Shown here: piece after piece, positions 1-64,000 of the stretch
How positions within the stretch are numbered: the stretch's first letter is position 1
Layout: each line of letters begins with the position of its first letter
Assembly: GCA_947626755.1 (NCBI GenBank)
Contig: CANQTP010000007.1
Span: forward strand, 1 to 64,000
Length of the DNA: 64,000 nucleotides
Direction: 5' to 3'
Source: an uncultured Clostridia bacterium
Lineage (GTDB): Bacteria > Bacillota > Clostridia > Oscillospirales > Ruminococcaceae
The notes under the pieces: generated by a model
Database searches by the model: none
The model's input: the letters and a program-made list of their open reading frames with translations, nothing else
Told to the model about the DNA's origin: nothing
Made by a program: the position numbers and the translations under genes

Positions 1-917
1 ATTGCGGCGTTGTCTCCACAAAGATACAGCGCGGGCATATAAAGCTTGAAGCCCTTCTTTTTGCACTCTTTTTCAAGTAAATTTCTCACCGCTGAATTTG
101 CGGAAACTCCCCCCGCAAGTGCAACTGTTTTATATCCGAACTGTTCCGCAGCGGCGATCGTCCTGCTCACCAGAATTTCCGAAACGGTTTTCTGAAAAGA
201 CGCCGCAAGGTCGTTTTTATTTATTTCAACGCCCTTTTGTTCCGCGTTGTGGGCAATATTTATTACCGCTGTTTTCAGTCCTGAAAATGAAAAATCAAAT
301 TCGCAGCCCGAAATTTTCGGGTGGGGCAAAGTATAAGTATCGGGGTTTCCCGTCTGCGCCGCCTTGTCAATATGAACGCCGCCGGGGTACGGGAATCCAA
401 GAACTCTTGCCGCCTTGTCAAAGGCTTCCCCTGCCGCATCGTCACGAGTTCTGCCGATAACGTGATACTTTGTGTAGTCAAGGACTTCTATAATATGCGA
501 ATGTCCGCCGCTTGCAACAAGGCAGAGGTAAGGCGGTTTAAGGGTTTCGTCCGTGAGGTAATTTGCCGCGATGTGTCCCGCGATATGGTGAACGGGAACG
601 AGAGGTTTCCCGGTCGCCATTGCAAGACCTTTTGCAAAGCTCGTTCCCACAAGCAGTGCACCGATAAGCCCCGGGGCATATGTCACCGCAAACGCATCAA
701 TATCGTCAATGGAACATTCCGCATCCGAAAGCGAACGTTTCACCACGTCAAGAATATTTTCGCAGTGCCGTCTTGAAGCAAGTTCGGGAACTACCCCGCC
801 GAATTTTTTATGCTCCTCAATCTGCGAAGCTACGATATTTGAAAGAATTTTCTTTCCGTCCTCCACAACCGCCGCGGCAGTTTCATCGCAGGAGCTTTCA
901 ATTGCAAGAATTTTCAT
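1..917 (-). CDS. tsaD: tRNA N6-adenosine threonylcarbamoyltransferase TsaD (3' end beyond window)
   Basis: This gene is missing from the ORF track because it runs off the left edge. From ATG at 917 the minus strand reads MKILAIESSCDETAAAVV, the TsaD/Gcp signature, and the last readable codons give CGDNAA, the C-terminal metal-site motif of the ASKHA fold. About 305 codons are visible out of a usual 330-340. TsaD transfers the threonylcarbamoyl group from TC-AMP to A37 of ANN-decoding tRNAs in the cytoplasm, with TsaB, TsaE and the TsaC/Sua5 product. It lies 3 bp downstream of the methyltransferase gene and is probably co-transcribed with it. The family is certain; the C-terminus cannot be judged. 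Confidence 0.97.
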   Translation of the reverse strand, partial: MKILAIESSCDETAAAVVEDGKKILSNIVASQIEEHKKFGGVVPELASRRHCENILDVVKRSLSDAECSIDDIDAFAVTYAPGLIGALLVGTSFAKGLAMATGKPLVPVHHIAGHIAANYLTDETLKPPYLCLVASGGHSHIIEVLDYTKYHVIGRTRDDAAGEAFDKAARVLGFPYPGGVHIDKAAQTGNPDTYTLPHPKISGCEFDFSFSGLKTAVINIAHNAEQKGVEINKNDLAASFQKTVSEILVSRTIAAAEQFGYKTVALAGGVSANSAVRNLLEKECKKKGFKLYMPALYLCGDNAA

Positions 918-920
918 AAT

Positions 921-1571
921 TTATTTTCCTTTTTGACCGATAATAATTGTTGTATTTCCCATTCTGAAAACTTTGCGGACATTTTCAAATCCCGCGTTTT
1001 CAAAAAGCAATATCTGATTTTCAATTGTGCAGGGCGTGTCAAAATGATAAAATTCATTTTCGGGAATGTTCATTTCCGCGCGGAACTTTTTATTTTCTGC
1101 AAAGCAACGATCCTCTTCGTCCTGCGTTTCGACCATGTAGTCGCATTCGATATAAACGCCGCTGTTTTCAAGCGAAGAATATATCCGTTTATAAAGTTCA
1201 AGTTTATTTTCTTTTGGAAAATGGTGCATTGTCTGAAAAGAAACAGCGGCGTCAAATTTATTTTCTTCAAAACTTGTTCTGAAATAGTCACCGCAGATAA
1301 GCACAATATCCTTATCGGAAAATTTCACCGCAAGTCTTTCAAGCATTTTCATTGTAAGGTCAATTCCCGTAACGGACATATGCGGGAATTTTTTGAAAAT
1401 TTCCTCAAGTTCAAGTCCCGTTCCGCAGCCGAGATCGAGGAGCGTTTTTGTATTCTGTGGGATAAGTTCAGCCATTTCCGAATATGCTTCTTTACAGCCG
1501 ATAACTTCGTTCAGCATATGTTCATCATAACCGTTTACACGCCGTTCAAAGAATTCGTTCATTTTCTCCAT
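921..1571 (-). CDS. class I SAM-dependent methyltransferase
   Basis: This 216-residue protein has the class I methyltransferase motif I (LLDLGCGTGLELEEI, about residues 44-58), an acidic motif II (VTGIDLT) and a motif IV-like stretch around FDAAVSFQTMHHF. That is the usual layout of a small-molecule or UbiE/Tam-like methyltransferase. The substrate cannot be deduced. The ATG at 1571 is preceded by AAGGTGATAAT, a usable ribosome binding site. The gene has its own promoter at 1589-1617 and is followed after 3 bp by tsaD, so the two form a small operon. The link with tsaD may be only transcriptional. Confidence 0.85.
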   Translation of the reverse strand: MEKMNEFFERRVNGYDEHMLNEVIGCKEAYSEMAELIPQNTKTLLDLGCGTGLELEEIFKKFPHMSVTGIDLTMKMLERLAVKFSDKDIVLICGDYFRTSFEENKFDAAVSFQTMHHFPKENKLELYKRIYSSLENSGVYIECDYMVETQDEEDRCFAENKKFRAEMNIPENEFYHFDTPCTIENQILLFENAGFENVRKVFRMGNTTIIIGQKGK

Positions 1572-1588
1572 ATTATCACCTTAAAATA

Positions 1589-1617
1589 ATTTTACCACAT
1601 TTCCCCGGATTTTGCAA
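1589..1617 (-). promoter_or_regulatory. promoter of the methyltransferase-tsaD operon
   Basis: On the minus strand, TTGCAA (1612-1617) and TAAAAT (1589-1594) are separated by 17 bp, with TGG just before the -10. It sits 18 bp upstream of the methyltransferase start. Confidence 0.7.
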
Positions 1618-1630
1618 TAGCTTTTGGAAA

Positions 1631-1674
1631 TAAAGAAAGAAAAACCGAAAGCCCCCGCAACGGGAGCTCTCGGT
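1631..1674 (-). terminator. Rho-independent terminator of the HtrA gene
   Basis: Read on the minus strand, ACCGAGAGCTCCCG (1674-1661) pairs with CGGGGGCTTTCGGT (1657-1644) across a 3-nt loop, with two G-U pairs. The stem is followed by TTTTTCTTTCTTT. It lies 48 bp after the stop of the protease gene. Confidence 0.9.
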
Positions 1675-1721
1675 CTTTACAAAGAAAGGAAGTATTGAAA
1701 GAAGGAAGCATTCAGAGTTAA

Positions 1722-3089
1722 TTATTCATCCGTCTCCACAGGAGTTTCGTCAAGAACTATCTCAATGTCGATATTATCATCATCTCTTGCAAGTGTGACT
1801 GTCATTGTTTCACCGGGTTTATGACGGTTCTTGGCTGCTACAAGTTCATTCATACTGCTAATGTCCTTGCCGTCTGCCGCAACTATAACATCGCCTTCCG
1901 CAATTCCTGCCGAAGCAGCACATGAATCCGCTTCGACTGAAACTACCATTACGCCTTCATCAACGGGAAGATTATAGTAACGCTGTACCGCAGGAGTAAT
2001 GTCCGTTCCTGTAATTCCGATCTTGGGAGTGGAAACATATCCCTTGTTCATAAGATCGTCAAGTATGGGCATTGCATCTGTTATAGGGATCGCAAAACCA
2101 ACGCTGTCAACATTTGCGCCGCCGATCTTTGAAGATGTTATTCCCACAACTTCGCCTTTGCTGTTAAGAAGCGGACCGCCCGAGTTGCCGTTGTTGATAG
2201 CCGCATCGGTCTGGATAAGCGTCATGGTAGCAGTGCCGCCGTTTGAAAGTTCGGTGGTAAGCTCTTTTTCAAGTCCCGAGATCATTCCGCCCGAAGCTGA
2301 AAGTCCCAGTCCGAGAGGATAACCAAGGGTAATTGCTCTTTCACCCATGACAAGCTTGTCGCTGTCGCCGATAACCGCGGGGATAAGTCCCTTCGCGTCT
2401 ATTTTAAGGAGCGCAAGGTCTGTGTTTTCATCATAACCGATTATCTCCGCTTCATGTTCGGACTCGTCCGACATTGTAACGACTACCTTGTCCGCCTTGA
2501 CGGTCTTTGACTCTACATTATATCCGCCGTTGAAAAAGCTGAACGGGTTGTCGTAGAATGAATCTGCTCCGCCTGTGGAGACAAGTTCATCATATGTGGT
2601 CTGGATAACGTGACAGTTGGTGATGATATATCCGTCCGAGGAGAGGACGATTCCTGTAGCAGTTCCCTGCTGTTCCGCTTCTGTGAAAGTTGAGGAAATA
2701 AGCACTACCGAAGGAGTTGCCTTCTTGATTATCTCGGGATCGGTAAGTTCATCGCTGTCCTTGGAATCAATATTGAGAAGATTTCCCAGTGAAGTGTCCT
2801 CATCGCCTTCATTGGTCTGGGGGATAGCGGTCACAGTCTCGATCCTGCTTGATGTTTCCTCGGTCTCGGAAGCTGTTTCCGAAATTGTCTGCTGCTCGGT
2901 ATCAGTGTCCATCGAATTTGCAATATATGAACCTCCGAATCCTGCCGCTCCGCCTACAAGCGCCATGGAAAGAACCATTGCTGCAGCTTTTGCGGCTTTC
3001 TTTCCTCCGCCGTTCTTGGGAGGCTCGGGCTCTTCGGGAGTATAGCTTGCAGTGTAAGTATAGTTATTTTCATTATTGTTTTCGTACAT
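1722..3089 (-). CDS. HtrA/DegP-type membrane-anchored serine protease with PDZ domain
   Basis: This 455-residue protein has a short cytoplasmic N-terminus and one membrane segment at about residues 34-58. An acidic Ser/Thr-rich linker, a trypsin-like S1C protease domain and one C-terminal PDZ domain (about 350-445) follow. The catalytic triad is visible as His160 (TNCHVI), Asp224 (ENTDLALLKI) and Ser303 (GNSGGPLL). Proteins of this architecture (HtrA/HtrB/YyxA of Firmicutes) degrade or refold damaged proteins at the outer face of the membrane. The gene stands alone, with its own promoter and a strong terminator. Which HtrA paralogue it matches cannot be said, so no symbol is given. Confidence 0.95.
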   Translation of the reverse strand: MYENNNENNYTYTASYTPEEPEPPKNGGGKKAAKAAAMVLSMALVGGAAGFGGSYIANSMDTDTEQQTISETASETEETSSRIETVTAIPQTNEGDEDTSLGNLLNIDSKDSDELTDPEIIKKATPSVVLISSTFTEAEQQGTATGIVLSSDGYIITNCHVIQTTYDELVSTGGADSFYDNPFSFFNGGYNVESKTVKADKVVVTMSDESEHEAEIIGYDENTDLALLKIDAKGLIPAVIGDSDKLVMGERAITLGYPLGLGLSASGGMISGLEKELTTELSNGGTATMTLIQTDAAINNGNSGGPLLNSKGEVVGITSSKIGGANVDSVGFAIPITDAMPILDDLMNKGYVSTPKIGITGTDITPAVQRYYNLPVDEGVMVVSVEADSCAASAGIAEGDVIVAADGKDISSMNELVAAKNRHKPGETMTVTLARDDDNIDIEIVLDETPVETDE

Positions 3090-3155
3090 ATAAATTCCAC
3101 CTTTTCTGCGTCCGAATAAATCGGATATGTTTTTTGTTTACAGTTACATTGTAAT

Positions 3156-3186
3156 ATTATATTGTGTAAAATGTGTGAAATGTCAA
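3156..3186 (-). promoter_or_regulatory. probable promoter of the HtrA gene
   Basis: Minus-strand TTGACA (3186-3181) and TATAAT (3161-3156) are both perfect hexamers, but the spacer is 19 bp. Long spacers usually lower basal activity or call for an activator. The start codon is 67 bp downstream. Confidence 0.55.
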
Positions 3187-3261
3187 CGAAAGATATTTAA
3201 AATACTGTGTAATTAAAATCAACATTATTTTACCTTAACATCACCGAAACTGCCGATATTT

Positions 3262-4323
3262 TCACAAAATCGGTCTCCGCCACGTAATTTCCGCGATCTT
3301 TGCCGAAAGCTTTTCCGCGGCTTTGCGGTGGGTCACGAAGTTTGGATGTTTTTCCGAACCAATGCCGTCCTCGGGCTTCTGAACGTCCAGCCTTAACGCA
3401 AATATTCTGCTGTCACCAATCTCCCGCACCGCGTTCTCAATGTTCGGGAACAGCTCGTCTCCCATCATTCCGAGAACACATATTATATACGGGTCGGGAT
3501 TCTTCTTTCTTATGTTCCCGATAAAATCTTTATATGCTTTCTCAAATCCACGTAAACGTTCGGGAATATCCTTTGTATAAGTCGCATCGTTAGTCCCGAG
3601 GTTCACAACTATCACATCGGGACGGAATTTTTCAAAATCCCAAGGAATATGCTCCTCTATGCCCAACGTTCCTTCAATGCCTATGTCGGTGTAGTCGTAA
3701 AGCATGGGCATTACCCAGCCGTCATTGATATTGCCGTCACTTGTGGAACTTGAATAAACGCCGATACTGCTCCATGAAATTAAATTGAAGTCCGCTCCGA
3801 AACGCCGCGCCGTCAGCGCAGCATAGTTTATGCAGGGATTTTCCGTTTCAGTGCGGAAACCTTCCGTTTCGTCCTTGCCTTCGATCCCGAAACCGCAGGT
3901 AATGCTGTCACCTACAAATTCAATTTTCATTTCCCGCGGCTCTGTGGGAGAAATTTCCCCGTCCGCGGAAATGCTCTTTATTCCGATCTTGTCAAACGCC
4001 GACTCGGAAAGCTTAACTATGCGTATCTTCACTGTTTCCGCACTGTCGCTTCTGTAAATTTCATACTCCGACGTTCCCGACTCCACCGCAAAGCGTTTCC
4101 GCGGCGTTTCCTCATCATTTACAAAAACAGCCATATAGCCTTGGAAAATGCCTTTCCAAGGCTCGTCCAAAGTCCAGTCCGTCCACAGTTCCGCGGAAAG
4201 TTCCCTGCCCGTGAACATGAACTCAATTCCCGAACAGCTCCAGCTGAGATAGCGTGTATTGTCACGGAACAGCGTTCTGCCCAGAGCGCGGACTGTTCTA
4301 TCATCGGCGAAAAAATTTTTCAT
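3262..4323 (-). CDS. CE2-like SGNH/GDSL carbohydrate esterase
   Basis: The protein has 353 residues. The N-terminal third (FTGRELSAEL onward) resembles the jelly-roll domain of carbohydrate esterase family 2. It is followed by an SGNH hydrolase domain with the nucleophile in VGDSIT (Ser140), the Asn block in NLGTND, and the His block KHPNFVTH near residues 325-332. CE2 enzymes remove O-acetyl groups from xylan or glucomannan and may transfer acetyl groups to glucose C6. No signal peptide or membrane segment is visible, so it should act in the cytoplasm on imported acetylated sugars, unlike secreted relatives. It is the last gene of the ABC-transporter operon, 19 bp after the thioesterase gene. 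The substrate is inferred from the family. Confidence 0.82.
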   Translation of the reverse strand: MKNFFADDRTVRALGRTLFRDNTRYLSWSCSGIEFMFTGRELSAELWTDWTLDEPWKGIFQGYMAVFVNDEETPRKRFAVESGTSEYEIYRSDSAETVKIRIVKLSESAFDKIGIKSISADGEISPTEPREMKIEFVGDSITCGFGIEGKDETEGFRTETENPCINYAALTARRFGADFNLISWSSIGVYSSSTSDGNINDGWVMPMLYDYTDIGIEGTLGIEEHIPWDFEKFRPDVIVVNLGTNDATYTKDIPERLRGFEKAYKDFIGNIRKKNPDPYIICVLGMMGDELFPNIENAVREIGDSRIFALRLDVQKPEDGIGSEKHPNFVTHRKAAEKLSAKIAEITWRRPIL

Positions 4324-4342
4324 TGAAATACCCCTTTATATT

Positions 4343-4786
4343 TTATTCGGGAATTTCCCTTATATCCATGTTGACATAGTCGTTAAAAACTTTGTAAATT
4401 TCGGGAAAGTCTCTTTTCACCCGCACAGGCTTCAGGTCAAGATCCGTAAAGCAGTGCTTCGTCTCCCCCGTTGTGAGAAGCGTTCCGTCCGCCTTGTTTA
4501 TAACTTCATATGAAACGGTCATTTTAAAACCGTTATATTCGGTAATTTTCGGAATAATTATAACTCTGTCCCCGAAACGCGCAGACGACTTGTATTCGCA
4601 GGACGCTCCCAGAACTATTATCATGATCCCCATATCTTCCATTTTGTCGTAGGAAAATCCCACCTGCTCGAGGAAATCCACCCTTGCGTCCTCAAACCAG
4701 CGTACATAATTGGAGTGGTGAACTATCCCCATCTGATCCGTTTCGTAATAGCTTACCCTGTGTTCGTAAAGTTTTATCTTCTGCAT
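4343..4786 (-). CDS. hot-dog fold acyl-CoA thioesterase (YbgC/4HBT type)
   Basis: This 147-residue protein carries the YbgC/4-hydroxybenzoyl-CoA thioesterase signature YYETDQMGIVHHSNYVRWFE near the N-terminus, including the catalytic Asp of DQMG. The whole length fits a single hot-dog domain. It should hydrolyse short- or medium-chain acyl-CoA in the cytoplasm. It lies between the PASTA/serine-hydrolase gene (24 bp upstream) and the CE2-like esterase (19 bp downstream), all on the minus strand. Why an acyl-CoA thioesterase shares this operon is unclear; recycling of acyl groups is one possibility. Confidence 0.88.
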   Translation of the reverse strand: MQKIKLYEHRVSYYETDQMGIVHHSNYVRWFEDARVDFLEQVGFSYDKMEDMGIMIIVLGASCEYKSSARFGDRVIIIPKITEYNGFKMTVSYEVINKADGTLLTTGETKHCFTDLDLKPVRVKRDFPEIYKVFNDYVNMDIREIPE

Positions 4787-4810
4787 TTTATCATTTCCTT
4801 ATATAAAATA

Positions 4811-6169
4811 TTAATCGGCAATATCTTCCTCATCAATACCCGGTATCTCATCGGAAGGTATGCTGCCGCTGTTTTCATTTTCTGATGGTATGCCGCCGTT
4901 TTCGGCATAAATGTTTCTGAAAATTTCGTGAAACATATCCGTTGCCGCCGCAGCGTTTATGAAAGGCTCCGTATCCGCAGTTTCACCCGTTCCGCGGCTG
5001 TACATCACAAGGATATATTCATTCCCTTCTCCGCCCGAAACAATAGCGCACTCGCCTAACGTGTAGTAATCTTCCTGCGGCAGAAAGCCGTACTTTTCCG
5101 CAATTTCCTTATCCGGAAGTGCGGAAGAAAACATATCATAATCGGTGTTTGTCATGCAGTCATGCATAAACCCGCCGTTTTCATTCTGATGTATGAAATT
5201 GCAGATCTCCTTGAAATAAACTGCGGATTCTCTTGCCGTCAGTCTGAACCAGTAATTGTCCTTCGTCATTCTCTGGGGAAGTCCCAGACTTGCAGCGTAG
5301 CTGTTGAATTTTTCATATCCGATATAGTTGTAAAGCATTTTGTAAGCGGTGTTGTCGCTTTTCACAAGAGCCGCTTCTATAAGTTCCCGAACGGTAAATT
5401 TTGTCCCAACAGGCTTCCCGCCGATAAGCTCCGAAGGGCTGTTGAGCATTTCCTCCGTCATTTCATACTCCGCATCAAGATCCACAGATCCGTCAAGAAT
5501 GCTCCTTGCGTAAATTGCCTTTATGATACTTCCTGCCGAAAATCTTTCGTCCGCGTTGTACTCCATGCTGCACCCCGTGGACGTGTCATAATATAAATAG
5601 CTCACATCTACGCCAAACGGACGGAGTATATCATAAAGTTCATTGTAAATATCCTCAAACATTGGGTCGTTAATGTCAAATCCCGGTGAACTGAGTTCAA
5701 CTTCCTCATCGGGAATGTATTTTTCAAATTCCGCCGCGGCATTCCCTACAGCTGCCGCGGCGGTTTCGGAAACAGTCTCTTCCGTCACGGGAGTATCAGC
5801 CGTTTCAGCGACCGTAACGGCAGTTTCGGAAGTTTCCGCGCCGCTGCTTACAACAACTTCCACTTCCGAACCCCTTGCACATTCTTCCCCCGCTTCAATG
5901 CTCTGGGAAATGACTGCGCCTTCGGAATATTCTTCCGAATACTCCCTGCCGCTTTCTTTTATGACTATAAGGTCTTTGTAATAATCCGCCGCTTCCTCAT
6001 AGCTGTAACCCACAAGGTCGGGCATAAGGATCATCTCATCTTTTTTCTCTATACCGCCGCTGTCCGTTCTGAAAACAGTGTAATACCCGATCCCGCCCAT
6101 AATAAGAAGCGAAACGAGAATGATCATTACACTTATGAGTTTTTCGTAAACTATCTCCGATCTTAACAT
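4811..6169 (-). CDS. membrane-anchored PASTA-domain protein with class A beta-lactamase-like serine hydrolase
   Basis: This 452-residue protein has a membrane anchor at about residues 11-33 and one PASTA repeat at about 46-110 (starts MPDLVGYSYEEA). A Thr/Glu/Ala-rich linker leads to a serine-hydrolase domain of the class A beta-lactamase/transpeptidase fold. The motifs SIIK (Ser214/Lys217) and SDN (271-273) are present. A clear KTG is not found: the expected strand reads VSGGEG. PASTA repeats bind muropeptides or uncrosslinked peptidoglycan, so the protein probably acts on, or senses, the cell wall outside the membrane. It follows the ABC permease by 24 bp. It could be an active hydrolase with an altered third motif or a binding-only protein. 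Confidence 0.85.
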   Translation of the reverse strand: MLRSEIVYEKLISVMIILVSLLIMGGIGYYTVFRTDSGGIEKKDEMILMPDLVGYSYEEAADYYKDLIVIKESGREYSEEYSEGAVISQSIEAGEECARGSEVEVVVSSGAETSETAVTVAETADTPVTEETVSETAAAAVGNAAAEFEKYIPDEEVELSSPGFDINDPMFEDIYNELYDILRPFGVDVSYLYYDTSTGCSMEYNADERFSAGSIIKAIYARSILDGSVDLDAEYEMTEEMLNSPSELIGGKPVGTKFTVRELIEAALVKSDNTAYKMLYNYIGYEKFNSYAASLGLPQRMTKDNYWFRLTARESAVYFKEICNFIHQNENGGFMHDCMTNTDYDMFSSALPDKEIAEKYGFLPQEDYYTLGECAIVSGGEGNEYILVMYSRGTGETADTEPFINAAAATDMFHEIFRNIYAENGGIPSENENSGSIPSDEIPGIDEEDIAD

Positions 6170-6193
6170 TCCGCAGACCCTCCATGCAGAAAA

Positions 6194-9100
6194 TTACTCT
6201 ATTGCTTTTAACGATGTCGCCATATCTATTTTTTTCAGACGGAAATACAGCGTTATGTTCACCAGAAGCGCAAACGCCAGCGTAAGCGCAGCCGCCGCCA
6301 AAAAGCAGTAAACGGGTATTCCCGGCGCAAACATCACCGCATCGACTTCAGCCGTTTTTACAACGAATTTTTCAAGGAATATCCCCAGAACCAGTCCCGC
6401 AGCCGTACCCATAAGCGTTGAGACCATGTTTTCCCTGTAAATATACGCCGCCACTTCTCCGTCATAGAATCCCAGAACTTTTATTGTTGCAAGTTCGCGG
6501 ATACGCTCGTTTACGTTGATGTTTGAAAGGTTGAACAGCACTACGAACGCAAGCGCTCCCGCCGAAACGATTATTGCCACAACTATCAGCGAAAGACTGT
6601 CCACAAGGTCGCGGAACTTGTCTCCGCCGTCTTCGGAATATGTCACCGCAAGAACATCGTCATTTTGCAGCAGCTTTTCCGAAAGTTCGTCCGAACGCTC
6701 CGTATCGGTCATGTCAAGCAGGAACATATTCCCCGAAAATCCGTCCATGCCGAGCTTGTTGTAAGTCTCTTTCGTCATATATGCGTAATTGAAAGTGTAG
6801 TTCTCGCAGATGGCGTCCACCGCAACAGGAACGGTGCTTTCCCCGAAATATACCCTGTCATTCACCGAAACGCCTAAAAGCCGTGCAAGCTTTTCGCCGA
6901 TAATAACGCCGCCGCCAAGCGAAACGGGAGCTTTCCCAACACGTTCGTGCAGGTCTATGAAATCTCCGAAATTATCATTCGTATCGGGAACCAGAAGGTA
7001 AGTTTCATAACTGTCGCCGTCAACGTTGCGGATATCCTCTGTGATCTGCATTACAAGCTTGCTTTCGCTGACGATCCCCGAATCCGCACAGTCGGCGGAA
7101 ACAGCTTCATAATCGGCTTCTCCGTCACTGTCGTCAACTGCGGCAATTGCATCATACCTGAAAATATCCCCGTACTGACGATCCACAATAGCGGTGATGG
7201 ATTCCCGCAAGCCGAATCCCGTCAGCAGGAGCGCGGTACAGCCCGCAATCCCTATTACCGTCATAAGCAAACGAGCCTTGTATCTGAAAAGATTGCGGTA
7301 TGTGACTTTGGTGGTAAATTTAAGACGTTTCCAGATAAATCCTATACGTTCCAGAAGAATACGCTTGCCGTCCTTTGGCGGCTTGGGACGCATAAGCTGT
7401 GCGGGGCAGGAAACAAGTTCCTGCCTGCTTGCGTAAAGTGAGGAAAGTCCCGTGCAAAGGCACGCCGCCACAATGCAGCCTATGGCGTAATCCCAGCGGA
7501 ATTCCGAAATAAGATAGGGCTGGCTGTACATACTCTGATAGCAGACGAAAATTACCCGCGGCAGCGTGTTAAAACCTATCAGCAGCCCGATAAATCCTCC
7601 CGGAATGCTTGCTGCCATAGCGTAAAGTATATACTGGGAAATTATAGTAAATCTGCTGTAACCAAGTGCTTTGAGAGTTCCTATCTCGGTGCGCTGTTCC
7701 TCGACCATACGTGTCATTGTAGTCCAGCAGACAAGTGCCGCAACAAGAATGAAGAATATGGGGAAAACCGCCGCTATGGCGTCAACGCGTTCGCAGTCCT
7801 CGGCATAGTGGGAATAGTAGGGATTGTATTCGCGGTCGAAAACATACCATTCCGCATCGTCCACCGCATCATGAGCTTCCTGCTCCGCATCGGCAATTTC
7901 CTGTTTTCCGTCGGCAATCTCCGTGCGGGCGTCCTCAAGTTCGGCTTTTCCGTCCGCAAGTTCCGCTTTTGCATCTTCAAGCTCGGCTTTTCCGTCTGCA
8001 ATTTCCTGCTTTGCATCTTCAATTTCCTGTCTGCCGCTTGCAAGTTCGGCTTCTGCATTGTCAAGTTCGGTCTTTGCATTGTCAAGCCGGATCCTCGACT
8101 CCGCAAGTGTGTTTTCCAGTTCACGAGCCTGTGCGGAAATTCCCGCCGCGTATTGGGAAATTCCCTGTCCCGCCGCTGTTTTGGCATCATCATCATATCC
8201 GGGCGGAGTCATCATATACGCCGTAAGAAGCTGTTTCAGCGTATCATCAACAGTGAAAAGTCCGCCTGTTTCCAGTGTGGAAACAACTTCATTCACCGCA
8301 TTTTCGTCCGTAACGGAACTGTTTCCGTAAGCAGCAACAATGCCGTTCAGGTATTCCGCAAGACCGTCAAGGGCGGGAACCGCTTCAAGACCGTTGTTAT
8401 ACTCCTCTTCGCCGTCGGCAAGTTCTTTTCTGCCGTCGGCGATCTCCTTTTCGGCGTCTGCAAGTTTTGCTTCGTTTTCGGCAATTTCCGCTTCGCCGTC
8501 TGCAATTTCCTTCTCGTGATCGGCAATTTCCTTTTCACCGTCGGAAATTTCCCGCTCGCCGTCCGCAAGTTCCTTTTCCGCATCGGCAAGTTCGGCTTTG
8601 GCATCGTCTATTTCCTCATAGGCTTCGTCCAGAATAATGCCTTTTCTATGCTCGATCTGCGTTTCCGCAAGCTTTTCAAGAACTTTGGTATTCTTTTCAA
8701 CAATGTTTTCGTATTCTTCGGTGTACGGGTCAACGCCGTCAGCTTCCGCAAGGCTTATGTAAACGTCCGTATAGATGTCGTAGGCAAAATTTTCCTCGGG
8801 AATGAGCAGCCAGCCGTTTATAACGCCGTTGCCTATGGAAGCGTTTCCCCGCTCGTAAGCTATGTAAACGGGAGATTTCGCCTTGCCCACAATTGTAAAT
8901 TCCGTATTTGAAAGATAGTCGGAAATTTCCCTGTCATCACCTGTTTTCAGGACGATCTTATCCCCCACGTTCGGAGTGGACGCGTTAAAGAAGCGTTCGT
9001 CCGCAATGATCTCATCGGGGGCTTCGGGAAGCCGTCCTTCCACAAGATACGGCTTGTTTATGCCGCTGTCAGGGTCGTAGGAATAAACTTTCAGGATCTT

Positions 9101-9406
9101 TCCGTCCAGTTCCCCGCCGTCCGCAACAAGTTCAGCGGAATAACCCGCGTAGACTTCATCGGAATGGGCGGCATTTTCCGCAGCGGAGACGTCCTCATCG
9201 TCAAATCCCAGTTCGGAAAGCAGGTGTATATCCGCCAGACCCTGTTCGTCAAGGTACCGGGCGGAACTTTTTTTCATGTCCGAACCCGCCGCTTTTACGC
9301 CTGCAAAGAATCCGCTTCCTATTGCAATGATGGCAAGTATTGCCAGAAATCGACTTTTGGTGTTCTTCAGGCTGCGGACAGTGTTCAGGAATAGTCTTTT
9401 CTTCAT
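6194..9406 (-). CDS. large FtsX/MacB-type ABC transporter permease with extracytoplasmic coiled-coil repeats
   Basis: This 1070-residue permease has an N-terminal membrane helix (FLAILAIIAIGSGFFAGV) and a long extracytoplasmic region. Two FtsX-type membrane blocks follow, at about 545-690 and from about 925 to the end. Two heptad-like coiled-coil blocks (about 262-342 and 432-519) are built from units such as ELADGEREISDGEKEIADHE. This resembles the large putative ABC permeases of Firmicutes whose coiled coils project into the wall. Its ATPase partner is encoded 12 bp upstream. The substrate is unknown; MacB/FtsX families often act as mechanotransmitters rather than pumps, and the PASTA protein downstream supports a cell-wall role. 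Confidence 0.9.
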   Translation of the reverse strand: MKKRLFLNTVRSLKNTKSRFLAILAIIAIGSGFFAGVKAAGSDMKKSSARYLDEQGLADIHLLSELGFDDEDVSAAENAAHSDEVYAGYSAELVADGGELDGKILKVYSYDPDSGINKPYLVEGRLPEAPDEIIADERFFNASTPNVGDKIVLKTGDDREISDYLSNTEFTIVGKAKSPVYIAYERGNASIGNGVINGWLLIPEENFAYDIYTDVYISLAEADGVDPYTEEYENIVEKNTKVLEKLAETQIEHRKGIILDEAYEEIDDAKAELADAEKELADGEREISDGEKEIADHEKEIADGEAEIAENEAKLADAEKEIADGRKELADGEEEYNNGLEAVPALDGLAEYLNGIVAAYGNSSVTDENAVNEVVSTLETGGLFTVDDTLKQLLTAYMMTPPGYDDDAKTAAGQGISQYAAGISAQARELENTLAESRIRLDNAKTELDNAEAELASGRQEIEDAKQEIADGKAELEDAKAELADGKAELEDARTEIADGKQEIADAEQEAHDAVDDAEWYVFDREYNPYYSHYAEDCERVDAIAAVFPIFFILVAALVCWTTMTRMVEEQRTEIGTLKALGYSRFTIISQYILYAMAASIPGGFIGLLIGFNTLPRVIFVCYQSMYSQPYLISEFRWDYAIGCIVAACLCTGLSSLYASRQELVSCPAQLMRPKPPKDGKRILLERIGFIWKRLKFTTKVTYRNLFRYKARLLMTVIGIAGCTALLLTGFGLRESITAIVDRQYGDIFRYDAIAAVDDSDGEADYEAVSADCADSGIVSESKLVMQITEDIRNVDGDSYETYLLVPDTNDNFGDFIDLHERVGKAPVSLGGGVIIGEKLARLLGVSVNDRVYFGESTVPVAVDAICENYTFNYAYMTKETYNKLGMDGFSGNMFLLDMTDTERSDELSEKLLQNDDVLAVTYSEDGGDKFRDLVDSLSLIVVAIIVSAGALAFVVLFNLSNINVNERIRELATIKVLGFYDGEVAAYIYRENMVSTLMGTAAGLVLGIFLEKFVVKTAEVDAVMFAPGIPVYCFLAAAALTLAFALLVNITLYFRLKKIDMATSLKAIE

Positions 9407-9418
9407 GGACTCACCTCG

Positions 9419-10120
9419 TTACCACTCGATAGTTTCCACGGGAACGGGGTTTTCGTTCAGAGTGACCCGCGAGACTTTGCTGTTTTTTATCTTTATGACT
9501 CTGTCCGCCATGGGAGTTATTGCCTGATTGTGAGTTATAACGACTACCGTCATGCCCTTTTCCCGACAGGTGTCCTGCAAAAGTTTCAGGATCGTCTTGC
9601 CTGTATTGTAGTCAAGCGCACCTGTTGGTTCGTCGCAAAGCAGCAGCTTGGGAGATTTTGCCAGAGCCCTTGCAATGGAGACTCTCTGCTGTTCGCCGCC
9701 CGAAAGCTGTGCGGGGAAATTGTTTATTCTCTCTCCGAGACCCACCTGTCTGAGAACTTCCTCCGCGTCCTCTGCATCGGAACATATTTCCGTTGCAAGT
9801 TCAACATTTTCCTTTGCGGTAAGGTTCTGCACAAGGTTGTAGAACTGGAAAACAAATCCAATATCCTGACGGCGGTATCTGGTCATTTCCTTTTTTGAAT
9901 AGGCGGCAATATTCTTGCCGTCAACGAATATTTCCCCCTCGTCGCAGGTATCCATGCCGCCCAGCATATTCAGAACGGTGGTCTTGCCCGCGCCCGAAGC
10001 CCCCACGATAACGGCGAACTCTCCTTTTTCTATCTCGAAGCTTACGCCGTCGGAAGCAGCAATAGTAACTTCTCCCATTTTGTACCGTTTAAAGACATTT
10101 TTAAATTCAACAAAGCTCAT
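9419..10120 (-). CDS. ABC transporter ATP-binding protein (MacB/LolD type)
   Basis: The ORF is open from 10231, but the real start is the ATG at 10120 ([14 protein letters not shown]), with GAAAGGA 12 bp upstream. The longer form begins in the promoter region. The 233-residue protein has Walker [10 protein letters not shown], a Q-loop (FQFYNL), the signature LSGGEQQR, Walker [12 protein letters not shown] and the switch His (ITHN), typical of ATPases that energise FtsX-type permeases. It is the first gene of a five-gene minus-strand operon and presumably forms the complex with the permease that follows 12 bp later. Confidence 0.95.
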
Positions 10121-10159
10121 TTGGGTAAAATATCCTTTCAGAAAAATATAATTATGATA

Positions 10160-10165
10160 ATTATA
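10160..10165 (-). promoter_or_regulatory. extended -10 promoter of the ABC transporter operon
   Basis: The minus strand has TGGTATAAT, an extended -10, 40 bp before the ATPase start. No good -35 hexamer is placed at 17 bp (TACACT), so activity may depend on the TGN extension. Confidence 0.5.
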
Positions 10166-10248
10166 CCATACTTTTCTTAAAAAGTGTATACAATTTTTAT
10201 GATTTTTTGTGATAATCAGGTGAAATTTCAATTATCCCCGCCCGCCGC

Positions 10249-10277
10249 TTGCAAAATATCGGAATATGTGATATAAT
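10249..10277 (+). promoter_or_regulatory. promoter of the GH25 muramidase gene
   Basis: TTGCAA (10249-10254) and TATAAT (10272-10277) are spaced by 17 bp. It diverges from the ABC operon promoter about 85 bp away. Confidence 0.75.
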
Positions 10278-10326
10278 GTTGTAAAATTGCTTTTTATGCG
10301 ATATTATAATAAACGAGGAATAAAAA

Positions 10327-11385
10327 ATGAGCGATATAAACGAAAAGATCCCCGAAACTGCGGCGGTCACCGAAACTGAACACTCTCCGCGGAAAAATAC
10401 GGCTAAAATTGCATTAAAGCCCGCAATGAGCATATTCTTCACAATGCTTGCGGTGATAATCTGCCTTGCGGCGGCGGTAATAATTCTTGCAGTCAGAGTG
10501 GGAAAAGCCGATGAGGAGGAAGAAATTCCCGAAGATGCCGAGGAAGTTTTCGTTCCCGTTGTCAATGAGCGGGTATACGATTTCTTCGACGAGGACGACA
10601 CCATTCTCTTTGACGATCCCACATACGGACAGATATGGCTGCCAACATTAAGCAACGTTCCCAAGCATACATATGACTACAGCGGGCTTAAACTTGAAAA
10701 CGGACGCTATACATACAGCGAAAACGGCGAAGTTATCTCCCGCACAGGAATAGACGTTTCTTATCATAACGGAAACATCGACTGGAACAGAGTCGCGGCT
10801 GACGGCGTGGATTTTGCAATACTCCGCGTGGGTTACAGAGGTTACGAAAGCGGACAGATCAACCTTGACTCAAATTTCCACAGCTATATAAACGGCGCAC
10901 TGAACGCAGGTCTTGACGTGGGAGTGTACTTCTATTCGCAGGCTGTGAATTCCGATGAAGCCATAGAAGAGGCAAATTTTGTCATGGAGCAGATCCACGG
11001 CTATGATGTAAAGTTCCCGATAATTTTTGACTGGGAGGTCACCGAAGAGGAAACTTCCCGCACCAACAATGCCGCGCCCCATGTAGTAACGGAATGTGCT
11101 GCGGCGTTCTGCGATACCATAACTGACGGCGGATATACTCCCATGCTTTACGGCAGCAGGAAATTTGCCCTTATGAAGCTTGATCTCAGCAAGCTCCCGA
11201 AGGTGGATTTCTGGTTCGCCGAATACAAGGACGGTCACAACGAACCCAGCTATCCATATAATTATCAGATTTGGCAGTACGCCAGTGACGGAAGCGTGGA
11301 CGGCATTGAAGGCGATGTTGATATGAATATCTGCTTTGCGGATTACGGCAGGACAATTCCTGCAGAAAATACAGACGAAACATAA
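10327..11385 (+). CDS. membrane-anchored GH25 muramidase (1,4-beta-N-acetylmuramidase)
   Basis: The protein has 352 residues: a cytoplasmic N-terminus, one membrane segment (about 33-57), an acidic linker, and a GH25 domain from about residue 138. The catalytic acidic residues appear in GIDVSYHNG (Asp143) and IIFDWEV (Asp235, Glu237). GH25 enzymes cut the N-acetylmuramic acid-(1,4)-N-acetylglucosamine bond of peptidoglycan. The absence of a signal-peptidase site suggests it stays tethered and acts on nascent or nearby wall. ATG at 10327 follows GAGGAATAAAAA. The epimerase-like gene follows 17 bp later and is probably co-transcribed up to the terminator at 12292. Confidence 0.92.
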   Translation: MSDINEKIPETAAVTETEHSPRKNTAKIALKPAMSIFFTMLAVIICLAAAVIILAVRVGKADEEEEIPEDAEEVFVPVVNERVYDFFDEDDTILFDDPTYGQIWLPTLSNVPKHTYDYSGLKLENGRYTYSENGEVISRTGIDVSYHNGNIDWNRVAADGVDFAILRVGYRGYESGQINLDSNFHSYINGALNAGLDVGVYFYSQAVNSDEAIEEANFVMEQIHGYDVKFPIIFDWEVTEEETSRTNNAAPHVVTECAAAFCDTITDGGYTPMLYGSRKFALMKLDLSKLPKVDFWFAEYKDGHNEPSYPYNYQIWQYASDGSVDGIEGDVDMNICFADYGRTIPAENTDET

Positions 11386-11402
11386 TTGAAAGGGTGTTTT
11401 TT

Positions 11403-12275
11403 ATGCAAACGGTCATTTCGTCCGAAAAATTAACAGCGGTGATCGACAGCTTCGGCGCAGAGCTTCATTCGGTAAAGGACAGCGGCGGAACGGAATATCT
11501 GTGGCAGGCTGATCCTGCGGTCTGGAAGCGTCACGCTCCCGTGCTTTTCCCGTTTATATGCAATACCGATTCCGGGGTCTACACCGTTGACGGGAAACAG
11601 TTCAGACTTGCAAATCACGGTTTTGCGCGGGATAACGAATTTGCCCTTGTTTCTTCGGAAAAGAGCGAAGCGGAATTTGTCCTGAGATCATCGGAAGATA
11701 CAAAGAAGCTGTATCCATATGATTTTGAACTGTACCTGAAATATTCCGTTTTGGGAAACAGACTCACGGTAAGTTACCGTGTAAAGAACACAAACGGCAA
11801 AGCGATAAGATTTTTCATTGGCGGACACCCTGCTTTCAGAGTTCCGATAAACAGCGGCGAAAGTTTTGAGGACTACTATGTGGAGTACGAAAAGCCCGAA
11901 ACTATAGTTCAGGAACTGAAAGACAAAAAAATAACCGTCCTTGACGGCGGAAAGACCGTTCCGCTCAGTCATGAACTGTTTGCAAATGATGTTTTCATGA
12001 AAGATAAGCCTGATTCATCTTGGGTGGCGCTTGTCAACAAGAACACGGGAAAAAGCATAAAGCTGCATTTTGACAGCAAAGGCTGCATAGCGGTATGGTC
12101 AACATATTCTTCCGACAAAAGCGTTACCGAAAAAGCGGAATTCGTATGTCTTGAACCATGGAGCAGCGTTCCGGTATATCTTTGCGGAAGCGAAGAACTT
12201 ACCGAAATGAAAAATGCTGTGGTTCTTGATGACGGAAAAGAATATATTTTCTCTTACGTTATTGAAATTGAATAG
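11403..12275 (+). CDS. aldose 1-epimerase family protein (LacX-like)
   Basis: The ORF track starts at a GTG (11394), but the ATG at 11403 (MQTVISSEKL) fits the GAAAGGG ribosome binding site better. The 290-residue protein shows galactose-mutarotase-superfamily features: an N-terminal GAELHSVKD strand, the HAPVLFPF motif, GGHPAFRVP with the catalytic His, and a late LEPWSSVP segment. This is the pattern of the LacX/YihR-like branch, which interconverts sugar anomers or binds phosphorylated hexoses in the cytoplasm. It lies downstream of the GH25 gene with no visible functional tie. The exact sugar is not deducible. Confidence 0.88.
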   Translation: MQTVISSEKLTAVIDSFGAELHSVKDSGGTEYLWQADPAVWKRHAPVLFPFICNTDSGVYTVDGKQFRLANHGFARDNEFALVSSEKSEAEFVLRSSEDTKKLYPYDFELYLKYSVLGNRLTVSYRVKNTNGKAIRFFIGGHPAFRVPINSGESFEDYYVEYEKPETIVQELKDKKITVLDGGKTVPLSHELFANDVFMKDKPDSSWVALVNKNTGKSIKLHFDSKGCIAVWSTYSSDKSVTEKAEFVCLEPWSSVPVYLCGSEELTEMKNAVVLDDGKEYIFSYVIEIE

Positions 12276-12291
12276 ATCAGAATAATACAAT

Positions 12292-12334
12292 AGATCCGTA
12301 CAAAGCTCCTCTGCTCTGTACGGATCTCTTTTCT
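12292..12334 (+). terminator. Rho-independent terminator after the aldose-epimerase-like gene
   Basis: AGATCCGTACA (12292-12302) pairs with TGTACGGATCT (12317-12327), followed by CTTTTCTTT. The converging repair operon ends at 12335, so the hairpin may also stop minus-strand transcription, though its T-tract on that side is poor. Confidence 0.88.
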
Positions 12335-12766
12335 TTATTCTTCGGGAGTTTCTTCAGGCTCGGAAGATGCCGCATTTGAACGCAGCTTATTCTGATACGC
12401 TTCGTTATCGAACCAATCGTCAAGCACCGTTACGGAGATCGAATATCCCGTTGCCGTCTCCACATACTCGGTTATTTCACCCGTTTTTATAAGTTCAACT
12501 ATCTTATCTGTGGAAAGATTCAGATACTTGCCCGCTTCTTCCTCGGTAAGATATTTTTTTTCGGAAATACCCATTTCCGACGGCACACTTACGGTGTTTG
12601 TAGAAGCTATCTGCTTTTCTTCAAGAGTCTTATTCAGCTTTCTTACTCCGCCGCCTATGTTTATCCCCGCAATAAGTATGCATATCCCGAGAAAAAGTGA
12701 TGCGACAAGCGTTGGATTTATGCCGCCCGAACGTTTTGCGGGACGCGCTCCCGATTGATTTGCCAT
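12335..12766 (-). CDS. single-pass membrane protein with excisionase/MerR-like helix-turn-helix
   Basis: The ORF is longer in the track, but ATG at 12766 (MANQSGARPA) has a perfect AGGAGG at 12780-12775 and follows the addA stop by 19 bp. The 143-residue protein has a basic N-terminus, one hydrophobic segment (about 18-36), a coiled linker, and a helical segment (YLTEEEAGKYLNLSTDKIVE, about 72-91). That segment resembles the excisionase-type HTH found in many small DNA-binding proteins. By the positive-inside rule the HTH would lie outside the cell, where it cannot bind DNA. It is the last gene of the sensor/repair operon. Function unknown. Confidence 0.75.
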   Translation of the reverse strand: MANQSGARPAKRSGGINPTLVASLFLGICILIAGINIGGGVRKLNKTLEEKQIASTNTVSVPSEMGISEKKYLTEEEAGKYLNLSTDKIVELIKTGEITEYVETATGYSISVTVLDDWFDNEAYQNKLRSNAASSEPEETPEE

Positions 12767-12785
12767 TGTATTTTCCTCCTCGTTT

Positions 12786-15700
12786 TTAGGATAGCTGCAC
12801 CGGCACCGTCTCCCCCAGCGCGAACGAATACAGGTATGCTTCCCTGACTTCCTTGCCGTATATCTTTGACAAAGCCGCCGCATACAGTTTTATCTGCAAG
12901 CTGTATCTTTCCGTAAGTTCTTCGGGAGAATCCACCCTGTCGGTCTTATGATCCACAAGAACTATCCCGCCGTTTTCCTCAAAAAAGCAGTCGGCTGTTC
13001 CCTGTATCATACTATCATTATTATACTCCTTAAATCTTTCGCCGTCAAGGGAAATATCGGACTTTTTGACTAAAAATTTCTGTTCGCGTCTTATAATGTC
13101 GGATCTTTTCATTCGCTGATACAGTTCCGACCTGAAAAATCCCGAGATCTGCCTTTTGTTCAGGCTCTTTACTTCTTCTGCGCTCATGATCCCTATCTCT
13201 GCAAGCCGCTCCGCTTCTTTGGAAATATCGTTTTCCGCAGCGGCATAGTCCGCATACTGCATGAACGTATGCAGTGCCGTTCCTCTTTCCGCAGCCGTAA
13301 GACCGTTTTCCTCTGCAAATTCGGGACGGCGCAGCACGAATTCTTCCTCCGCGCCGCTTTTGGCAATTTCCGTTACCGTCATTTTTGCAGGCTGTGCCGT
13401 CCCTTCCCCTTCATAAGAAAATGCGAAAAGCTTTTTAAGAGCATTCACCTTATCTGCATCGGGTTTTGCAGTTCCTTTCACTTCCGTTTTTACTGTAGAA
13501 TTTTTCATATCCTGAACGATGGTTTTAACTTTTACCTCGCCGATATCTGTAACTTTTTCTTTTTTATCCCAGTCTTTATCCGCAATGAACATTGCTTCCG
13601 CTATCCATTCAAGCATGGATCCCGCTTTTCCCGCTGCTTTCGCATATGCATTATTGTACGTTTCAATATATTCCTTTGCGGAAGAAATTTTCTTTCTGAT
13701 CTTTTCGTTGTCGGGAATAGTTATAAAAAGCTGTTCCTTTGCCCTTGTAAGAGCAACATAAAGCAAACGCATTTCCTCACTGACAGAATTTCTGCCGTTT
13801 ACCGAAGAGATTACAGATACGGGAAACGATTTATATGCCCGGAACTTGTCTCTTTCCTGTATCTTCAGAGCTATGCCGTATTCTGAATTCATCTGTATGC
13901 GTTTTTCCTGATCCTTCGTATTGAATTCTGTCGATGTTCCGCACAGGAACACGAACGGATATTCAAGTCCTTTTGATTTATGTATGGTCTTTACCGAAAC
14001 CGCATTATCTCCCGCAGAAACGGAAGATGCCATATTCATGTCCGCACCGCGGCGGATCATGTTATCGGTATATCTTACAAATCCCGAGATCCCGCCGCCC
14101 GAATTTTTCTCATAGCTTTCCGCAATGTCAAGCAGCAGCCGCAGATTTGCTTTTTTGACGTTTCCGTCCTTGTACGTCTGAACGGTGGACAGCAGATCTG
14201 TGCTGTCGTATATCGTGCGGATAAATCGGTCAAGCTTCTGGGAAGCGGCACAGTACCGCAGTTTTTCAAAAGTTTTCATAAATCTTTCAAGCTTTGCAAA
14301 AAGCCCTTCGGATATTACGATGCCGTCAGTATCCTTTTCCATTATCGCTCTTATCTTGTTAAAGAACTTTTTCTCATCTTTTTTCACAAGCGAAACTACA
14401 GCCATATCGTCGGCGCTAAGCATGAACATCGGGGACATCAGCACCGCGGTAAGCGGTATATTCTGCATCGGATCGTCCACCACCGACAGCATACTCATAA
14501 GCGCGGAGATCTCCCTTGAACGCAGATAGCCTTTCGGTTCTTCCGCATGGGCTTTTATGCCCATTTCCGCAAGAGCTTTTACATACACTTCCGACTTTTT
14601 ATTGCTTCTCACAAGTATGCAGAAATCTCTCGGCTCGCAGGGACGCGAAGTCTTACCTTCATATACTTTTTTCACGCCAAGCATTGAATGTATCTTGACG
14701 GCAGCAGCATATGCCTCCGATTCCGCAAAATTATTATCCTCTTCATCTTCCTGCTGCTCGGGATCCTGTTTTTCCGACTCCTGCTGTTCGGGATCCTGCT
14801 TCTCCGACTCCTGCTGTCCGCCATCGGAAGCAGAATCATCTGCAGTATCTTTTGCGGCAGAGGAACTGTCGGGAACAATTATTATCTCAGTGTCTCTTTC
14901 GGCTTCTTCATAATCCGCTCCGTAAACAAGCTCCTCAGCGGCAGTATAGTCAACATCTCCCACCGATACGGACATAAGATTCTTGAATACAAAATTCACA
15001 AATCCTATAACTTCCTTGCTGCTGCGGAAATTCTTATTCAGAAGTATTTTTACATTCGGCTTGTATTCGCCGTTCTCGCTGTATTCTTCGGCAATACTCA
15101 GAGCGTTCTTGAAAAGCTGCGGGTTGGCGAGCCTGAATCTGTATATCGACTGTTTGATGTCTCCCACAGTAAACAGATTCGTTCCGCCCCGCTCCGCAGT
15201 GCCGTCCTTGGAAAGCATTTTGAATATCAGATCCTGATTGTCGTTTGCGTCCTGAAATTCGTCTATCATCACAACGGAATAATACTCCGAAAGTTCTTTT
15301 GCAAGTTTTGTCTTTACGATCTTTCCTTTATCATCTTTTTCCGCAAGAAGAGCTATTGCAAGCTGTTCCGCATCGGAAAAGGAAAGGGCGTTCTTTTCGT
15401 TTTTGAGTCTGTGCAGTTCATCGTCAAAACATCTTACCATTTCAAACAACGCTTTTAATATTTCCGCGTGTTTTTTGTAATCGTCATTTATTTCTTCGAT
15501 GGTAAAAAGCTTTGAATTGAATACTTTGATCTTTGATTTATAGTCGTTTCTCTTTTTCAGTAGCTTGCTTCTGGCTTCCTTCTGCTCCTCGGTAAGTTCG
15601 TCTTTTTTTACTCTTTCTATCTGAGAAAAATCTCCCGCGTTTTTTGAGAATTTCTTATTCCAGTCCTGATCCTTACGCGCATTTTCCTTCATTGCCGAAA

Positions 15701-16457
15701 CTATTGAAGCATCATTTTCTATCGCCTTGGAATCGCTTACTTTATTTTTATATTCTTTATCAAGATTTGAAAATTTACTATGCATTTCTTCGTAAAAATC
15801 ACATACATATTCCTCGTATATCTTTGCAAAAGCATCGTTTTTTTCCGAAAATCCCGAAGCGTAAAAATCTTCCCATTCCTTCATTTTATCTTTATAGAAC
15901 GGCAGGGACACAAGAAATCTGTAGACCGACAGCAGCGTTTCTTCCAGTTCGGTGTCGCCTCTTGAGGAACTGCTGAAAAAGTCGCAGAGCATTTCCATCG
16001 TGTCGGGTCTTTCCGCATAGAATTTTTCAAAAGTGTTCGCCGCCGCGTTCCGCATAAGCACAGAAGCTTCCGCATCATCAAGTATGCGGAAGCCCGCCGA
16101 AATATCCAATGACTGAACATTTTCCCTTATCATATCAAAGCAGAATGAATGTATGGTTGAAATTTTCGCAGTCTGCAAAAGTGTCTGCTGACTGCATAGC
16201 CATGTATTGCCCGGATCTTCCGCAAGGCGCTCCGAAAGCTTGCTGTAAAGTCTCTGCTTCATCTGCAGAGCCGCATCGTTCGTGAACGTCACCACCACAA
16301 GCCTGTCCGCAGGAGTCTTGTTTTTCTTATCGGAAAGTATCCTTACAAGACGTTCCACCAGAACGGAAGTTTTGCCGCTTCCTGCCGCAGCCGAAACGAT
16401 TATCCCCATGCCGTCCGCATTTATTGCATTTTCCTGCTCGGGAGTCCAATTACTCAT
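12786..16457 (-). CDS. addA: AddA helicase-nuclease subunit
   Basis: AddA, with AddB, resects double-strand breaks and loads RecA after Chi recognition. The start is ATG at 16457 (MSNWTPEQ): AAAGGAG is 9 bp upstream, whereas the upstream ATG of the track ORF abuts that site. The 1223-residue protein has Walker A AAAGSGKTS near residue 25, motif II IDEFQD, further UvrD-type motifs (LLYVALTRAKEQL), and a C-terminal RecB-family nuclease with IVLVDHKTD. A 30-bp in-frame tandem repeat encoding ESEKQDPEQQ lies near residues 550-575, in a non-conserved acidic insert. addB ends 14 bp upstream. Confidence 0.97.
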   Translation of the reverse strand: MSNWTPEQENAINADGMGIIVSAAAGSGKTSVLVERLVRILSDKKNKTPADRLVVVTFTNDAALQMKQRLYSKLSERLAEDPGNTWLCSQQTLLQTAKISTIHSFCFDMIRENVQSLDISAGFRILDDAEASVLMRNAAANTFEKFYAERPDTMEMLCDFFSSSSRGDTELEETLLSVYRFLVSLPFYKDKMKEWEDFYASGFSEKNDAFAKIYEEYVCDFYEEMHSKFSNLDKEYKNKVSDSKAIENDASIVSAMKENARKDQDWNKKFSKNAGDFSQIERVKKDELTEEQKEARSKLLKKRNDYKSKIKVFNSKLFTIEEINDDYKKHAEILKALFEMVRCFDDELHRLKNEKNALSFSDAEQLAIALLAEKDDKGKIVKTKLAKELSEYYSVVMIDEFQDANDNQDLIFKMLSKDGTAERGGTNLFTVGDIKQSIYRFRLANPQLFKNALSIAEEYSENGEYKPNVKILLNKNFRSSKEVIGFVNFVFKNLMSVSVGDVDYTAAEELVYGADYEEAERDTEIIIVPDSSSAAKDTADDSASDGGQQESEKQDPEQQESEKQDPEQQEDEEDNNFAESEAYAAAVKIHSMLGVKKVYEGKTSRPCEPRDFCILVRSNKKSEVYVKALAEMGIKAHAEEPKGYLRSREISALMSMLSVVDDPMQNIPLTAVLMSPMFMLSADDMAVVSLVKKDEKKFFNKIRAIMEKDTDGIVISEGLFAKLERFMKTFEKLRYCAASQKLDRFIRTIYDSTDLLSTVQTYKDGNVKKANLRLLLDIAESYEKNSGGGISGFVRYTDNMIRRGADMNMASSVSAGDNAVSVKTIHKSKGLEYPFVFLCGTSTEFNTKDQEKRIQMNSEYGIALKIQERDKFRAYKSFPVSVISSVNGRNSVSEEMRLLYVALTRAKEQLFITIPDNEKIRKKISSAKEYIETYNNAYAKAAGKAGSMLEWIAEAMFIADKDWDKKEKVTDIGEVKVKTIVQDMKNSTVKTEVKGTAKPDADKVNALKKLFAFSYEGEGTAQPAKMTVTEIAKSGAEEEFVLRRPEFAEENGLTAAERGTALHTFMQYADYAAAENDISKEAERLAEIGIMSAEEVKSLNKRQISGFFRSELYQRMKRSDIIRREQKFLVKKSDISLDGERFKEYNNDSMIQGTADCFFEENGGIVLVDHKTDRVDSPEELTERYSLQIKLYAAALSKIYGKEVREAYLYSFALGETVPVQLS
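14740..14815 (-). repeat. 30-bp in-frame tandem repeat inside addA
   Basis: On the minus strand the units encode QQESEKQDPE twice, followed by a third partial QQEDEED. The nucleotide copies differ at only a few positions, so this is a recent or actively maintained microsatellite-like repeat that keeps the reading frame. Confidence 0.85.
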
Positions 16458-16471
16458 AGTCCGCATCTCCT

Positions 16472-19400
16472 TTACTTGTTCATAATAGCTTCTATCTGAC
16501 GGGCGCTGTCATCATCGTATGTGCGGACTTCGTCCGGGGGATATTTTCCGCATATGGGATAATAGTCGCAATACTCACAGGGAACGGAGCTTTTGGGAGC
16601 TTTCAGCGGACTTGCTTCCACCTTTCCGTCAAGCATATCCTCCGCTGTCTGCTCAATAAGCATATAAGAATACTTTCTCAGATTGTCAAGCTGTTTCGCC
16701 GTGACAATGGACGATGATCTCTTGCTGTAACCGTTCTTTGTTTCCTTTACGGGTATGAATTTTCCGCCGATATCCGCTTCCATTGCCTCTATGATCTCTC
16801 TTTCTTCCAGAACAAAACCGTTCATTTTGTAGGTAATGTCATAAGCCTTTTCTTTATCGTCCGAATCCCTTTCAAGTTTCGGAGCAACATCTTTTGCAGG
16901 CATATAAAGCACTCCCGCAGGCAGGGAATTGCTGTAAAGCCCATTGTGTCCCTTTTCGGTAAGTGCAAAAAGGTAAAGCAGCATCTGCATATTTACACCG
17001 TAAAGAAGATCTGTAAATTCAAATACTTTCGTTCCCGATTTATAATCTATAACGCGGATATATTTTACGCCGTTCATTTCAAAAACGTCAACTCTGTCCA
17101 CAGTTCCCTCAAAATATACCTTTATGCCGCCTGATGTGATAAGCTCTAACGGACTTTCATCGCCGCTCCGCCCGATGGTATATTCAAAATTTTCGGGAAC
17201 GAATTTATTCTGCCTGAATTCATCTGCCGTTCTTTCAAGAATATCGGTGACTGTCCGTGCAAGCCTTGAAAATGCCGCTTTGTAACGCCTTGTCTTTCCG
17301 AAATCCCCGCCTACCGCATCGCTTTCATAATATTTTTTAAGATATTCTTTGGTTTTATTGAAAATATCCTCTCTTTTTAATCTGATAAAGTCGTCTTTTT
17401 TGCAGTTTCTGAGAAATTCGCACAGGCAATAGTGTATAGCCGTTCCCTTTGACGGACTGTCCATATCCACCTTTTTCGGCGGATAGAGCCGCAGTCCCTT
17501 TTTGCAGTAGTAAAGGAAAGGACATTTATTGTAATCCTCAAATCTTGATGCGGAAAGATACACCGAATTTCCGAAAAGCTTTCTGCTTGTTTCGGGAGAA
17601 AGCCTGTGTTCCGAAGCATTCTCCACTTCACGGAGATATTTTATTCTCGAAGCGTACTCGGGTATCTCATTCAGAACGGCAAGCAGGCTTGCGGAATCGC
17701 TGTCGTCGCGGCGGTAATGCTGAACATACTGATAATATGCCGCCTCGGGAGTTGTGCAGAATGAGAGTATCCCACGTTTTTGAAAATCAAGGACAATATC
17801 CCCGCCAAAAACTTTCTCCGCCTGATTTGCAATAACCGACGGATAAAGCGCTTTTCCCGAAATATCCGAACGGGAATAGGATATGTAAAGCCTGTCCGAA
17901 GCCGACGAGACCGCATTGTAAGCGGTGAAACGCTCCTCCGTCAGCATATCCGCAGAATTGCCCGGAATGACTATCCCCGCATTTTCAAGAGCAAGCCTGT
18001 CCCTGTCGCTGAGAAGTCCCGACGATTTGGCTGCAAACGGGAATAGTCCCTCGTTTGCCCCGATGACAAATACAGCTTTTACGTTTGAAAGCCTTGCGGT
18101 ATGCGCAGCCGAAAATCTTACACAGTCCAGTGTCTGCGGCGGAGAGGAAAGCTTTAATTTTCCCACAGCCGAGGAGAACAGCTCCGAAAATTCCGACAGC
18201 GGTATCTTTTCATCTCCTATCGTCCTGCTGAGAGTTTCAAGAAGAGTGCAGAGCAGTTCCCATAACTGCTTCATTTCACGGACGGCACTAAGTGCCTCAG
18301 CGTCCGTTACGGTGCAGCCGCTGCAGAAAGCAATGATATTGTCCGCCGCCCCCGTTTTGTCAAGGAAGTCGGTAATTGCCGAGCAGATCGTTTTTCCGTC
18401 CGCATCGGTGCAGGCTTTTCTCAGCGCAGATACAGGCTCTGTGACCTTCCTGCGGACAGCTTCCGCATCAACGCCGAGATCCTTGTCCTCACGGAATTTT
18501 TCCTGCCACATTCTGCCCTCAACGTTCCATTTGTAGCAGTAATCTTCCGCAGCGGATATTTCATCATCGGAAAGACCCGGCATTCCCGTTTTCATGTAGC
18601 GGAGCCAATCCTCCGTTGAAGAATTTTCCTCCGCCGCAAGTTTCAGAGCGGTCTTTATAAATATAAACAAAGATTTATGAGCGGCAGTAAAGCTTTCATC
18701 GGTGTATAAAGGTATCCCGTAACGCTCCGCACTGCTTTCCATCACCGAAGAATATGTCTCCTTCTGCCTTGAAAGAACGGCTATATCCTTATATTCATAT
18801 CCTTCCTCCATAACAAGGCGGCGTATCTCCGAGCAGACAAAATCTCCCTCATCATAAATATCCCCCGCGCTGTAAACTCTTACGGCTTTACACTCTTTGC
18901 CGTATTTTTGAGGAGCATTTCTCAGGACGTTCCTGCTGAAATATCCTATCTCATCGGCATTGGCTCTGCGCTGCTCCTTCATCATATCCGCCCTGAAGCC
19001 CACGTTCAGATCTTCAGCAAGTTTTTTGAGCCTGTAGAACGTCTTGTTTACCGCTTCAAAAACCGAATATCCGTTCCCCGAAAATTCTGCCGCCGAAAGG
19101 CAGACCGTAAGCTGTCCGTCCGCCATTATCGAATTGAGCATGGAATATTCGTCCGCGGTGAAGCTTTTGAAAGCGTCGACAAATACTGTTTTCCCCTTGA
19201 AATACCCGTATTTCCGCGCTTTTTCAGCCGCTTCGGAAATATTGCTCTCCCCGTCTGTATATCCTCTTTCCGCAAGACGTCTTGTGTATTCCGCATAGAT
19301 CGCCGCAATATCCTTGATCTTGTCCTTGATGCTTTCATCGGCGTGCTCTGCACATTCCGAAAACTGCTCGGGAGTTATGCCGTTGACTTTAAGATCCTTT

Positions 19401-19774
19401 ATTATCTCAAGACAGCTGTCAATAAACGAGATCTGCTTTGCCTGCCTGTTATAGAATACCGGACCTTCCCTTGAAAGGATCTCGGAGATCGTTCCGTACA
19501 TCATTATATTTGCTATGATGTCGTCTGCATATTTTCCCTTTGTCCCGCCGTGAAGAACGGATATTTCCCGGGCAATTTTTGCAAATGAAAGCGTTTCAAC
19601 ATGATTGAAAAGCTCCGCTCCCATATGCTCGTAAAGATCCTTTTCAAACTCAAATGAAAACTGATCGGGAATTATTACCGAAACGTCCTTTTTTTCCGAA
19701 GCGGCAAGCTTTATCCGTTCCATCATTTCATATGTTTTTCCCGAACCTGCCTCGCCTGCTATGATATTCAGCAT
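16472..19774 (-). CDS. addB: AddB nuclease/helicase-like subunit with iron-sulfur cluster
   Basis: This 1100-residue protein starts MLNIIAGEAGSGKTYEMME, the Walker A motif of AddB. Its RecB-like nuclease motif is VIDYKSGT, about 190 residues from the end. The four cysteines of the AddB 4Fe-4S staple are visible: one in NKCPFLYYC and three in PCEYCDYYPIC (CX2CX5C). AddB scans for Chi and cuts one strand in the AddAB complex. It starts 2 bp after the glycosylase stop and ends 14 bp before addA, consistent with coupled translation. The length is slightly below that of B. subtilis AddB. Confidence 0.97.
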   Translation of the reverse strand: MLNIIAGEAGSGKTYEMMERIKLAASEKKDVSVIIPDQFSFEFEKDLYEHMGAELFNHVETLSFAKIAREISVLHGGTKGKYADDIIANIMMYGTISEILSREGPVFYNRQAKQISFIDSCLEIIKDLKVNGITPEQFSECAEHADESIKDKIKDIAAIYAEYTRRLAERGYTDGESNISEAAEKARKYGYFKGKTVFVDAFKSFTADEYSMLNSIMADGQLTVCLSAAEFSGNGYSVFEAVNKTFYRLKKLAEDLNVGFRADMMKEQRRANADEIGYFSRNVLRNAPQKYGKECKAVRVYSAGDIYDEGDFVCSEIRRLVMEEGYEYKDIAVLSRQKETYSSVMESSAERYGIPLYTDESFTAAHKSLFIFIKTALKLAAEENSSTEDWLRYMKTGMPGLSDDEISAAEDYCYKWNVEGRMWQEKFREDKDLGVDAEAVRRKVTEPVSALRKACTDADGKTICSAITDFLDKTGAADNIIAFCSGCTVTDAEALSAVREMKQLWELLCTLLETLSRTIGDEKIPLSEFSELFSSAVGKLKLSSPPQTLDCVRFSAAHTARLSNVKAVFVIGANEGLFPFAAKSSGLLSDRDRLALENAGIVIPGNSADMLTEERFTAYNAVSSASDRLYISYSRSDISGKALYPSVIANQAEKVFGGDIVLDFQKRGILSFCTTPEAAYYQYVQHYRRDDSDSASLLAVLNEIPEYASRIKYLREVENASEHRLSPETSRKLFGNSVYLSASRFEDYNKCPFLYYCKKGLRLYPPKKVDMDSPSKGTAIHYCLCEFLRNCKKDDFIRLKREDIFNKTKEYLKKYYESDAVGGDFGKTRRYKAAFSRLARTVTDILERTADEFRQNKFVPENFEYTIGRSGDESPLELITSGGIKVYFEGTVDRVDVFEMNGVKYIRVIDYKSGTKVFEFTDLLYGVNMQMLLYLFALTEKGHNGLYSNSLPAGVLYMPAKDVAPKLERDSDDKEKAYDITYKMNGFVLEEREIIEAMEADIGGKFIPVKETKNGYSKRSSSIVTAKQLDNLRKYSYMLIEQTAEDMLDGKVEASPLKAPKSSVPCEYCDYYPICGKYPPDEVRTYDDDSARQIEAIMNK

Positions 19775-19776
19775 AG

Positions 19777-20316
19777 TTATCTTCTTTCCTTTCGTGACCT
19801 GTCTGCAAATCTCCAGAGTATATCCCTGTACTCGGGAGTGGCATAATTTATCCCCACCCGCGGCAGAGTTTCAATATCGGGACGGTATCCGTCGTCCATA
19901 ATGCATATCCGCGGATTTCCGAAAAGGGGCTGCCCGTTGAAGCTTCCGTCAACACCGAGTTTTTTCGTCAGCTTTCCCGGACCGTCATAAACTTCACAGG
20001 CGCGGAACAGCACTGCCTGAGGCATTCCCTCCGCGCCTGTGACAACATTCATAAGATGATGCATACCGTAACAAAGATAAACATACAAATAACCCGCTTT
20101 GCCGTATAATATCTCCGTTCTTTTCGTCCTGCCCTTACTTGCATGACAGGCAGTGTCCTCCTCGCCGCGGTAAGCTTCCGTTTCGGTTATCCGAAGCGAA
20201 GTCCTTACGCCGTCACTGTCCGTACAGACTATAAGCTTTCCCACCAGATCGGGAGCAGCTTCAAGGCAGTCCCTGCAAAAGAATTTCCTTGTCAGGACTT
20301 TGCTTTTCAAGATCAT
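19777..20316 (-). CDS. DNA-3-methyladenine glycosylase (AAG/MPG family)
   Basis: This 179-residue protein matches the AAG/MPG family. The catalytic-region motif RITETEAYRGEEDTACHA is near residues 41-58, and GYLYVYLCYGMHHLMNVVT and GPGKLTKKLG follow. It excises 3-methyladenine, hypoxanthine and related lesions from DNA. The start overlaps the stop of the sensor kinase by 4 bp (20313-20316) and the stop is 2 bp before addB, so it is embedded in the operon. The RBS would lie inside the kinase gene. Its presence next to addAB makes the operon a DNA-repair unit downstream of a sensor. Confidence 0.95.
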   Translation of the reverse strand: MILKSKVLTRKFFCRDCLEAAPDLVGKLIVCTDSDGVRTSLRITETEAYRGEEDTACHASKGRTKRTEILYGKAGYLYVYLCYGMHHLMNVVTGAEGMPQAVLFRACEVYDGPGKLTKKLGVDGSFNGQPLFGNPRICIMDDGYRPDIETLPRVGINYATPEYRDILWRFADRSRKERR

Positions 20317-22529
20317 TCCTCCCTGTTGTCGGAGATGTATTCATTCATCTTTTCAAAAACAGCGTTTATATCCAACGGCTTGGAAAGATGAGCATTCATT
20401 CCCGCCTGACGGCTCCGCTCCTGATCCTCCTCAAAAGCGTTTGCAGTCATGGCAAATATAGGAATAGTCTTTGCATCGGGACGATCCATTCCGCGTATCT
20501 GCATTGATGCGCCGCAGCCGTCCAGATTAGGCATCTGTATATCCATAAGTATGAGATCGTAGTATCCCACTTCTGATCTTTCAAACATTTCCACAGCTTT
20601 TACACCGTCCTCGGCTTCTTCGATCTCCGCGCCTGTGGACATTCCCAGAAGTTCAATTGCTATCTCGCGGTTAAGTTCATTATCTTCCGCAAGAAGGATA
20701 TGTTTTCCGCGGAAATCGTATTCCTTGATATTTGCGGCAAGATCTTTTTCTTCCGCGTCCCTGCGGCTTACCGCAGCGGTCGTTTCCGTTATTCCGAAAG
20801 GAATTATCACCGAGAATGTGCTTCCCTCGCCGTAAACGCTTGTTACCGAAACGCTTCCGCCCATAAGCTCCGAGAAGCGTTTTACAATTGAAAGTCCAAG
20901 TCCCGTTCCGCCGTATTTATGGGCAGTTCCCGGATCTTCCTGCTCGAAGGATTCAAATATCTTTCCGAAATTTTCCTCTTTTATCCCTATGCCCGTATCT
21001 GCAACATCAAATCTGAACCATATGCGGTCGCTCTCATGACCGCCTTCACATACGGAAAATGTTATATTTCCGCCCGCAGAAGTAAATTTCAATGCATTTG
21101 AGATAAGGTTTGAAATTATCTGATTCAGCCTGAGCGCGTCTCCAAGAAGCGGAGTGTAAAGCTTTCCGCTTATGACGGTTTCAAAGCCGATGTCCTTCTT
21201 TTCAGCCTGTATCTGAAAAATATTGTCAAGATTTTCAATAAACTGACTGAAATCAAAAGGCTCGTTCCGTATCTCCATCTTTCCGCTTTCGATCTTTGAC
21301 ATATCCAGAACGTCATTGATAAGCGCAAGAAGATGTTTTGAAGAAAGCTCAACCTTTTTCAGGCAGTCCTCTACCCTTTCAGGCTCGTTGATGTGCTGTT
21401 TTGCAATGGTGCTCATGCCGATGATGCCGTTCATAGGAGTGCGTATCTCATGGCTCATTCTGCTGAGGAACTCGCTCTTGGCAGCGTTTGCGCGTTCTGC
21501 CTTTTCGCGGGCAATTCCTGCTTCTTCATTTGCGGCGGCAAGTTCGCGGGCGTGCCTGCTCATATTGAAAAGTATCACCGCAAACATCGTTCCGATGATA
21601 ACAAGCACTATTGCAAGCAGCAGCAAAGCATTCCTGTTAAGTTTCCAGATAAGCTCATTTACGCTCAGATCCACCGCGTCATAAGATGTTCCGATCATCA
21701 TATACCATTCGGTGTCTTTTAAAGGCGCATAGTATACGCACTGAAGTCCCTCGCTGTTGCGGTAGATGGTCATTCCCGACTTTCCCTCGGAAATATCGGT
21801 CTCTATCATATCAACGTTGTATCCGTCCTCAAACTCTGCGTAACGCTCCATCATGGAAAACATATTTGTACCATACGGAAGATCCTTGTCCGCAGAATTG
21901 TATATTACCATGCTTCCCTGCTTGGTGATTATGCTTGCATAGGTTTTTCCGCCGCTTCTGCTGAGAGCGAGCTGGTCGGAAAAATCATCGCTGGAAAATC
22001 CTGCTATAGCGGCAATAAAAGTCTTGTCGCCGAACTTTACAGGTTCTGTCAGAGTGCCTATAACTATCATATTCTCGCCGAAAAACGTTTCGTCATAGGA
22101 GATCTGATCGGACTGTCCGTCCAGAAGTTCCGCAAGGAAGCTTAGTTTTGTAACAGCGGAATATGCGCCGTCCTTGCTGTAATAAATGCCGTTCTCGTCA
22201 AGGAAAGCCATAAAATCAAAGCCGTTGTACTCTTCCATGCGCATGAAATAATCCGCCAGTGAATCGCTGTCATCAAGGTCGTTATCCGAAACGCAGTCAG
22301 CAGCGATCTTCAGGTTCGCAAAGTGGGCGGAAAGTCCCGTGTCGAAATGACTTGCGGTCTGCTCCATCATTTCGCGGAGATATACGCTGTTGATGCTTGC
22401 AACAAAATCCGCCGTAACGCCTCTTGCGGAAAAAATCATCCAGACAAAGCAAAGCAGGCACACCGAAATTATAACGGCGGTAAGCAGCACCATAAATCTC
22501 TTTGACGTTCTTTTTACGGATCGATCCAT
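20313..22529 (-). CDS. hybrid sensor histidine kinase/response regulator with extracytoplasmic Cache-like domain
   Basis: This 738-residue protein has membrane helices at about residues 13-35 and 296-320, enclosing a 260-residue extracytoplasmic domain with a dCache-like pattern. HisKA follows, with phospho-acceptor His near 359 (SHEIRTPMNG). The HATPase domain has an N-box (NLISNALKFT) and G-boxes (DTGIGI, GGTGLGLSIV). A C-terminal receiver has its phospho-acceptor Asp near 662 (LILMDIQMP) and a conserved Lys (SKPLD). No output domain and no separate regulator gene is nearby. It starts 1 bp after the stop of the lipoprotein gene 22531-24462, which strongly suggests that lipoprotein is its ligand-binding partner. 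Confidence 0.93.
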   Translation of the reverse strand: MDRSVKRTSKRFMVLLTAVIISVCLLCFVWMIFSARGVTADFVASINSVYLREMMEQTASHFDTGLSAHFANLKIAADCVSDNDLDDSDSLADYFMRMEEYNGFDFMAFLDENGIYYSKDGAYSAVTKLSFLAELLDGQSDQISYDETFFGENMIVIGTLTEPVKFGDKTFIAAIAGFSSDDFSDQLALSRSGGKTYASIITKQGSMVIYNSADKDLPYGTNMFSMMERYAEFEDGYNVDMIETDISEGKSGMTIYRNSEGLQCVYYAPLKDTEWYMMIGTSYDAVDLSVNELIWKLNRNALLLLAIVLVIIGTMFAVILFNMSRHARELAAANEEAGIAREKAERANAAKSEFLSRMSHEIRTPMNGIIGMSTIAKQHINEPERVEDCLKKVELSSKHLLALINDVLDMSKIESGKMEIRNEPFDFSQFIENLDNIFQIQAEKKDIGFETVISGKLYTPLLGDALRLNQIISNLISNALKFTSAGGNITFSVCEGGHESDRIWFRFDVADTGIGIKEENFGKIFESFEQEDPGTAHKYGGTGLGLSIVKRFSELMGGSVSVTSVYGEGSTFSVIIPFGITETTAAVSRRDAEEKDLAANIKEYDFRGKHILLAEDNELNREIAIELLGMSTGAEIEEAEDGVKAVEMFERSEVGYYDLILMDIQMPNLDGCGASMQIRGMDRPDAKTIPIFAMTANAFEEDQERSRQAGMNAHLSKPLDINAVFEKMNEYISDNREE

Positions 22530-22530
22530 A

Positions 22531-24462
22531 TCAGCCGATCACCTTGATCCTTCCTTCAATATTTGCAGTGATAGCTTCTTTGTTATGCTCTTCAAAATAT
22601 TGTTTTAACGCCTCGGCATAGGTATAGTCAGTCTCCAAAACGAGCGTTACATTTTCGGCAATGGGAGCTTCATCGCTGTAAACGTTCAGCATTGTGAAAC
22701 CGTCGCCGTTATTGTTGAAATAGCCGTTTGCCCCTGCCATGTAGCTTGTGACGGCAATGGTATATTTTCCGTTTTCGTCAAGGGGAGATCCGTCAGGCAA
22801 AGTTACTTCCAGCAGCTCTGTAGAACCGTCCTCAGCAGGTTTTCTGAAAGAATAGCAAAGTCCCGAAACGTTAAGGAAACGTCCCGCAGGAATGCCGTTA
22901 TCCTGAACGAATCCCGAAATGCCGTTTGAAAGCATCTGACGGATAGTTTCCGCATCGACTTCAAGGACAACAAGCAGGTTATCGTACGGACAAACCACAT
23001 CAAGATCCGAACCGAAAACATTGCCTTTATAAAGGCTTCCTCTTATAGCACCGCCGTTTACGAATGCCATTTCCGCGCCCGTTGCTTCGCGAACAGCGTC
23101 CGAAACAAGGTTGCCGATAGCGGTCTCTTCCATTCTGGTATTGAAATTTTCGTAAAGCAGATCCTCCGCAACAACGCCGATCAGAGTCTGATCGTACTCG
23201 ATATTTTCATCGCCGTTTATGTAGTAATCGTCCACCTGAGCAAGCGCAGTTGAAATATCCGTGTCACCTCTAAGAACAGCGACCATTCTGTTCCCGAAAT
23301 ATCTTGTTACGTTTGAGGGGATCCTTATATTGTAGATAAACCCGCCCTTTGCGCAGTCCTCAATGCCTTCGGGGATCCTGTCGCTGTACGGAACAGGTTC
23401 TGCAAGATATGAATGCTCCGCGCTCGTGTCCTTTATAAATGCGGACTGTCCTTCCACGGTGGAAAGCAGGTCGAATATCCTTTCGCAGGCATCGAGCTTA
23501 TCGGCGTTTCCGGGATCGGAAAGCGCGGAATTGATGGCAAGATAGGAATCAGGCTGAGCGATTATCCAAGGCTGATTGCCGTTTTCGCTGAGGAAAGGTC
23601 TCATTTCGTATTCGTACTTGTCAGTAAGCTCCGAAAGCCTGTTAAAAAGGCTTGTATTTGAATATGTCACTAACAGAGTACCGTCAAGCATACGCTTTTC
23701 AACGGGGACTTCGTTGCCGTTCATTGCAAGTCCCGACAGGTTAAAATATCCCTTTTCGACCATTATGCTGTCCAGATCGAGACAGTGCTGCATTTTCTCA
23801 GAAAAAGACGATTTCTTTTCCTGCATATCTCTGCTCCATATTATTCCATCGGAAACGCCGAGGAAATCGGGGATCTGAATTCCCAGAAAATAGGAAGAAA
23901 TAGTGAGCCACGCAGAATTTATCCCGAAAAGCGAGCCGTCCTCGCCGATACCCACGCCAAGCCCCGCAGCTTTTTCAAGAAGCTTTGGAATGTCGGACGC
24001 CTTTTCGGGAAATTCCAGCCCGTTTTCTTCCATGATAGTCTTATTGAAAATGTATCCGTAATACTGTCCCGGAGTGGGAATAAAGCAGGATCTGCCGTCT
24101 ATCATAGTTGACTGGACAATGCCGGACTGGTACTTGTCCGTAAAGGGTTCTGCGGACAGATCAAGGACATATTCCCGCACTTCGCCCGAGGGCATGGAAG
24201 TAGTAACAATATCCATTCCGTGACCGTTTCTCAGGCGGCGTTCGCCTTCGCCGTCAATGGTGGCTTCCATATTGATCTCGATCTGAAGATCAATATCGGG
24301 ATATGTAGTTTCCACCAGCTTTTCAAACTCGGACAGCTCGTTCATATACATCATATTAACAACGATCCTGCCGCTGCTTTCATTGCTTTCCTTTGCACTG
24401 CCGCAGGCTGAAAGGCTTATCAGCACGGAAAGTGAAAGCAATGCTGCAAGAAATTTTTTCAT
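22531..24462 (-). CDS. lipoprotein fusing a solute-binding domain to a 5'-nucleotidase C-terminal domain
   Basis: This 643-residue protein has a lipoprotein signal (LSAC, Cys20). Residues about 30-420 look like a family 1 extracellular solute-binding protein (SYFLGI, PWIIAQPDSYLAINSA). Residues about 423-643 match the 5'-nucleotidase C-terminal domain: VNGGAIRG, VFGSDLDVVCPYDNLLVVLE, NGDGFTML. The N-terminal metallophosphatase half of a 5'-nucleotidase, with its metal ligands, is absent, so no catalysis is expected. In that family the C-terminal domain holds the nucleoside. No ABC permease genes are nearby; the hybrid kinase gene follows at 1 bp. I infer a receptor for a sugar- or nucleotide-like ligand feeding the kinase. 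Confidence 0.85.
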   Translation of the reverse strand: MKKFLAALLSLSVLISLSACGSAKESNESSGRIVVNMMYMNELSEFEKLVETTYPDIDLQIEINMEATIDGEGERRLRNGHGMDIVTTSMPSGEVREYVLDLSAEPFTDKYQSGIVQSTMIDGRSCFIPTPGQYYGYIFNKTIMEENGLEFPEKASDIPKLLEKAAGLGVGIGEDGSLFGINSAWLTISSYFLGIQIPDFLGVSDGIIWSRDMQEKKSSFSEKMQHCLDLDSIMVEKGYFNLSGLAMNGNEVPVEKRMLDGTLLVTYSNTSLFNRLSELTDKYEYEMRPFLSENGNQPWIIAQPDSYLAINSALSDPGNADKLDACERIFDLLSTVEGQSAFIKDTSAEHSYLAEPVPYSDRIPEGIEDCAKGGFIYNIRIPSNVTRYFGNRMVAVLRGDTDISTALAQVDDYYINGDENIEYDQTLIGVVAEDLLYENFNTRMEETAIGNLVSDAVREATGAEMAFVNGGAIRGSLYKGNVFGSDLDVVCPYDNLLVVLEVDAETIRQMLSNGISGFVQDNGIPAGRFLNVSGLCYSFRKPAEDGSTELLEVTLPDGSPLDENGKYTIAVTSYMAGANGYFNNNGDGFTMLNVYSDEAPIAENVTLVLETDYTYAEALKQYFEEHNKEAITANIEGRIKVIG

Positions 24463-24498
24463 AAACTTCCCCCAGATCCGATAAAATTACACATATTA

Positions 24499-24527
24499 AA
24501 TGTAACATATTTTGCTGTACTTGTCAA
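24499..24527 (-). promoter_or_regulatory. promoter of the lipoprotein/sensor/repair operon
   Basis: Minus-strand TTGACA (24527-24522) is followed after 17 bp by TACATT (24504-24499), a weaker -10 box, 37 bp before the lipoprotein start. No other good promoter is seen inside the six-gene operon. Confidence 0.55.
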
Positions 24528-24554
24528 GAGTAAGCAAAAATTGTCGTTTTGCTA

Positions 24555-24583
24555 TTGCTTTATGCGGCAAAAAATGATATAAT
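24555..24583 (+). promoter_or_regulatory. promoter reading through the repeat element into the FNT gene
   Basis: TTGCTT (24555-24560) and TATAAT (24578-24583) have a 17-bp spacer. Transcription would start just inside the repeat 24588-24775, so the repeat would form most of the 5' untranslated leader of the FNT gene. Confidence 0.6.
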
Positions 24584-24587
24584 ATTT

Positions 24588-24775
24588 AGAGTTGAGAGTT
24601 AAGAGTGGAGAGTGGAGTTATTGACATAAACTGTCAGTATTCTTTTCTTCGTTTAATGCGGTGCGAGAATAAATTGTTAAGATTTTTGCTGTTTTTTTAA
24701 TTTGAGAGTACAAAGTTGAAATGTTATCTCAACTCTTAACTCTCAACTCTCAACTCTAAAAAAGCTCTCAACTCT
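24588..24775 (+). repeat. MITE-like element with heptamer (AACTCTY) terminal inverted repeats, copy 1
   Basis: This fills most of the 332-bp gap between the lipoprotein and FNT genes. The left arm begins AGAGTTGAGAGTTAAGAGTG. The right arm (24728-24757, with a further partial copy to 24775) is built of tandem AACTCTT/AACTCTC heptamers. The arms are inverted and could form a hairpin of about 30 bp. The AT-rich core has no ORF. A related element of 186 bp lies at 53447-53632. Both end in CTCAACTCTAT just before a TTG-started gene. No target-site duplication is evident. Confidence 0.8.
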
Positions 24776-24794
24776 ATTTAAAAGGTGTGATATT

Positions 24795-25412
24795 TTGAAA
24801 AGGATCATCGACATATTTCTGCGGGCATTGCTTACGGGCTTTGCAATAGGTATAGGCGGGATAGTCTATCTGTCCTGCGACAATAAATACATAGGCGCAT
24901 TCCTTTTCGGAACGGGACTGTTTGTAATACTTTCTTTCGGGTTCAATCTTTTTACGGGAAAAGTCGGCTACGCCGTGGAAAACAAGCCGTCCTACATAAT
25001 TGATCTGCTTATCATATGGCTCGGAAATCTTGCAGGAACTATGGCAACAGGCGGACTTATCCTCTGCACCCGCGTTTCGGGAATAAGCGAAAAAGCCGCA
25101 GGACTTTGTGAAACAAAGCTTGCGGACGATCTCCTTAGCATACTGATACTGTCATTTTTCTGCGGAATGCTTATGTTCATAGCTGCGGACGGTTTCAAAA
25201 AGATAGAAAATCCTGTGGGGAAAATGCTGGCTGTGTTCCTGCCCGTAATGGTATTTATTCTCAGCGGATTTGAACACTGCGTAGCGAATATGTTCTATTT
25301 CACCGCCGCAAAAATGTGGTCGGCAAAAGCTTTCGGCTATCTGATAGTAATGTCCCTCGGGAATGCGGCGGGCGGAATGTTCATTCCGTTTGTCAGAAAA
25401 TGGTTTATATGA
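24795..25412 (+). CDS. formate/nitrite transporter (FNT) family channel
   Basis: This 205-residue protein has six hydrophobic segments and the FNT signature LSGFEHCVANMFYF near residues 155-168, with the conserved central-pore His. FNT channels form pentamers that move formate, nitrite or hydrosulfide across the membrane. The start is TTG at 24795 with AAAGGTG upstream. At 205 residues it is shorter than FocA/NirC (about 255-285), mainly through short termini. Its leader contains the MITE-like repeat. No pyruvate-formate lyase or nitrite gene is adjacent. Formate is the likeliest substrate in a fermenter, but hydrosulfide is possible. Confidence 0.9.
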   Translation: MKRIIDIFLRALLTGFAIGIGGIVYLSCDNKYIGAFLFGTGLFVILSFGFNLFTGKVGYAVENKPSYIIDLLIIWLGNLAGTMATGGLILCTRVSGISEKAAGLCETKLADDLLSILILSFFCGMLMFIAADGFKKIENPVGKMLAVFLPVMVFILSGFEHCVANMFYFTAAKMWSAKAFGYLIVMSLGNAAGGMFIPFVRKWFI

Positions 25413-25452
25413 ACGAGCGGCGCGGTTATCTGACAAAATTGCCAAAATTGTA

Positions 25453-25481
25453 TTGCATTTTCTGAAAAAGTGTGGTATAAT
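25453..25481 (+). promoter_or_regulatory. promoter of the unknown gene at 25569
   Basis: TTGCAT (25453-25458), a 17-bp spacer ending TGTGG, and TATAAT (25476-25481): a strong sigma-A type promoter with an 80-nt leader. Confidence 0.75.
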
Positions 25482-25495
25482 AATTTTTAAGTTTG

Positions 25496-25523
25496 TTTAT
25501 CCGCCGCGGCGGAGACGGATAAA
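25496..25523 (+). promoter_or_regulatory. leader hairpin upstream of the unknown gene at 25569
   Basis: TTTATCCG (25496-25503) pairs with CGGATAAA (25516-25523), enclosing CCGCGGCGG, itself self-complementary. It lies in the transcribed leader, about 45 nt before the start codon. No T-tract follows, so it is an mRNA structure or a protein-binding dyad rather than a terminator. Confidence 0.5.
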
Positions 25524-25568
25524 TTTTACGGCATAAATGACTACGAACCGCCGAGAATGGAGATTTTT

Positions 25569-26543
25569 ATGGGATTCCCTGTTGTTTCACCTGCTATAAT
25601 GAAAGAGCTTATCGAAAAGATGAAGCCGATGAGATCAGATGAATTCTGCGATGTTATCGTCTCGCCTGCGGCTGTTGAATATTCTCCCAGACTTTGCCAT
25701 GAAGAAGTTGTAAGAACTCTGATAGAACAACAAGATATTCTTTCCTATAATATGACTAACCTTCCCGATGAGCAAAGCGAGCAATTTATCGAACAGAGCC
25801 GCAAAGTTACCGAAACTTACCCTACCGCACAGTATTACTGGCAGATCCGTACACTGTTCATGAATATCCTTCAGAACAGGACTATAAACTTTGAAAAAAG
25901 ATTCCTGCTGCTGAATTACGCCGTCAAGACCGTTCAGGGTTTTGTAGATAACGGACAGTACAATTTCGTGCCGAAATTCATTGACGATTTCACCAAGCCC
26001 GATGCGGACTACAAGCCTGTTATCGAATTTTTCAAGACGATACGTCCGAACCCGGGATATTCCCTTGCGGACGGCATTTCGCTGTTAAAATCCCTTAACA
26101 AGCCCAACGCTGCGTATAAAGAGGTCATTTCGGAAGTATACAAGAGCATAAACGTTACCGGTCCCGAAACGCTTAAAATGGCGGATCTCAGGAACTATCT
26201 CCTTAAAAGAAAGCAATACAGCGATCTCGTTTCCGGAGAAAAAACGGGATATATGGAAAATGTTGTAATAAGCTATGTGTGGTCATACTCTATCCCCCTT
26301 GCAAGAGCGGAATTCAACTATTGGGATCATTTCGTATTCTTCTGCTCACTTTACAACGCCATCAAAGTCATGATAACCTGCTACGCTCCCGACGGCGATG
26401 AAGAAAGATTTGTAAAGGCAATAACCGCTTTTGACACCGCTCTTCGCGCTTCGGACAAGGATCTTATGAGCAAGATCATCTACGCCGTAAGAAATGTGGG
26501 TCAGAACAACAACGGCGATATGGCAACTCTCACCCTCAGCTGA
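25569..26543 (+). CDS. hypothetical protein, 324 aa, family not recognised
   Basis: The ATG of the track (25557) overlaps what looks like the Shine-Dalgarno GGAG; ATG at 25569 (MGFPVVSPAIMKE) has that GGAG 6 bp upstream and is preferred. The protein is soluble, mostly alpha-helical in character, with no signal peptide or membrane helix. It is rich in aromatic residues around YPTAQYYWQIRTLF and AEFNYWDHFVFF. I see no catalytic motif I can name. It has a strong promoter and a structured leader, and precedes the MetRS-like gene by 95 bp with a possible attenuator between them. Confidence 0.8.
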   Translation: MGFPVVSPAIMKELIEKMKPMRSDEFCDVIVSPAAVEYSPRLCHEEVVRTLIEQQDILSYNMTNLPDEQSEQFIEQSRKVTETYPTAQYYWQIRTLFMNILQNRTINFEKRFLLLNYAVKTVQGFVDNGQYNFVPKFIDDFTKPDADYKPVIEFFKTIRPNPGYSLADGISLLKSLNKPNAAYKEVISEVYKSINVTGPETLKMADLRNYLLKRKQYSDLVSGEKTGYMENVVISYVWSYSIPLARAEFNYWDHFVFFCSLYNAIKVMITCYAPDGDEERFVKAITAFDTALRASDKDLMSKIIYAVRNVGQNNNGDMATLTLS

Positions 26544-26552
26544 TAAATTTAA

Positions 26553-26608
26553 ACGGAGAAACGGCAATGTCCGCAATGATGCGGGAAATTCCCGTATTCT
26601 CCGTATTT
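26553..26608 (+). terminator. possible attenuator or weak terminator before the MetRS-like gene
   Basis: ACGGAGAA (26553-26560) pairs with TTCTCCGT (26597-26604), with a nested GCGGGAAATTCCCGT hairpin, followed by the short tract ATTTTG. The imperfect T-run suggests partial read-through from the upstream unknown gene. Confidence 0.45.
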
Positions 26609-26638
26609 TGATAAATACCATTTTTCGGAGGATCTATT

Positions 26639-28663
26639 ATGGATAATAACAGAAACAACGGCAAGAAAACCGTTTCAAGGGATGATCGTCCCAAATTTCC
26701 GAAAAGAGCCGTTATTACGGGCGGTATGCCCTACGGCAATAAGGAACTGCACTTCGGTCATGTAGGCGGAGTGTTCGTATTTGCGGACGTTTTTGCACGT
26801 TTTCTCAGGGACAGGATCGGCTCGGAAAACGTTATCTTCGTTTCGGGAACAGACTGCTACGGCTCGCCTATTGCCGAAAGTTACCGCAAGCTTGTAAAGG
26901 ACAAAGGCTATACAGGCACAATAAAGGATTTTGTCCGTTCCAATCACGAAAGCCAGAAAAAGACTCTTGACGATTACGATATAAGCTTAAACCTTTTCGG
27001 AGCATCGGGACTGGGCAGGACTGCCGAAGTCCACAACGAAGTCTCCGATCGGTTCATAAGAAAGCTTTACGAGAACGGTCACTTGCAGATGAACTCCACA
27101 CCGCAGTTTTACGATGAAAAGGCGGGAACGTTCCTGAACGGCAGACAGGTCGTGGGAAAATGTCCCGTTCAGGGCTGTCAGTCGGAGAAAGGCTATGCCG
27201 ATGAGTGCGATCTTGGGCATCAGTATATGCCGCAGGATCTTATAGATCCGAAAAGCACCATTACAGGCGAAACTCCCGTTATGCGAGATGTTATGAACTG
27301 GTATTTCAAGCTTCCCGAACATCTTGACATTCTAAGGGAATACGCCGACAGCATAAAGCAGAAAGACAACGTCCGTCAGGTAGTTTACAAGACTATCGGA
27401 GAATTCCTCGAACCGCCCGTTATCTACATTATGAACGATTTCCGCGACAAATACGAGGAACTGAAAGGAAAGCTCGCTTCTCACAAGCTCATTGAAGAAC
27501 CCAAGAAAACTTCCTTTACCATAGTATTTGACACACTTGAGGACAGAGAAAATTCCTGCACAGTGCTTTCCGAAGCGGGAATACGCTTCCGCACGGGAAA
27601 GACTCTCGTTCCCTTCCGTCTGACGGGAAATATAGAATGGGGCGTTCCCGCGCCTGTTCTGGAAAATGAAGATCCGCTTACCGTCTGGGTATGGCCCGAA
27701 TCCCTCTGGGCGCCTATATCTTTCACGCAGGCATATCTTGAATCAATCGGCAGAGACCGCGGAGAATGGAAAGATTTCTGGTGTTCAAAGGACGCGCAGG
27801 TATATCAGTTCATCGGTCAGGACAACATTTACTTCTACGGCGTTGCGGAAATGGCAATGTTCATGGCTTTACAGGGCAAAGAAGATCTTTCCTGCGATCC
27901 CGACGAAGGCGAACTTCAGCTTCCCATACTTGTGGCAAATCATCACATACTTTTCCTTGACAAGAAAGCTTCCAGCAGCGGTTCGGTAAAACCTCCCATG
28001 GCGGCGGAACTTCTTAACTACTATACAGCGGAACAGCTTCGTATGCACTTCCTGAGTCTCGGACTGGGCATGAGAAGCGTAAGTTTCCAGCCCAAGCCCC
28101 TTAACCCTGCGGCAGATCCCGATGAGGGCGATCCCGTCACAAAGGAAGGTTTCCTGCTTTCAAACGTATTCAACAGAATTATCCGCACTTGTTTCTACGA
28201 CACGCAGAAATATTTTGACGGAAAAATGCCCGTGGGCGCAGTTGACGAGAATATCCTTGCGGATTCCGAAAAAGCTGTTCTTGAATACGAGCGCTTCATG
28301 TACAAGTTCGAGTTCCACCAAGTAACTTATGTTCTGGACTCCTATATCCGCAAAGCAAGCAAATACATGGCAAAAGCCAAAGCGGACGCTGACAAGGCGG
28401 ACGACAATTCTCTCCGCAGAGAATGGCTTACTAATGTTTTCCATATGATAAAGACTGCGGCGATCCTGCTCCACCCCATTGCTCCCGAGGGAACGGAAAT
28501 GATCCGCGATTATATGAACGTAAATGAACAGCTCTGGAACTGGGACGGCATCTTCGACACCCTTGCGGACACTCTCCTCAAAGGCGAGTCCGATCATCAG
28601 CTTAAATTCCTTGAACCGCGTGTGGACTTTTTCAAACGTCACGAAAGCCAGTTTGAGAAATAA
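26639..28663 (+). CDS. divergent methionyl-tRNA synthetase-like class I aminoacyl-tRNA ligase
   Basis: This 674-residue protein follows the MetRS plan. The HIGH-type motif is HFGH (38-41) inside PYGNKELHFGHVGG. A zinc-knuckle region (CPVQGC...DECDLGH) and WGVPAP follow, then a KMSKS-type loop reading KKASSSG (442-448), and a C-terminal helical anticodon-binding domain. Two things are odd: the KMSKS loop is strongly altered, and about 60 extra residues (from YEELKGKLASHK) precede the WGVPAP segment. The start ATG has CGGAGG 9 bp upstream. It may be the housekeeping MetRS of this lineage or a second divergent copy; the rest of the genome would decide. Confidence 0.85.
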   Translation: MDNNRNNGKKTVSRDDRPKFPKRAVITGGMPYGNKELHFGHVGGVFVFADVFARFLRDRIGSENVIFVSGTDCYGSPIAESYRKLVKDKGYTGTIKDFVRSNHESQKKTLDDYDISLNLFGASGLGRTAEVHNEVSDRFIRKLYENGHLQMNSTPQFYDEKAGTFLNGRQVVGKCPVQGCQSEKGYADECDLGHQYMPQDLIDPKSTITGETPVMRDVMNWYFKLPEHLDILREYADSIKQKDNVRQVVYKTIGEFLEPPVIYIMNDFRDKYEELKGKLASHKLIEEPKKTSFTIVFDTLEDRENSCTVLSEAGIRFRTGKTLVPFRLTGNIEWGVPAPVLENEDPLTVWVWPESLWAPISFTQAYLESIGRDRGEWKDFWCSKDAQVYQFIGQDNIYFYGVAEMAMFMALQGKEDLSCDPDEGELQLPILVANHHILFLDKKASSSGSVKPPMAAELLNYYTAEQLRMHFLSLGLGMRSVSFQPKPLNPAADPDEGDPVTKEGFLLSNVFNRIIRTCFYDTQKYFDGKMPVGAVDENILADSEKAVLEYERFMYKFEFHQVTYVLDSYIRKASKYMAKAKADADKADDNSLRREWLTNVFHMIKTAAILLHPIAPEGTEMIRDYMNVNEQLWNWDGIFDTLADTLLKGESDHQLKFLEPRVDFFKRHESQFEK

Positions 28664-28707
28664 AGGAAAAATTTCAGGAAAATTTACAGAAAAATTTTCA
28701 TAACCCC

Positions 28708-28736
28708 TTGCTAAATTTGATAAAATAGTATAAAAT
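28708..28736 (+). promoter_or_regulatory. promoter of pgk
   Basis: TTGCTA (28708-28713) and TAAAAT (28731-28736) with a 17-bp spacer. The leader contains a small GGGG-TTTAT-GCCCC stem-loop. The start codon is 60 bp downstream. Confidence 0.6.
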
Positions 28737-28796
28737 AGTAATGATAGGGGTTTATGCCCCGCTCAGCAAACTTTATAATGAAAGGATGTCATACCA

Positions 28797-30020
28797 ATGG
28801 CAGGATTAAACAAAGTAACAGTTGACGACATCAGCGTCAAGGGCAAGAAAGTCCTCGTAAGAGTTGACTTCAACGTTCCCCTCAAGGACGGAAAGATCAC
28901 CAACGATAACCGTATCGTTGCAGCTCTCCCCACTATCAAGAAGCTTACTTCCGAAGGCGCAAAGGTAGTTCTCTGCTCTCATCTCGGCAAGCCCAAGAAC
29001 GGTCCGGAGGACAAATTCTCCCTCGCTCCCGCAGCGGAAAGACTTGCTCAGCTCGTTGATACAAACGTTATCTTTGCTAAAGATGATACCGTTGTCGGCG
29101 ACAACGCAAAGAAAGCCGTTGCAAACATGAAGGACGGCGAGATCGTTGTTCTGGAAAATACACGTTTCCGCGGCAACGAAGAGACCAAGAACGGCGACGA
29201 CTTTGCAAAGGAACTTGCAGACCTCGTGGACGGTCAGGTATTTGTTATGGACGCTTTCGGTTCTGCACACAGAGCGCACGCTTCCACAGCAGGCGTTACA
29301 AAGTTCGTTAAGGAAACAGCAGTGGGCTATCTGATGCAGAAAGAGATCCGGTATCTCGGAAATGCAGTTGAAGATCCTGTTCGTCCTTTCGTTGCAATTC
29401 TGGGCGGCGCAAAGGTTGCAGACAAGCTGAATGTTATCTCCAACCTTATCGAAAAGTGCGACACACTTATCATCGGCGGCGGTATGGCTTACACATTCCT
29501 TAAAGCTAAGGGCTACGAGGTAGGAAAGTCTCTGGTTGACGATGAGAAGATCGACTACTGCAAGGAAATGATGGCTAAGGCTGAAAAAGCAGGCAAGAAA
29601 CTGCTTCTCCCCATTGATACCACAATTGCAGCAGCATTCCCCGATCCTATCGACGGCGCTATCGAAGTTTCCGTTGTTGACGCTGACAAGATCCCCGCTG
29701 ATATGATGGGTCTTGACATCGGCACAAAGACAATGGAACTCTTTGCAGATGCTGTTAAATCCGCAAAGACAGTTGTCTGGAACGGACCTATGGGCGTATT
29801 TGAGAACCCCACACTTGCCAAGGGTACGATCGCAGTTGCAAAGGCTCTTGCAGATACAGACGCTACCACAATTATCGGCGGCGGCGATTCCGCAGCAGCT
29901 GTAATGCAGCTTGGCTTTGCAGATAAGATGTCCCACATCTCCACAGGCGGCGGAGCTTCTCTTGAATATCTCGAGGGCAAGGTACTTCCCGGCGTTGCTG
30001 TTATTGCTGAAAAGAAGTAA
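28797..30020 (+). CDS. pgk: phosphoglycerate kinase
   Basis: Pgk converts 1,3-bisphosphoglycerate and ADP to 3-phosphoglycerate and ATP. This 407-residue protein shows the substrate-binding start [26 protein letters not shown], the hinge region, and the nucleotide-binding GGGDSAAAV near the C-terminus. The ATG follows GAAAGGATGTCATACCA. The gene has its own promoter and terminator and is monocistronic. Codons are strongly biased toward C-ending forms, as expected for a highly expressed gene. That bias also produces a long antisense ORF that should be ignored. Confidence 0.98.
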
Positions 30021-30036
30021 TAAGACGATAAATAAC

Positions 30037-30072
30037 GAGCGGAGAACGATGAGTTCTCCGCTCTTATTGTTT
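30037..30072 (+). terminator. Rho-independent terminator of pgk
   Basis: GAGCGGAGAAC (30037-30047) pairs perfectly with GTTCTCCGCTC (30053-30063) around a 5-nt loop, followed by TTATTGTTTA. The converging mscL gene ends at 30109. Confidence 0.9.
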
Positions 30073-30108
30073 ATGTGCAAAACTGCTGCAAAATTCCGTT
30101 TTATGTAA

Positions 30109-30585
30109 CTATTCTTCCTTCTTTTCGGAAACTGCGCCGTCTCTGAGAAGATCGCGTATCTCCGCAAGGAGCAGTTCCTCTTTTGTAGGCTCGGGCTCTG
30201 CAGGCGGCTCTTCCGGCTTGGCTTCTTCCTTCTTCTTGAACTTGTTGATAGCTTTTATAAGGAAAAATACGCAAAGCGAAATAATCAGGAAGTTTATAAC
30301 TACTTGTATCAGATTGCCGTACCTTATGGCAACTTCCGCAGCTTCCGCAATGCCGAGTTCCTCGTTTGCGGCAACCGCTTCTTTGAGGATTATTCTCTTG
30401 TCGGAAAAATCTATTCCGCCTGTTATCATTCCGACACAAGGCATTACAATGTCGTTTACAAGAGAATTTACTATAGGAGTGAACGCTCCGCCCATGATAA
30501 TGCCGACTGCCATGTCAATGACATTTCCTCTGGCAATAAATTCCTTGAATTCCGAAACAATGCCTTTTTTCTTTTCGTCCGCCAT
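30109..30585 (-). CDS. mscL: large-conductance mechanosensitive channel MscL
   Basis: This 158-residue protein has the MscL N-terminus FKEFIARGNVIDMAVGIIMGGAF, where TM1 lines the pore. A periplasmic-type loop, TM2 (VVINFLIISLCVFFLIKAIN) and a charged C-terminal helix (EELLLAEIRDLL) follow. It opens under membrane tension on hypo-osmotic shock. A Pro/Glu-rich linker (EEPPAEPEP) before the C-terminal helix is longer than usual. ATG at 30585 has GGATGAG upstream. It is transcribed alone, convergent to pgk. Confidence 0.97.
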   Translation of the reverse strand: MADEKKKGIVSEFKEFIARGNVIDMAVGIIMGGAFTPIVNSLVNDIVMPCVGMITGGIDFSDKRIILKEAVAANEELGIAEAAEVAIRYGNLIQVVINFLIISLCVFFLIKAINKFKKKEEAKPEEPPAEPEPTKEELLLAEIRDLLRDGAVSEKKEE

Positions 30586-30666
30586 TTTTACTCATCCTTT
30601 CGGGTTTGATAATAAAATTTTACAACAATATTATGGATATGCCTGACAAGGATTGTAATATTTTTA

Positions 30667-31284
30667 TTAATTTTTTTCGGGAAGCTTTACGCTGCTGTCC
30701 GCAATAACGCCGCCTGTTATCCCGAAATGCCCGTAAAGTTCGCCGCAGTCGGCATTTCCTATCCCACCCCATGATGAAAAAGTCAATGCTCCGCTTTCCG
30801 AGATACCCGTTACCGTAATGTAATGCCAATGCGTTTTCCCGCTGCGGATCTCGCCTTTTCTGACGGGATAGGTTATCTTATAGGGAAGTTTTTTCCTGTC
30901 AAAACCTATCCGCACGATAACGGGGAAACCGGATCGCAGCGACTCGCGAATGAATTTTTCCAGACTTTCCCTGCTAAAACGCCTTCTGCTCAGAAATCTT
31001 ACTTCCGCACCGGTAATATGCCTGTTTATAAGCTTCACAAGCCTGCCGGGAAAGATCCCCAGCGGATTTGAAGTTCTGCGATAAGCTTCGTTATCGCGGA
31101 ATCTGCTGACAATATCCGCATACTCCGTAAAGCCTATAGAACGCTTTCCCGCCATATAAAGTATCATGTCGCAAGCTGCGATCATTCCGCAGCCGCTTCT
31201 CAGGGAACGCTTTCCGAACAGTGCCTGATCGCCGCCGTACATATAGCTTTCCGCTCTTTTTATCTTTAAATAATTGATCTCCAT
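30667..31284 (-). CDS. papain-like (C39-type) cysteine peptidase-like protein
   Basis: The protein carries a Cys motif RSGCGMIAACDMILY near the N-terminus and a His motif HWHYITVTGI about 130 residues later, then LTFSSWGG. This is the arrangement of papain-like C39/C39_2 peptidases. No signal peptide or membrane segment is visible. The track start (31302) is impossible because it lies between the -35 and -10 boxes of a perfect promoter. ATG at 31284 would coincide with the predicted transcription start, giving a leaderless mRNA; ATG at 31242, preceded by GGAAAG, is the alternative. Substrate unknown; it could be an inactive binding fold. Confidence 0.75.
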   Translation of the reverse strand: MEINYLKIKRAESYMYGGDQALFGKRSLRSGCGMIAACDMILYMAGKRSIGFTEYADIVSRFRDNEAYRRTSNPLGIFPGRLVKLINRHITGAEVRFLSRRRFSRESLEKFIRESLRSGFPVIVRIGFDRKKLPYKITYPVRKGEIRSGKTHWHYITVTGISESGALTFSSWGGIGNADCGELYGHFGITGGVIADSSVKLPEKN

Positions 31285-31290
31285 AACCGA

Positions 31291-31319
31291 ATTATACCTC
31301 ATAATGCCGCAATTGTCAA
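31291..31319 (-). promoter_or_regulatory. perfect-consensus promoter of the cysteine peptidase-like gene
   Basis: Minus-strand TTGACA (31319-31314), a 17-bp spacer and TATAAT (31296-31291). The predicted transcription start is at or next to the ATG at 31284, which rules out the upstream ATG at 31302. Confidence 0.8.
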
Positions 31320-31384
31320 CAAGTTTTCAGGGCAATATATGCAAATCGCCCAAAACAAAAACTGCAAATTATATACGCAAATAC

Positions 31385-31413
31385 TTGACAAGTCCGCCAA
31401 AAAAGTGTATAAT
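31385..31413 (+). promoter_or_regulatory. perfect-consensus promoter of pfkA
   Basis: TTGACA (31385-31390), 17 bp, TATAAT (31408-31413). It is followed by a leader of about 95 nt with two stem-loops (31442-31469 and 31479-31488). Confidence 0.85.
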
Positions 31414-31441
31414 TTAAAGTGTTTAAGTGATCTGTATCAGC

Positions 31442-31488
31442 CTTCTTTGTGCGTCATAACGCGCAGAAGCAGGCTTTCCCCCTCGGGG
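31442..31488 (+). promoter_or_regulatory. structured 5' leader of pfkA
   Basis: A first hairpin pairs CTTCT...TGTGCG with CGCGCA...AGAAG (31442-31469); a second short one is CCCC-TC-GGGG (31479-31488). Neither is followed by a T-tract. The Shine-Dalgarno TGGAGG lies further on at 31501, unpaired in this model. I do not recognise a known riboswitch class here. Confidence 0.45.
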
Positions 31489-31514
31489 CAATAAATATAT
31501 TGGAGGATAAAAGT

Positions 31515-32474
31515 ATGAAAAGGATCGGTGTATTGACCAGCGGAGGAGATGCTCCCGGCATGAATGCAGCCGTAAGAGCTGTAACAAGAGCGGCAATCTC
31601 CAAAGGATATGAAGTCATCGGCATAAAGAGAGGCTATAACGGTCTGCTCCACGGAGAGATCGTTCAGCTCGGAGTGCGTGATGTTTCCAATATCATACAG
31701 CGCGGCGGTACTGTTCTGTATACTGCACGCTGCCTTGAATTCAAGGAATGGGATTATGTACTTAAAGCTAAGGAAAAATGTGACGAACTTAACCTTGTGG
31801 GTATAGTTGTTATCGGCGGCGACGGCTCCTTCAGGGGCGCTGCGGATCTTTCCAAGGCAGGAGTTCCCTGCATAGGTCTGCCCGGAACTATCGACAACGA
31901 CATCGCCTGCACAGAATATACCATCGGTTATGATACGGCAATGAATACAGCCATGGAAATGATAGATAAGCTCCGCGACACCGCTATGTCCCACGACCGC
32001 TGCTCGGTAGTTGAAGTAATGGGAAGAAATGCAGGCTGGATCGCTCTTAATGTAGGTCTTGCCGTTGGTGCAGTGGGAGTTCTTGCTCCCGAAGTTCCCC
32101 GCAAACTTGACGATATAATCGCCAAAATGGAAAATTCCAAAAAGACAATGAAGCAGCACTTCATAATAGTTGTTTCCGAAGGCATCGGTCATTCCGAAGA
32201 AATTGCCCAAGAGATCAAGGAAAAAACAGGTATCGAGTCCAGAGCTACGATCCTCGGTCACGTTCAGAGAGGCGGAAACCCCACTCTCCGCGACAGAGTC
32301 GTTGCCAGCGAAATGGGTTACTATGCTGTTGATCTTCTGGATCAGGGCATCGGCAACCGCGTTGTTGCTATGCAGAACCATAAGATCGTGGACTTCGACA
32401 TAAAGGAAGCTCTTTCGATGAAAAAGCCCTTTGACGTAAATCTCTACAACATCGCAGACAGGATCTCATTCTAA
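31515..32474 (+). CDS. pfkA: ATP-dependent 6-phosphofructokinase
   Basis: Phosphorylates fructose 6-phosphate to the 1,6-bisphosphate, the committed step of glycolysis. The start is ATG at 31515 (MKRIGVLTSGGDAPGMNAAV), with TGGAGGATAAAAGT just upstream; the track ORF extends into the leader. The 319-residue length matches bacterial PfkA. Visible motifs are the ATP site GGDGSFRGA, the catalytic LPGTIDNDI, the substrate-loop MGRNAGWIAL and RGGNPTLRDR. The Gly after GGD (GGDGS) marks an ATP-dependent rather than PPi-dependent enzyme. It precedes the THF riboswitch and folT, probably as a separate unit. Confidence 0.98.
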   Translation: MKRIGVLTSGGDAPGMNAAVRAVTRAAISKGYEVIGIKRGYNGLLHGEIVQLGVRDVSNIIQRGGTVLYTARCLEFKEWDYVLKAKEKCDELNLVGIVVIGGDGSFRGAADLSKAGVPCIGLPGTIDNDIACTEYTIGYDTAMNTAMEMIDKLRDTAMSHDRCSVVEVMGRNAGWIALNVGLAVGAVGVLAPEVPRKLDDIIAKMENSKKTMKQHFIIVVSEGIGHSEEIAQEIKEKTGIESRATILGHVQRGGNPTLRDRVVASEMGYYAVDLLDQGIGNRVVAMQNHKIVDFDIKEALSMKKPFDVNLYNIADRISF

Positions 32475-32482
32475 AAAAATAA

Positions 32483-32598
32483 GCATTTACAGAGTAGGCA
32501 AACGCGCGTACAGTGCTTGGCGGACGGGGAGTTGCCGCCTTGACGAAAAACATACTCAGGTATGTTTGCGGTGCGTTTGCCGCATCCCGCTGAAATGC
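32483..32598 (+). ncRNA. tetrahydrofolate (THF) riboswitch
   Basis: The sequence reproduces the THF-riboswitch layout. P1 is GCATTT-A-CAG (32483-32492) with CTG-AAATGC (32590-32598). The conserved AGAGTAG, GCGTACAGTGC-like P3 entry, a CTTGGCGG/CCGCCTTG-like arm and GACGAA follow, and then the 3' segment GCGGTGCGTTTGCCGCATCC. The stem GCAAACGC/GCGTTTGC (P2) is fully complementary. This class binds reduced folates and commonly precedes folT, which is the gene here. Downstream, TGCATAA (32596-32602) can pair with TTATGCA (32643-32649), and CTCC (32636-32639) can pair with GGAG at 32605 or with the Shine-Dalgarno, giving a plausible translational switch. Confidence 0.9.
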
Positions 32599-32679
32599 AT
32601 AACAGGAGCTTTTCATTATACTGGAAATCAGTATTCTCCCGATTATGCAGTTTAGCATAATTATTAAGGAGGTATTATA

Positions 32680-33249
32680 ATGAAAAGCTTTTTTTCAATG
32701 TTCAGGCGTTCCGCGGGCGAACTTAAAAATATCCGCTGCCTGACTGCCACGGGAATACTTGTTGCCCTGTTCGTGATACTGGATATGTATTCCATAAGAA
32801 TAGGAGATTTTGTCAAGATAAATCTTGCGTTTCTCCCTCTTGCGTCTGTGGGAATGCTGTTCGGTCCCGTGCCTGCAATGCTTGCGGCTCTGGCAGGAGA
32901 TTTTGTAGGCTGCTTTGTAAGCGGACAGTCTCCCCTTCCCCTGCTGTCGCTGACAGCAATGGTCGAAGGACTGATATACGGAACACTTCTTTATGGGAAG
33001 CGTTTCGGTTCACTTGCGGTATTCTCCGTTGTGGCAAGACTTGCGGACTCGCTTATCGTTTCCATATGTCTGAATACGTCAGTCCTTATGTATTACGGAT
33101 TCATGTCGCGCACTGCGGAGCAGTTCCTGACGCGCGTTGTCAAAACAGGCGCGGAACTCATTTTCTTCATTCCCATAATTATTTTCGGGTCGCAGATGAT
33201 ACGCACGATCTACGATAATGTTACAAAAGGCAGCCGTTCCCACAATTAA
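32680..33249 (+). CDS. folT: ECF transporter S component, folate-specific (FolT)
   Basis: This 189-residue, six-helix membrane protein belongs to the ECF S-component superfamily. The N-terminal helix contains TGILVALFVILDM, a form of the motif that docks to EcfT, and FGPVPAMLAALAGDFVGCF is typical of FolT/ThiT-like S components. The THF riboswitch directly upstream assigns the substrate as folate. It needs the shared EcfA/EcfA'/EcfT module, which is not in this window. The start has AAGGAGG 7 bp upstream. The unknown gene at 33275 follows by 25 bp. Confidence 0.92.
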   Translation: MKSFFSMFRRSAGELKNIRCLTATGILVALFVILDMYSIRIGDFVKINLAFLPLASVGMLFGPVPAMLAALAGDFVGCFVSGQSPLPLLSLTAMVEGLIYGTLLYGKRFGSLAVFSVVARLADSLIVSICLNTSVLMYYGFMSRTAEQFLTRVVKTGAELIFFIPIIIFGSQMIRTIYDNVTKGSRSHN

Positions 33250-33274
33250 TAATATAATGAAAGGATAGGTTTTT

Positions 33275-33940
33275 ATGGGACTTTTTTCACCTAATCCTAC
33301 TAAACAGAAGCAGATAGAGCTTCAGAACATTCTTTTCAATACAAATGAAAAGAAATTAATGGTGTCCCCGGATTTTCTCCATAATATGGCTGTGAACTAC
33401 ACGTCAAAAAGAATGAAAACAGTCAATAAAATGAATACGGGACTTGTTTCAACAAAGACTCCCAGACATTTCTTTGCATATTATGACATAATGATGCAGA
33501 ATCTGGACGAACTTATCACCATTGAACCCTACCACGAGTTCAAAGATCCTAAGCCTTCCGAATTCAAAAAGATGATAAATGACAAATTGAACAAATATAT
33601 CGAAGCAATGCTTAACCGCACATGGAAAGAAGCCAACCGCAAGTTCGGTCTGGGACTTGACGGGAAGCGCGACCCTCTGCTTTACGGTCCTGTGCTTGAT
33701 GATATATTAAGATTCAGGCACAGATATTCCGATGTGCTTGTGGAACATATCGACAATACATTCTACAAGTCGGTGTTCGGCACAAGTTTTCTGGAAAGAG
33801 AAGAGCGGCTTGCTGCCGCCGAAGCGGAAACAGTTGAAGAAGAAAACATCGACGGCGAGGAGCATGGCGATATTCCCGATCCGGACGATGCACTTGCAAT
33901 GCATGATGAAGACGAAAAGGAGCAGCAGACTGCGGAATAA
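33275..33940 (+). CDS. hypothetical protein, 221 aa, acidic C-terminal tail
   Basis: No family is recognised. The protein is soluble and predicted mostly helical, with a basic N-terminal two-thirds (KRMKTVNKMN, LNRTWKEANRKFGLG). A sharply acidic, probably disordered tail begins near residue 180 (EEENIDGEEHGDIPDPDD). The start has GAAAGGATAGG upstream. It lies 25 bp after folT and before a strong terminator, so it is part of the riboswitch-controlled transcript. A role in folate handling is possible but nothing in the sequence proves it. Confidence 0.8.
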   Translation: MGLFSPNPTKQKQIELQNILFNTNEKKLMVSPDFLHNMAVNYTSKRMKTVNKMNTGLVSTKTPRHFFAYYDIMMQNLDELITIEPYHEFKDPKPSEFKKMINDKLNKYIEAMLNRTWKEANRKFGLGLDGKRDPLLYGPVLDDILRFRHRYSDVLVEHIDNTFYKSVFGTSFLEREERLAAAEAETVEEENIDGEEHGDIPDPDDALAMHDEDEKEQQTAE

Positions 33941-33948
33941 CAATAATT

Positions 33949-33990
33949 CCCTGTATCAAGTGAATTTATCACTCGATACAGGGATATTTT
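33949..33990 (+). terminator. strong Rho-independent terminator after the folT operon
   Basis: CCCTGTATC-A-AGTGA (33949-33963) pairs with TCACT-C-GATACAGGG (33969-33983), followed by ATATTTTTTTA. The converging ydcF-like gene ends at 33992, so the hairpin may also reduce read-through from the other side. Confidence 0.93.
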
Positions 33991-33991
33991 T

Positions 33992-34747
33992 TTACCCGAA
34001 TACAAATTGATAAATAATTCCGAATATCTCACGGAGCCAATATGTGGGAATCAGCCACAGCGAAGTTTTCACTGGTATGGCATATGCTTCCAATCCGTAC
34101 TTTTCCGCGATCATTGAAGCGCGGAACTGATGATAACCGTCCGTCACTATCGCAGCATTCCCGTCAAGACCGTTTTCAAGCATTTTCTCTTTGGAAAATC
34201 GTATATTCTCATCGGTGCTTGTGGATCTGTCCTCAAGAATTATCCTGTCGGGGGAAATGCCGTTTTCCGAAAGCACCCGCCTGATACATTCCGCTTCGGA
34301 AATATCCTCGTCCGCGCCCTGTCCGCCCGAAGCAATACAGACAGCTTCGGGGTTTTCTTTCAGAAAATTGCAGGCTGCCGTTATCCGCTTGTTGAGCATT
34401 AGGCTCGGAGTTTCACCCTTTACTCTGCACCCGAGAACGATAACCACGGTTTTGCCGTTCGGCGGAGGATTTTCCGCCGCCGCGATCATTTTCACTGAGA
34501 TCGCCATCGAAATTACCAGAAATGCCAGAAACAGCACGGCAGCAAACAGTGATACCCCGCGGAAAAATATATTCTCCCGAAAAAGCGCAAAAAATTTGCT
34601 TCTGAAAAATACAAGCAGGAAAAGCAATGCAAACAGCGCCATTCCCGAAATATTCCCGAAATTTATTATCCCTGCGGTCAAAGGCGCAAAGAACACCAGA
34701 AAGCCGCAGATGAAAATTATTTCAAGGCATAAAGGAACAAATGCCAT
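33992..34747 (-). CDS. YdcF/SanA family (DUF218) membrane protein
   Basis: This 251-residue protein has three hydrophobic N-terminal segments, then a DUF218 domain with VVIVLGCRV, ASGGQGADEDISEAEC, EDRSTSTDENI and VTDGYHQFRAS. This is the conserved pattern of the YdcF/SanA/ElyC family, whose members affect envelope integrity and undecaprenyl-linked steps in some bacteria. The biochemical activity is not established. The start overlaps the TSCPD gene by 1 bp, so translation is likely coupled. It is the last gene of the PHP/malic enzyme/TSCPD/YdcF operon. Confidence 0.9.
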   Translation of the reverse strand: MAFVPLCLEIIFICGFLVFFAPLTAGIINFGNISGMALFALLFLLVFFRSKFFALFRENIFFRGVSLFAAVLFLAFLVISMAISVKMIAAAENPPPNGKTVVIVLGCRVKGETPSLMLNKRITAACNFLKENPEAVCIASGGQGADEDISEAECIRRVLSENGISPDRIILEDRSTSTDENIRFSKEKMLENGLDGNAAIVTDGYHQFRASMIAEKYGLEAYAIPVKTSLWLIPTYWLREIFGIIYQFVFG

Positions 34748-34989
34748 CAGAGAGCTTCTCTTAAAGCGTTGGCAAGCTGATCGGGGCAGGAAGTTCCCTT
34801 GCCGCCGCAGTCAATGCCCTGTAAACGTTCAACGGCGTCCTTTACCTTCATTCCCTTTACAAGTGCGGAAATGCCTTGGGTATTTCCGTTGCAGCCGCCT
34901 GTGAACTGAACGTTCTTTATAACGTCTCCGTCAATTTCTATATGAATGTTTCTTGAGCAAACGCCCTTTGGTGTGTAGTTAATGGTCAT
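34747..34989 (-). CDS. TSCPD domain-containing small protein (TIGR03905-like)
   Basis: The gene encodes 80 residues with GGCNGNTQGISALVKGM and the family-naming TSCPDQLANAL near the C-terminus. The conserved Cys residues (VCSRN, GGCNG, IDCGGKGTSCPDQ) suggest metal or nucleotide binding. A similar domain occurs as the C-terminal tail of class II ribonucleotide reductases, but the stand-alone form has no assigned function. AAGGAGG lies 6 bp before the start. It sits 13 bp after the malic enzyme gene. Confidence 0.9.
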   Translation of the reverse strand: MTINYTPKGVCSRNIHIEIDGDVIKNVQFTGGCNGNTQGISALVKGMKVKDAVERLQGIDCGGKGTSCPDQLANALREAL

Positions 34990-35002
34990 TTTAATATCCT
35001 CC

Positions 35003-36181
35003 TTAATTTTTTATCCTTGCTACTCCCGACTTTACCGCCGCGTCCGCAACGGCATCGGCGATGATGTTCGCCAAATTCTTATTGAACGCATCGGGAAGTA
35101 TGTACTCCGCGCAGAGTTCCTCGGGCTTTACCGCCGAAGCAATGGCGTACGCCGCCGCACGTTTCATTTCCTCGTTGATGTCGCTTGCACGGACTGCAAG
35201 CGCGCCCTTGAAAACTCCCGGGAAAGCAATAACATTGTTTATCTGATTGGGATAGTCGGAACGTCCCGTTCCCACAACGAACGCTCCCGCAGCTTTCGCA
35301 TCCTCGGGCATTATTTCGGGAGTGGGATTTGCCATTGCGAAAATTATGGGCTTGTCCGCCATTGAACGCACCATTTCCTGCGAAACAAGGTTAGGCTTGG
35401 AAACTCCTATAAAGGCGTCCGCACCTTTCAGAGCCTCCGCAAGTCCGCCGCGGACATGATCTTTATTTGTGATCTTAGCCATTTCGTAGTGTGATGGATT
35501 TTCAAAATCGTCTCCGTCACAGATAATGCCTTTTATATCCACCATTATAATGTTGCCTATCCCCAAGGAAATAAACTGCTTTGCAATTGCGCAGCCTGCC
35601 GCTCCCGCGCCGTTTATAACAAGAGTCATATCCTTGATAGTTTTCCCCGCAACTTTTGCGGCATTCAGCATAGCCGCCGAAGCAACGATGGCAGTTCCAT
35701 GCTGATCGTCATGGAAAACAGGTATATCAAGCTTTTCTTTCAGGCGGCGCTCGATTTCAAAACATCTGGGGGCGGAAATATCTTCAAGATTTATCCCGCC
35801 GAAGCTGTAAGAGATAAGTTCGACAGTGCGGACAATTTCGTCCACGTCCTTGGAAGCAACGCATATGGGGAAAGCGTCCACTCCCGCAAATTCCTTGAAA
35901 AGCGCGCATTTGCCTTCCATTACGGGCATAGAAGCCCTCGGACCTATATCCCCCAGACCGAGAACTGCCGTTCCGTCGGTAATGACCGCCACAAGATTTG
36001 CCCGTCTTGTAAGATCGTAGGAAAGGTCGGGATCTTTGGCAATTTCCAGACAGGGCTGCGCAACACCGGGAGTGTAAGCGTTTGAAAGCTGCTGACGGTC
36101 GTTGACTTCACAGCGGGAGATCACTTCTATTTTGCCTTTCCACTTATAATGTTTTTCCAGAGATGACTGCATAATGTCCAT
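35003..36181 (-). CDS. NAD(P)-dependent malic enzyme (oxaloacetate-decarboxylating)
   Basis: Converts malate to pyruvate and CO2 with NAD(P) reduction. The track ORF begins within the preceding gene; ATG at 36181 (MDIMQSSLEKHYKWKG) has GGAAG 8 bp upstream. The 392-residue protein has the malic N-domain with NAYTPGVAQPC, VITDGTAVLGLGDIG and HDDQHGTAIV (metal-binding), and a Rossmann domain starting VINGAGAAGCAI. It is the short form without the C-terminal phosphotransacetylase domain. Cofactor preference cannot be read safely. It starts 13 bp after the PHP gene. Confidence 0.95.
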   Translation of the reverse strand: MDIMQSSLEKHYKWKGKIEVISRCEVNDRQQLSNAYTPGVAQPCLEIAKDPDLSYDLTRRANLVAVITDGTAVLGLGDIGPRASMPVMEGKCALFKEFAGVDAFPICVASKDVDEIVRTVELISYSFGGINLEDISAPRCFEIERRLKEKLDIPVFHDDQHGTAIVASAAMLNAAKVAGKTIKDMTLVINGAGAAGCAIAKQFISLGIGNIIMVDIKGIICDGDDFENPSHYEMAKITNKDHVRGGLAEALKGADAFIGVSKPNLVSQEMVRSMADKPIIFAMANPTPEIMPEDAKAAGAFVVGTGRSDYPNQINNVIAFPGVFKGALAVRASDINEEMKRAAAYAIASAVKPEELCAEYILPDAFNKNLANIIADAVADAAVKSGVARIKN

Positions 36182-36194
36182 ACTGATACTTCCT

Positions 36195-37034
36195 TTATTT
36201 TTCTTTTTTATTAGCAAGTTTTACGATCCTGTCAATGTTCTTCTTATCGGTCGTATTGCTGCCGATGTGCGTAGGATAGGCGTTATAAAGTCCGTGGAAA
36301 TCCGAACCGCCTGTTACGATAAGGTCGTACTTTTCGGCAATTTCCAGCATTTTCTTCTGCTGATCCTCATTTGCGGAATAGTGGTAAACTTCCACGCCGT
36401 CCAGCTTGCCCTTTGCGGAAAGTTCCTCCAGCAGATCCAGAGAATCATAGTAGACAGGGTGTGCCATGACCGCAACTCCTCTTGCGGAGTGGATAAGGTC
36501 AATGACGAAATTCACATCGGGATATTCTCTTTCAACTATGCAGGAACCTGTTTTCAGGTCGAAAAGTTCATCGCTGAGTTTGCCGTAGAATTCTGTGGTA
36601 TATCCGTAATCAATAAGAGCGTGCATTATGTGCTGTTTGAAAATGCTCTTTGAGCCTGTGGCATATTTCATAACACTTTCGGCTGTTATGGGATAGATCT
36701 TCATAACATTTTCGACCATTTCGCGGGCGCAAGCCTTGCGGATCTCGCAGGCTTTTATGCAGACGCCTTCAAGCCTGTCGGGCTTCTGCGGAGCGTAGCA
36801 AAGAATATGTACTTTACGTCCGCGTGACTTGTCCCAAGCGGAAAGTTCAACGCCGGGAAGAATTTTAACGCCGTACCTGTCCCCTAAAATTTTCGAGCGG
36901 GAAATTGACGACATAGTGTCGTGATCGGTAATGGAAATAAACTCGATGCCCGTCCTTTTTGCCTGAACGATAATATCCTCTATTCCCAGAGAACCATCGG
37001 AAAGCTTGGTATGACAGTGAAGATCGCCAACCAT
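36195..37034 (-). CDS. PHP-domain phosphoesterase (YciV/RnmA-like)
   Basis: This 279-residue protein starts MVGDLHCHTKLSDGSL, with the metal-binding HCHT of PHP domains. ITDHDT, the His-containing MAHPVYY and GGSDFHG follow. The layout matches the YciV group, which includes 3',5'-nucleoside bisphosphate phosphatases and 5'-3' RNA/DNA exonucleases. The actual substrate is uncertain. It is the first gene of the operon with malic enzyme, TSCPD and YdcF. A promoter lies 140 bp upstream; the intervening leader (37035-37175) shows no clear structure. Confidence 0.9.
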   Translation of the reverse strand: MVGDLHCHTKLSDGSLGIEDIIVQAKRTGIEFISITDHDTMSSISRSKILGDRYGVKILPGVELSAWDKSRGRKVHILCYAPQKPDRLEGVCIKACEIRKACAREMVENVMKIYPITAESVMKYATGSKSIFKQHIMHALIDYGYTTEFYGKLSDELFDLKTGSCIVEREYPDVNFVIDLIHSARGVAVMAHPVYYDSLDLLEELSAKGKLDGVEVYHYSANEDQQKKMLEIAEKYDLIVTGGSDFHGLYNAYPTHIGSNTTDKKNIDRIVKLANKKEK

Positions 37035-37175
37035 ATCTTCAGCTCCTTTTGCAATAAATTTCAGATAGATAATGTATCCGCAGATCGGGAAAATTTATTG
37101 AAAATATTGGAAATTTCAGGGTAAAATACAATAAATGTCAGAAAATCATGATAATCAGGATACACTGCTTTTTTA

Positions 37176-37205
37176 ATTATACCATAAAACTATAAAACAT
37201 TGCAA
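37176..37205 (-). promoter_or_regulatory. promoter of the PHP/malic enzyme operon
   Basis: Minus-strand TTGCAA (37205-37200), 18-bp spacer, TATAAT (37181-37176) preceded by TGG (extended -10). It leaves an approximately 135-nt leader with no recognised motif. Confidence 0.6.
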
Positions 37206-37242
37206 GTGTTTTTATGAAATATATCTAAATATAATAGAAAAA

Positions 37243-38190
37243 TTACAGAAATTTCCCCATGAACCACACATTTTCCGCGCTGAATTCCCTGCCGTTCAGG
37301 TAGGAAAGGCAGCCGCTTTCGGAGGTAAGATCAAATTTCAGCTTGTAGGAATACAGCGCCTGTGTTTTTATGCCGAACTCCCTGTTGATCTTGTTGATGC
37401 CGTATTTCCCGTCGCCCAGAAGCGGACAGCCGATATATGCAAGGTGCGCGCGGATCTGATGGGTACGTCCCGTATGGAGTTTCACTTCCAGAAGAGACAA
37501 TCTGTCCGAGGACTTCAGAACGGTATATTCTGTGATTATAGTCTTATTATCGGGAGTTTTCCTGCCGCTGACCTTCACGGTATTTGAAGCGGAGTCCTTT
37601 TCAAGATAAGCCGTGAGAATGTCGTGGCTTTTGTGCGGTTTTCCCACCACAATGCAAAGATAGGTCTTTTCTATCTCCCTGTCCTTTATCTTTTGGTTAA
37701 GAATACGCAATGACTCGGCGTTTTTTGCGGCAATTACAATTCCGCCCGTATTCCTGTCCAGACGGTTGCAGAGCGCGGGAGCAAAGCTGTTTTCGCTTTC
37801 GGGGGAATACTCGCCTTTTTCGTAAAGATAGCGTTTCAGGCGGTTTATGACGGTATCGGCGGTGTTGTCGTTGTCCTCGTGCACTACCATGCCGTTTTTC
37901 TTGTCTATTAAAATTATATTTTCGTCCTCGTAAATTATGACAAGCTGTGAGGGAACGTTCATAAACTCATTTTCGGAAGTTGCATCGAAGAATTCATCGT
38001 TTATGTACATCTGCACAATGTCGCCTTCGGCAAGTCTGGTTGAAATTTCCCCGCGCCTGCCGTTTATCTTTATCCGCTTGTTGCGTATAGCCTTGTACAT
38101 CATGCTCTGCGGAAGTTTCGGAACGGTTTTCGTCACGAACTTGTCAAGGCGCTGCCCGGCGTCATTGGAATTTACAGCAAATTCTTTCAT
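37243..38190 (-). CDS. RluA-family 23S rRNA or tRNA pseudouridine synthase
   Basis: Start at ATG 38190 (MKEFAVNSNDAGQRLDKFV), with AAAAGGA upstream; the track start is 11 codons too early. The 315-residue protein has an N-terminal S4-like RNA-binding region (IRNKRIKINGRR). The RluA catalytic core follows, with CNRLDRNTGGIVIAAKN, where the Asp is the nucleophile. Then come KTYLCIVVG, LHTGRTHQIRAHLAYIGCPLLGD and the C-terminal HIS-type tail. The rRNA site modified (RluC- or RluD-like) cannot be chosen. It stands alone, divergent from radC. Confidence 0.93.
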   Translation of the reverse strand: MKEFAVNSNDAGQRLDKFVTKTVPKLPQSMMYKAIRNKRIKINGRRGEISTRLAEGDIVQMYINDEFFDATSENEFMNVPSQLVIIYEDENIILIDKKNGMVVHEDNDNTADTVINRLKRYLYEKGEYSPESENSFAPALCNRLDRNTGGIVIAAKNAESLRILNQKIKDREIEKTYLCIVVGKPHKSHDILTAYLEKDSASNTVKVSGRKTPDNKTIITEYTVLKSSDRLSLLEVKLHTGRTHQIRAHLAYIGCPLLGDGKYGINKINREFGIKTQALYSYKLKFDLTSESGCLSYLNGREFSAENVWFMGKFL

Positions 38191-38256
38191 ATCGGAATAT
38201 CCTTTTCGTAAAATAATCTTCATTATATTATAACATAAAATTTTTTATAAAACACC

Positions 38257-38285
38257 TTTTCAAATTAAACTTTTTGTAGTATAAT
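38257..38285 (+). promoter_or_regulatory. possible promoter of the radC-uvrB-uvrA operon
   Basis: TTTTCA (38257-38262), 17 bp, TATAAT (38280-38285). The -35 is weak. No LexA/DinR box of the CGAAC-N4-GTTCG type is seen near it. Confidence 0.45.
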
Positions 38286-38326
38286 TATTTTAGAAACGTT
38301 TGTTTTAAAGGGGCAGCACAGGAACC

Positions 38327-39037
38327 ATGGTAAATAAAGACAATATGTACATTCCCGAAAAGCTTCATGAGGGGCATAGGGAAAAAATGAAAGCCCGCTT
38401 TCTGGAAACGGGTTATTCGGGATTTTCCGAACATCAGATCATTGAAATGATGCTTTTTTACGTCTATGCACAGACGGACACAAACGAAATTGCCCACAGA
38501 CTTATAAATCATTACGGCAGCCTTGCGGGAATATTCGATGCATCATATGAAGATCTTATTGAAAACGGCAGACTCCCGCCGAGAGCAGCTTTCCTTTTCA
38601 AAATGATACCGGGACTTATCCCCATATATCATGATTCAAGATCGCATCTTAAAGTTTACAGCAACATGGAAAGCCTGAAACGACTTTTTGAACCGTACTT
38701 CGTGGGGATCGATCACGAAGAATTTCGTGTTGCCTGTTTTGATGCGGCACTAAGGCTGAATTGCTGTCTGACGGTGACCCAAGGCAGTCCCACAGGTTCT
38801 GCGGTAGATATGAGAAAACTTGCGGAAGCAGCCATCAGGGCAAATGCCGTCTGCATAGCAATTGCGCATAATCACCCCAATGGTTCGCCAATGCCGTCCA
38901 TCGAAGATATTAGGGCGACAAAACTTATCAACGAGGCTATGTCAAATATTGACATAAAGCTTCTGGATCACATAATCATCGGGAAAAATGAAACTATTTC
39001 CATGCGGGAAAATGCGTTTATAAAAATTTTTGACTAA
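38327..39037 (+). CDS. radC: RadC family JAMM-domain protein
   Basis: This 236-residue protein has an N-terminal HhH-like region ([20 protein letters not shown]) and a C-terminal JAB/MPN domain. The domain carries the JAMM metal motif [17 protein letters not shown], with the two His and the Asp all present. RadC proteins are widespread, yet a repair role is not firmly proven. Metal-dependent peptidase chemistry is expected from the fold. The start follows GGGGCAGCACAGGAACC. It is 13 bp upstream of uvrB, forming an operon with uvrA and supporting a repair context. Confidence 0.94.
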
Positions 39038-39050
39038 GGCAGTGTGTTTT

Positions 39051-41060
39051 ATGGAAAAATTCAAGCTTGTTTCCGAGTATTCCCCTGCGGGAGATCAGCC
39101 GCAGGCAATAGATAAGTTGGTTCATGGTCTGGAAAACGGCGCCAAGGAGCAGACTCTCCTCGGTGTTACAGGTTCGGGAAAGACTTTCACTATGGCGAAC
39201 GTCATTGCAAGAGTCAACCGTCCCACCCTTATCCTTGCCCACAACAAAATACTTGCGGCACAGCTCTGCTCGGAATTCAAGGAGTTTTTCCCCGAAAATG
39301 CGGTGGAATATTTTGTATCGTATTATGACTACTATCAGCCAGAAGCTTACGTTCCTTCCACTGACAGCTACATTGAAAAGGATTCTGACGTGAACGATGA
39401 AATAGACAAGCTCCGCCATTCCGCAACGCTGGCACTTTCGGAACGGCGGGACGTTATAATCGTTGCTTCGGTCTCCTGCATATATTCCCTCGGCTCGCCT
39501 ATAGATTACCGTACCATGGTAATTTCTCTCCGTCAGGGAATGGAGCTTTCAAGGGACGAACTGTTGGCAAAATTGGTGGGCATACAATACGAACGCAACG
39601 ACGTGAATTTTATCCGCAACAAGTTCCGCGTTCGGGGCGATGTGGTGGAAATTTTCCCCGCAGGTTCTACCGAACTTGCCATACGGGTTGAATTCTGGGG
39701 CGATGAGATAGAGCGGATAACGGAATTCAAGGCGCTTACGGGGGAAATTACCGCAACGCTTTCCCACGCAGCCATATATCCCGCTTCACACTATGTAATT
39801 TCCCGCGACAAAATGCAGGACGCTATTGCCGAGATCGAACGGGAACTGGACGAGCGGGTGAAATATTTCAAGGACAATGACAAACTCATAGAAGCACAGA
39901 GAATTGCCCAGCGGACTATGTACGACATTGAAATGCTTCAGGAAATAGGTTTCTGCAAGGGAATTGAAAACTATTCACGAATACTTGCGGGACGAGCTCC
40001 GGGGAGTATTCCCTACACGCTTCTGGATCACTTTCCCGAAGATTTTCTGCTTATCGTGGACGAAAGCCACGTTTCCCTGCCGCAGGTGCGGGCTATGAGC
40101 GCAGGCGACCGCGGGCGCAAACAGACCCTTGTGGATTACGGTTTCAGACTTCCGTCGGCTATGGACAACCGTCCGCTGACTTTTGATGAATTTTACAACA
40201 AAATAAATCAGGCTATCTTTGTTTCTGCAACTCCCGGATCCTTCGAGCGGGAACATTCCGCACAGATCGTGGAACAGGTCATTCGTCCCACCGGTCTGGT
40301 AGATCCGGAAATTATTGTAAAGCCTGTTGACGGACAGATAGACGATCTTCTGCTTGAAATAAACGAGCGCACGCAGAAAAATGAGCGCGTTCTCGTTACC
40401 ACCCTTACAAAGAAAATGGCGGAAGATCTTACTGCTTATCTTGAAAAAGCAGGAGTCCGCGTCCGATATATGCACTATGACATCGACACCATCGAGCGTA
40501 TGGAAATTATCCGCGATCTGCGCCTTGGCGAATTTGACGTGCTTGTGGGAATAAATCTTCTCCGCGAAGGTCTGGATATTCCCGAAGTTTCCCTTGTGGC
40601 GATACTCGATGCGGACAAGGAAGGCTTTCTGCGGTCGGAAAGTTCGCTGATACAGACTATAGGACGTGCCGCGCGTAATTCCCATGGTCAGGTAATCATG
40701 TATGCGGATTCGGTAACGGATTCCATGTACCGCGCTATCATGGAAACCGAACGCCGCCGCAAATTGCAGACGGATTTCAACGCCGAGCATGGAATTACCC
40801 CGAAAACCATCGTAAAAGATGTGCGGGACGTTATTGAAATTTCCACAAAAGCCGAAACAGACGCAAAAACCTCCAAGGCACAGCAGAAGCGCATGACGCC
40901 CGAGGAGCGTGAAGAACTTATCAAAAAGCTTACCGAGGAAATGAAGAATGCGGCTAAAATTCTTGAATTTGAGCACGCCGCATACCTCCGCGACAGGATA
41001 AACGAGCTGAAACAGTCGCCCCACGCGGGGAAAAAGGTATTCGGGAAAAAGAAAGGATAA
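39051..41060 (+). CDS. uvrB: excinuclease ABC subunit B
   Basis: UvrB verifies DNA damage after UvrA hand-off and recruits UvrC. Start at ATG 39051 ([20 protein letters not shown]). The 669-residue protein has Walker [11 protein letters not shown], the beta-hairpin region [30 protein letters not shown] and [17 protein letters not shown]-terminal UVR motif ([22 protein letters not shown]), used to contact UvrC or UvrA, completes it. radC ends 13 bp upstream; uvrA begins 5 bp downstream. All domains appear intact. Confidence 0.98.
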
Positions 41061-41065
41061 TCTGA

Positions 41066-43924
41066 ATGGCAAACGACAAGATAATCATAAAAGGCGCAAG
41101 GGAACACAATCTGAAAAACATCGACATTGAGATCCCCCGTGACAAGTTGGTAGTCATGACGGGGCTTTCGGGTTCGGGAAAATCCTCGCTGGCGTTCGAC
41201 ACCATCTACGCGGACGGTCAGCGGCGGTATGTGGAAAGCCTTTCCTCCTACGCGAGAATGTTCCTCGGGCAGATGGAAAAACCCGATGTGGACAGCATTG
41301 AAGGACTTTCCCCCGCCATTTCCATAGATCAGAAAACAACTTCCAAGAACCCCCGCTCCACAGTGGGAACGGTAACGGAGATCTACGACTATTTCAGGCT
41401 TATGTATGCTCGGATAGGCGTTCCCCACTGCCCCGTATGCGGTCGGGAAATAAAACAGCAGACTGTGGATCAGGTAGTGGATCAGATAATGGAACTTCCC
41501 GAAGGAACCAAGATCCAGCTTCTTGCGCCTGTTATCCGCGGACGCAAGGGCGAACACACCAAGGAACTTGAACGGGCGCGGAAAGCGGGGTACGTTCGTG
41601 TGCGTGTGGACGGCATAATTTACGATCTTTCCGAGGAGATAAAGCTTGAAAAGAACAAGAAGCACAACATTGAAATAGTCATCGACCGTCTTGTTATCAA
41701 AAAGGGCATTGAAACACGTCTGGGAGACAGCATTGAAACGGTTTCCTCCATTTCGGGGGGGCTTATCATAGCGGACGTGAACGGCAAGGAGGATATACTT
41801 TTCTCCCAGAACTACGCCTGCCCCGAACACAACATTTCCATTGAGGAACTTGCGCCGAGAATGTTCTCTTTCAACAATCCTTTCGGCGCTTGTGAAAAAT
41901 GCACGGGTCTGGGGGTTTTCCGTAAAATTGACCCCGATCTGATAATCCCAAACAAGGAACTTTCCATACGTCAGGGAGCAATAAAAGCCAGCGGCTGGTC
42001 GACTACCGATGAAGATTCCATCGCCATGATGTATTTCAAGGGAATTGCAAAGCATTACGGAGTTTCTCTCAGCAAGCCCATAAAAGACCTGCCGAAAGAA
42101 GTTGTAGACGCGTTTCTGTACGGCACAAACGGCATGAAGATACGCCTTGAACGTTCCGCGGAGTACGGCGGCGGCGTTTACGAACAGCCCTTTGAGGGGA
42201 TCATTCCCAATCTTGAAAGACGTTACCGCGAATCCAATTCCGAATATATCAAAGAGGAAGTGGAGGACTGCATGACAGAAAGTCCCTGCCCCGAATGTCA
42301 CGGACACAGGCTTAAAAAGGAAAGCCTTGCAGTCACAGTAGGCGGAAAGAATATTTCCGAACTTTGCGATCTGTCGGTGGTGGAATGTCTGGATTTTATA
42401 AACGGTCTGGAACTTTCCAAAAGGGACAAGATGATAAGCGGACAGATAATCAAGGAGATAAAGTCGCGGCTTGGATTTCTTCGCAGCGTTGGTCTGGAAT
42501 ACCTGACTCTCTCCCGTTCGGCGGGAACGTTAAGCGGCGGAGAAAGTCAGCGCATACGTCTTGCCACGCAGATAGGCTCGTCGCTTATGGGTGTTTTATA
42601 CATTCTTGACGAGCCGTCGATAGGTCTGCACCAGCGGGACAATGACAAGCTCATCGCCACGCTGAAACGTCTCCGCGATCTGGGAAACACCCTTATAGTT
42701 GTGGAACATGACGAGGACACCATGAACAATGCGGATTTCATAGTTGATGTGGGCCCTTATGCGGGAATTCACGGCGGGGAAATCGTCTGCGCGGGAACGG
42801 TTGAGGACATCAAAGCCTGTGAACGTTCCATAACGGGGCAATATCTCAGCGGCAAACGCTGCATACCCGTTCCCGAAAAACGCCGCGCGGGCAACGGACT
42901 TTTCCTGAAAGTAAAAGGCGCGGAGGAACACAATCTGAAAAAGATAGATGTTTCCATACCGCTTGGAACATTTACCTGCGTGACGGGAGTTTCGGGCTCG
43001 GGAAAATCTTCACTTGTGAATGAAATTATCTACAAAAATCTTGCTGGAAGATTGAACCGCGCAAAGATCCGTCCCGGAAAATTCTCCAAAATGGAAGGGA
43101 TCGACAACCTTGACAAAGTTATCGCCATAGATCAGTCGCCTATCGGAAGAACTCCCCGCTCCAATCCCGCGACTTACACGGGGCTTTTCACCGACATTCG
43201 TGAACTTTTCGCAGGAACTAACGATGCGAAAATGAAAGGCTACACCAGCGGGCGGTTCTCGTTCAACGTCAAGGGCGGACGCTGCGAAGCCTGCGAGGGT
43301 GACGGAATTATCAAGATAGAAATGCACTTCCTGCCCGATGTGTACGTTCCCTGCGAAGTATGCAAAGGTAAACGCTACAACCGCGAGACTCTGGACATTC
43401 ACTATAAAGGAAAATCCATTTACGACGTTCTGGAAATGACTGTTGATGAGGGAGTAGAGTTTTTTGCCAATCTCCCTAAACTTGCAAGACGTTTACAGAC
43501 TTTGCAGGACGTGGGACTCGGCTACATCAAGATCGGACAGCCCGCCACAACGCTTTCGGGCGGTGAAGCGCAGAGAGTAAAGCTTGCAACGGAGCTTTCA
43601 AAACGTTCCACAGGACGGACGATATATATTCTGGACGAGCCCACCACAGGACTGCACACTGCGGACGTCCACAAGCTTATAGAAGTCCTGCAAAAGCTTG
43701 TTGACGCGGGGAACACGGTGCTTATTATCGAACACAATCTTGATGTTATCAAGTGTGCCGACTACATTATCGACCTCGGTCCCGAAGGCGGCGCAGGCGG
43801 CGGAACTGTTGTAAAATGCGGCACTCCCGAGGAGATCGCGGCTTGCAAGGAGTCGTACACGGGGCAATACCTGAAAAAGATGCTTGCTCCCAAAAAATCG
43901 GCAAAACGAACTTCAAAAAAATAA
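41066..43924 (+). CDS. uvrA: excinuclease ABC subunit A
   Basis: UvrA dimers find DNA lesions for nucleotide excision repair. The 952-residue protein has two ABC ATPase modules with Walker [11 protein letters not shown] and [10 protein letters not shown], and signature segments [16 protein letters not shown] and [16 protein letters not shown]. It also has three zinc-site clusters ([21 protein letters not shown]...CEVCKGKRY). The start follows AAAGGATAATCTGA, 5 bp after uvrB. A terminator at 43927-43952 closes the operon. Length and motifs are typical. Confidence 0.98.
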
Positions 43925-43952
43925 AGAATGGGACGGCTTGGACCGTCCCATT
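43920..43952 (-). terminator. terminator shared by uvrA and the HisA-like gene
   Basis: AATGGGACGG (43927-43936) pairs perfectly with CCGTCCCATT (43943-43952) around a 6-nt loop. In the minus direction it is followed by CTTTATTTTTTT, a good T-tract, and it overlaps the HisA stop codon. In the plus direction the tail is only TTAACTATAATT, so it is better for the minus gene. Confidence 0.85.
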
Positions 43953-44721
43953 AACTATAATTACAAATTTTCTCAAAATCAAGTTTCCCGCCGAAGATGT
44001 CAAGGGCGCTTCCAACGGTAAAATCAAGCTTTCCCCTGCCAAGTTCTTTGAGAATGTCCAGATCCTCATATGAACCTATCCCGCCTGCGTATGTAACAGG
44101 AATGCCGTCTATCCCGCCGAGAAACTCCGCCAGCGGCTTTTCAACGCCCTGCGCCTTGCCTTCAACATCAACGGCATGGATAAGAAATTCATTACAGTAT
44201 TCCGAAAACATACTGACATCTTCCCTGTCAAGCTTCACATCGGTGAATTTCTGCCATCGGTCGGTAACGATATAATAGTCCTCTCCCCTTCTGCGGCAGG
44301 AAAGATCAAGAACAAGATGTTCCTTTCCCACAGCGGAAACAAGGTTTTTCAGATTGTCAAAATTTACCTTTCCGTTCTTGAAAACGTAAGATGTTACTAT
44401 AACGTGTGACGCTCCCCGTTTCAGGAAATTTTCCGCATTTTCGGCTGTTATCCCGCCGCCTGTCTGGAGTCCGCCGCTGAACGCTTCAAGAGCGGCATAC
44501 GCCTGACGGAGATCCTCTTTGTAAAATTCCGAATCCGCAGGATCGAGCAGGATAATATGTCCGCCTGTTATACCGCGGGTCTTGTAGAGTTCCGCATAAT
44601 ATCCCGCGCCTTTTTCCGAAACGAAATTTTCCTTTGCGGAATTGCTGCTATCCTTAAGACTTCCGCCGACTATCTGCTTTACCTTTCCGTTGTGAATATC
44701 TATACAAGGTCTGAACCTCAT
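43951..44721 (-). CDS. eukaryotic-type HisA (ProFAR isomerase, HIS6-like)
   Basis: This 256-residue protein is a (beta/alpha)8 isomerase converting ProFAR to PRFAR in histidine synthesis. It resembles the eukaryotic HIS6 type, not the ordinary bacterial HisA. Diagnostic stretches are FRPCIDIHNGKVKQIVGG, YYAELYKTR, VLDLSCRR, TDRWQKFTD, NEFLIHAVDVEG and GSALDIFGG. The catalytic Asp candidates are Asp8 (CIDIHNG) and the Asp of AVDVEG. The gene is alone, with its own promoter and no other his genes nearby. AGGAG lies 7 bp before the ATG. Lateral acquisition is likely but unproven. Confidence 0.9.
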   Translation of the reverse strand: MRFRPCIDIHNGKVKQIVGGSLKDSSNSAKENFVSEKGAGYYAELYKTRGITGGHIILLDPADSEFYKEDLRQAYAALEAFSGGLQTGGGITAENAENFLKRGASHVIVTSYVFKNGKVNFDNLKNLVSAVGKEHLVLDLSCRRRGEDYYIVTDRWQKFTDVKLDREDVSMFSEYCNEFLIHAVDVEGKAQGVEKPLAEFLGGIDGIPVTYAGGIGSYEDLDILKELGRGKLDFTVGSALDIFGGKLDFEKICNYS

Positions 44722-44750
44722 TGCAACTCCTCCAAAAATATTATGAATAT

Positions 44751-44779
44751 ATTATACATCATTTTTCCTGCAATTTCAA
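44751..44779 (-). promoter_or_regulatory. promoter of the HIS6-like gene
   Basis: Minus-strand TTGAAA (44779-44774), 17-bp spacer, TATAAT (44756-44751), 30 bp before the start codon. Confidence 0.75.
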
Positions 44780-44848
44780 TATCGGAATACAAATATATCA
44801 CGATAAAACAGATATGCTGCAGCAATTGCCGCGGATCATAAAATAAGC

Positions 44849-44877
44849 TTGCATTTTATTTAAAAGTATGATATAAT
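44849..44877 (+). promoter_or_regulatory. promoter of the LysR-type regulator
   Basis: TTGCAT (44849-44854), 17-bp spacer, TATAAT (44872-44877). The promoter diverges from that of the HIS6-like gene, the arrangement often seen when a LysR protein controls the divergent gene. Confidence 0.7.
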
Positions 44878-44931
44878 TTTATAGTAAGAGCATGAAGTAT
44901 AATTTGACCGAATAGTAAAGGAGTTAAAAAT

Positions 44932-45819
44932 ATGATCTCAGAAAGCAATCTGAACAGGTACCGCCTTTTCTGCGCCGTTGCGGAATGCGAAAGCATTTCC
45001 CGCGCCGCCGAAATGAACTACATCAGCCAGCCTGCGATCAGCAAGGCTATCACCAAAATGGAAGAATCGCTGGAAACTACCCTTTTTGTGCGGAACCACC
45101 GCGGAGTTACCCTTACAGACGAAGGTAAGATCCTTTATGAACAGCTGCGCGCTGCTTTTGACATTATAAAAGAAGGCGAGGACAAGCTCCGCCGCATAAA
45201 CGAACTCGGCATAGGACGTCTGCACCTCGGCGCAAGCAGTATCCTCTGCAAACATATGCTTCTGCCGTATTTGCAGGGATTTATCAAGGAAAATCCCCAT
45301 ATTCAGATAACCGTTGACTGTCAGTCGTCCTCAAAGATACACCGTCAGCTTGCCGACGGAAAGGTAGATATAGGGCTTATGGTAAGACCCGAAACTCCTT
45401 CCGATGTGGAATTCCATTTCATAGACGAAATAGAGGACGTTTTCATCGCGACTCCCGACTATATGGAAAACCTCCGTCTCCGCGAGGAAGGCGATATTTT
45501 TGAAGAAGCAAATATAATGCTCCTTGACGGTGCAAATGTTTCCCGTATGCACGTTGACAGATATTTCAAGGAAAACAATATAGTTCCCAAACATATCCTC
45601 GAAGTCACGGGCATGGATATGCTCATCGAATTTGCACGGACGGGCATAGGCGTTGCCTGCGCCATAAAACAGTTTGTACAAAAGGAACTGGACAGCGGCG
45701 AATTTGTGGAGATACCCCTGTCCGTTCCCATAAACAAACGAGAGGTAGGCTTTGCATACATGAAGAACGCAAAACTTACCCCCTCAATGGAAAAATTTCT
45801 GAATTATACCGAATTATAA
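44932..45819 (+). CDS. LysR family transcriptional regulator
   Basis: This 295-residue protein has an N-terminal winged HTH (ESISRAAEMNYISQPAISKAI, about 19-39). The linker helix follows, and then a type 2 periplasmic-binding-like effector domain (about 90-290, starting GIGRLHLGASS). LysR proteins bind DNA as tetramers and respond to a small metabolite. It is transcribed away from the HIS6-like gene, which is the first candidate target. It converges on cimA with only 6 bp between stop codons. The effector is unknown. ATG has AAAGGAG 8 bp upstream. Confidence 0.95.
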   Translation: MISESNLNRYRLFCAVAECESISRAAEMNYISQPAISKAITKMEESLETTLFVRNHRGVTLTDEGKILYEQLRAAFDIIKEGEDKLRRINELGIGRLHLGASSILCKHMLLPYLQGFIKENPHIQITVDCQSSSKIHRQLADGKVDIGLMVRPETPSDVEFHFIDEIEDVFIATPDYMENLRLREEGDIFEEANIMLLDGANVSRMHVDRYFKENNIVPKHILEVTGMDMLIEFARTGIGVACAIKQFVQKELDSGEFVEIPLSVPINKREVGFAYMKNAKLTPSMEKFLNYTEL

Positions 45820-45825
45820 TGATAA

Positions 45826-47409
45826 TCAGTGCAGAGCGGAAACGTTCTGCGCTTTGTCTTTCATCAGTTTATATTCGATACTGTCGGTGAGGGCGGTCAC
45901 GGAAGCGTTGATTATATCGGTAGAAGCGCCCACTGTTGTCCAGAGATCCTCGCCGTCGGTGCTTTCAATTAGAACGCGGACATTTGCCGCAGTTGCCGCG
46001 CTTCCGTCAACAACACGCACTTTATAGTCCACAAGGTGAATATCCGCAATTGACGGATAGAAAACGGTCAGCGCCTGCCGAAGCGCCTTGTCTATGGCGT
46101 TTACGGGACCATCGCCCTCATCGGCGGCAATTTCCGTCTTGTCGCCCACGGCAACTTTTACGATAGCCGAGGATGGATTCTGTGTTTCGCCGCTTTTTTC
46201 GCCGATTATTTTAAAATAGCTTATGTCGAAGAAATTCTCCGTCATGCCAAGATACTGCTTTACAAGAAGCTCAAATGACGCTTCCGCGGCTTCATACTGA
46301 TAGCCTTTGAATTCCATTTCTTTTAAAAGGTCGATTATAGACTGCGTTTCGGGACTGTCCTTTGTAAGTTCGGGGGCAATTTCGTTTATTCTCTGGAGAA
46401 TTGCCGAACGTCCCGCGACTTCCGACAGCAGGATATTACGCTTGTTTCCTATCGTTTCGGGAGGGATATGCTCGAAACTGATAGGATTTTTCTTTACACC
46501 GTCGGCGTGCATACCGCCTTTGTGGGCAAATGCGCTTTTTCCCACAAAAGGCATGGTTCCCGCAAGTTTCATATTGCAGACTTCCGCAATAAGCCTTGTT
46601 ACCTGTGTAAGCTGCGAGATATTTTCCTGCGGAACACATTCATTCCCAAGCTTTGCCTGCAAATTTCCGATAACTGTGGAAAGATTGGTATTTCCGCAGC
46701 GTTCGCCAATTCCCGTCATTGTTCCTTGGATCTGCACCGCTCCCGCTTTTACGGCGGCAATTGAATTTGCCACTGCGCAGCCTGTGTCGTTGTGGCAGTG
46801 TATTCCAACGGGAATTTTAACCGCAGAAACGGCTTTTGCGGTAATTTCCGCGATCTCATCGGGGAAACATCCGCCGTTTGTGTCGCAGAGGATAATTTCA
46901 AACGCGCCTGCTTCTTCCGCCGCGGAAATGGTTTTCAGGGCGTATTCGGGATTGCGTTTATACCCGTCAAAAAAATGTTCCGCGTCAAAGAAAACTTTCT
47001 TGTCCTTTTGGGTAAGGTATTTTATAGTGTCGGAGATCATGTTCAGGTTTTCTTCAAGAGTCGTGCCTAAAATTTCCGTTGCGTGCAGATCCCAGCTTTT
47101 GCCGAAAACGGAAACATACTCCACATTTGTATCTGCAAGAGCGTTAAGGTTCGCGTCCTCGGCGCAGGAAATGTTCTTCCGCCTTGTTGAACCGAAAGCC
47201 ACGAGCTTTGAATGTTTCGGCGGGAATTTTTCCGCTTTTTTGAAAAATTCCATATCCTTCGGGTTGGAAGCGGGATTTCCCGCTTCGATATAGTCTATTC
47301 CGAACTCGTCCAGAGCCTTCATCACGCTGAATTTGTCCTCAACGGAAAAGTTCACGCTTTCACCCTGCGCCCCGTCACGGAGCGTTGAATCAAATATCTG
47401 TATTTTCAT
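45826..47409 (-). CDS. cimA: (R)-citramalate synthase
   Basis: This 527-residue protein has the alpha-isopropylmalate/homocitrate-synthase fold. FDSTLRDGAQGESV is at the N-terminus, metal-binding HCHNDTGCAVANS in the barrel, and a C-terminal LeuA-type allosteric domain (from about 400). The FDSTLRDGAQ start and full length fit the citramalate-synthase subfamily, which condenses pyruvate and acetyl-CoA. This opens the threonine-independent route to 2-oxobutyrate and isoleucine. It follows ilvB by 9 bp under the same T-box, a context that supports isoleucine synthesis. Homocitrate or isopropylmalate synthase are less likely alternatives. Confidence 0.93.
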   Translation of the reverse strand: MKIQIFDSTLRDGAQGESVNFSVEDKFSVMKALDEFGIDYIEAGNPASNPKDMEFFKKAEKFPPKHSKLVAFGSTRRKNISCAEDANLNALADTNVEYVSVFGKSWDLHATEILGTTLEENLNMISDTIKYLTQKDKKVFFDAEHFFDGYKRNPEYALKTISAAEEAGAFEIILCDTNGGCFPDEIAEITAKAVSAVKIPVGIHCHNDTGCAVANSIAAVKAGAVQIQGTMTGIGERCGNTNLSTVIGNLQAKLGNECVPQENISQLTQVTRLIAEVCNMKLAGTMPFVGKSAFAHKGGMHADGVKKNPISFEHIPPETIGNKRNILLSEVAGRSAILQRINEIAPELTKDSPETQSIIDLLKEMEFKGYQYEAAEASFELLVKQYLGMTENFFDISYFKIIGEKSGETQNPSSAIVKVAVGDKTEIAADEGDGPVNAIDKALRQALTVFYPSIADIHLVDYKVRVVDGSAATAANVRVLIESTDGEDLWTTVGASTDIINASVTALTDSIEYKLMKDKAQNVSALH

Positions 47410-47418
47410 ATTTTTACC

Positions 47419-49095
47419 TCACTTAATTTCAAGGATAGGTTCTGCAATTGACGCGCCCGCGGGAACCATGGGAAGAACGTTTATATCCTTTCCGATAATG
47501 CAGTTTATAAGCACGGGCTTTCCGCAGGAAATCGCCTTTTCCAGAACGGGACGTATATCGCTTTTCTTTGAAATAGTCATAGCTTCAATGCCGATCGCTT
47601 TTCCAAGCAGTTCAAAATCGGTGGGCTTTTCAAGGGTCGTCTGCGAAAATCTTCCGCCGTAGAAAAGCTTCTGCCACTGGCGTACCATTCCCAGAACGCT
47701 GTTGTTGAAAACAAGTTCAATTACGGGAAGCTGATATTTTGCAAGGGTGGTAAGTTCGTTCATATTCATGTAAAAACTTCCGTCTCCCGCGCAGTTTACC
47801 ACAACTTTGTCGGGATTTCCCACCTTGCAGCCGATAGCCGCTCCAAGACCGTAGCCCATAGTTCCCAGACCGCCCGAAGATGCAAAACTTCTCGGCTTGC
47901 GGAAGTTGTAAAATTCCGCCGTCCACATCTGGTGTTGTCCCACTTCGGTGGATATTATGGCTTCGCCGTGAGTAAGTTCGTCAAGGGTTTCTATCACGTC
48001 TTTGGGAAGAACATCGTCGGGGTTTTCCGATACCTGCGAAAGCGGATATTCTTTCTTCCACTCGGCTATCTGTTTCAGCCATTGGGAATGATCTTTCTTC
48101 TTTACAGCCTTGTTGAGTTTTTGGAGAACAAATTCAACATTTCCGCAGATGCGGTAATTTGCGGGAATGTTCTTGTTTACCTCTGCGGGGTCAATGTCTA
48201 TGTGGAGAATTTTTGCATTTCCCATAGCGGATTGGAAACTCTGCGCCGAGCAGGTGACGCGGTCGGAAAATCTCGAACCCATTACAATAAGCAGGTCGCA
48301 GTTCGTAAGGGCAAGTGAGGAAGTTTTTGTGCCGTGCATACCCATCATTCCCGTATAACGTCTGTCCGAATTGTCAAAAGCGCACTGTCCCATAAGCGAA
48401 AGAGAAACGGGCGCGTCAATAAGTTCCGCAAACTCGGCAAGTTCGTCCGCCGCATCGCAGGAGACCACTCCCCCGCCCGCATAAATGAACGGTCTTTCGG
48501 AATTTTCTATGACCTCCACCGCTTGGGCAATTTCCGCTTCGTCAACTTCATAGCAGTGCTTCCGGGGAACTTGCGGAGCATACTCGCATTTTGCGGCGGT
48601 AATATCTTTCGGAATGTCTATCAGCACAGGACCTTTCCGACCGTCATTTGCGATAAAGAACGCGTTACGAATGGCGTCGGCAAGTTTTGTAATGTCCTTT
48701 ACAATGTAGTTATGCTTTGTAATAGGCATGGTAATTCCTGTAATGTCCACTTCCTGAAAGCTGTCAAGACCAAGCAGGTCGGTGGTAACGTTTCCCGTAA
48801 TTGCAACAATTGGGATACTGTCCATGTACGCCGTTGCAAGTCCCGTAACAAGATTTGTCGCTCCCGGACCGGAAGTTGCGATAACAACGCCTGTTTTCCC
48901 CGTTGAACGTGCATATCCGTCTGCGGCGTGGGAAGCTCCCTGTTCATGTGATGTGAGGATATGATCGATCCTGTCGGAATATCCGTAAAGCGCGTCATAA
49001 ATATTCAGGACTGCGCCGCCTGGGTATCCGAAAACCGTATCCACGCCCTGTTCCAAAAGACATTCCAGAATTATCTGTGAACCGTTTAAAATCAT
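47419..49095 (-). CDS. ilvB: acetolactate synthase large (catalytic) subunit
   Basis: This 558-residue ThDP enzyme makes acetolactate or acetohydroxybutyrate, the first shared step of valine, leucine and isoleucine synthesis. Visible are the catalytic Glu region (LTSHEQGASHAADGYARSTG), the central FAD-binding domain, and the ThDP motif (NCAGDGSFYMNMNELTT). No small regulatory subunit (ilvN) follows; cimA does instead. Shine-Dalgarno AAGGGAG lies 7 bp before the ATG. Expression is under the T-box leader 49123-49412. Confidence 0.97.
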   Translation of the reverse strand: MILNGSQIILECLLEQGVDTVFGYPGGAVLNIYDALYGYSDRIDHILTSHEQGASHAADGYARSTGKTGVVIATSGPGATNLVTGLATAYMDSIPIVAITGNVTTDLLGLDSFQEVDITGITMPITKHNYIVKDITKLADAIRNAFFIANDGRKGPVLIDIPKDITAAKCEYAPQVPRKHCYEVDEAEIAQAVEVIENSERPFIYAGGGVVSCDAADELAEFAELIDAPVSLSLMGQCAFDNSDRRYTGMMGMHGTKTSSLALTNCDLLIVMGSRFSDRVTCSAQSFQSAMGNAKILHIDIDPAEVNKNIPANYRICGNVEFVLQKLNKAVKKKDHSQWLKQIAEWKKEYPLSQVSENPDDVLPKDVIETLDELTHGEAIISTEVGQHQMWTAEFYNFRKPRSFASSGGLGTMGYGLGAAIGCKVGNPDKVVVNCAGDGSFYMNMNELTTLAKYQLPVIELVFNNSVLGMVRQWQKLFYGGRFSQTTLEKPTDFELLGKAIGIEAMTISKKSDIRPVLEKAISCGKPVLINCIIGKDINVLPMVPAGASIAEPILEIK

Positions 49096-49122
49096 TTTAA
49101 AATCTCCCTTAAATAAATTTAT

Positions 49123-49412
49123 AAAATAAAAAAGCCTTCACCTCATGAAAAACCAAGAGGTGAAAGCATTAACTTCCACGGTACCACTCTTATTCGGTAA
49201 AAAACCGCACTCATACACGTCAATCAACGTGCGCCGCTGTAACGGGTGGATCCCGTTCCGTCCTACTTGAAAAATTTTCTTAGGAAAAATGTTCCGTTCG
49301 GCGGAAAGCTCCGAGGTGATATATTATCGGTGGGAAATACCGTCTCGCACCGCGGGAAAGATCCCTTGCGACGGCTCTCTGAAATTTCCGTTGACCGTTT
49401 TGCTCCTCATCA
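49123..49412 (-). promoter_or_regulatory. T-box leader of ilvB-cimA, probable isoleucine specifier
   Basis: On the minus strand a long structured leader ends in the T-box AGAGTGGTACCGTGGAAG (49190-49173). An intrinsic terminator follows: GCTTTCACCTC (49167-49157) with GAGGTGAAGGC (49144-49134), then a run of T. Stem I starts near 49412 (TGATGAGGAGC), and GAGG there can pair with CCTC at 49316-49313. The triplet just before ACCTC is ATC (49320-49318), so the specifier is read as isoleucine. Uncharged tRNA-Ile would then permit read-through into ilvB. Confidence 0.9.
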
Positions 49413-49436
49413 AAGCATTTAACACATATTGTTTAA

Positions 49437-49465
49437 ATAATATCACCGTCTTCGGGTTTTGTCAA
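49437..49465 (-). promoter_or_regulatory. promoter of the T-box/ilvB-cimA operon
   Basis: Minus-strand TTGACA (49465-49460), 17-bp spacer, TATTAT (49442-49437), just before the T-box leader. Confidence 0.8.
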
Positions 49466-49556
49466 TGAATTTTCTGTTAAAATATTATCAAGAATCGGAC
49501 AAAGGGTTGTCTAAACTTCCGCAGATATGCATAAACTTGTACGGGAGGTAATGTTT

Positions 49557-50699
49557 ATGAAATTTAAAATGCGCGCTGCGGGAATTTTTCTTGCGCTTGC
49601 GGTTTGTGTGTCTTTGGGAAATATTTCCGTATCTGCGGACAAGGAATATACATTCAGCGAAATTCTTATAGAAAAATCGGGCGGAGCGGTAATAAGCGGC
49701 GTTAATGAGGAAACTCCCATTCCCGTTGGAACGGCGGCAAAGTTAATGACCGTGCTTTTAGCGGCGGAGCAAGTTGAAAGCGGAAAACTTTCCCTTGACG
49801 AGAAACTGAAAACTTCCGCATATGCAAACTCCATGCAGGGAGCACAGATCTGGCTGATGCCAAATGAGGAAATAACCGTTGACGAGCTTTTCAAATCGGT
49901 AATTATAGGAAATGCCAACGACGCGGCGGCTGTGCTTGCGGAAAAGATAGGCGGCACGGCGGATAATTTTGCAAAGCTTATGAACGGCAAAGCCGCAGAA
50001 CTTGGCATGGAAAACACCTCATTTACCAATTTCAACGGCTATTATGAAGATGATAAGCAGATCTCCGCCGCAAAGGATATTGCAAAGCTTTGCGCAAAGC
50101 TTTCGGAATACGAGTTCCTGCGGGGATATTTCACCTGTTGGCGGGACTTTGTCCGTGACGGCGGAGCGGAACTTGTGACGACTAACACTCTTGTGCGGAG
50201 TTATAAGGGAATTATCGGCTTCAAAGCGGGATTTACGGAAAATTCAGGATATTATGCAGTCTGCGGGGCGGAACGGGACGGCGTTACTTATATAGCGGCT
50301 GTTTTCGGCTGTGAAGATGAAGAACTTGCGCTTTCGGAAGCAAAACGGCTGATGAATATGGGATTTTCCGAGTATACGGTGTTCGTGCCGCCGCTTCCCG
50401 AAAAGATCCCCGCGGAAGTTCCCGTAAAAGGCGGGATGTCCCGCACCGTTCCTTTAAAGCTTGGGAACGTGAGAAGTGTTGTGCTTCCAAAAGGCGCGGC
50501 GGACTCTGTCTCCTCGCGGATAGTGCTTACAGACTATCTTTACGCTCCTGTGGAGATCGGCGATAAAGCGGGAGAAGTGCAGTTCCTGCGGGGAGATAAG
50601 ATGATGTTTGCTGTGGATCTGACTGCCGCTCAGCCTGTGGATAAAATGAACGTCCGAAAAGCATTGGTTATTATTATCAAAAAACTTTTAACATTTTAG
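49557..50699 (+). CDS. D-alanyl-D-alanine carboxypeptidase-like protein with altered active-site motifs
   Basis: The start is ATG at 49557 (MKFKMRAAGIFLALAV), 8 bp after GGGAGG; the track start is too early. The 380-residue protein has a signal peptide ending near VSADK, the S11 (PBP5/DacF) peptidase domain, and a C-terminal beta domain. All three active-site motifs deviate: SxxK reads TAAK, SxN reads NAN (GNANDAAAV) and KTG reads KAG (FKAGFTENSG). A Thr nucleophile might retain some activity; a non-catalytic peptidoglycan-binding role is as likely. It is alone between ilvB's leader and pgi. Confidence 0.88.
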   Translation: MKFKMRAAGIFLALAVCVSLGNISVSADKEYTFSEILIEKSGGAVISGVNEETPIPVGTAAKLMTVLLAAEQVESGKLSLDEKLKTSAYANSMQGAQIWLMPNEEITVDELFKSVIIGNANDAAAVLAEKIGGTADNFAKLMNGKAAELGMENTSFTNFNGYYEDDKQISAAKDIAKLCAKLSEYEFLRGYFTCWRDFVRDGGAELVTTNTLVRSYKGIIGFKAGFTENSGYYAVCGAERDGVTYIAAVFGCEDEELALSEAKRLMNMGFSEYTVFVPPLPEKIPAEVPVKGGMSRTVPLKLGNVRSVVLPKGAADSVSSRIVLTDYLYAPVEIGDKAGEVQFLRGDKMMFAVDLTAAQPVDKMNVRKALVIIIKKLLTF

Positions 50700-50748
50700 T
50701 GAGAATACCCAAAAGTTTCGGGATTTTCAGGTTATGTTGAGAAAATCG

Positions 50749-50777
50749 TTGCAAAATTTTTGAATTTATAGTAAAAT
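50749..50777 (+). promoter_or_regulatory. promoter of pgi
   Basis: TTGCAA (50749-50754), 17-bp spacer, TAAAAT (50772-50777), 35 bp before the start codon. Confidence 0.65.
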
Positions 50778-50811
50778 TAGAGTATAAATGATTTTTAGGA
50801 GGAGAAAGGAT

Positions 50812-52146
50812 ATGTCTATCTCACTGAATACTAAGTATCTCCGGGATTTTGTTGCACCTCACGAACTTGAAAACGCCAAGGCTGCCGCTATGCTCGCGGC
50901 TAAGACCCTTGAGGACAAGTCAGGCGCGGGAAATGATTTTCTCGGCTGGGTGAACCTCCCCACAGATTATGATAAGGAAGAATTTGAAAGGATCAAGAAG
51001 GCTGCCGCTAAGATACGCTCCAATTCGGACGTTCTCATAGTTATCGGTATCGGCGGTTCCTATCTTGGAGCAAGAGCGGCTATCGAACTGCTCAGATCGC
51101 CTTTCTACAACAATCTTAAAAAGGATACTCCCGAAATTTACTTTGCGGGAAACAACATCAGCCCCACCTACCTTAACGAGATAATTTCTCTCTGCGAGGG
51201 ACGGGATTTCTCGGTAAATGTGATTTCCAAGTCGGGAACTACCACCGAGCCTGCACTTGCGTTCAGGATCTTCCGCGAAATGATCGAGAAGAAGTACGGC
51301 AAGGAAGGCGCTAAGGACAGGATCTTCTGCACCACCGACAAGGCAAGGGGAACTCTCAAACAGCTTGCGGACACAGAAGGCTACGAAACTTTCGTTATTG
51401 CGGACGATGTAGGCGGAAGATATTCCGTCCTCACCGCTGTGGGACTTCTCCCAATTGCAGTTGCGGGCTGCGATATTGACGCAGTTATGGCGGGCGCAAA
51501 ACAGGCTCAGGACGAGCTTACCGCTGATTTTGACCACAACGACTGCTACAAGTATGCGGCACTGAGAAATATTCTCTATAAAAAGAATAAGTCGGTGGAA
51601 ATGCTCATTTCCTACGATCCCAGCTTCACAATGATGGCTGAATGGTGGAAGCAGCTTTTCGGCGAAAGCGAGGGCAAGGACAACAGAGGTATTTTCCCTG
51701 CTTCCGCTACCTTCTCAACGGATCTTCATTCGCTGGGACAGTTCATTCAGCAGGGTTCGAGAATAATGTTCGAGACAGTGGTCGACATCAAGAAGCCCAA
51801 GAAGGATATTTTCCTTGAAAATGAGGCGGAGAACCTTGACGGACTTAACTTTCTGACAAATCAGAATATGTCCGTTGTAAACCGCAAAGCCTTTGAGGGA
51901 ACGATCCTTGCTCACACAGAGGGCGGTGTTCCGAACATAGTTCTGGAGCTGGAAGATACTACCGAAAAGAGCTTCGGATATATGGTATACTTCTTTGAGA
52001 AAGCCTGCGCGGTAAGCGGCTATATGCTGGGAGTAAATCCTTTTGACCAGCCGGGCGTTGAAAGCTACAAGAAGAATATGTTCGCGCTTCTCGGTAAGCC
52101 GGGTTACGAGGATCAGAAAGCTGCTCTCGAAGCAAAGCTTGGCTGA
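50812..52146 (+). CDS. pgi: glucose-6-phosphate isomerase
   Basis: Interconverts glucose 6-phosphate and fructose 6-phosphate. Start ATG at 50812 ([14 protein letters not shown]) follows AGGAGGAGAAAGGAT; the track start is upstream of it. The 444-residue length matches the short Firmicute Pgi. Motifs are [16 protein letters not shown], the sugar-phosphate loop [14 protein letters not shown], the catalytic region [11 protein letters not shown], and [11 protein letters not shown]. Downstream, CACCCG...CGGGTG (52162-52184) followed by TGTTTATAAAAA may be a weak attenuator before the P-loop gene. Confidence 0.97.
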
Positions 52147-52227
52147 TAAAGCGGTCTGTTTCACCCGCAGAGTGCAAACGGGTGTGTTTATAAAAAATGC
52201 CTGCAAAGGCGGAACGGAGTGTTTTAT

Positions 52228-52638
52228 ATGGTAAAAATTATCACAGGAACTAAGGGTACAGGCAAGACAAAGATACTCATCGACATGATCAACAAAGCTG
52301 CAAAGGAAACAAACGGCTATGTTGTTTGCATTGACAAGAGCGAAAAGCTCAGATATGATATTCCAACATCGGTAAGGATCGTTGATACGGACGCTAACAA
52401 CATCTATTCTTTTGAAGCGTTCTACGGTCTTGTTGCGGGTCTTGTTGCAGGAAACTACGATATTAAGGAAATATTTATTGACTCAATTCTCAAAGTCGGA
52501 GGCGCTGATTTTGAGGGATTGGGCGCTATGCTCAACAAGATAGACAAGCTGACGGGCAGCGATGTGGAGGTAGTATTTACCGTTTCCGCAAATATTGAAG
52601 ATCTGCCGGAAAGCGTTTCCAAATATTCTATAAAATAA
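52228..52638 (+). CDS. small P-loop NTPase-like protein, function unknown
   Basis: Start ATG at 52228 (MVKIITGTKGTGKTKILIDM), with GGAG 8 bp upstream. The 136-residue protein starts with a clear Walker A (GTKGTGKT). A hydrophobic strand ending in acidic residues (IKEIFIDSIL) may serve as Walker B, and no further domain is visible. It is too small for a helicase, and no family is recognised with confidence. It lies between pgi and the yceD-rpmF pair but is separated from the latter by a perfect promoter. It could be a regulatory ATPase or a nucleotide-binding adaptor. Confidence 0.75.
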   Translation: MVKIITGTKGTGKTKILIDMINKAAKETNGYVVCIDKSEKLRYDIPTSVRIVDTDANNIYSFEAFYGLVAGLVAGNYDIKEIFIDSILKVGGADFEGLGAMLNKIDKLTGSDVEVVFTVSANIEDLPESVSKYSIK

Positions 52639-52652
52639 TTCCTGTAAAGGTA

Positions 52653-52681
52653 TTGACATACAGGATAATGTATGTTATAAT
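52653..52681 (+). promoter_or_regulatory. perfect promoter of yceD-rpmF with an operator-like dyad in the spacer
   Basis: TTGACA (52653-52658), 17-bp spacer, TATAAT (52676-52681). The spacer contains the inverted repeat ACATAC-N8-GTATGT (52656-52675), which would place a dimeric repressor exactly across the promoter. Confidence 0.8.
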
Positions 52682-52708
52682 ATTCTTTAGCAGTGTTTGG
52701 GGTGTGCT

Positions 52709-53164
52709 ATGTTCATTCGCTTGAAACAGCTTTACAATATCGTCGGAGAGAAAGTCAGCATTGACTATACCGTCGGCGTGGAAAGACTGAACGAAGTAAA
52801 GGGATTCTCCTTTTCAAACCCTATCACGGTCAGAGGTACGATAGTAAATCGTGCGGGGATCGTGTCGCTGAAATATTCCGCGGAATTTACACTGCACATC
52901 TGCTGTGACAGATGTCTGATAGAATTTGACCGTGACTATTGCTTCGATTTTGAGCATATTCTTGTGCGCTCGCTCAGCAATGATAATGATGATTCGGAAG
53001 AATACATTGTTACGGAAACCGATGAGCTTGATATGGACGAGCTTGTGCTTACGGATTGCCTGTTGTCCCTGCCTTCAAAAATGCTTTGCAAAGAGGACTG
53101 CAAGGGGCTTTGTCCAAAGTGCGGGGCTGACCTGAATCAGGGCGAATGTAATTGCGGCGGTTAG
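52709..53164 (+). CDS. YceD family (DUF177) ribosome-biogenesis protein
   Basis: The start is ATG at 52709 (MFIRLKQLYNIVGEKV); the track extends it by four codons. The 151-residue protein has a beta-rich domain with CCDRCLIEFD and a C-terminal zinc-like cluster CKGLCPKCGADLNQGECNC. This is typical of YceD/DUF177, which is nearly always encoded beside rpmF and is linked to 23S rRNA maturation or accumulation. rpmF follows 21 bp later, confirming the assignment. The role in this organism is inferred from families. Confidence 0.93.
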   Translation: MFIRLKQLYNIVGEKVSIDYTVGVERLNEVKGFSFSNPITVRGTIVNRAGIVSLKYSAEFTLHICCDRCLIEFDRDYCFDFEHILVRSLSNDNDDSEEYIVTETDELDMDELVLTDCLLSLPSKMLCKEDCKGLCPKCGADLNQGECNCGG

Positions 53165-53185
53165 TATGATAAGGAGGTGCTGATA

Positions 53186-53368
53186 ATGGCAGTACCAAAG
53201 AGAAAGGTATCAAAAGCAAGACGTGATAAGAGACGTTCGGCTGTATGGAAGCTGGATACTCCTGCGTTCTCAAGATGTTCTCACTGCGGAGCGCTGACTG
53301 CTCCTCACAAGGTTTGCAAGAACTGCGGATTCTATAAGGGCGTTGAAGTTATTAAAGTAGAAGATTGA
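53186..53368 (+). CDS. rpmF: 50S ribosomal protein L32
   Basis: A 60-residue protein starting at ATG 53186 (MAVPKRKVSKARRDKRRS), with AAGGAGG 8 bp upstream. It has the L32 zinc ribbon CSHCG...CKNCG (two CX2C pairs), so it is the zinc-binding (C+) form. It lies downstream of yceD in the classic pair and ends before a strong terminator. plsX and fabH, often next in this cluster, are absent here. Confidence 0.98.
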   Translation: MAVPKRKVSKARRDKRRSAVWKLDTPAFSRCSHCGALTAPHKVCKNCGFYKGVEVIKVED

Positions 53369-53384
53369 TCTTGCTTTACGGAAA

Positions 53385-53420
53385 CCGGAGAAGGAGTGAT
53401 CCTTTTCCGGCTCTTTTTTT
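53385..53420 (+). terminator. Rho-independent terminator of rpmF
   Basis: CCGGAGAAGGA (53385-53395) pairs with TCCTTTTCCGG (53400-53410), including one G-U pair, followed by CTCTTTTTTT. Confidence 0.9.
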
Positions 53421-53446
53421 AAAGTTTCAATAGAGAGCTTCAATAA

Positions 53447-53632
53447 AGAGTTGAGAGTTGAAAGTTAAGAGTTGAGATATTGCAGTAACGCTTATATTTT
53501 CGGCTTCAATGCTTTTGTAGAAATAACTTTACTTTATCTCACGGCAGGTACAAAGCGAAAAATCACTGAATAAAGCCTGAAAGCGTGCAGGCTCAGCCTG
53601 CTCTTAACTCTCCACTCTTAACTCTCAACTCT
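53447..53632 (+). repeat. MITE-like element with heptamer terminal inverted repeats, copy 2
   Basis: It occupies most of the 286-bp gap between rpmF and the DUF512 gene. The left arm begins AGAGTTGAGAGTTGAAAGTT; the right arm (53601-53632) ends CTTAACTCTCAACTCTAT. Read in reverse complement, the right arm is identical over about 25 nt to the left arm of copy 1. The total length is 186 bp against 188 bp for copy 1. The core differs from copy 1 and contains CAGGCTCAGCCTG. As in copy 1, it ends just before the ribosome binding site of a TTG-started gene. Confidence 0.8.
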
Positions 53633-53654
53633 ATAAAAGGGGTGTGTAATCGGT

Positions 53655-54950
53655 TTGTCGGTAGAAATAAAGTCTGTTGTAAACGGTTCGCCTGTTTCAG
53701 GAACGGGAATAAAGGCGGGAGATATTCTTGCCACGGTGAACGGGCACGAGATCGAGGACGTTCTTGACTATATGTTCTATTCAGCCGAAAGGCTTGTCAA
53801 GCTGGGAATAATTTCAGACGGCGAAAGGAAAACTTTTACCGTCCGCAAAAGCGAGTATGACGATCTCGGACTGGAATTTGAAACCTTCCTTATGGACAAG
53901 AAGCAAAGCTGCTGCAATAAGTGTATCTTCTGCTTTATAGACCAGATGCCGCCCGATATGCGGGAAACTCTTTACTTCAAGGACGATGATGCGAGATTGT
54001 CGTTTTTACAGGGAAATTATGTTACACTTACGAACCTTTCACAAAAGGATATTGACAGAATTATCCAAATGAAACTTGCAATAAATATTTCCGTTCATAC
54101 CACAAACCCCGAACTTCGGTGCATGATGATGAATAACCGTTTTGCGGGGGAAAAGCTTGACTATCTCAGGCAGTTTGCGGAAGCGGGCATTTCCATGAAC
54201 TGTCAGATAGTTCTTTGCCCGGGAATAAACGACGGCGCAGAATTGGAACGCACTCTCACCGACCTTGGAAAGCTTATGCCGAACATTCAGAGCATTGCCG
54301 TTGTCCCCGTTGGTCTGACAAAATTCCGTGACGGGCTTTACCCTCTTGAACTTTTTGACAAGGCGGGCGCGGGAAAAGCCATTGACCTGATAGAAAGATT
54401 CCAGAAAGATTTTCTGGAAAATTACGGCACGCGGCTTGTGTTCCCTTCGGACGAGTTTTACATTACAGCGGAACGGGAAATTCCCGATGGGGAATACTAT
54501 GAGGATTATTCCCAGTACGAAAACGGAGTGGGAATGGTACGCTCGCTTATAGATGAGTTTGAATCGGCTATGGCGGACGCGGAAAATGCGGAAAGTTCAG
54601 ACGTTTCCATTGCAACGGGAGCACTGGCGTATGATTTTATTTCGGAACTGGTTGAAAAAGTCCGCGAAAAGTGGCATAATATTAATTGCAGGGTGTATAA
54701 GATACGGAACGATTTCTTCGGGGAAACCATAACCGTTTCGGGACTTATAACGGCTCGGGATATAATTTCCCAGCTTAAAGGAAAACCTCTTGGAAATACC
54801 CTGCTTATTTCCTCAAGCATGATAAAGGCGGACGAGGATATTTTCCTTGACGACCTTTCGATAAATGACGTTGAAAACGCTCTCGGCGTGAAGATACGCA
54901 AAGTTCCCAACGACGGCTATGAGCTTTTTGACGCGATAACCGGAAATTAA
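53655..54950 (+). CDS. DUF512 radical SAM protein with N-terminal PDZ domain
   Basis: This 431-residue protein has an N-terminal PDZ-like domain (about 1-70, with GTGIKAGDILATVNGHEI) and a radical SAM cluster motif CCNKCIFCFIDQMP (CX3CX2C). A barrel region (ISVHTTNPELR) and the C-terminal DUF512 domain follow. The start is TTG at 53655 after AAAAGGGGTGTG. The reaction is unknown, though the family is widespread in Clostridia and Cyanobacteria. It is 13 bp upstream of der, an arrangement often conserved, which hints at a role tied to ribosomes or RNA modification. That link is inference. Confidence 0.92.
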   Translation: MSVEIKSVVNGSPVSGTGIKAGDILATVNGHEIEDVLDYMFYSAERLVKLGIISDGERKTFTVRKSEYDDLGLEFETFLMDKKQSCCNKCIFCFIDQMPPDMRETLYFKDDDARLSFLQGNYVTLTNLSQKDIDRIIQMKLAINISVHTTNPELRCMMMNNRFAGEKLDYLRQFAEAGISMNCQIVLCPGINDGAELERTLTDLGKLMPNIQSIAVVPVGLTKFRDGLYPLELFDKAGAGKAIDLIERFQKDFLENYGTRLVFPSDEFYITAEREIPDGEYYEDYSQYENGVGMVRSLIDEFESAMADAENAESSDVSIATGALAYDFISELVEKVREKWHNINCRVYKIRNDFFGETITVSGLITARDIISQLKGKPLGNTLLISSSMIKADEDIFLDDLSINDVENALGVKIRKVPNDGYELFDAITGN

Positions 54951-54963
54951 AGGAGATGATAGC

Positions 54964-56295
54964 ATGGCTTTGCCGATAGTTGCGGTAGTCGGACGTCCTA
55001 ATGTTGGAAAATCCACACTTTTCAACAAACTTGTGGGAAAACGTCTTTCTATAGTTGAGGATACCCCCGGCGTTACCCGCGATAGGATCTACTCGGAATG
55101 TGAGTGGAGAAACAGGAAATTTATGGTCGTAGACACAGGCGGTATCGAGCCTAACAGCGAGGACGTTATCCTGAAACAGATGCGGCGGCAGGCGGAACTT
55201 GCAGTTGAAAAAGCGGACGTTATCGTCTTTCTTACGGACGTTCGCATAGGCGTTACCGCCGATGATGAGGACGTTGCCATAATGCTTCGGAAAAGCGGCA
55301 AGCCTGTTGTTCTCTGCGTGAACAAATGCGATTCCATAGGCGATCCGCCTGCGGAATTCTACGAATTCTACAGTCTCGGTCTGGGAGACCCGATAGCGGT
55401 TTCCGCTGCTCACGGACACGGCTCGGGAGATATGCTGGACGAAATTTTCAAATATTTTCCCGAAGAGGAAGCCGAAAATGACGATGAGGAATATATTAAA
55501 GTCGCCGTTATCGGCAAGCCAAATGTTGGAAAATCTTCCCTTATAAACCGCGTTGCGGGAGAAGATCGGGTCATAGTTTCGGATATTGCGGGAACTACCC
55601 GCGATGCCACCGACACAACCGTGGAAAATTCCCACGGAAAGTATATTTTCATAGACACTGCGGGCATACGCAAAAAGTCCAAAGTTCTTGAAAAGATAGA
55701 GCATTACAGCGTTCTTCGGGCATACATGGCGGTGGATCGTTCGGACGTATGCGTTATCCTTATTGACGCCACTGTAGGATTTACCGAGCAGGATTCAAAA
55801 GTCGCGGGTTACGCCCATGAACAGGGAAAAGCCTGCATTGTTGCCGTAAACAAATGGGACGCTGTGGAAAAAACGGACAGCACTATGGACGAGTTCAAAG
55901 CGAAACTTTCGGAAAATTTCAGCTTTATGTCCTACGTTCCGTTCATATTCATTTCGGCAAAAACAGGACAGCGTGTTGAAAAGCTCTTTGATATGATAAA
56001 CGATGTCAACAGGCAGAACAGCATGAGAATTTCCACGGGAATGTTAAATGACGTGCTTTCATACGCCACAACAAGAGTTCAGCCTCCCTCCGATAAGGGC
56101 AGACGATTGAAAATTTACTATATGACCCAGCCGTCCACCCGACCGCCGACGTTTGTAACGTTTGTAAACAGGGCGGATCTGTTCCACTTTTCCTATCAGA
56201 GGTATCTGGAAAATCAGATACGGCAGACATTCGGTCTGGAGGGAACGCCCGTGCGGTTCATTGTCCGCGAACGGGGAAAAAATGATGATAAATAG
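54964..56295 (+). CDS. der: ribosome-assembly GTPase Der (EngA)
   Basis: This 443-residue protein has two tandem GTPase domains with G1 motifs GRPNVGKSTLFN and GKPNVGKSSLIN. G3 motifs are DTGG and DTAG, and G4 motifs are NKCD and NKWD. A C-terminal KH-like domain carries the typical RRLKIYYMTQPSTRPPTFV. Der promotes late 50S subunit assembly. ATG follows AAAGGAGATGATAGC. It sits in the operon DUF512-der-plsY-gpsA, which is common in Clostridia. Confidence 0.98.
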   Translation: MALPIVAVVGRPNVGKSTLFNKLVGKRLSIVEDTPGVTRDRIYSECEWRNRKFMVVDTGGIEPNSEDVILKQMRRQAELAVEKADVIVFLTDVRIGVTADDEDVAIMLRKSGKPVVLCVNKCDSIGDPPAEFYEFYSLGLGDPIAVSAAHGHGSGDMLDEIFKYFPEEEAENDDEEYIKVAVIGKPNVGKSSLINRVAGEDRVIVSDIAGTTRDATDTTVENSHGKYIFIDTAGIRKKSKVLEKIEHYSVLRAYMAVDRSDVCVILIDATVGFTEQDSKVAGYAHEQGKACIVAVNKWDAVEKTDSTMDEFKAKLSENFSFMSYVPFIFISAKTGQRVEKLFDMINDVNRQNSMRISTGMLNDVLSYATTRVQPPSDKGRRLKIYYMTQPSTRPPTFVTFVNRADLFHFSYQRYLENQIRQTFGLEGTPVRFIVRERGKNDDK

Positions 56296-56306
56296 GAGTC
56301 TTGGCT

Positions 56307-56993
56307 ATGGCAAAGCTTATTATTGCGGGAATAATTTCGGTGATCGCTTCCTATCTTCTGGGAAGCTGCAATTCGTCAATAATTGTAGTCCGTCTGCTGA
56401 AACATGAGGACATTCGCGAACATGGAAGCAAGAATGCGGGACTTACAAACACACTTCGCTGTTACGGGAAATTACCCGCTCTGCTCACACTTCTGGGCGA
56501 TCTTGCAAAGGGAATAGTATCTGTTCTTGTGAGCATATTGGTGTTCCGCCTTATTGTGGGAGAGGGCGGCTTTGACGAGAAAACCGTGGGCTACATAGCG
56601 GGAATTGCCGCGATCCTCGGACACATCTTCCCTATCTATTACGGATTCCGCGGCGGAAAGGGCATACTTGTTTCCTGCTCAATACTGATAGTCATTGACT
56701 GGCAGACATTTGTAATAATAATACCGTTCTTTGCAATTGTTCTGCTAATTTCAAAATATGTTTCGGTGGCTTCGATCTCATCGGCAATATTCTACCCGAT
56801 ATTGACGTTCCTGCTCCACTATTTTGTGGAACATATCAGCCTTGACCTCTGTATAACACATACAGTTCTTGTAATGATAACAAGCGCACTGCTCATCTAT
56901 ATGCACAGGACAAATATCCAACGCCTGCGAAACGGCACGGAAAACAAGTTTATAAAGAGCAAATCGGAAAGATCAAGCGGAAAGGAAGGATAA
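56307..56993 (+). CDS. plsY: glycerol-3-phosphate acyltransferase PlsY
   Basis: PlsY adds an acyl group from acyl-phosphate to glycerol 3-phosphate in the membrane, starting phospholipid synthesis. The start is ATG at 56307, 8 bp after AGGAG; the track begins at an upstream TTG. The 228-residue protein has several membrane helices and the three PlsY motifs: SYLLGSCNSSIIV, HGSKNAGLTNTLRCYG and YGFRGGKGILVS. It uses the product of gpsA, encoded 1 bp downstream. The upstream partner plsX is not in the window. Confidence 0.96.
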   Translation: MAKLIIAGIISVIASYLLGSCNSSIIVVRLLKHEDIREHGSKNAGLTNTLRCYGKLPALLTLLGDLAKGIVSVLVSILVFRLIVGEGGFDEKTVGYIAGIAAILGHIFPIYYGFRGGKGILVSCSILIVIDWQTFVIIIPFFAIVLLISKYVSVASISSAIFYPILTFLLHYFVEHISLDLCITHTVLVMITSALLIYMHRTNIQRLRNGTENKFIKSKSERSSGKEG

Positions 56994-56994
56994 T

Positions 56995-58014
56995 ATGGCA
57001 AAATTCACTATTCTGGGAATGGGCGGTTTCGGACTCAGCCTTGCGGTAATGCTTAATAATTTCGGTCACGATGTGACGGTATGGTCGGCATTTCAGCAGG
57101 AAATTGACGACATAAAGCGCGACGGCGAAAACAAGCAGAAACTTCCGGGAGTAAAGATAAGCGATGAGATAATCCTTACAGGAGATATTTCTTCGGTGAC
57201 AGGAGCGGATATTGTCATTTTCGGTATACCTACCCGCAAAGTTCGGGAAGTTGCCCAAAAAGCCGCAGCGCACATTTCCCCCGAAACGGTTATCGTCAAC
57301 ACGGGCAAAGGCTTGGAAGAAAGCTCCCTTAAAAGAATGAGCGAAGTTATCAGCGAGGAAATTCCTCAAAGTCCGCTTGTAGTTCTCAGCGGTCCTTCCC
57401 ACGCGGAAGAAGTTGCGCTGGGGATCCCCACAACAGTTGTTGCCGCTTCAAAAGATCAGAAATATGCCGACTATATCCAGAGTGTGATGTCAAACAATAC
57501 TTTCCGCATTTACATCAACAGTGACATTGTGGGCTGCGAACTGGGCGGCTCGTTAAAGAACATAATCGCATTGTGCGCGGGGATCTGCGACGGAATGGGA
57601 CTTGGCGACAACACCAAAGCGGCGCTTATGACAAGAGGAATTACGGAAATTGCCCGCCTCGGAGTTGCTCTGGGCGGAAAGTCCGAGACCTTTGCTGGAC
57701 TTACGGGAATAGGAGATCTGATCGTTACCTGCACAAGTATGCACAGCCGCAACCGCCGCGCGGGAATACTTATCGGTCAGGGAACTTCTCCCGAAGATGC
57801 CGTAAAGCAGGTGGGAACTGTGGAAGGCTACATCTGCACAAAAGCCGCCTATGAACTTGCGCAGAAAACGGGAGTTGATATGCCCATAACCGAGCAGTGC
57901 TACAACGTCCTTTTCGGCGGACTCAGCGCAAAATCCGCTCTCACCAATCTTATGGGCAGACCCAAACGCCATGAAACAGAGACCATCTGGGTTGACAACA
58001 GTTCTGAAAACTGA
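56995..58014 (+). CDS. gpsA: NAD(P)-dependent glycerol-3-phosphate dehydrogenase
   Basis: GpsA reduces dihydroxyacetone phosphate to glycerol 3-phosphate, the PlsY substrate. This 339-residue protein has the Rossmann motif GMGGFGLSLAVML, SGPSHAEEVALGIPT, the catalytic Lys in GGSLKNIIALCAG, and LTGIGDLIVTC. ATG is 1 bp after the plsY stop, with GGAAGGA inside the plsY end. The terminator at 58022-58054 closes the operon. Cofactor preference is not determinable. Confidence 0.98.
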   Translation: MAKFTILGMGGFGLSLAVMLNNFGHDVTVWSAFQQEIDDIKRDGENKQKLPGVKISDEIILTGDISSVTGADIVIFGIPTRKVREVAQKAAAHISPETVIVNTGKGLEESSLKRMSEVISEEIPQSPLVVLSGPSHAEEVALGIPTTVVAASKDQKYADYIQSVMSNNTFRIYINSDIVGCELGGSLKNIIALCAGICDGMGLGDNTKAALMTRGITEIARLGVALGGKSETFAGLTGIGDLIVTCTSMHSRNRRAGILIGQGTSPEDAVKQVGTVEGYICTKAAYELAQKTGVDMPITEQCYNVLFGGLSAKSALTNLMGRPKRHETETIWVDNSSEN

Positions 58015-58021
58015 TACAAAC

Positions 58022-58060
58022 AACGCCGCGCAAGGACAAACTTTGCGCGGCGTTTTCTTT
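58022..58060 (+). terminator. Rho-independent terminator of the der-plsY-gpsA operon
   Basis: AACGCCGCGCAA (58022-58033) pairs perfectly with TTGCGCGGCGTT (58043-58054), followed by TTCTTTC. Confidence 0.93.
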
Positions 58061-58131
58061 CTCCTGCAAAAGGCATTTTTTTGCTTATCGTTGAATAATA
58101 TATACAGATAAACATTTTGGAGGAATGTATC

Positions 58132-58893
58132 ATGCAGGAAAAAAAGGATATTGGCTCAATGGCAGAAAAATACAAAGCGGAAATGATGCGGATATACAAC
58201 AGCAATAAGCCGTCAGCCGCTGCGGAACATCAGAAAATACCGCAAACGGAAAACGTCTGTGAAAGCTGTGCGGAACATACAGAAAAATTCGCAGCTCCGC
58301 CGATGACGGGCATTCCCTACGAAAACGTTACAGAAGAAGTGTGCAAATTTCCCACTGCCGAAGAACTCATCAAGGCGGACTGCGACAGCTGCGGAGACAG
58401 CACAGCAGTTGAAACAATGTCTCAATGTTTCGGAGAGAGCATTGCCGATACGCGGTTCGATTCGGAAAGAAACGCGGAAGATCATATGCAGGGCAATTAC
58501 GATCAGTATTCCGATGATGAAGCAAACGATGAAACATACAGCTGTTATACATCGGAAATGATCGGCAAAGGCTGCATACAGGCTGAAGTCACGGACGCCG
58601 AGGACGGTTCTCCGATAGCGGGAGCTGTAGTTGCCGTTCTGAGAAAAGCGGAGGATTCCGATATACTTGTTGAAATGCTTGTGACGGATTCCCGCGGAAT
58701 GACCGAAACAGCCGAACTTCCCACAGCGGTTTCTCCCGAAGGATCAAAGCCTTGCAGCGAATACATGATAACGGTGATGAAAAAGGGATTTTACAGTATC
58801 AATATGCTTACCGTTCCGATATTTGACACTATAAGATCCATTCAGCCCATTGAAATGACACGAGCCGTGATCGAATGCGGCAGAATAAAATGA
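58132..58893 (+). CDS. acidic protein with carboxypeptidase-regulatory-like C-terminal domain, function unknown
   Basis: ATG at 58132 (MQEKKDIGSMAEKYKAEMM) has GGAGG 8 bp upstream; the track start is a TTG inside the leader. The 253-residue protein has a charged, Cys-rich and probably disordered N-terminal half. A transthyretin/CarboxypepD_reg-like beta domain follows, at about 145-250 (IQAEVTDAEDGSPIAGAVVAV, then YMITVMKKGFYSI). No signal peptide is visible. It is flanked by terminators on both sides, so it is its own transcription unit. Such beta domains occur in spore-coat and surface proteins of Clostridia, but the role here is unknown. Confidence 0.8.
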   Translation: MQEKKDIGSMAEKYKAEMMRIYNSNKPSAAAEHQKIPQTENVCESCAEHTEKFAAPPMTGIPYENVTEEVCKFPTAEELIKADCDSCGDSTAVETMSQCFGESIADTRFDSERNAEDHMQGNYDQYSDDEANDETYSCYTSEMIGKGCIQAEVTDAEDGSPIAGAVVAVLRKAEDSDILVEMLVTDSRGMTETAELPTAVSPEGSKPCSEYMITVMKKGFYSINMLTVPIFDTIRSIQPIEMTRAVIECGRIK

Positions 58894-58920
58894 GGTGCGG
58901 GATCCGCACCTCATTTTTTA
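58887..58920 (+). terminator. bidirectional terminator between the acidic protein gene and galE
   Basis: AAAATGAGGTGCGG (58887-58900) pairs with CCGCACCTCATTTT (58903-58916). Ts follow the stem in the plus direction and the A-rich start supplies Ts in the minus direction. galE ends at 58918. Confidence 0.9.
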
Positions 58921-59931
58921 CTTTATACCTTCGGGATTTTTTACTGTAAAATTCCAGCTGTCGCGGCACATCTGCGCAATGTCCGCCTTGGCTTCCCAGC
59001 CGAAAAGTGCTTTTGCCTTGTCGGTATTGGCATAGCAGGTGGCAATGTCGCCGGGACGGCGGGGAGCGATCTTGTAATTGACTTTCTTTCCGGAAGCTTC
59101 CTCAAAGGCTTTTACAACTTCCAGAACGCTGGTGCCTTTTCCCGTGCCGAGATTGACGGCTTCCGTGCCTTTATGTTTCAATGCGTAATCCACCGCGCAG
59201 AGATGTCCCTTTGCAAGGTCAACAACGTGGATATAGTCTCTTACGCCTGTTCCGTCGGGAGTATCATAGTCATTTCCGTAAACGCTGAGACATGGCAGAC
59301 GTCCCGAAGCTACCTGTGCAACATACGGCAGCAGGTTGTTTGGAATGCCGTTGGGATCTTCGCCTAAAAGTCCGCTTTCGTGTGCGCCGATGGGGTTAAA
59401 GTAGCGGAGAAGCACAACGCTCCACTCGCTGTCGGCTTTTGCCGTATCGGTAAGGATCTGTTCGATCATGACCTTTGTGTAACCGTATGGATTTGTTGCA
59501 GAAGTAGGATATGTTTCAACATACGGAACGGGGTTATTCATTCCGTAAACTGTTGCGCTTGATGAGAAAACTATGGTCTTGCAGCCGTTTTCGCGCATGG
59601 CTTTGATAAGTTCGATAGTTCCCGAAATATTATTATAATAGTATTCCACAGGCTTTGCGCAGGACTCCCCTACCGCTTTAAGACCCGCAAAATGTATTAC
59701 CGCGTCAATGGAATTTTCCTTGAATATCCTGCTTGTACCTTCAAAGTCCAGCATATCCGTTTCATAGAATCTGAAGTCTTTTCCCGTAATTTTTTTGATG
59801 CGGTCCAGTGCTTCGGGCTTGGAATTTGAAAAGTTGTCCATTACAACTATCTCATATCCCGCATTAAGAAGTTCAACGCAGGTATGACTGCCGATGAATC
59901 CCGCTCCGCCTGTAACAAGTATCTTTCCCAT
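58918..59931 (-). CDS. galE: UDP-glucose 4-epimerase
   Basis: This 337-residue extended short-chain dehydrogenase has the NAD-binding motif VTGGAGFIGSHT and the catalytic SSSATVYG and YGYTK (YxxxK). RYFNPIGAHESGLLGEDPNGIPN identifies GalE rather than other sugar epimerases. It interconverts UDP-glucose and UDP-galactose for galactose use or for surface polysaccharide. It lies 52 bp downstream of the O-antigen-ligase-like gene on the same strand, which suggests a glycan-synthesis role. GAAAGGAAGA precedes the start. Confidence 0.97.
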   Translation of the reverse strand: MGKILVTGGAGFIGSHTCVELLNAGYEIVVMDNFSNSKPEALDRIKKITGKDFRFYETDMLDFEGTSRIFKENSIDAVIHFAGLKAVGESCAKPVEYYYNNISGTIELIKAMRENGCKTIVFSSSATVYGMNNPVPYVETYPTSATNPYGYTKVMIEQILTDTAKADSEWSVVLLRYFNPIGAHESGLLGEDPNGIPNNLLPYVAQVASGRLPCLSVYGNDYDTPDGTGVRDYIHVVDLAKGHLCAVDYALKHKGTEAVNLGTGKGTSVLEVVKAFEEASGKKVNYKIAPRRPGDIATCYANTDKAKALFGWEAKADIAQMCRDSWNFTVKNPEGIK

Positions 59932-59983
59932 ACAGATCTTCCTTTCATGACAATTATTTTTATATGATAAAAATTATGCGCTA

Positions 59984-61330
59984 TTATGCGCTTTCCCGCA
60001 GATCGTTTTTTCTGCCGAGTTTTATGGGAGTTTGTAAAGATGTATGTATACACATTCCCATAGCTATCCAGAAATACGGTACAACATTCGGAAGGCTGCT
60101 GTTTACAAATGCCTGAGCCGCATAGCTTGCAACTGCTCCGAATAATATCCAGCTTATATAACGTTCCTGTTCATCGTTTGTGTTTATTATATTTTTTACA
60201 GATATTACCGAAACATATACAATAAGCGCAATATAGTTTATCCCCGCAAAAATGCCTTCTGTTACGATCGTATGAAGATATTCATTATGTGCTTTATTGG
60301 ATATTTCCATGCCTTCATGCCATCTTGGGTTGCCTGTAAATACTTCCGCAAAATTGTCAAGACCTACACCTGTCAGCCAGTTATGAGGAATTGCTTCCAC
60401 GCCGAATCTCCAGATATACCCGCGGCGGCTGCCGAAACTGTCAAAATCACGGGTCATATCATTATAGAATTCACCGAACATCTGCTTGAAAGTGTCTCTT
60501 GTCATTGCTATAACGGCAACTACTGCCGCGTAACATACTATCACTGCCAGAAAAGACATTATATGCGAGTGAAGTTTTTTCTTATCGTATCCTTTTGAAT
60601 TCATTACAATAAATGAAACTATATAAAAGCATACTATTGCAATATTTCCGAGCAATGATATACGCGCTTCCGTGCAGAACGAAACATACATAATAAGAAT
60701 TGTAAGAACCAGATACAGCAGACGCAGTTTATTGCCTTTTTCCGTAAATATCAGCATTCCTGCACAAACTGCAGCGAGAATGATCGTCAATCCTGCAAAC
60801 CAGTTGAAATTAAAAGTAAGTCCATAGCAAAAAGTTTGTATGTGCATACCCGTAATGCTCCCGGGAAGATGTATCCCGAAAGATTGCAGAAGCGCGACTA
60901 TACCGTTAATTGCCGAAACAATTATAAATGTGTAGAGGATCTTTTTTCTCATTGAAATATCATTTAAAGATGCCGCCGCAAAAAAAACTGAAAAATATAA
61001 CATAAAGTACAGCGGACGTTCACCGGAAAAGTAAGAGGTAGTATATCCCTGATCCTGCTTTGTAAATATCAGAGAGATCAAAGCAAAAAATATCAGCAGC
61101 AGGAAAAATATATCAGATGGGTATATTTCTTTGCTCTTTAGCCTTAAATACAGCATTGAAGCACAGGAAATAATTCCAAAAAAGCTGTAAGAATTAAGTA
61201 TAAAAGGCAGCGTCAGATATGCCGCTCCCAATAATTGAGAAATAAGTTCGCACAACGGCATCAGTATCATAAATGATACAATATAGCCGAAATAAAATTT
61301 TTCCGAAGTAACTTTTTTAATCAGATCCAC
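59984..61330 (-). CDS. O-antigen ligase/polymerase (Wzy-like) membrane protein
   Basis: This is a polytopic membrane protein of about 448 residues with roughly 10-12 helices. The Wzy_C region contains GVGLDNFAEVFTGNP and SNKAHNEYLHTIVTEG, the conserved block of the O-antigen ligase superfamily. Members join or polymerise lipid-linked glycans outside the membrane. The track start (ATG 61351) lies within 3 nt of the predicted transcription start. GTG at 61330 has AGGGGGA 7-8 bp upstream and is preferred. In a Gram-positive host it would serve a capsular or wall glycan; no glycosyltransferases are adjacent. Confidence 0.88.
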   Translation of the reverse strand: MDLIKKVTSEKFYFGYIVSFMILMPLCELISQLLGAAYLTLPFILNSYSFFGIISCASMLYLRLKSKEIYPSDIFFLLLIFFALISLIFTKQDQGYTTSYFSGERPLYFMLYFSVFFAAASLNDISMRKKILYTFIIVSAINGIVALLQSFGIHLPGSITGMHIQTFCYGLTFNFNWFAGLTIILAAVCAGMLIFTEKGNKLRLLYLVLTILIMYVSFCTEARISLLGNIAIVCFYIVSFIVMNSKGYDKKKLHSHIMSFLAVIVCYAAVVAVIAMTRDTFKQMFGEFYNDMTRDFDSFGSRRGYIWRFGVEAIPHNWLTGVGLDNFAEVFTGNPRWHEGMEISNKAHNEYLHTIVTEGIFAGINYIALIVYVSVISVKNIINTNDEQERYISWILFGAVASYAAQAFVNSSLPNVVPYFWIAMGMCIHTSLQTPIKLGRKNDLRESA

Positions 61331-61360
61331 CGCAAAATCCCCCTGTTTCATATCTTTTTA

Positions 61361-61389
61361 ATTATAGCAGAATTGTCTGAATTTTTCAA
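61361..61389 (-). promoter_or_regulatory. promoter of the Wzy-like/galE operon
   Basis: Minus-strand TTGAAA (61389-61384), 17-bp spacer, TATAAT (61366-61361). Transcription would start near 61354, which argues against ATG 61351 as the start codon. Confidence 0.75.
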
Positions 61390-61467
61390 GCAGATTTTGC
61401 ACAAACAAAAGTAATGATTTTTGTGAAAAAAGCAGAAAAAATATTTCAAAAAAATTAAAAATTACTC

Positions 61468-61505
61468 TTGAAAACCTACTAATCATATTGTATAATAGTA
61501 TTATA
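61468..61505 (+). promoter_or_regulatory. promoter of the Rrf2 gene with a palindrome on the -10 box
   Basis: TTGAAA (61468-61473), 17-bp spacer, TATAAT (61491-61496). The -10 lies within the 15-nt palindrome TATAATAGTATTATA (61491-61505), a candidate operator for autoregulation by the Rrf2 protein. Confidence 0.7.
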
Positions 61506-61530
61506 TCCATGTGAAAGGACGAGTTCCAAT

Positions 61531-61962
61531 ATGAAAATTTCAACCAAGGGAAGATATGCCCTGAGAATGCTTCTGGATCTGGCTGTATACGGCAAAGATG
61601 AGTATGTTGCCCTTAAAGATACCGCCGAAAGGCAGGATATTTCCAAGAAATACCTTGAACAGATAGTTCCGCTGCTGAATAAATCAGGTCTGCTGAAAAC
61701 AAACCGCGGCTATCAGGGCGGATATATGCTTTCAAAATCCCCCGACAAATATACCGTGGGCGAGATCCTCCGCATTTCCGAAGGGGATCTGTGTCCTGTG
61801 TCCTGCCTGCGCTACGAGCCTAACGATTGCCCAAGGGCAGCAGAATGTATGACTCTCCCCGTATGGGAAGGACTTTACAAAGTCATAACCGAATATCTGG
61901 ACGGCATCACCTTGCAGGACATTATCGACAAATATGACGGCGGCGAAAACTTTTCAATATGA
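61531..61962 (+). CDS. Rrf2 family transcriptional regulator with iron-sulfur-type cysteines
   Basis: This 143-residue protein begins MKISTKGRYALRMLLDLA, the standard Rrf2/IscR N-terminus. A winged HTH follows (ISKKYLEQIVPLLNKSGLLKTNRG), and then the Cys cluster LCPVSCLRYEPNDCPRAAEC. That cluster fits a [2Fe-2S] site (three or four Cys ligands). It should respond to iron-sulfur status or to cysteine. Rather than iscS/iscU, the downstream genes are pheA, ispD and ispF. The pheA start is only 20 bp after its stop. ATG has GAAAGGACGAG upstream. Confidence 0.94.
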   Translation: MKISTKGRYALRMLLDLAVYGKDEYVALKDTAERQDISKKYLEQIVPLLNKSGLLKTNRGYQGGYMLSKSPDKYTVGEILRISEGDLCPVSCLRYEPNDCPRAAECMTLPVWEGLYKVITEYLDGITLQDIIDKYDGGENFSI

Positions 61963-61982
61963 TCGTATCGGAGGAAAATTTA

Positions 61983-63101
61983 ATGGACTTGAACGAACTC
62001 AGAAAGCGCATTGACGCTATCGACAGCGAGATCTTGAAGCTTTTTACCGACAGAATGGAAGTCTGCCGCGCCGTTGCCGAGTATAAAAAAGAACACTCCC
62101 TGCCCGTCATGCAGGGCGGACGGGAAAAACAGGTCATAGAGCGCGTCCGCGAAAACGCTCCCGACGATCTGAAGGACGGAGCGGCTATGCTTTTCCAGAA
62201 CATTATGGACATCAGCAAATGTATCCAGAATATGAAGATAGAACATGACAGCAAGCTGTCCGCTCCCAAGCCGTTCATTCCCGAAAATGCTGGAAAGATC
62301 GCCTGTCAGGGAACGTCGGGCGCATATTCCGAAGCCGCCTGCAAAAAGCTTTTCGGGGACAAGCCCGCTGTTTTTTACACCGCTTTTGAAGATGTTTTCA
62401 ACGCAGTTGAAAGCGGCGAAGCGGATTTCGGACTTCTTCCGCTGGAAAATTCTACTATCGGGAACATCTCCGAGACATACGATCTTATGTCAAAGCACAA
62501 TTTCAGCATTTGCTCCCTTGTGAGAGTGGAAATAACCCACTGTCTCGCAGCTGCAAAAGGCACTCCCGCTGATTCGATAAAATATGTTTATTCCAAAGAA
62601 GAAGCCCTTGCCCAGTGTTCGGAATTCATAAAAGAAAAGGGACTTGTCCGCAGAGAATATGCAAATACCGCGCTTTCCGCCGAACTGGTAAGAGACAGGC
62701 GGGATCCGTCCCTTGCCTGTATCTGTTCGCGGAACTGCGCAGAGCTTTACGGTCTGGACATCATAAACGACCGCATTGCCGATGCTTATCCCAATTATAC
62801 GCGGTTCATATGTTTTTCAAAAGAGTACATATCCCCTGCCGATGCCGATACCATAACCGTTTGCGTTACCATTCCCAATACCCCCGGTTCCCTTTACCGT
62901 ATGCTTACCAAATTCTACGCCGCGGGGCTGAACCTTTCCAAGATAGAAAGCAAGAACATCGCGGGAAGCGATTTTGAGGTGATGTTCTATCTGGATTTCC
63001 AAGGCAGCTGCACAGATCCCAAAGTTGTTGCACTGCTCCACGATTTGGAAAATGAAATGAGCTTTTTCAGATTTCTGGGAAGTTTCAAAGAGGTACTGTA
63101 A
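61983..63101 (+). CDS. pheA: bifunctional chorismate mutase/prephenate dehydratase (P-protein)
   Basis: Start ATG at 61983 (MDLNELRKRIDAIDSEILKL), 8 bp after GGAGG. The 372-residue protein has a chorismate mutase domain (about 1-85) and a prephenate dehydratase domain. The latter spans about 100-275 (FADFGLLPLENSTIGNI-type region, and TRFICFSK for the catalytic TRF). A C-terminal ACT domain (NTPGSLYRMLTKF) gives phenylalanine feedback. It converts chorismate to phenylpyruvate. It is second in the Rrf2-led operon and precedes ispD by 12 bp. Confidence 0.96.
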   Translation: MDLNELRKRIDAIDSEILKLFTDRMEVCRAVAEYKKEHSLPVMQGGREKQVIERVRENAPDDLKDGAAMLFQNIMDISKCIQNMKIEHDSKLSAPKPFIPENAGKIACQGTSGAYSEAACKKLFGDKPAVFYTAFEDVFNAVESGEADFGLLPLENSTIGNISETYDLMSKHNFSICSLVRVEITHCLAAAKGTPADSIKYVYSKEEALAQCSEFIKEKGLVRREYANTALSAELVRDRRDPSLACICSRNCAELYGLDIINDRIADAYPNYTRFICFSKEYISPADADTITVCVTIPNTPGSLYRMLTKFYAAGLNLSKIESKNIAGSDFEVMFYLDFQGSCTDPKVVALLHDLENEMSFFRFLGSFKEVL

Positions 63102-63113
63102 AGGAGTTTTCAT

Positions 63114-63806
63114 ATGTCTGATATATCGGTCTCGGTGATAATAGCCTGCGGCGGGAATTCCACCCGCATGGAAGGGATAAACAAACAGCTTGCGGAGATC
63201 TGCGGAATACCTGTTGTTATACGTTCAATGCTTGCATTTGACGGCATAGAGGAAGTTTCCGAAATTATTGCCGCCGCAAGAGAAGAGGATATTCCCGAAA
63301 TAGAGCGGCTTGCAAAGCAATATAATGTTACAAAGTTCGCAAAGGCTGTAAACGGCGGAGAAACGCGGCAGCAGTCGGTTTTCAACGCATTCATGCAGAC
63401 GGACAAAGCAACGAGGTATATTGCCGTTCATGACGGAGCGCGTCCGCTTGTTTCCGCAGAACATATAAAAAAATGCATAAAGGACGCTTCTGTGTTCGGC
63501 GGAGCAATTTTAGGCGTTCCCGTGAAAGACACACTGAAAGTCGTAAACGGCGGACTTATAACCGACACTCCCGACAGGCGGAGCCTTTATATCGCACAGA
63601 CTCCCCAGATATTCAGGCGGGATCTGTTTGTAAAGGGCATAAATTTTGCAAAAGACCACGATCTTGATTTTACGGACGACTGTCAGCTTGCGGAAGCCGT
63701 AGGCGTAAAAGTCTGCGTTTCCCCATCGGATTATATCAATATAAAGATCACCACACAGGAAGATCTGGATATTGCGGAAGCGTTCCTGAAAAGGAGGGAA
63801 AGCTGA
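63114..63806 (+). CDS. ispD: 2-C-methyl-D-erythritol 4-phosphate cytidylyltransferase
   Basis: IspD makes CDP-methylerythritol in the MEP isoprenoid pathway. This 230-residue protein has the nucleotide-binding start [51 protein letters not shown] and FTDDCQLAE. The N-terminal Gly-rich loop reads ACGGNSTRM rather than the usual AAGxGxRM, a modest deviation. It overlaps ispF by 1 bp (TGATG), a standard coupled arrangement. ATG follows AAAGGAG 7 bp upstream. Confidence 0.96.
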
Positions 63807-64000
63807 TGATCCGCATAGGTCACGGTTATGATGTCCACAGGCTTACGGAGGGGCGAAAGCTGATCCTCGGCGGCGTTGAGATCCCACATGAAAAGGGCTT
63901 GCTGGGACATTCCGATGCGGACGTTCTCGTCCACGCGATAATGGACGCACTCCTTGGCGCGATTGCCCTTGGAGACATAGGAAAGCATTTCCCCGATACA
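63806..64000 (+). CDS. ispF: 2-C-methyl-D-erythritol 2,4-cyclodiphosphate synthase (3' end beyond window)
   Basis: Absent from the ORF track because it runs off the right edge. The 65 visible codons read [19 protein letters not shown] and then [19 protein letters not shown]. Both metal-binding sets of IspF (Asp8/His10 and His in GHSDAD) are present. IspF cyclises the CDP-ME2P intermediate in the MEP pathway. ispD and ispF are separate proteins here, not the IspDF fusion. A GGAGG just upstream lies inside ispD. Confidence 0.95.

Follow-up and report, generated by a model that had tools for sequence, protein, structure and literature searches.

The window analysed here, a stretch of 64,000 nucleotides from an uncultured Clostridia bacterium of the gut, contains a gene (positions 4811-6169, minus strand) coding for a protein of 452 aa, hereafter the PASTA-hydrolase, in which a transmembrane anchor is followed by a PASTA repeat, a linker and a class A beta-lactamase-like domain. 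Full-length orthologues sharing 40-72% identity with it were found, and therefore the open reading frame is not a chance one. Hydropathy revealed a hydrophobic segment at approximately residues 11-34 and the structural model a helix at residues 3-36; the anchor was assigned to residues 12-34 (6068-6136, minus strand), with a predicted N-in orientation and a cytoplasmic part of about 11 residues that bears no signalling domain. The single PASTA repeat occupies residues 49-109 (5843-6025, minus strand; Pfam PF03793, 5.2e-14), and its 52.4 bits, against a gathering cut-off of 23.2, place the product among PASTA-domain proteins. It is followed by a fast-evolving linker rich in Thr, Glu and Ala (residues 112-165; 5675-5836, minus strand; 39-50% identity to close relatives), and by the catalytic domain (residues 166-420; 4910-5674, minus strand), of which residues 192-390 matched PF13354 (Beta-lactamase2; 2e-24, 86.6 bits against a gathering cut-off of 22). 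In an AlphaFold2 model made with 18 relatives the PASTA repeat and the catalytic domain were confidently predicted and the linker was disordered (pLDDT below 50 over most of residues 114-152). An earlier note on this DNA had described one PASTA repeat with a membrane anchor, and a serine hydrolase domain with SIIK and SDN motifs (located here at residues 214-217 and 271-273), and both descriptions were confirmed.

Alignment of the catalytic domain with the PC1 beta-lactamase of S. aureus (HMMER), conservation among relatives and the structural model were used to assign the catalytic motifs. Motif 1, S214-I-I-K217 (5519-5530, minus strand), corresponds to Ser70 and Lys73 and was invariant in 18 orthologues. 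Motif 2, S271-D-N273 (5351-5359, minus strand), corresponds to Ser130-Asn132, its Ser and Asn being kept in 85 out of 85 homologues sampled from the family up to the phylum level. The earlier note had placed the sequence VSGGEG in the position of the KTG motif, and this assignment had to be abandoned: the stretch IAEKYG of the PASTA-hydrolase pairs with VADKSG of PC1, and K359, Y360 and G361 (5087-5095, minus strand) are invariant in 18 sequences and lie inside the predicted beta3 strand (residues 355-364). VSGGEG (residues 377-382; 5024-5041, minus strand) spans the turn of a hairpin between predicted strands 369-378 and 385-393, varies among orthologues and is non-catalytic. Pairing with PC1, invariance and strand position thus indicated that motif 3 is present, as KYG. 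The complete set of acylation residues (Ser, Lys, Ser, Asn and Lys) is invariant in the 18 orthologues, and across the 85 homologues Lys73 was kept in 84, Ser130 and Asn132 in 85 each and Lys234 in 84; this conservation argues for an active enzyme. At position 235 the same 85 sequences carry Tyr in 53 cases, Ile in 16 and Ser in only 6, so Tyr at this position is a habit of this group of related Bacillota proteins.

Further features set this active site apart from that of standard class A enzymes. In the alignment to PC1, Arg300 and Asn305 correspond to Arg164 and Asn170, and Thr302, invariant in the 18-row alignment of the PASTA clade, takes the position of Glu166; the omega-loop region (R300-M-T-K-D-N-Y-W-F308; 5246-5272, minus strand) is shortened, and the Glu166-x-x-Leu-Asn omega loop of class A enzymes is absent. 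No counterpart of Arg244 was seen when the alignment was judged by eye. Glu166 activates the deacylating water in class A enzymes, and the DD-peptidase PBP-A, which shares this fold, likewise lacks it (PMC11189452). Fold matches of the catalytic-domain model were class A enzymes; 1OME, an omega-loop deletion mutant of PC1, ranked second and had the highest target TM-score (0.78) among the matches listed. The class A signatures Ser70-x-x-Lys73 and Ser130-Asp131-Asn132 were found (S214-I-I-K217 and S271-D-N273), and of Lys234-Thr/Ser235-Gly236 the Lys and Gly are kept with Tyr as residue 235. The NCBIfam model bla_class_A gave 59.6 bits against a cut-off of 200, and PF00905, for class B PBP transpeptidases, 13.5 bits against a Pfam cut-off of 22.1. 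The missing Glu166, Tyr at 235 and the failure to reach the NCBIfam cut-off led us to reject a class A beta-lactamase identity. The departure from a standard class A site on which the earlier note had staked its proposal was therefore borne out, through the loss of Glu166, the short omega loop and Tyr235 and not through loss of KTG. From these sequence features the catalytic domain resembles a DD-peptidase-like acyl-enzyme hydrolase, and Tyr235 together with the missing Arg244 counterpart could mean weak recognition of beta-lactams or of D-Ala-D-Ala.

The PASTA repeat was compared with those of the PrkC-type kinase encoded in the same genome. Across orthologues, identity was 36-46% to PASTA1, 9-22% to PASTA2 and 22-36% to PASTA3 of the kinase, and among the kinase repeats PASTA1 gave the best alignment score with each copy in alignment A1 that has a PASTA repeat. 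The NCBIfam PASTA-kinase model (NF033483, PknB_PASTA_kin) covered the region from the transmembrane segment through the PASTA repeat with 41.6 bits against a cut-off of 450; no kinase domain was matched in the PASTA-hydrolase, which is thus not a PASTA Ser/Thr kinase. A common origin of the PASTA repeat and the juxtamembrane part of the kinase is the simplest reading of these pairwise alignments. The muropeptide tuning suggested in the earlier note would have its basis in this likeness to PASTA1.

Two genes transcribed in the same direction lie upstream: an ABC ATPase of 233 aa (9419-10120, minus strand; PF00005, 3.9e-37), whose upstream position is conserved, and, 12 bp from it and 24 bp from the PASTA-hydrolase gene, a permease of 1070 aa (6194-9406, minus strand) made of two FtsX-type units. 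Pfam placed two FtsX domains in this single chain, hydropathy gave 8 hydrophobic segments, and there are two extracellular regions; a low-confidence model (pLDDT 64, pTM 0.38) showed a long hairpin built from two helices, each of some 110-130 residues. The first extracellular part holds a heptad-like coiled-coil region with the sequence ADGEKEIADGE (residues ~230-516; 7859-8719), and permease length ranges from 985 to 1238 aa across orthologues. The best PDB match of the low-confidence model was E. coli YbbP (9GE6, E 6e-16). As in YbbAP, fused permease units with two extracellular domains are accompanied by a separate ATPase (Pfam, hydropathy and the fold match to 9GE6); the 10 transmembrane helices of YbbAP were not found, hydropathy giving 8 segments. 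With the NCBIfam model of Gram-positive FtsX (FtsX_Gpos) the score was 16.7 bits, where the cut-off is 225, and two units with 8 segments replace the single 4-TM unit of FtsX, which ruled out the cell-division FtsX as the identity of this permease. The FtsX-type ABC system of the earlier note consequently stood in part: an FtsX-like permease gene does lie 24 bp upstream, but its product scores far below FtsX cut-offs and has its best structural match in YbbP.

All 17 testable loci have the order ABC ATPase, permease, PASTA-hydrolase, even where identity falls to 40%, and their flanking genes change. Testable loci were those in which the contig reaches the permease (14 from the genus itself, a further two from genomes of a second genus and another from an Oscillospiraceae MAG), a copy starting at a contig edge (L077) being left out of the count. 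The conserved link with the permease on which the earlier note had made its proposal depend was accordingly found, with every one of these PASTA-bearing copies directly downstream of the permease among otherwise differing neighbours; none of the testable copies lay away from it. The permease was detected in 87 of 149 genomes of the family and the hydrolase in few. At the loci examined in the wider family, mostly unrelated genes follow the permease, and in three species of the same genus (G007, G010 and G012) the permease gene is still present, with unrelated genes after it. In two further genomes (G008 and G002) the contig stops by the permease, and genome searches gave no PASTA-bearing copy. 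The permease tree is compatible with presence of the hydrolase at the base of the clade followed by at least two losses. In these genomes the dependency is one-sided, the permease doing without the hydrolase and the PASTA-hydrolase not being seen without the permease. Since the permease often lacks a hydrolase neighbour, also in the three species of the same genus, a complex of ABC system and hydrolase is not obligate.

The PASTA repeat is missing from two members of the catalytic clade: L022, a second copy in genome G015, and L034, from genome G156. Both have lipoprotein-like N-termini, the permease was not found beside either, and a search of the whole of G156, which is 100% complete, gave zero permease matches. 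These cases, only two independent ones, suggest that it is the TM-PASTA part which goes with the permease. L022 (1246-3171, plus strand) carries SSN instead of SDN and a C-terminal extension of about 230 residues. A lipoprotein-like paralogue with SVMK, SDN, KYG and an additional C-terminal region is encoded on another contig (C27) of the genome of the window (L002:1075-2343, minus strand), and paralogues of this type are present in most genomes of the genus.

Other genes around the trio were also considered. Downstream, in the same close-spaced run, positions 3262-4786 contain a gene for a CE2/SGNH esterase without signal or TM segment and one for a YbgC-type thioesterase. The downstream YbgC, CE2 and HtrA genes are conserved in the closest species only, for which reason they were not regarded as core and were dropped from the unit. 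A gene for a TM-anchored GH25 (lysozyme-type) protein (10327-11385) diverges from the ABC operon; it was discarded as a member, no homologue having been found near the other copies examined. Between the genome of the window and its closest relative (G019), flanking proteins are 90-100% identical with dS of 0.34-0.52. The PASTA-hydrolases of this pair (4811-6169 in the window and L062:10001-11359) share 71% identity with a dS of 1.08 (catalytic part: dS 1.29, dN 0.15). No such elevated divergence was seen in other close pairs, and therefore one of the two lineages probably acquired a divergent hydrolase allele by recombination.

Each half was already known, and what is new is the combination with the YbbP-like ABC system. 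Searches with the profile of alignment A1 across sampled genomes of the order, class and phylum revealed no fusion of PASTA and PF13354 outside the clade, no match spanning both domains; a search of plasmids gave a single weak match to the catalytic domain. Literature searches for a published protein with PASTA and PF13354 and an ABC partner yielded no relevant description.

As a rule, type VII ABC systems act via an extracytoplasmic partner, and to our knowledge this partner is not known for many Gram-positive members. Our preferred reading, held tentatively and at somewhat less than an even chance, is that the PASTA-hydrolase is an ABC-coupled, PASTA-targeted serine hydrolase of the cell envelope. 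It is built on domain make-up, acylation residues, loss of Glu166, the operon and the joint absence of PASTA and permease in two relatives, from which we infer enzyme activity, substrate, PASTA ligand and physical coupling. The protein would be a membrane-tethered serine acyl-enzyme hydrolase (or acyltransferase) acting outside the membrane, with the membrane-proximal PASTA repeat placing or tuning it at nascent or uncrosslinked peptidoglycan, its presumed ligand. Ser214, activated by Lys217 with Ser271 and Lys359, would attack an amide or ester of a wall-related substrate, the bond most likely being stem-peptide D-Ala-D-Ala or similar; with the class A Glu166 missing, the enzyme does not appear to be built to clear beta-lactams. 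The neighbouring type VII-like ABC complex, whose action is probably exerted outside the membrane, may have the hydrolase as an extracytoplasmic partner that it can do without: ATP use would alter the extracellular domains of the complex, so presenting substrate to the hydrolase or switching it. That a YbbP-like type VII ABC system recruited a beta-lactamase-fold hydrolase with a kinase-related PASTA repeat as an ATP-driven wall-sensing hydrolase complex is a bolder version, which we put forward as a possibility with less confidence.

The intact acylation motifs would also suit an independent low-molecular-mass enzyme resembling DD-carboxypeptidases or endopeptidases, targeted to the wall by its PASTA repeat and merely co-expressed with the ABC genes. 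The wide occurrence of the permease without hydrolase and the lipoprotein-like L022 and L034, which exist without PASTA or permease, fit such independence, but the trio is kept while all other neighbours turn over and no copy with PASTA turned up apart from the permease; we therefore consider this explanation rather unlikely. Loss of Glu166 and a short omega loop with the acylation residues kept would also be expected of a sensor, one that beta-lactams or stem peptides acylate, that is slow to deacylate and that passes a signal to the ABC complex, and the TM-PASTA arrangement, spanned by the PknB_PASTA_kin match, is receptor-like. Its few cytoplasmic residues without signalling domain, and Tyr235 with the missing Arg244 counterpart, which speak against beta-lactam binding, make a sensor improbable. 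About as improbable is an esterase or lipid hydrolase that takes membrane-extracted substrates from the permease, as TesA does in E. coli: the top permease fold match is YbbAP, which forms a lipid hydrolase complex with TesA (PMC12646458), and the fusion of a serine hydrolase with a membrane anchor is compatible with this, but the permease model is of low confidence, the fold differs from that of TesA, and PASTA with PF13354 indicates peptidoglycan. An antibiotic-inactivating class A beta-lactamase, suggested by the PF13354 match and the fold, is very improbable given the absence of Glu166, Tyr at 235 and the bla_class_A score of 59.6 against 200.

If the bolder version is true, the pairing of a YbbP-like ABC system with the PASTA-hydrolase would have its analogues in YbbAP-TesA and FtsEX-PcsB, from which it would differ in its enzyme fold and in having a targeting domain of its own. 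The trio suggests a little-studied way to power or steer cell-envelope enzymes. The conserved three-gene operon names a candidate ABC partner that can be easily expressed and assayed. The KYG group of PF13354 proteins is large, its members are easily labelled as beta-lactamases or serine hydrolases, and it retains the acylation machinery; in the PASTA-hydrolase clade the deacylating Glu is gone, so that such labels should not be taken to mean antibiotic resistance.

Among known systems, PBP-A of Thermosynechococcus, a class A-like DD-peptidase compared here by its description, shares with the PASTA-hydrolase the class A-like fold, SxxK chemistry and the missing omega-loop Glu; it differs in being known only from cyanobacteria, and neither PASTA nor an ABC partner is mentioned in its description (PMC11189452). 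The PASTA kinases PrkC, PknB and StkP also have a TM segment followed by a PASTA repeat, that of the PASTA-hydrolase being closely related to PASTA1 of PrkC, whereas the PASTA-hydrolase has no kinase domain and continues after its repeat with a serine hydrolase, where the kinases have more PASTA. Transpeptidases of the PBP2x/PBP1 type likewise combine PASTA with an SxxK/SxN/KxG enzyme in one membrane-anchored protein, but the PASTA-hydrolase has PF13354 instead of PF00905 and only one repeat, placed before the enzyme and not after it. FtsEX with CwlO, PcsB or RipC is, like the trio, a type VII-type ABC system beside or acting on an extracytoplasmic wall enzyme; the trio permease differs in its two fused units and scores far below FtsX models. 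The CwlO, PcsB and RipC hydrolases belong to another enzyme class than the serine acyl-enzyme type with PASTA. The type VII ABC system YbbAP bears TesA, a serine hydrolase, on its periplasmic domains (PMC12646458). Like the trio, it combines a separate ATPase with two fused permease units that have two extracellular domains, and the gene of a serine hydrolase lies alongside; it differs in the SGNH fold of TesA, against a beta-lactamase fold with PASTA, and in its 10 TM helices, against 8 hydrophobic segments plus a long predicted helical hairpin. By this analogy, and with no claim of membership, the locus most works like YbbAP-TesA.
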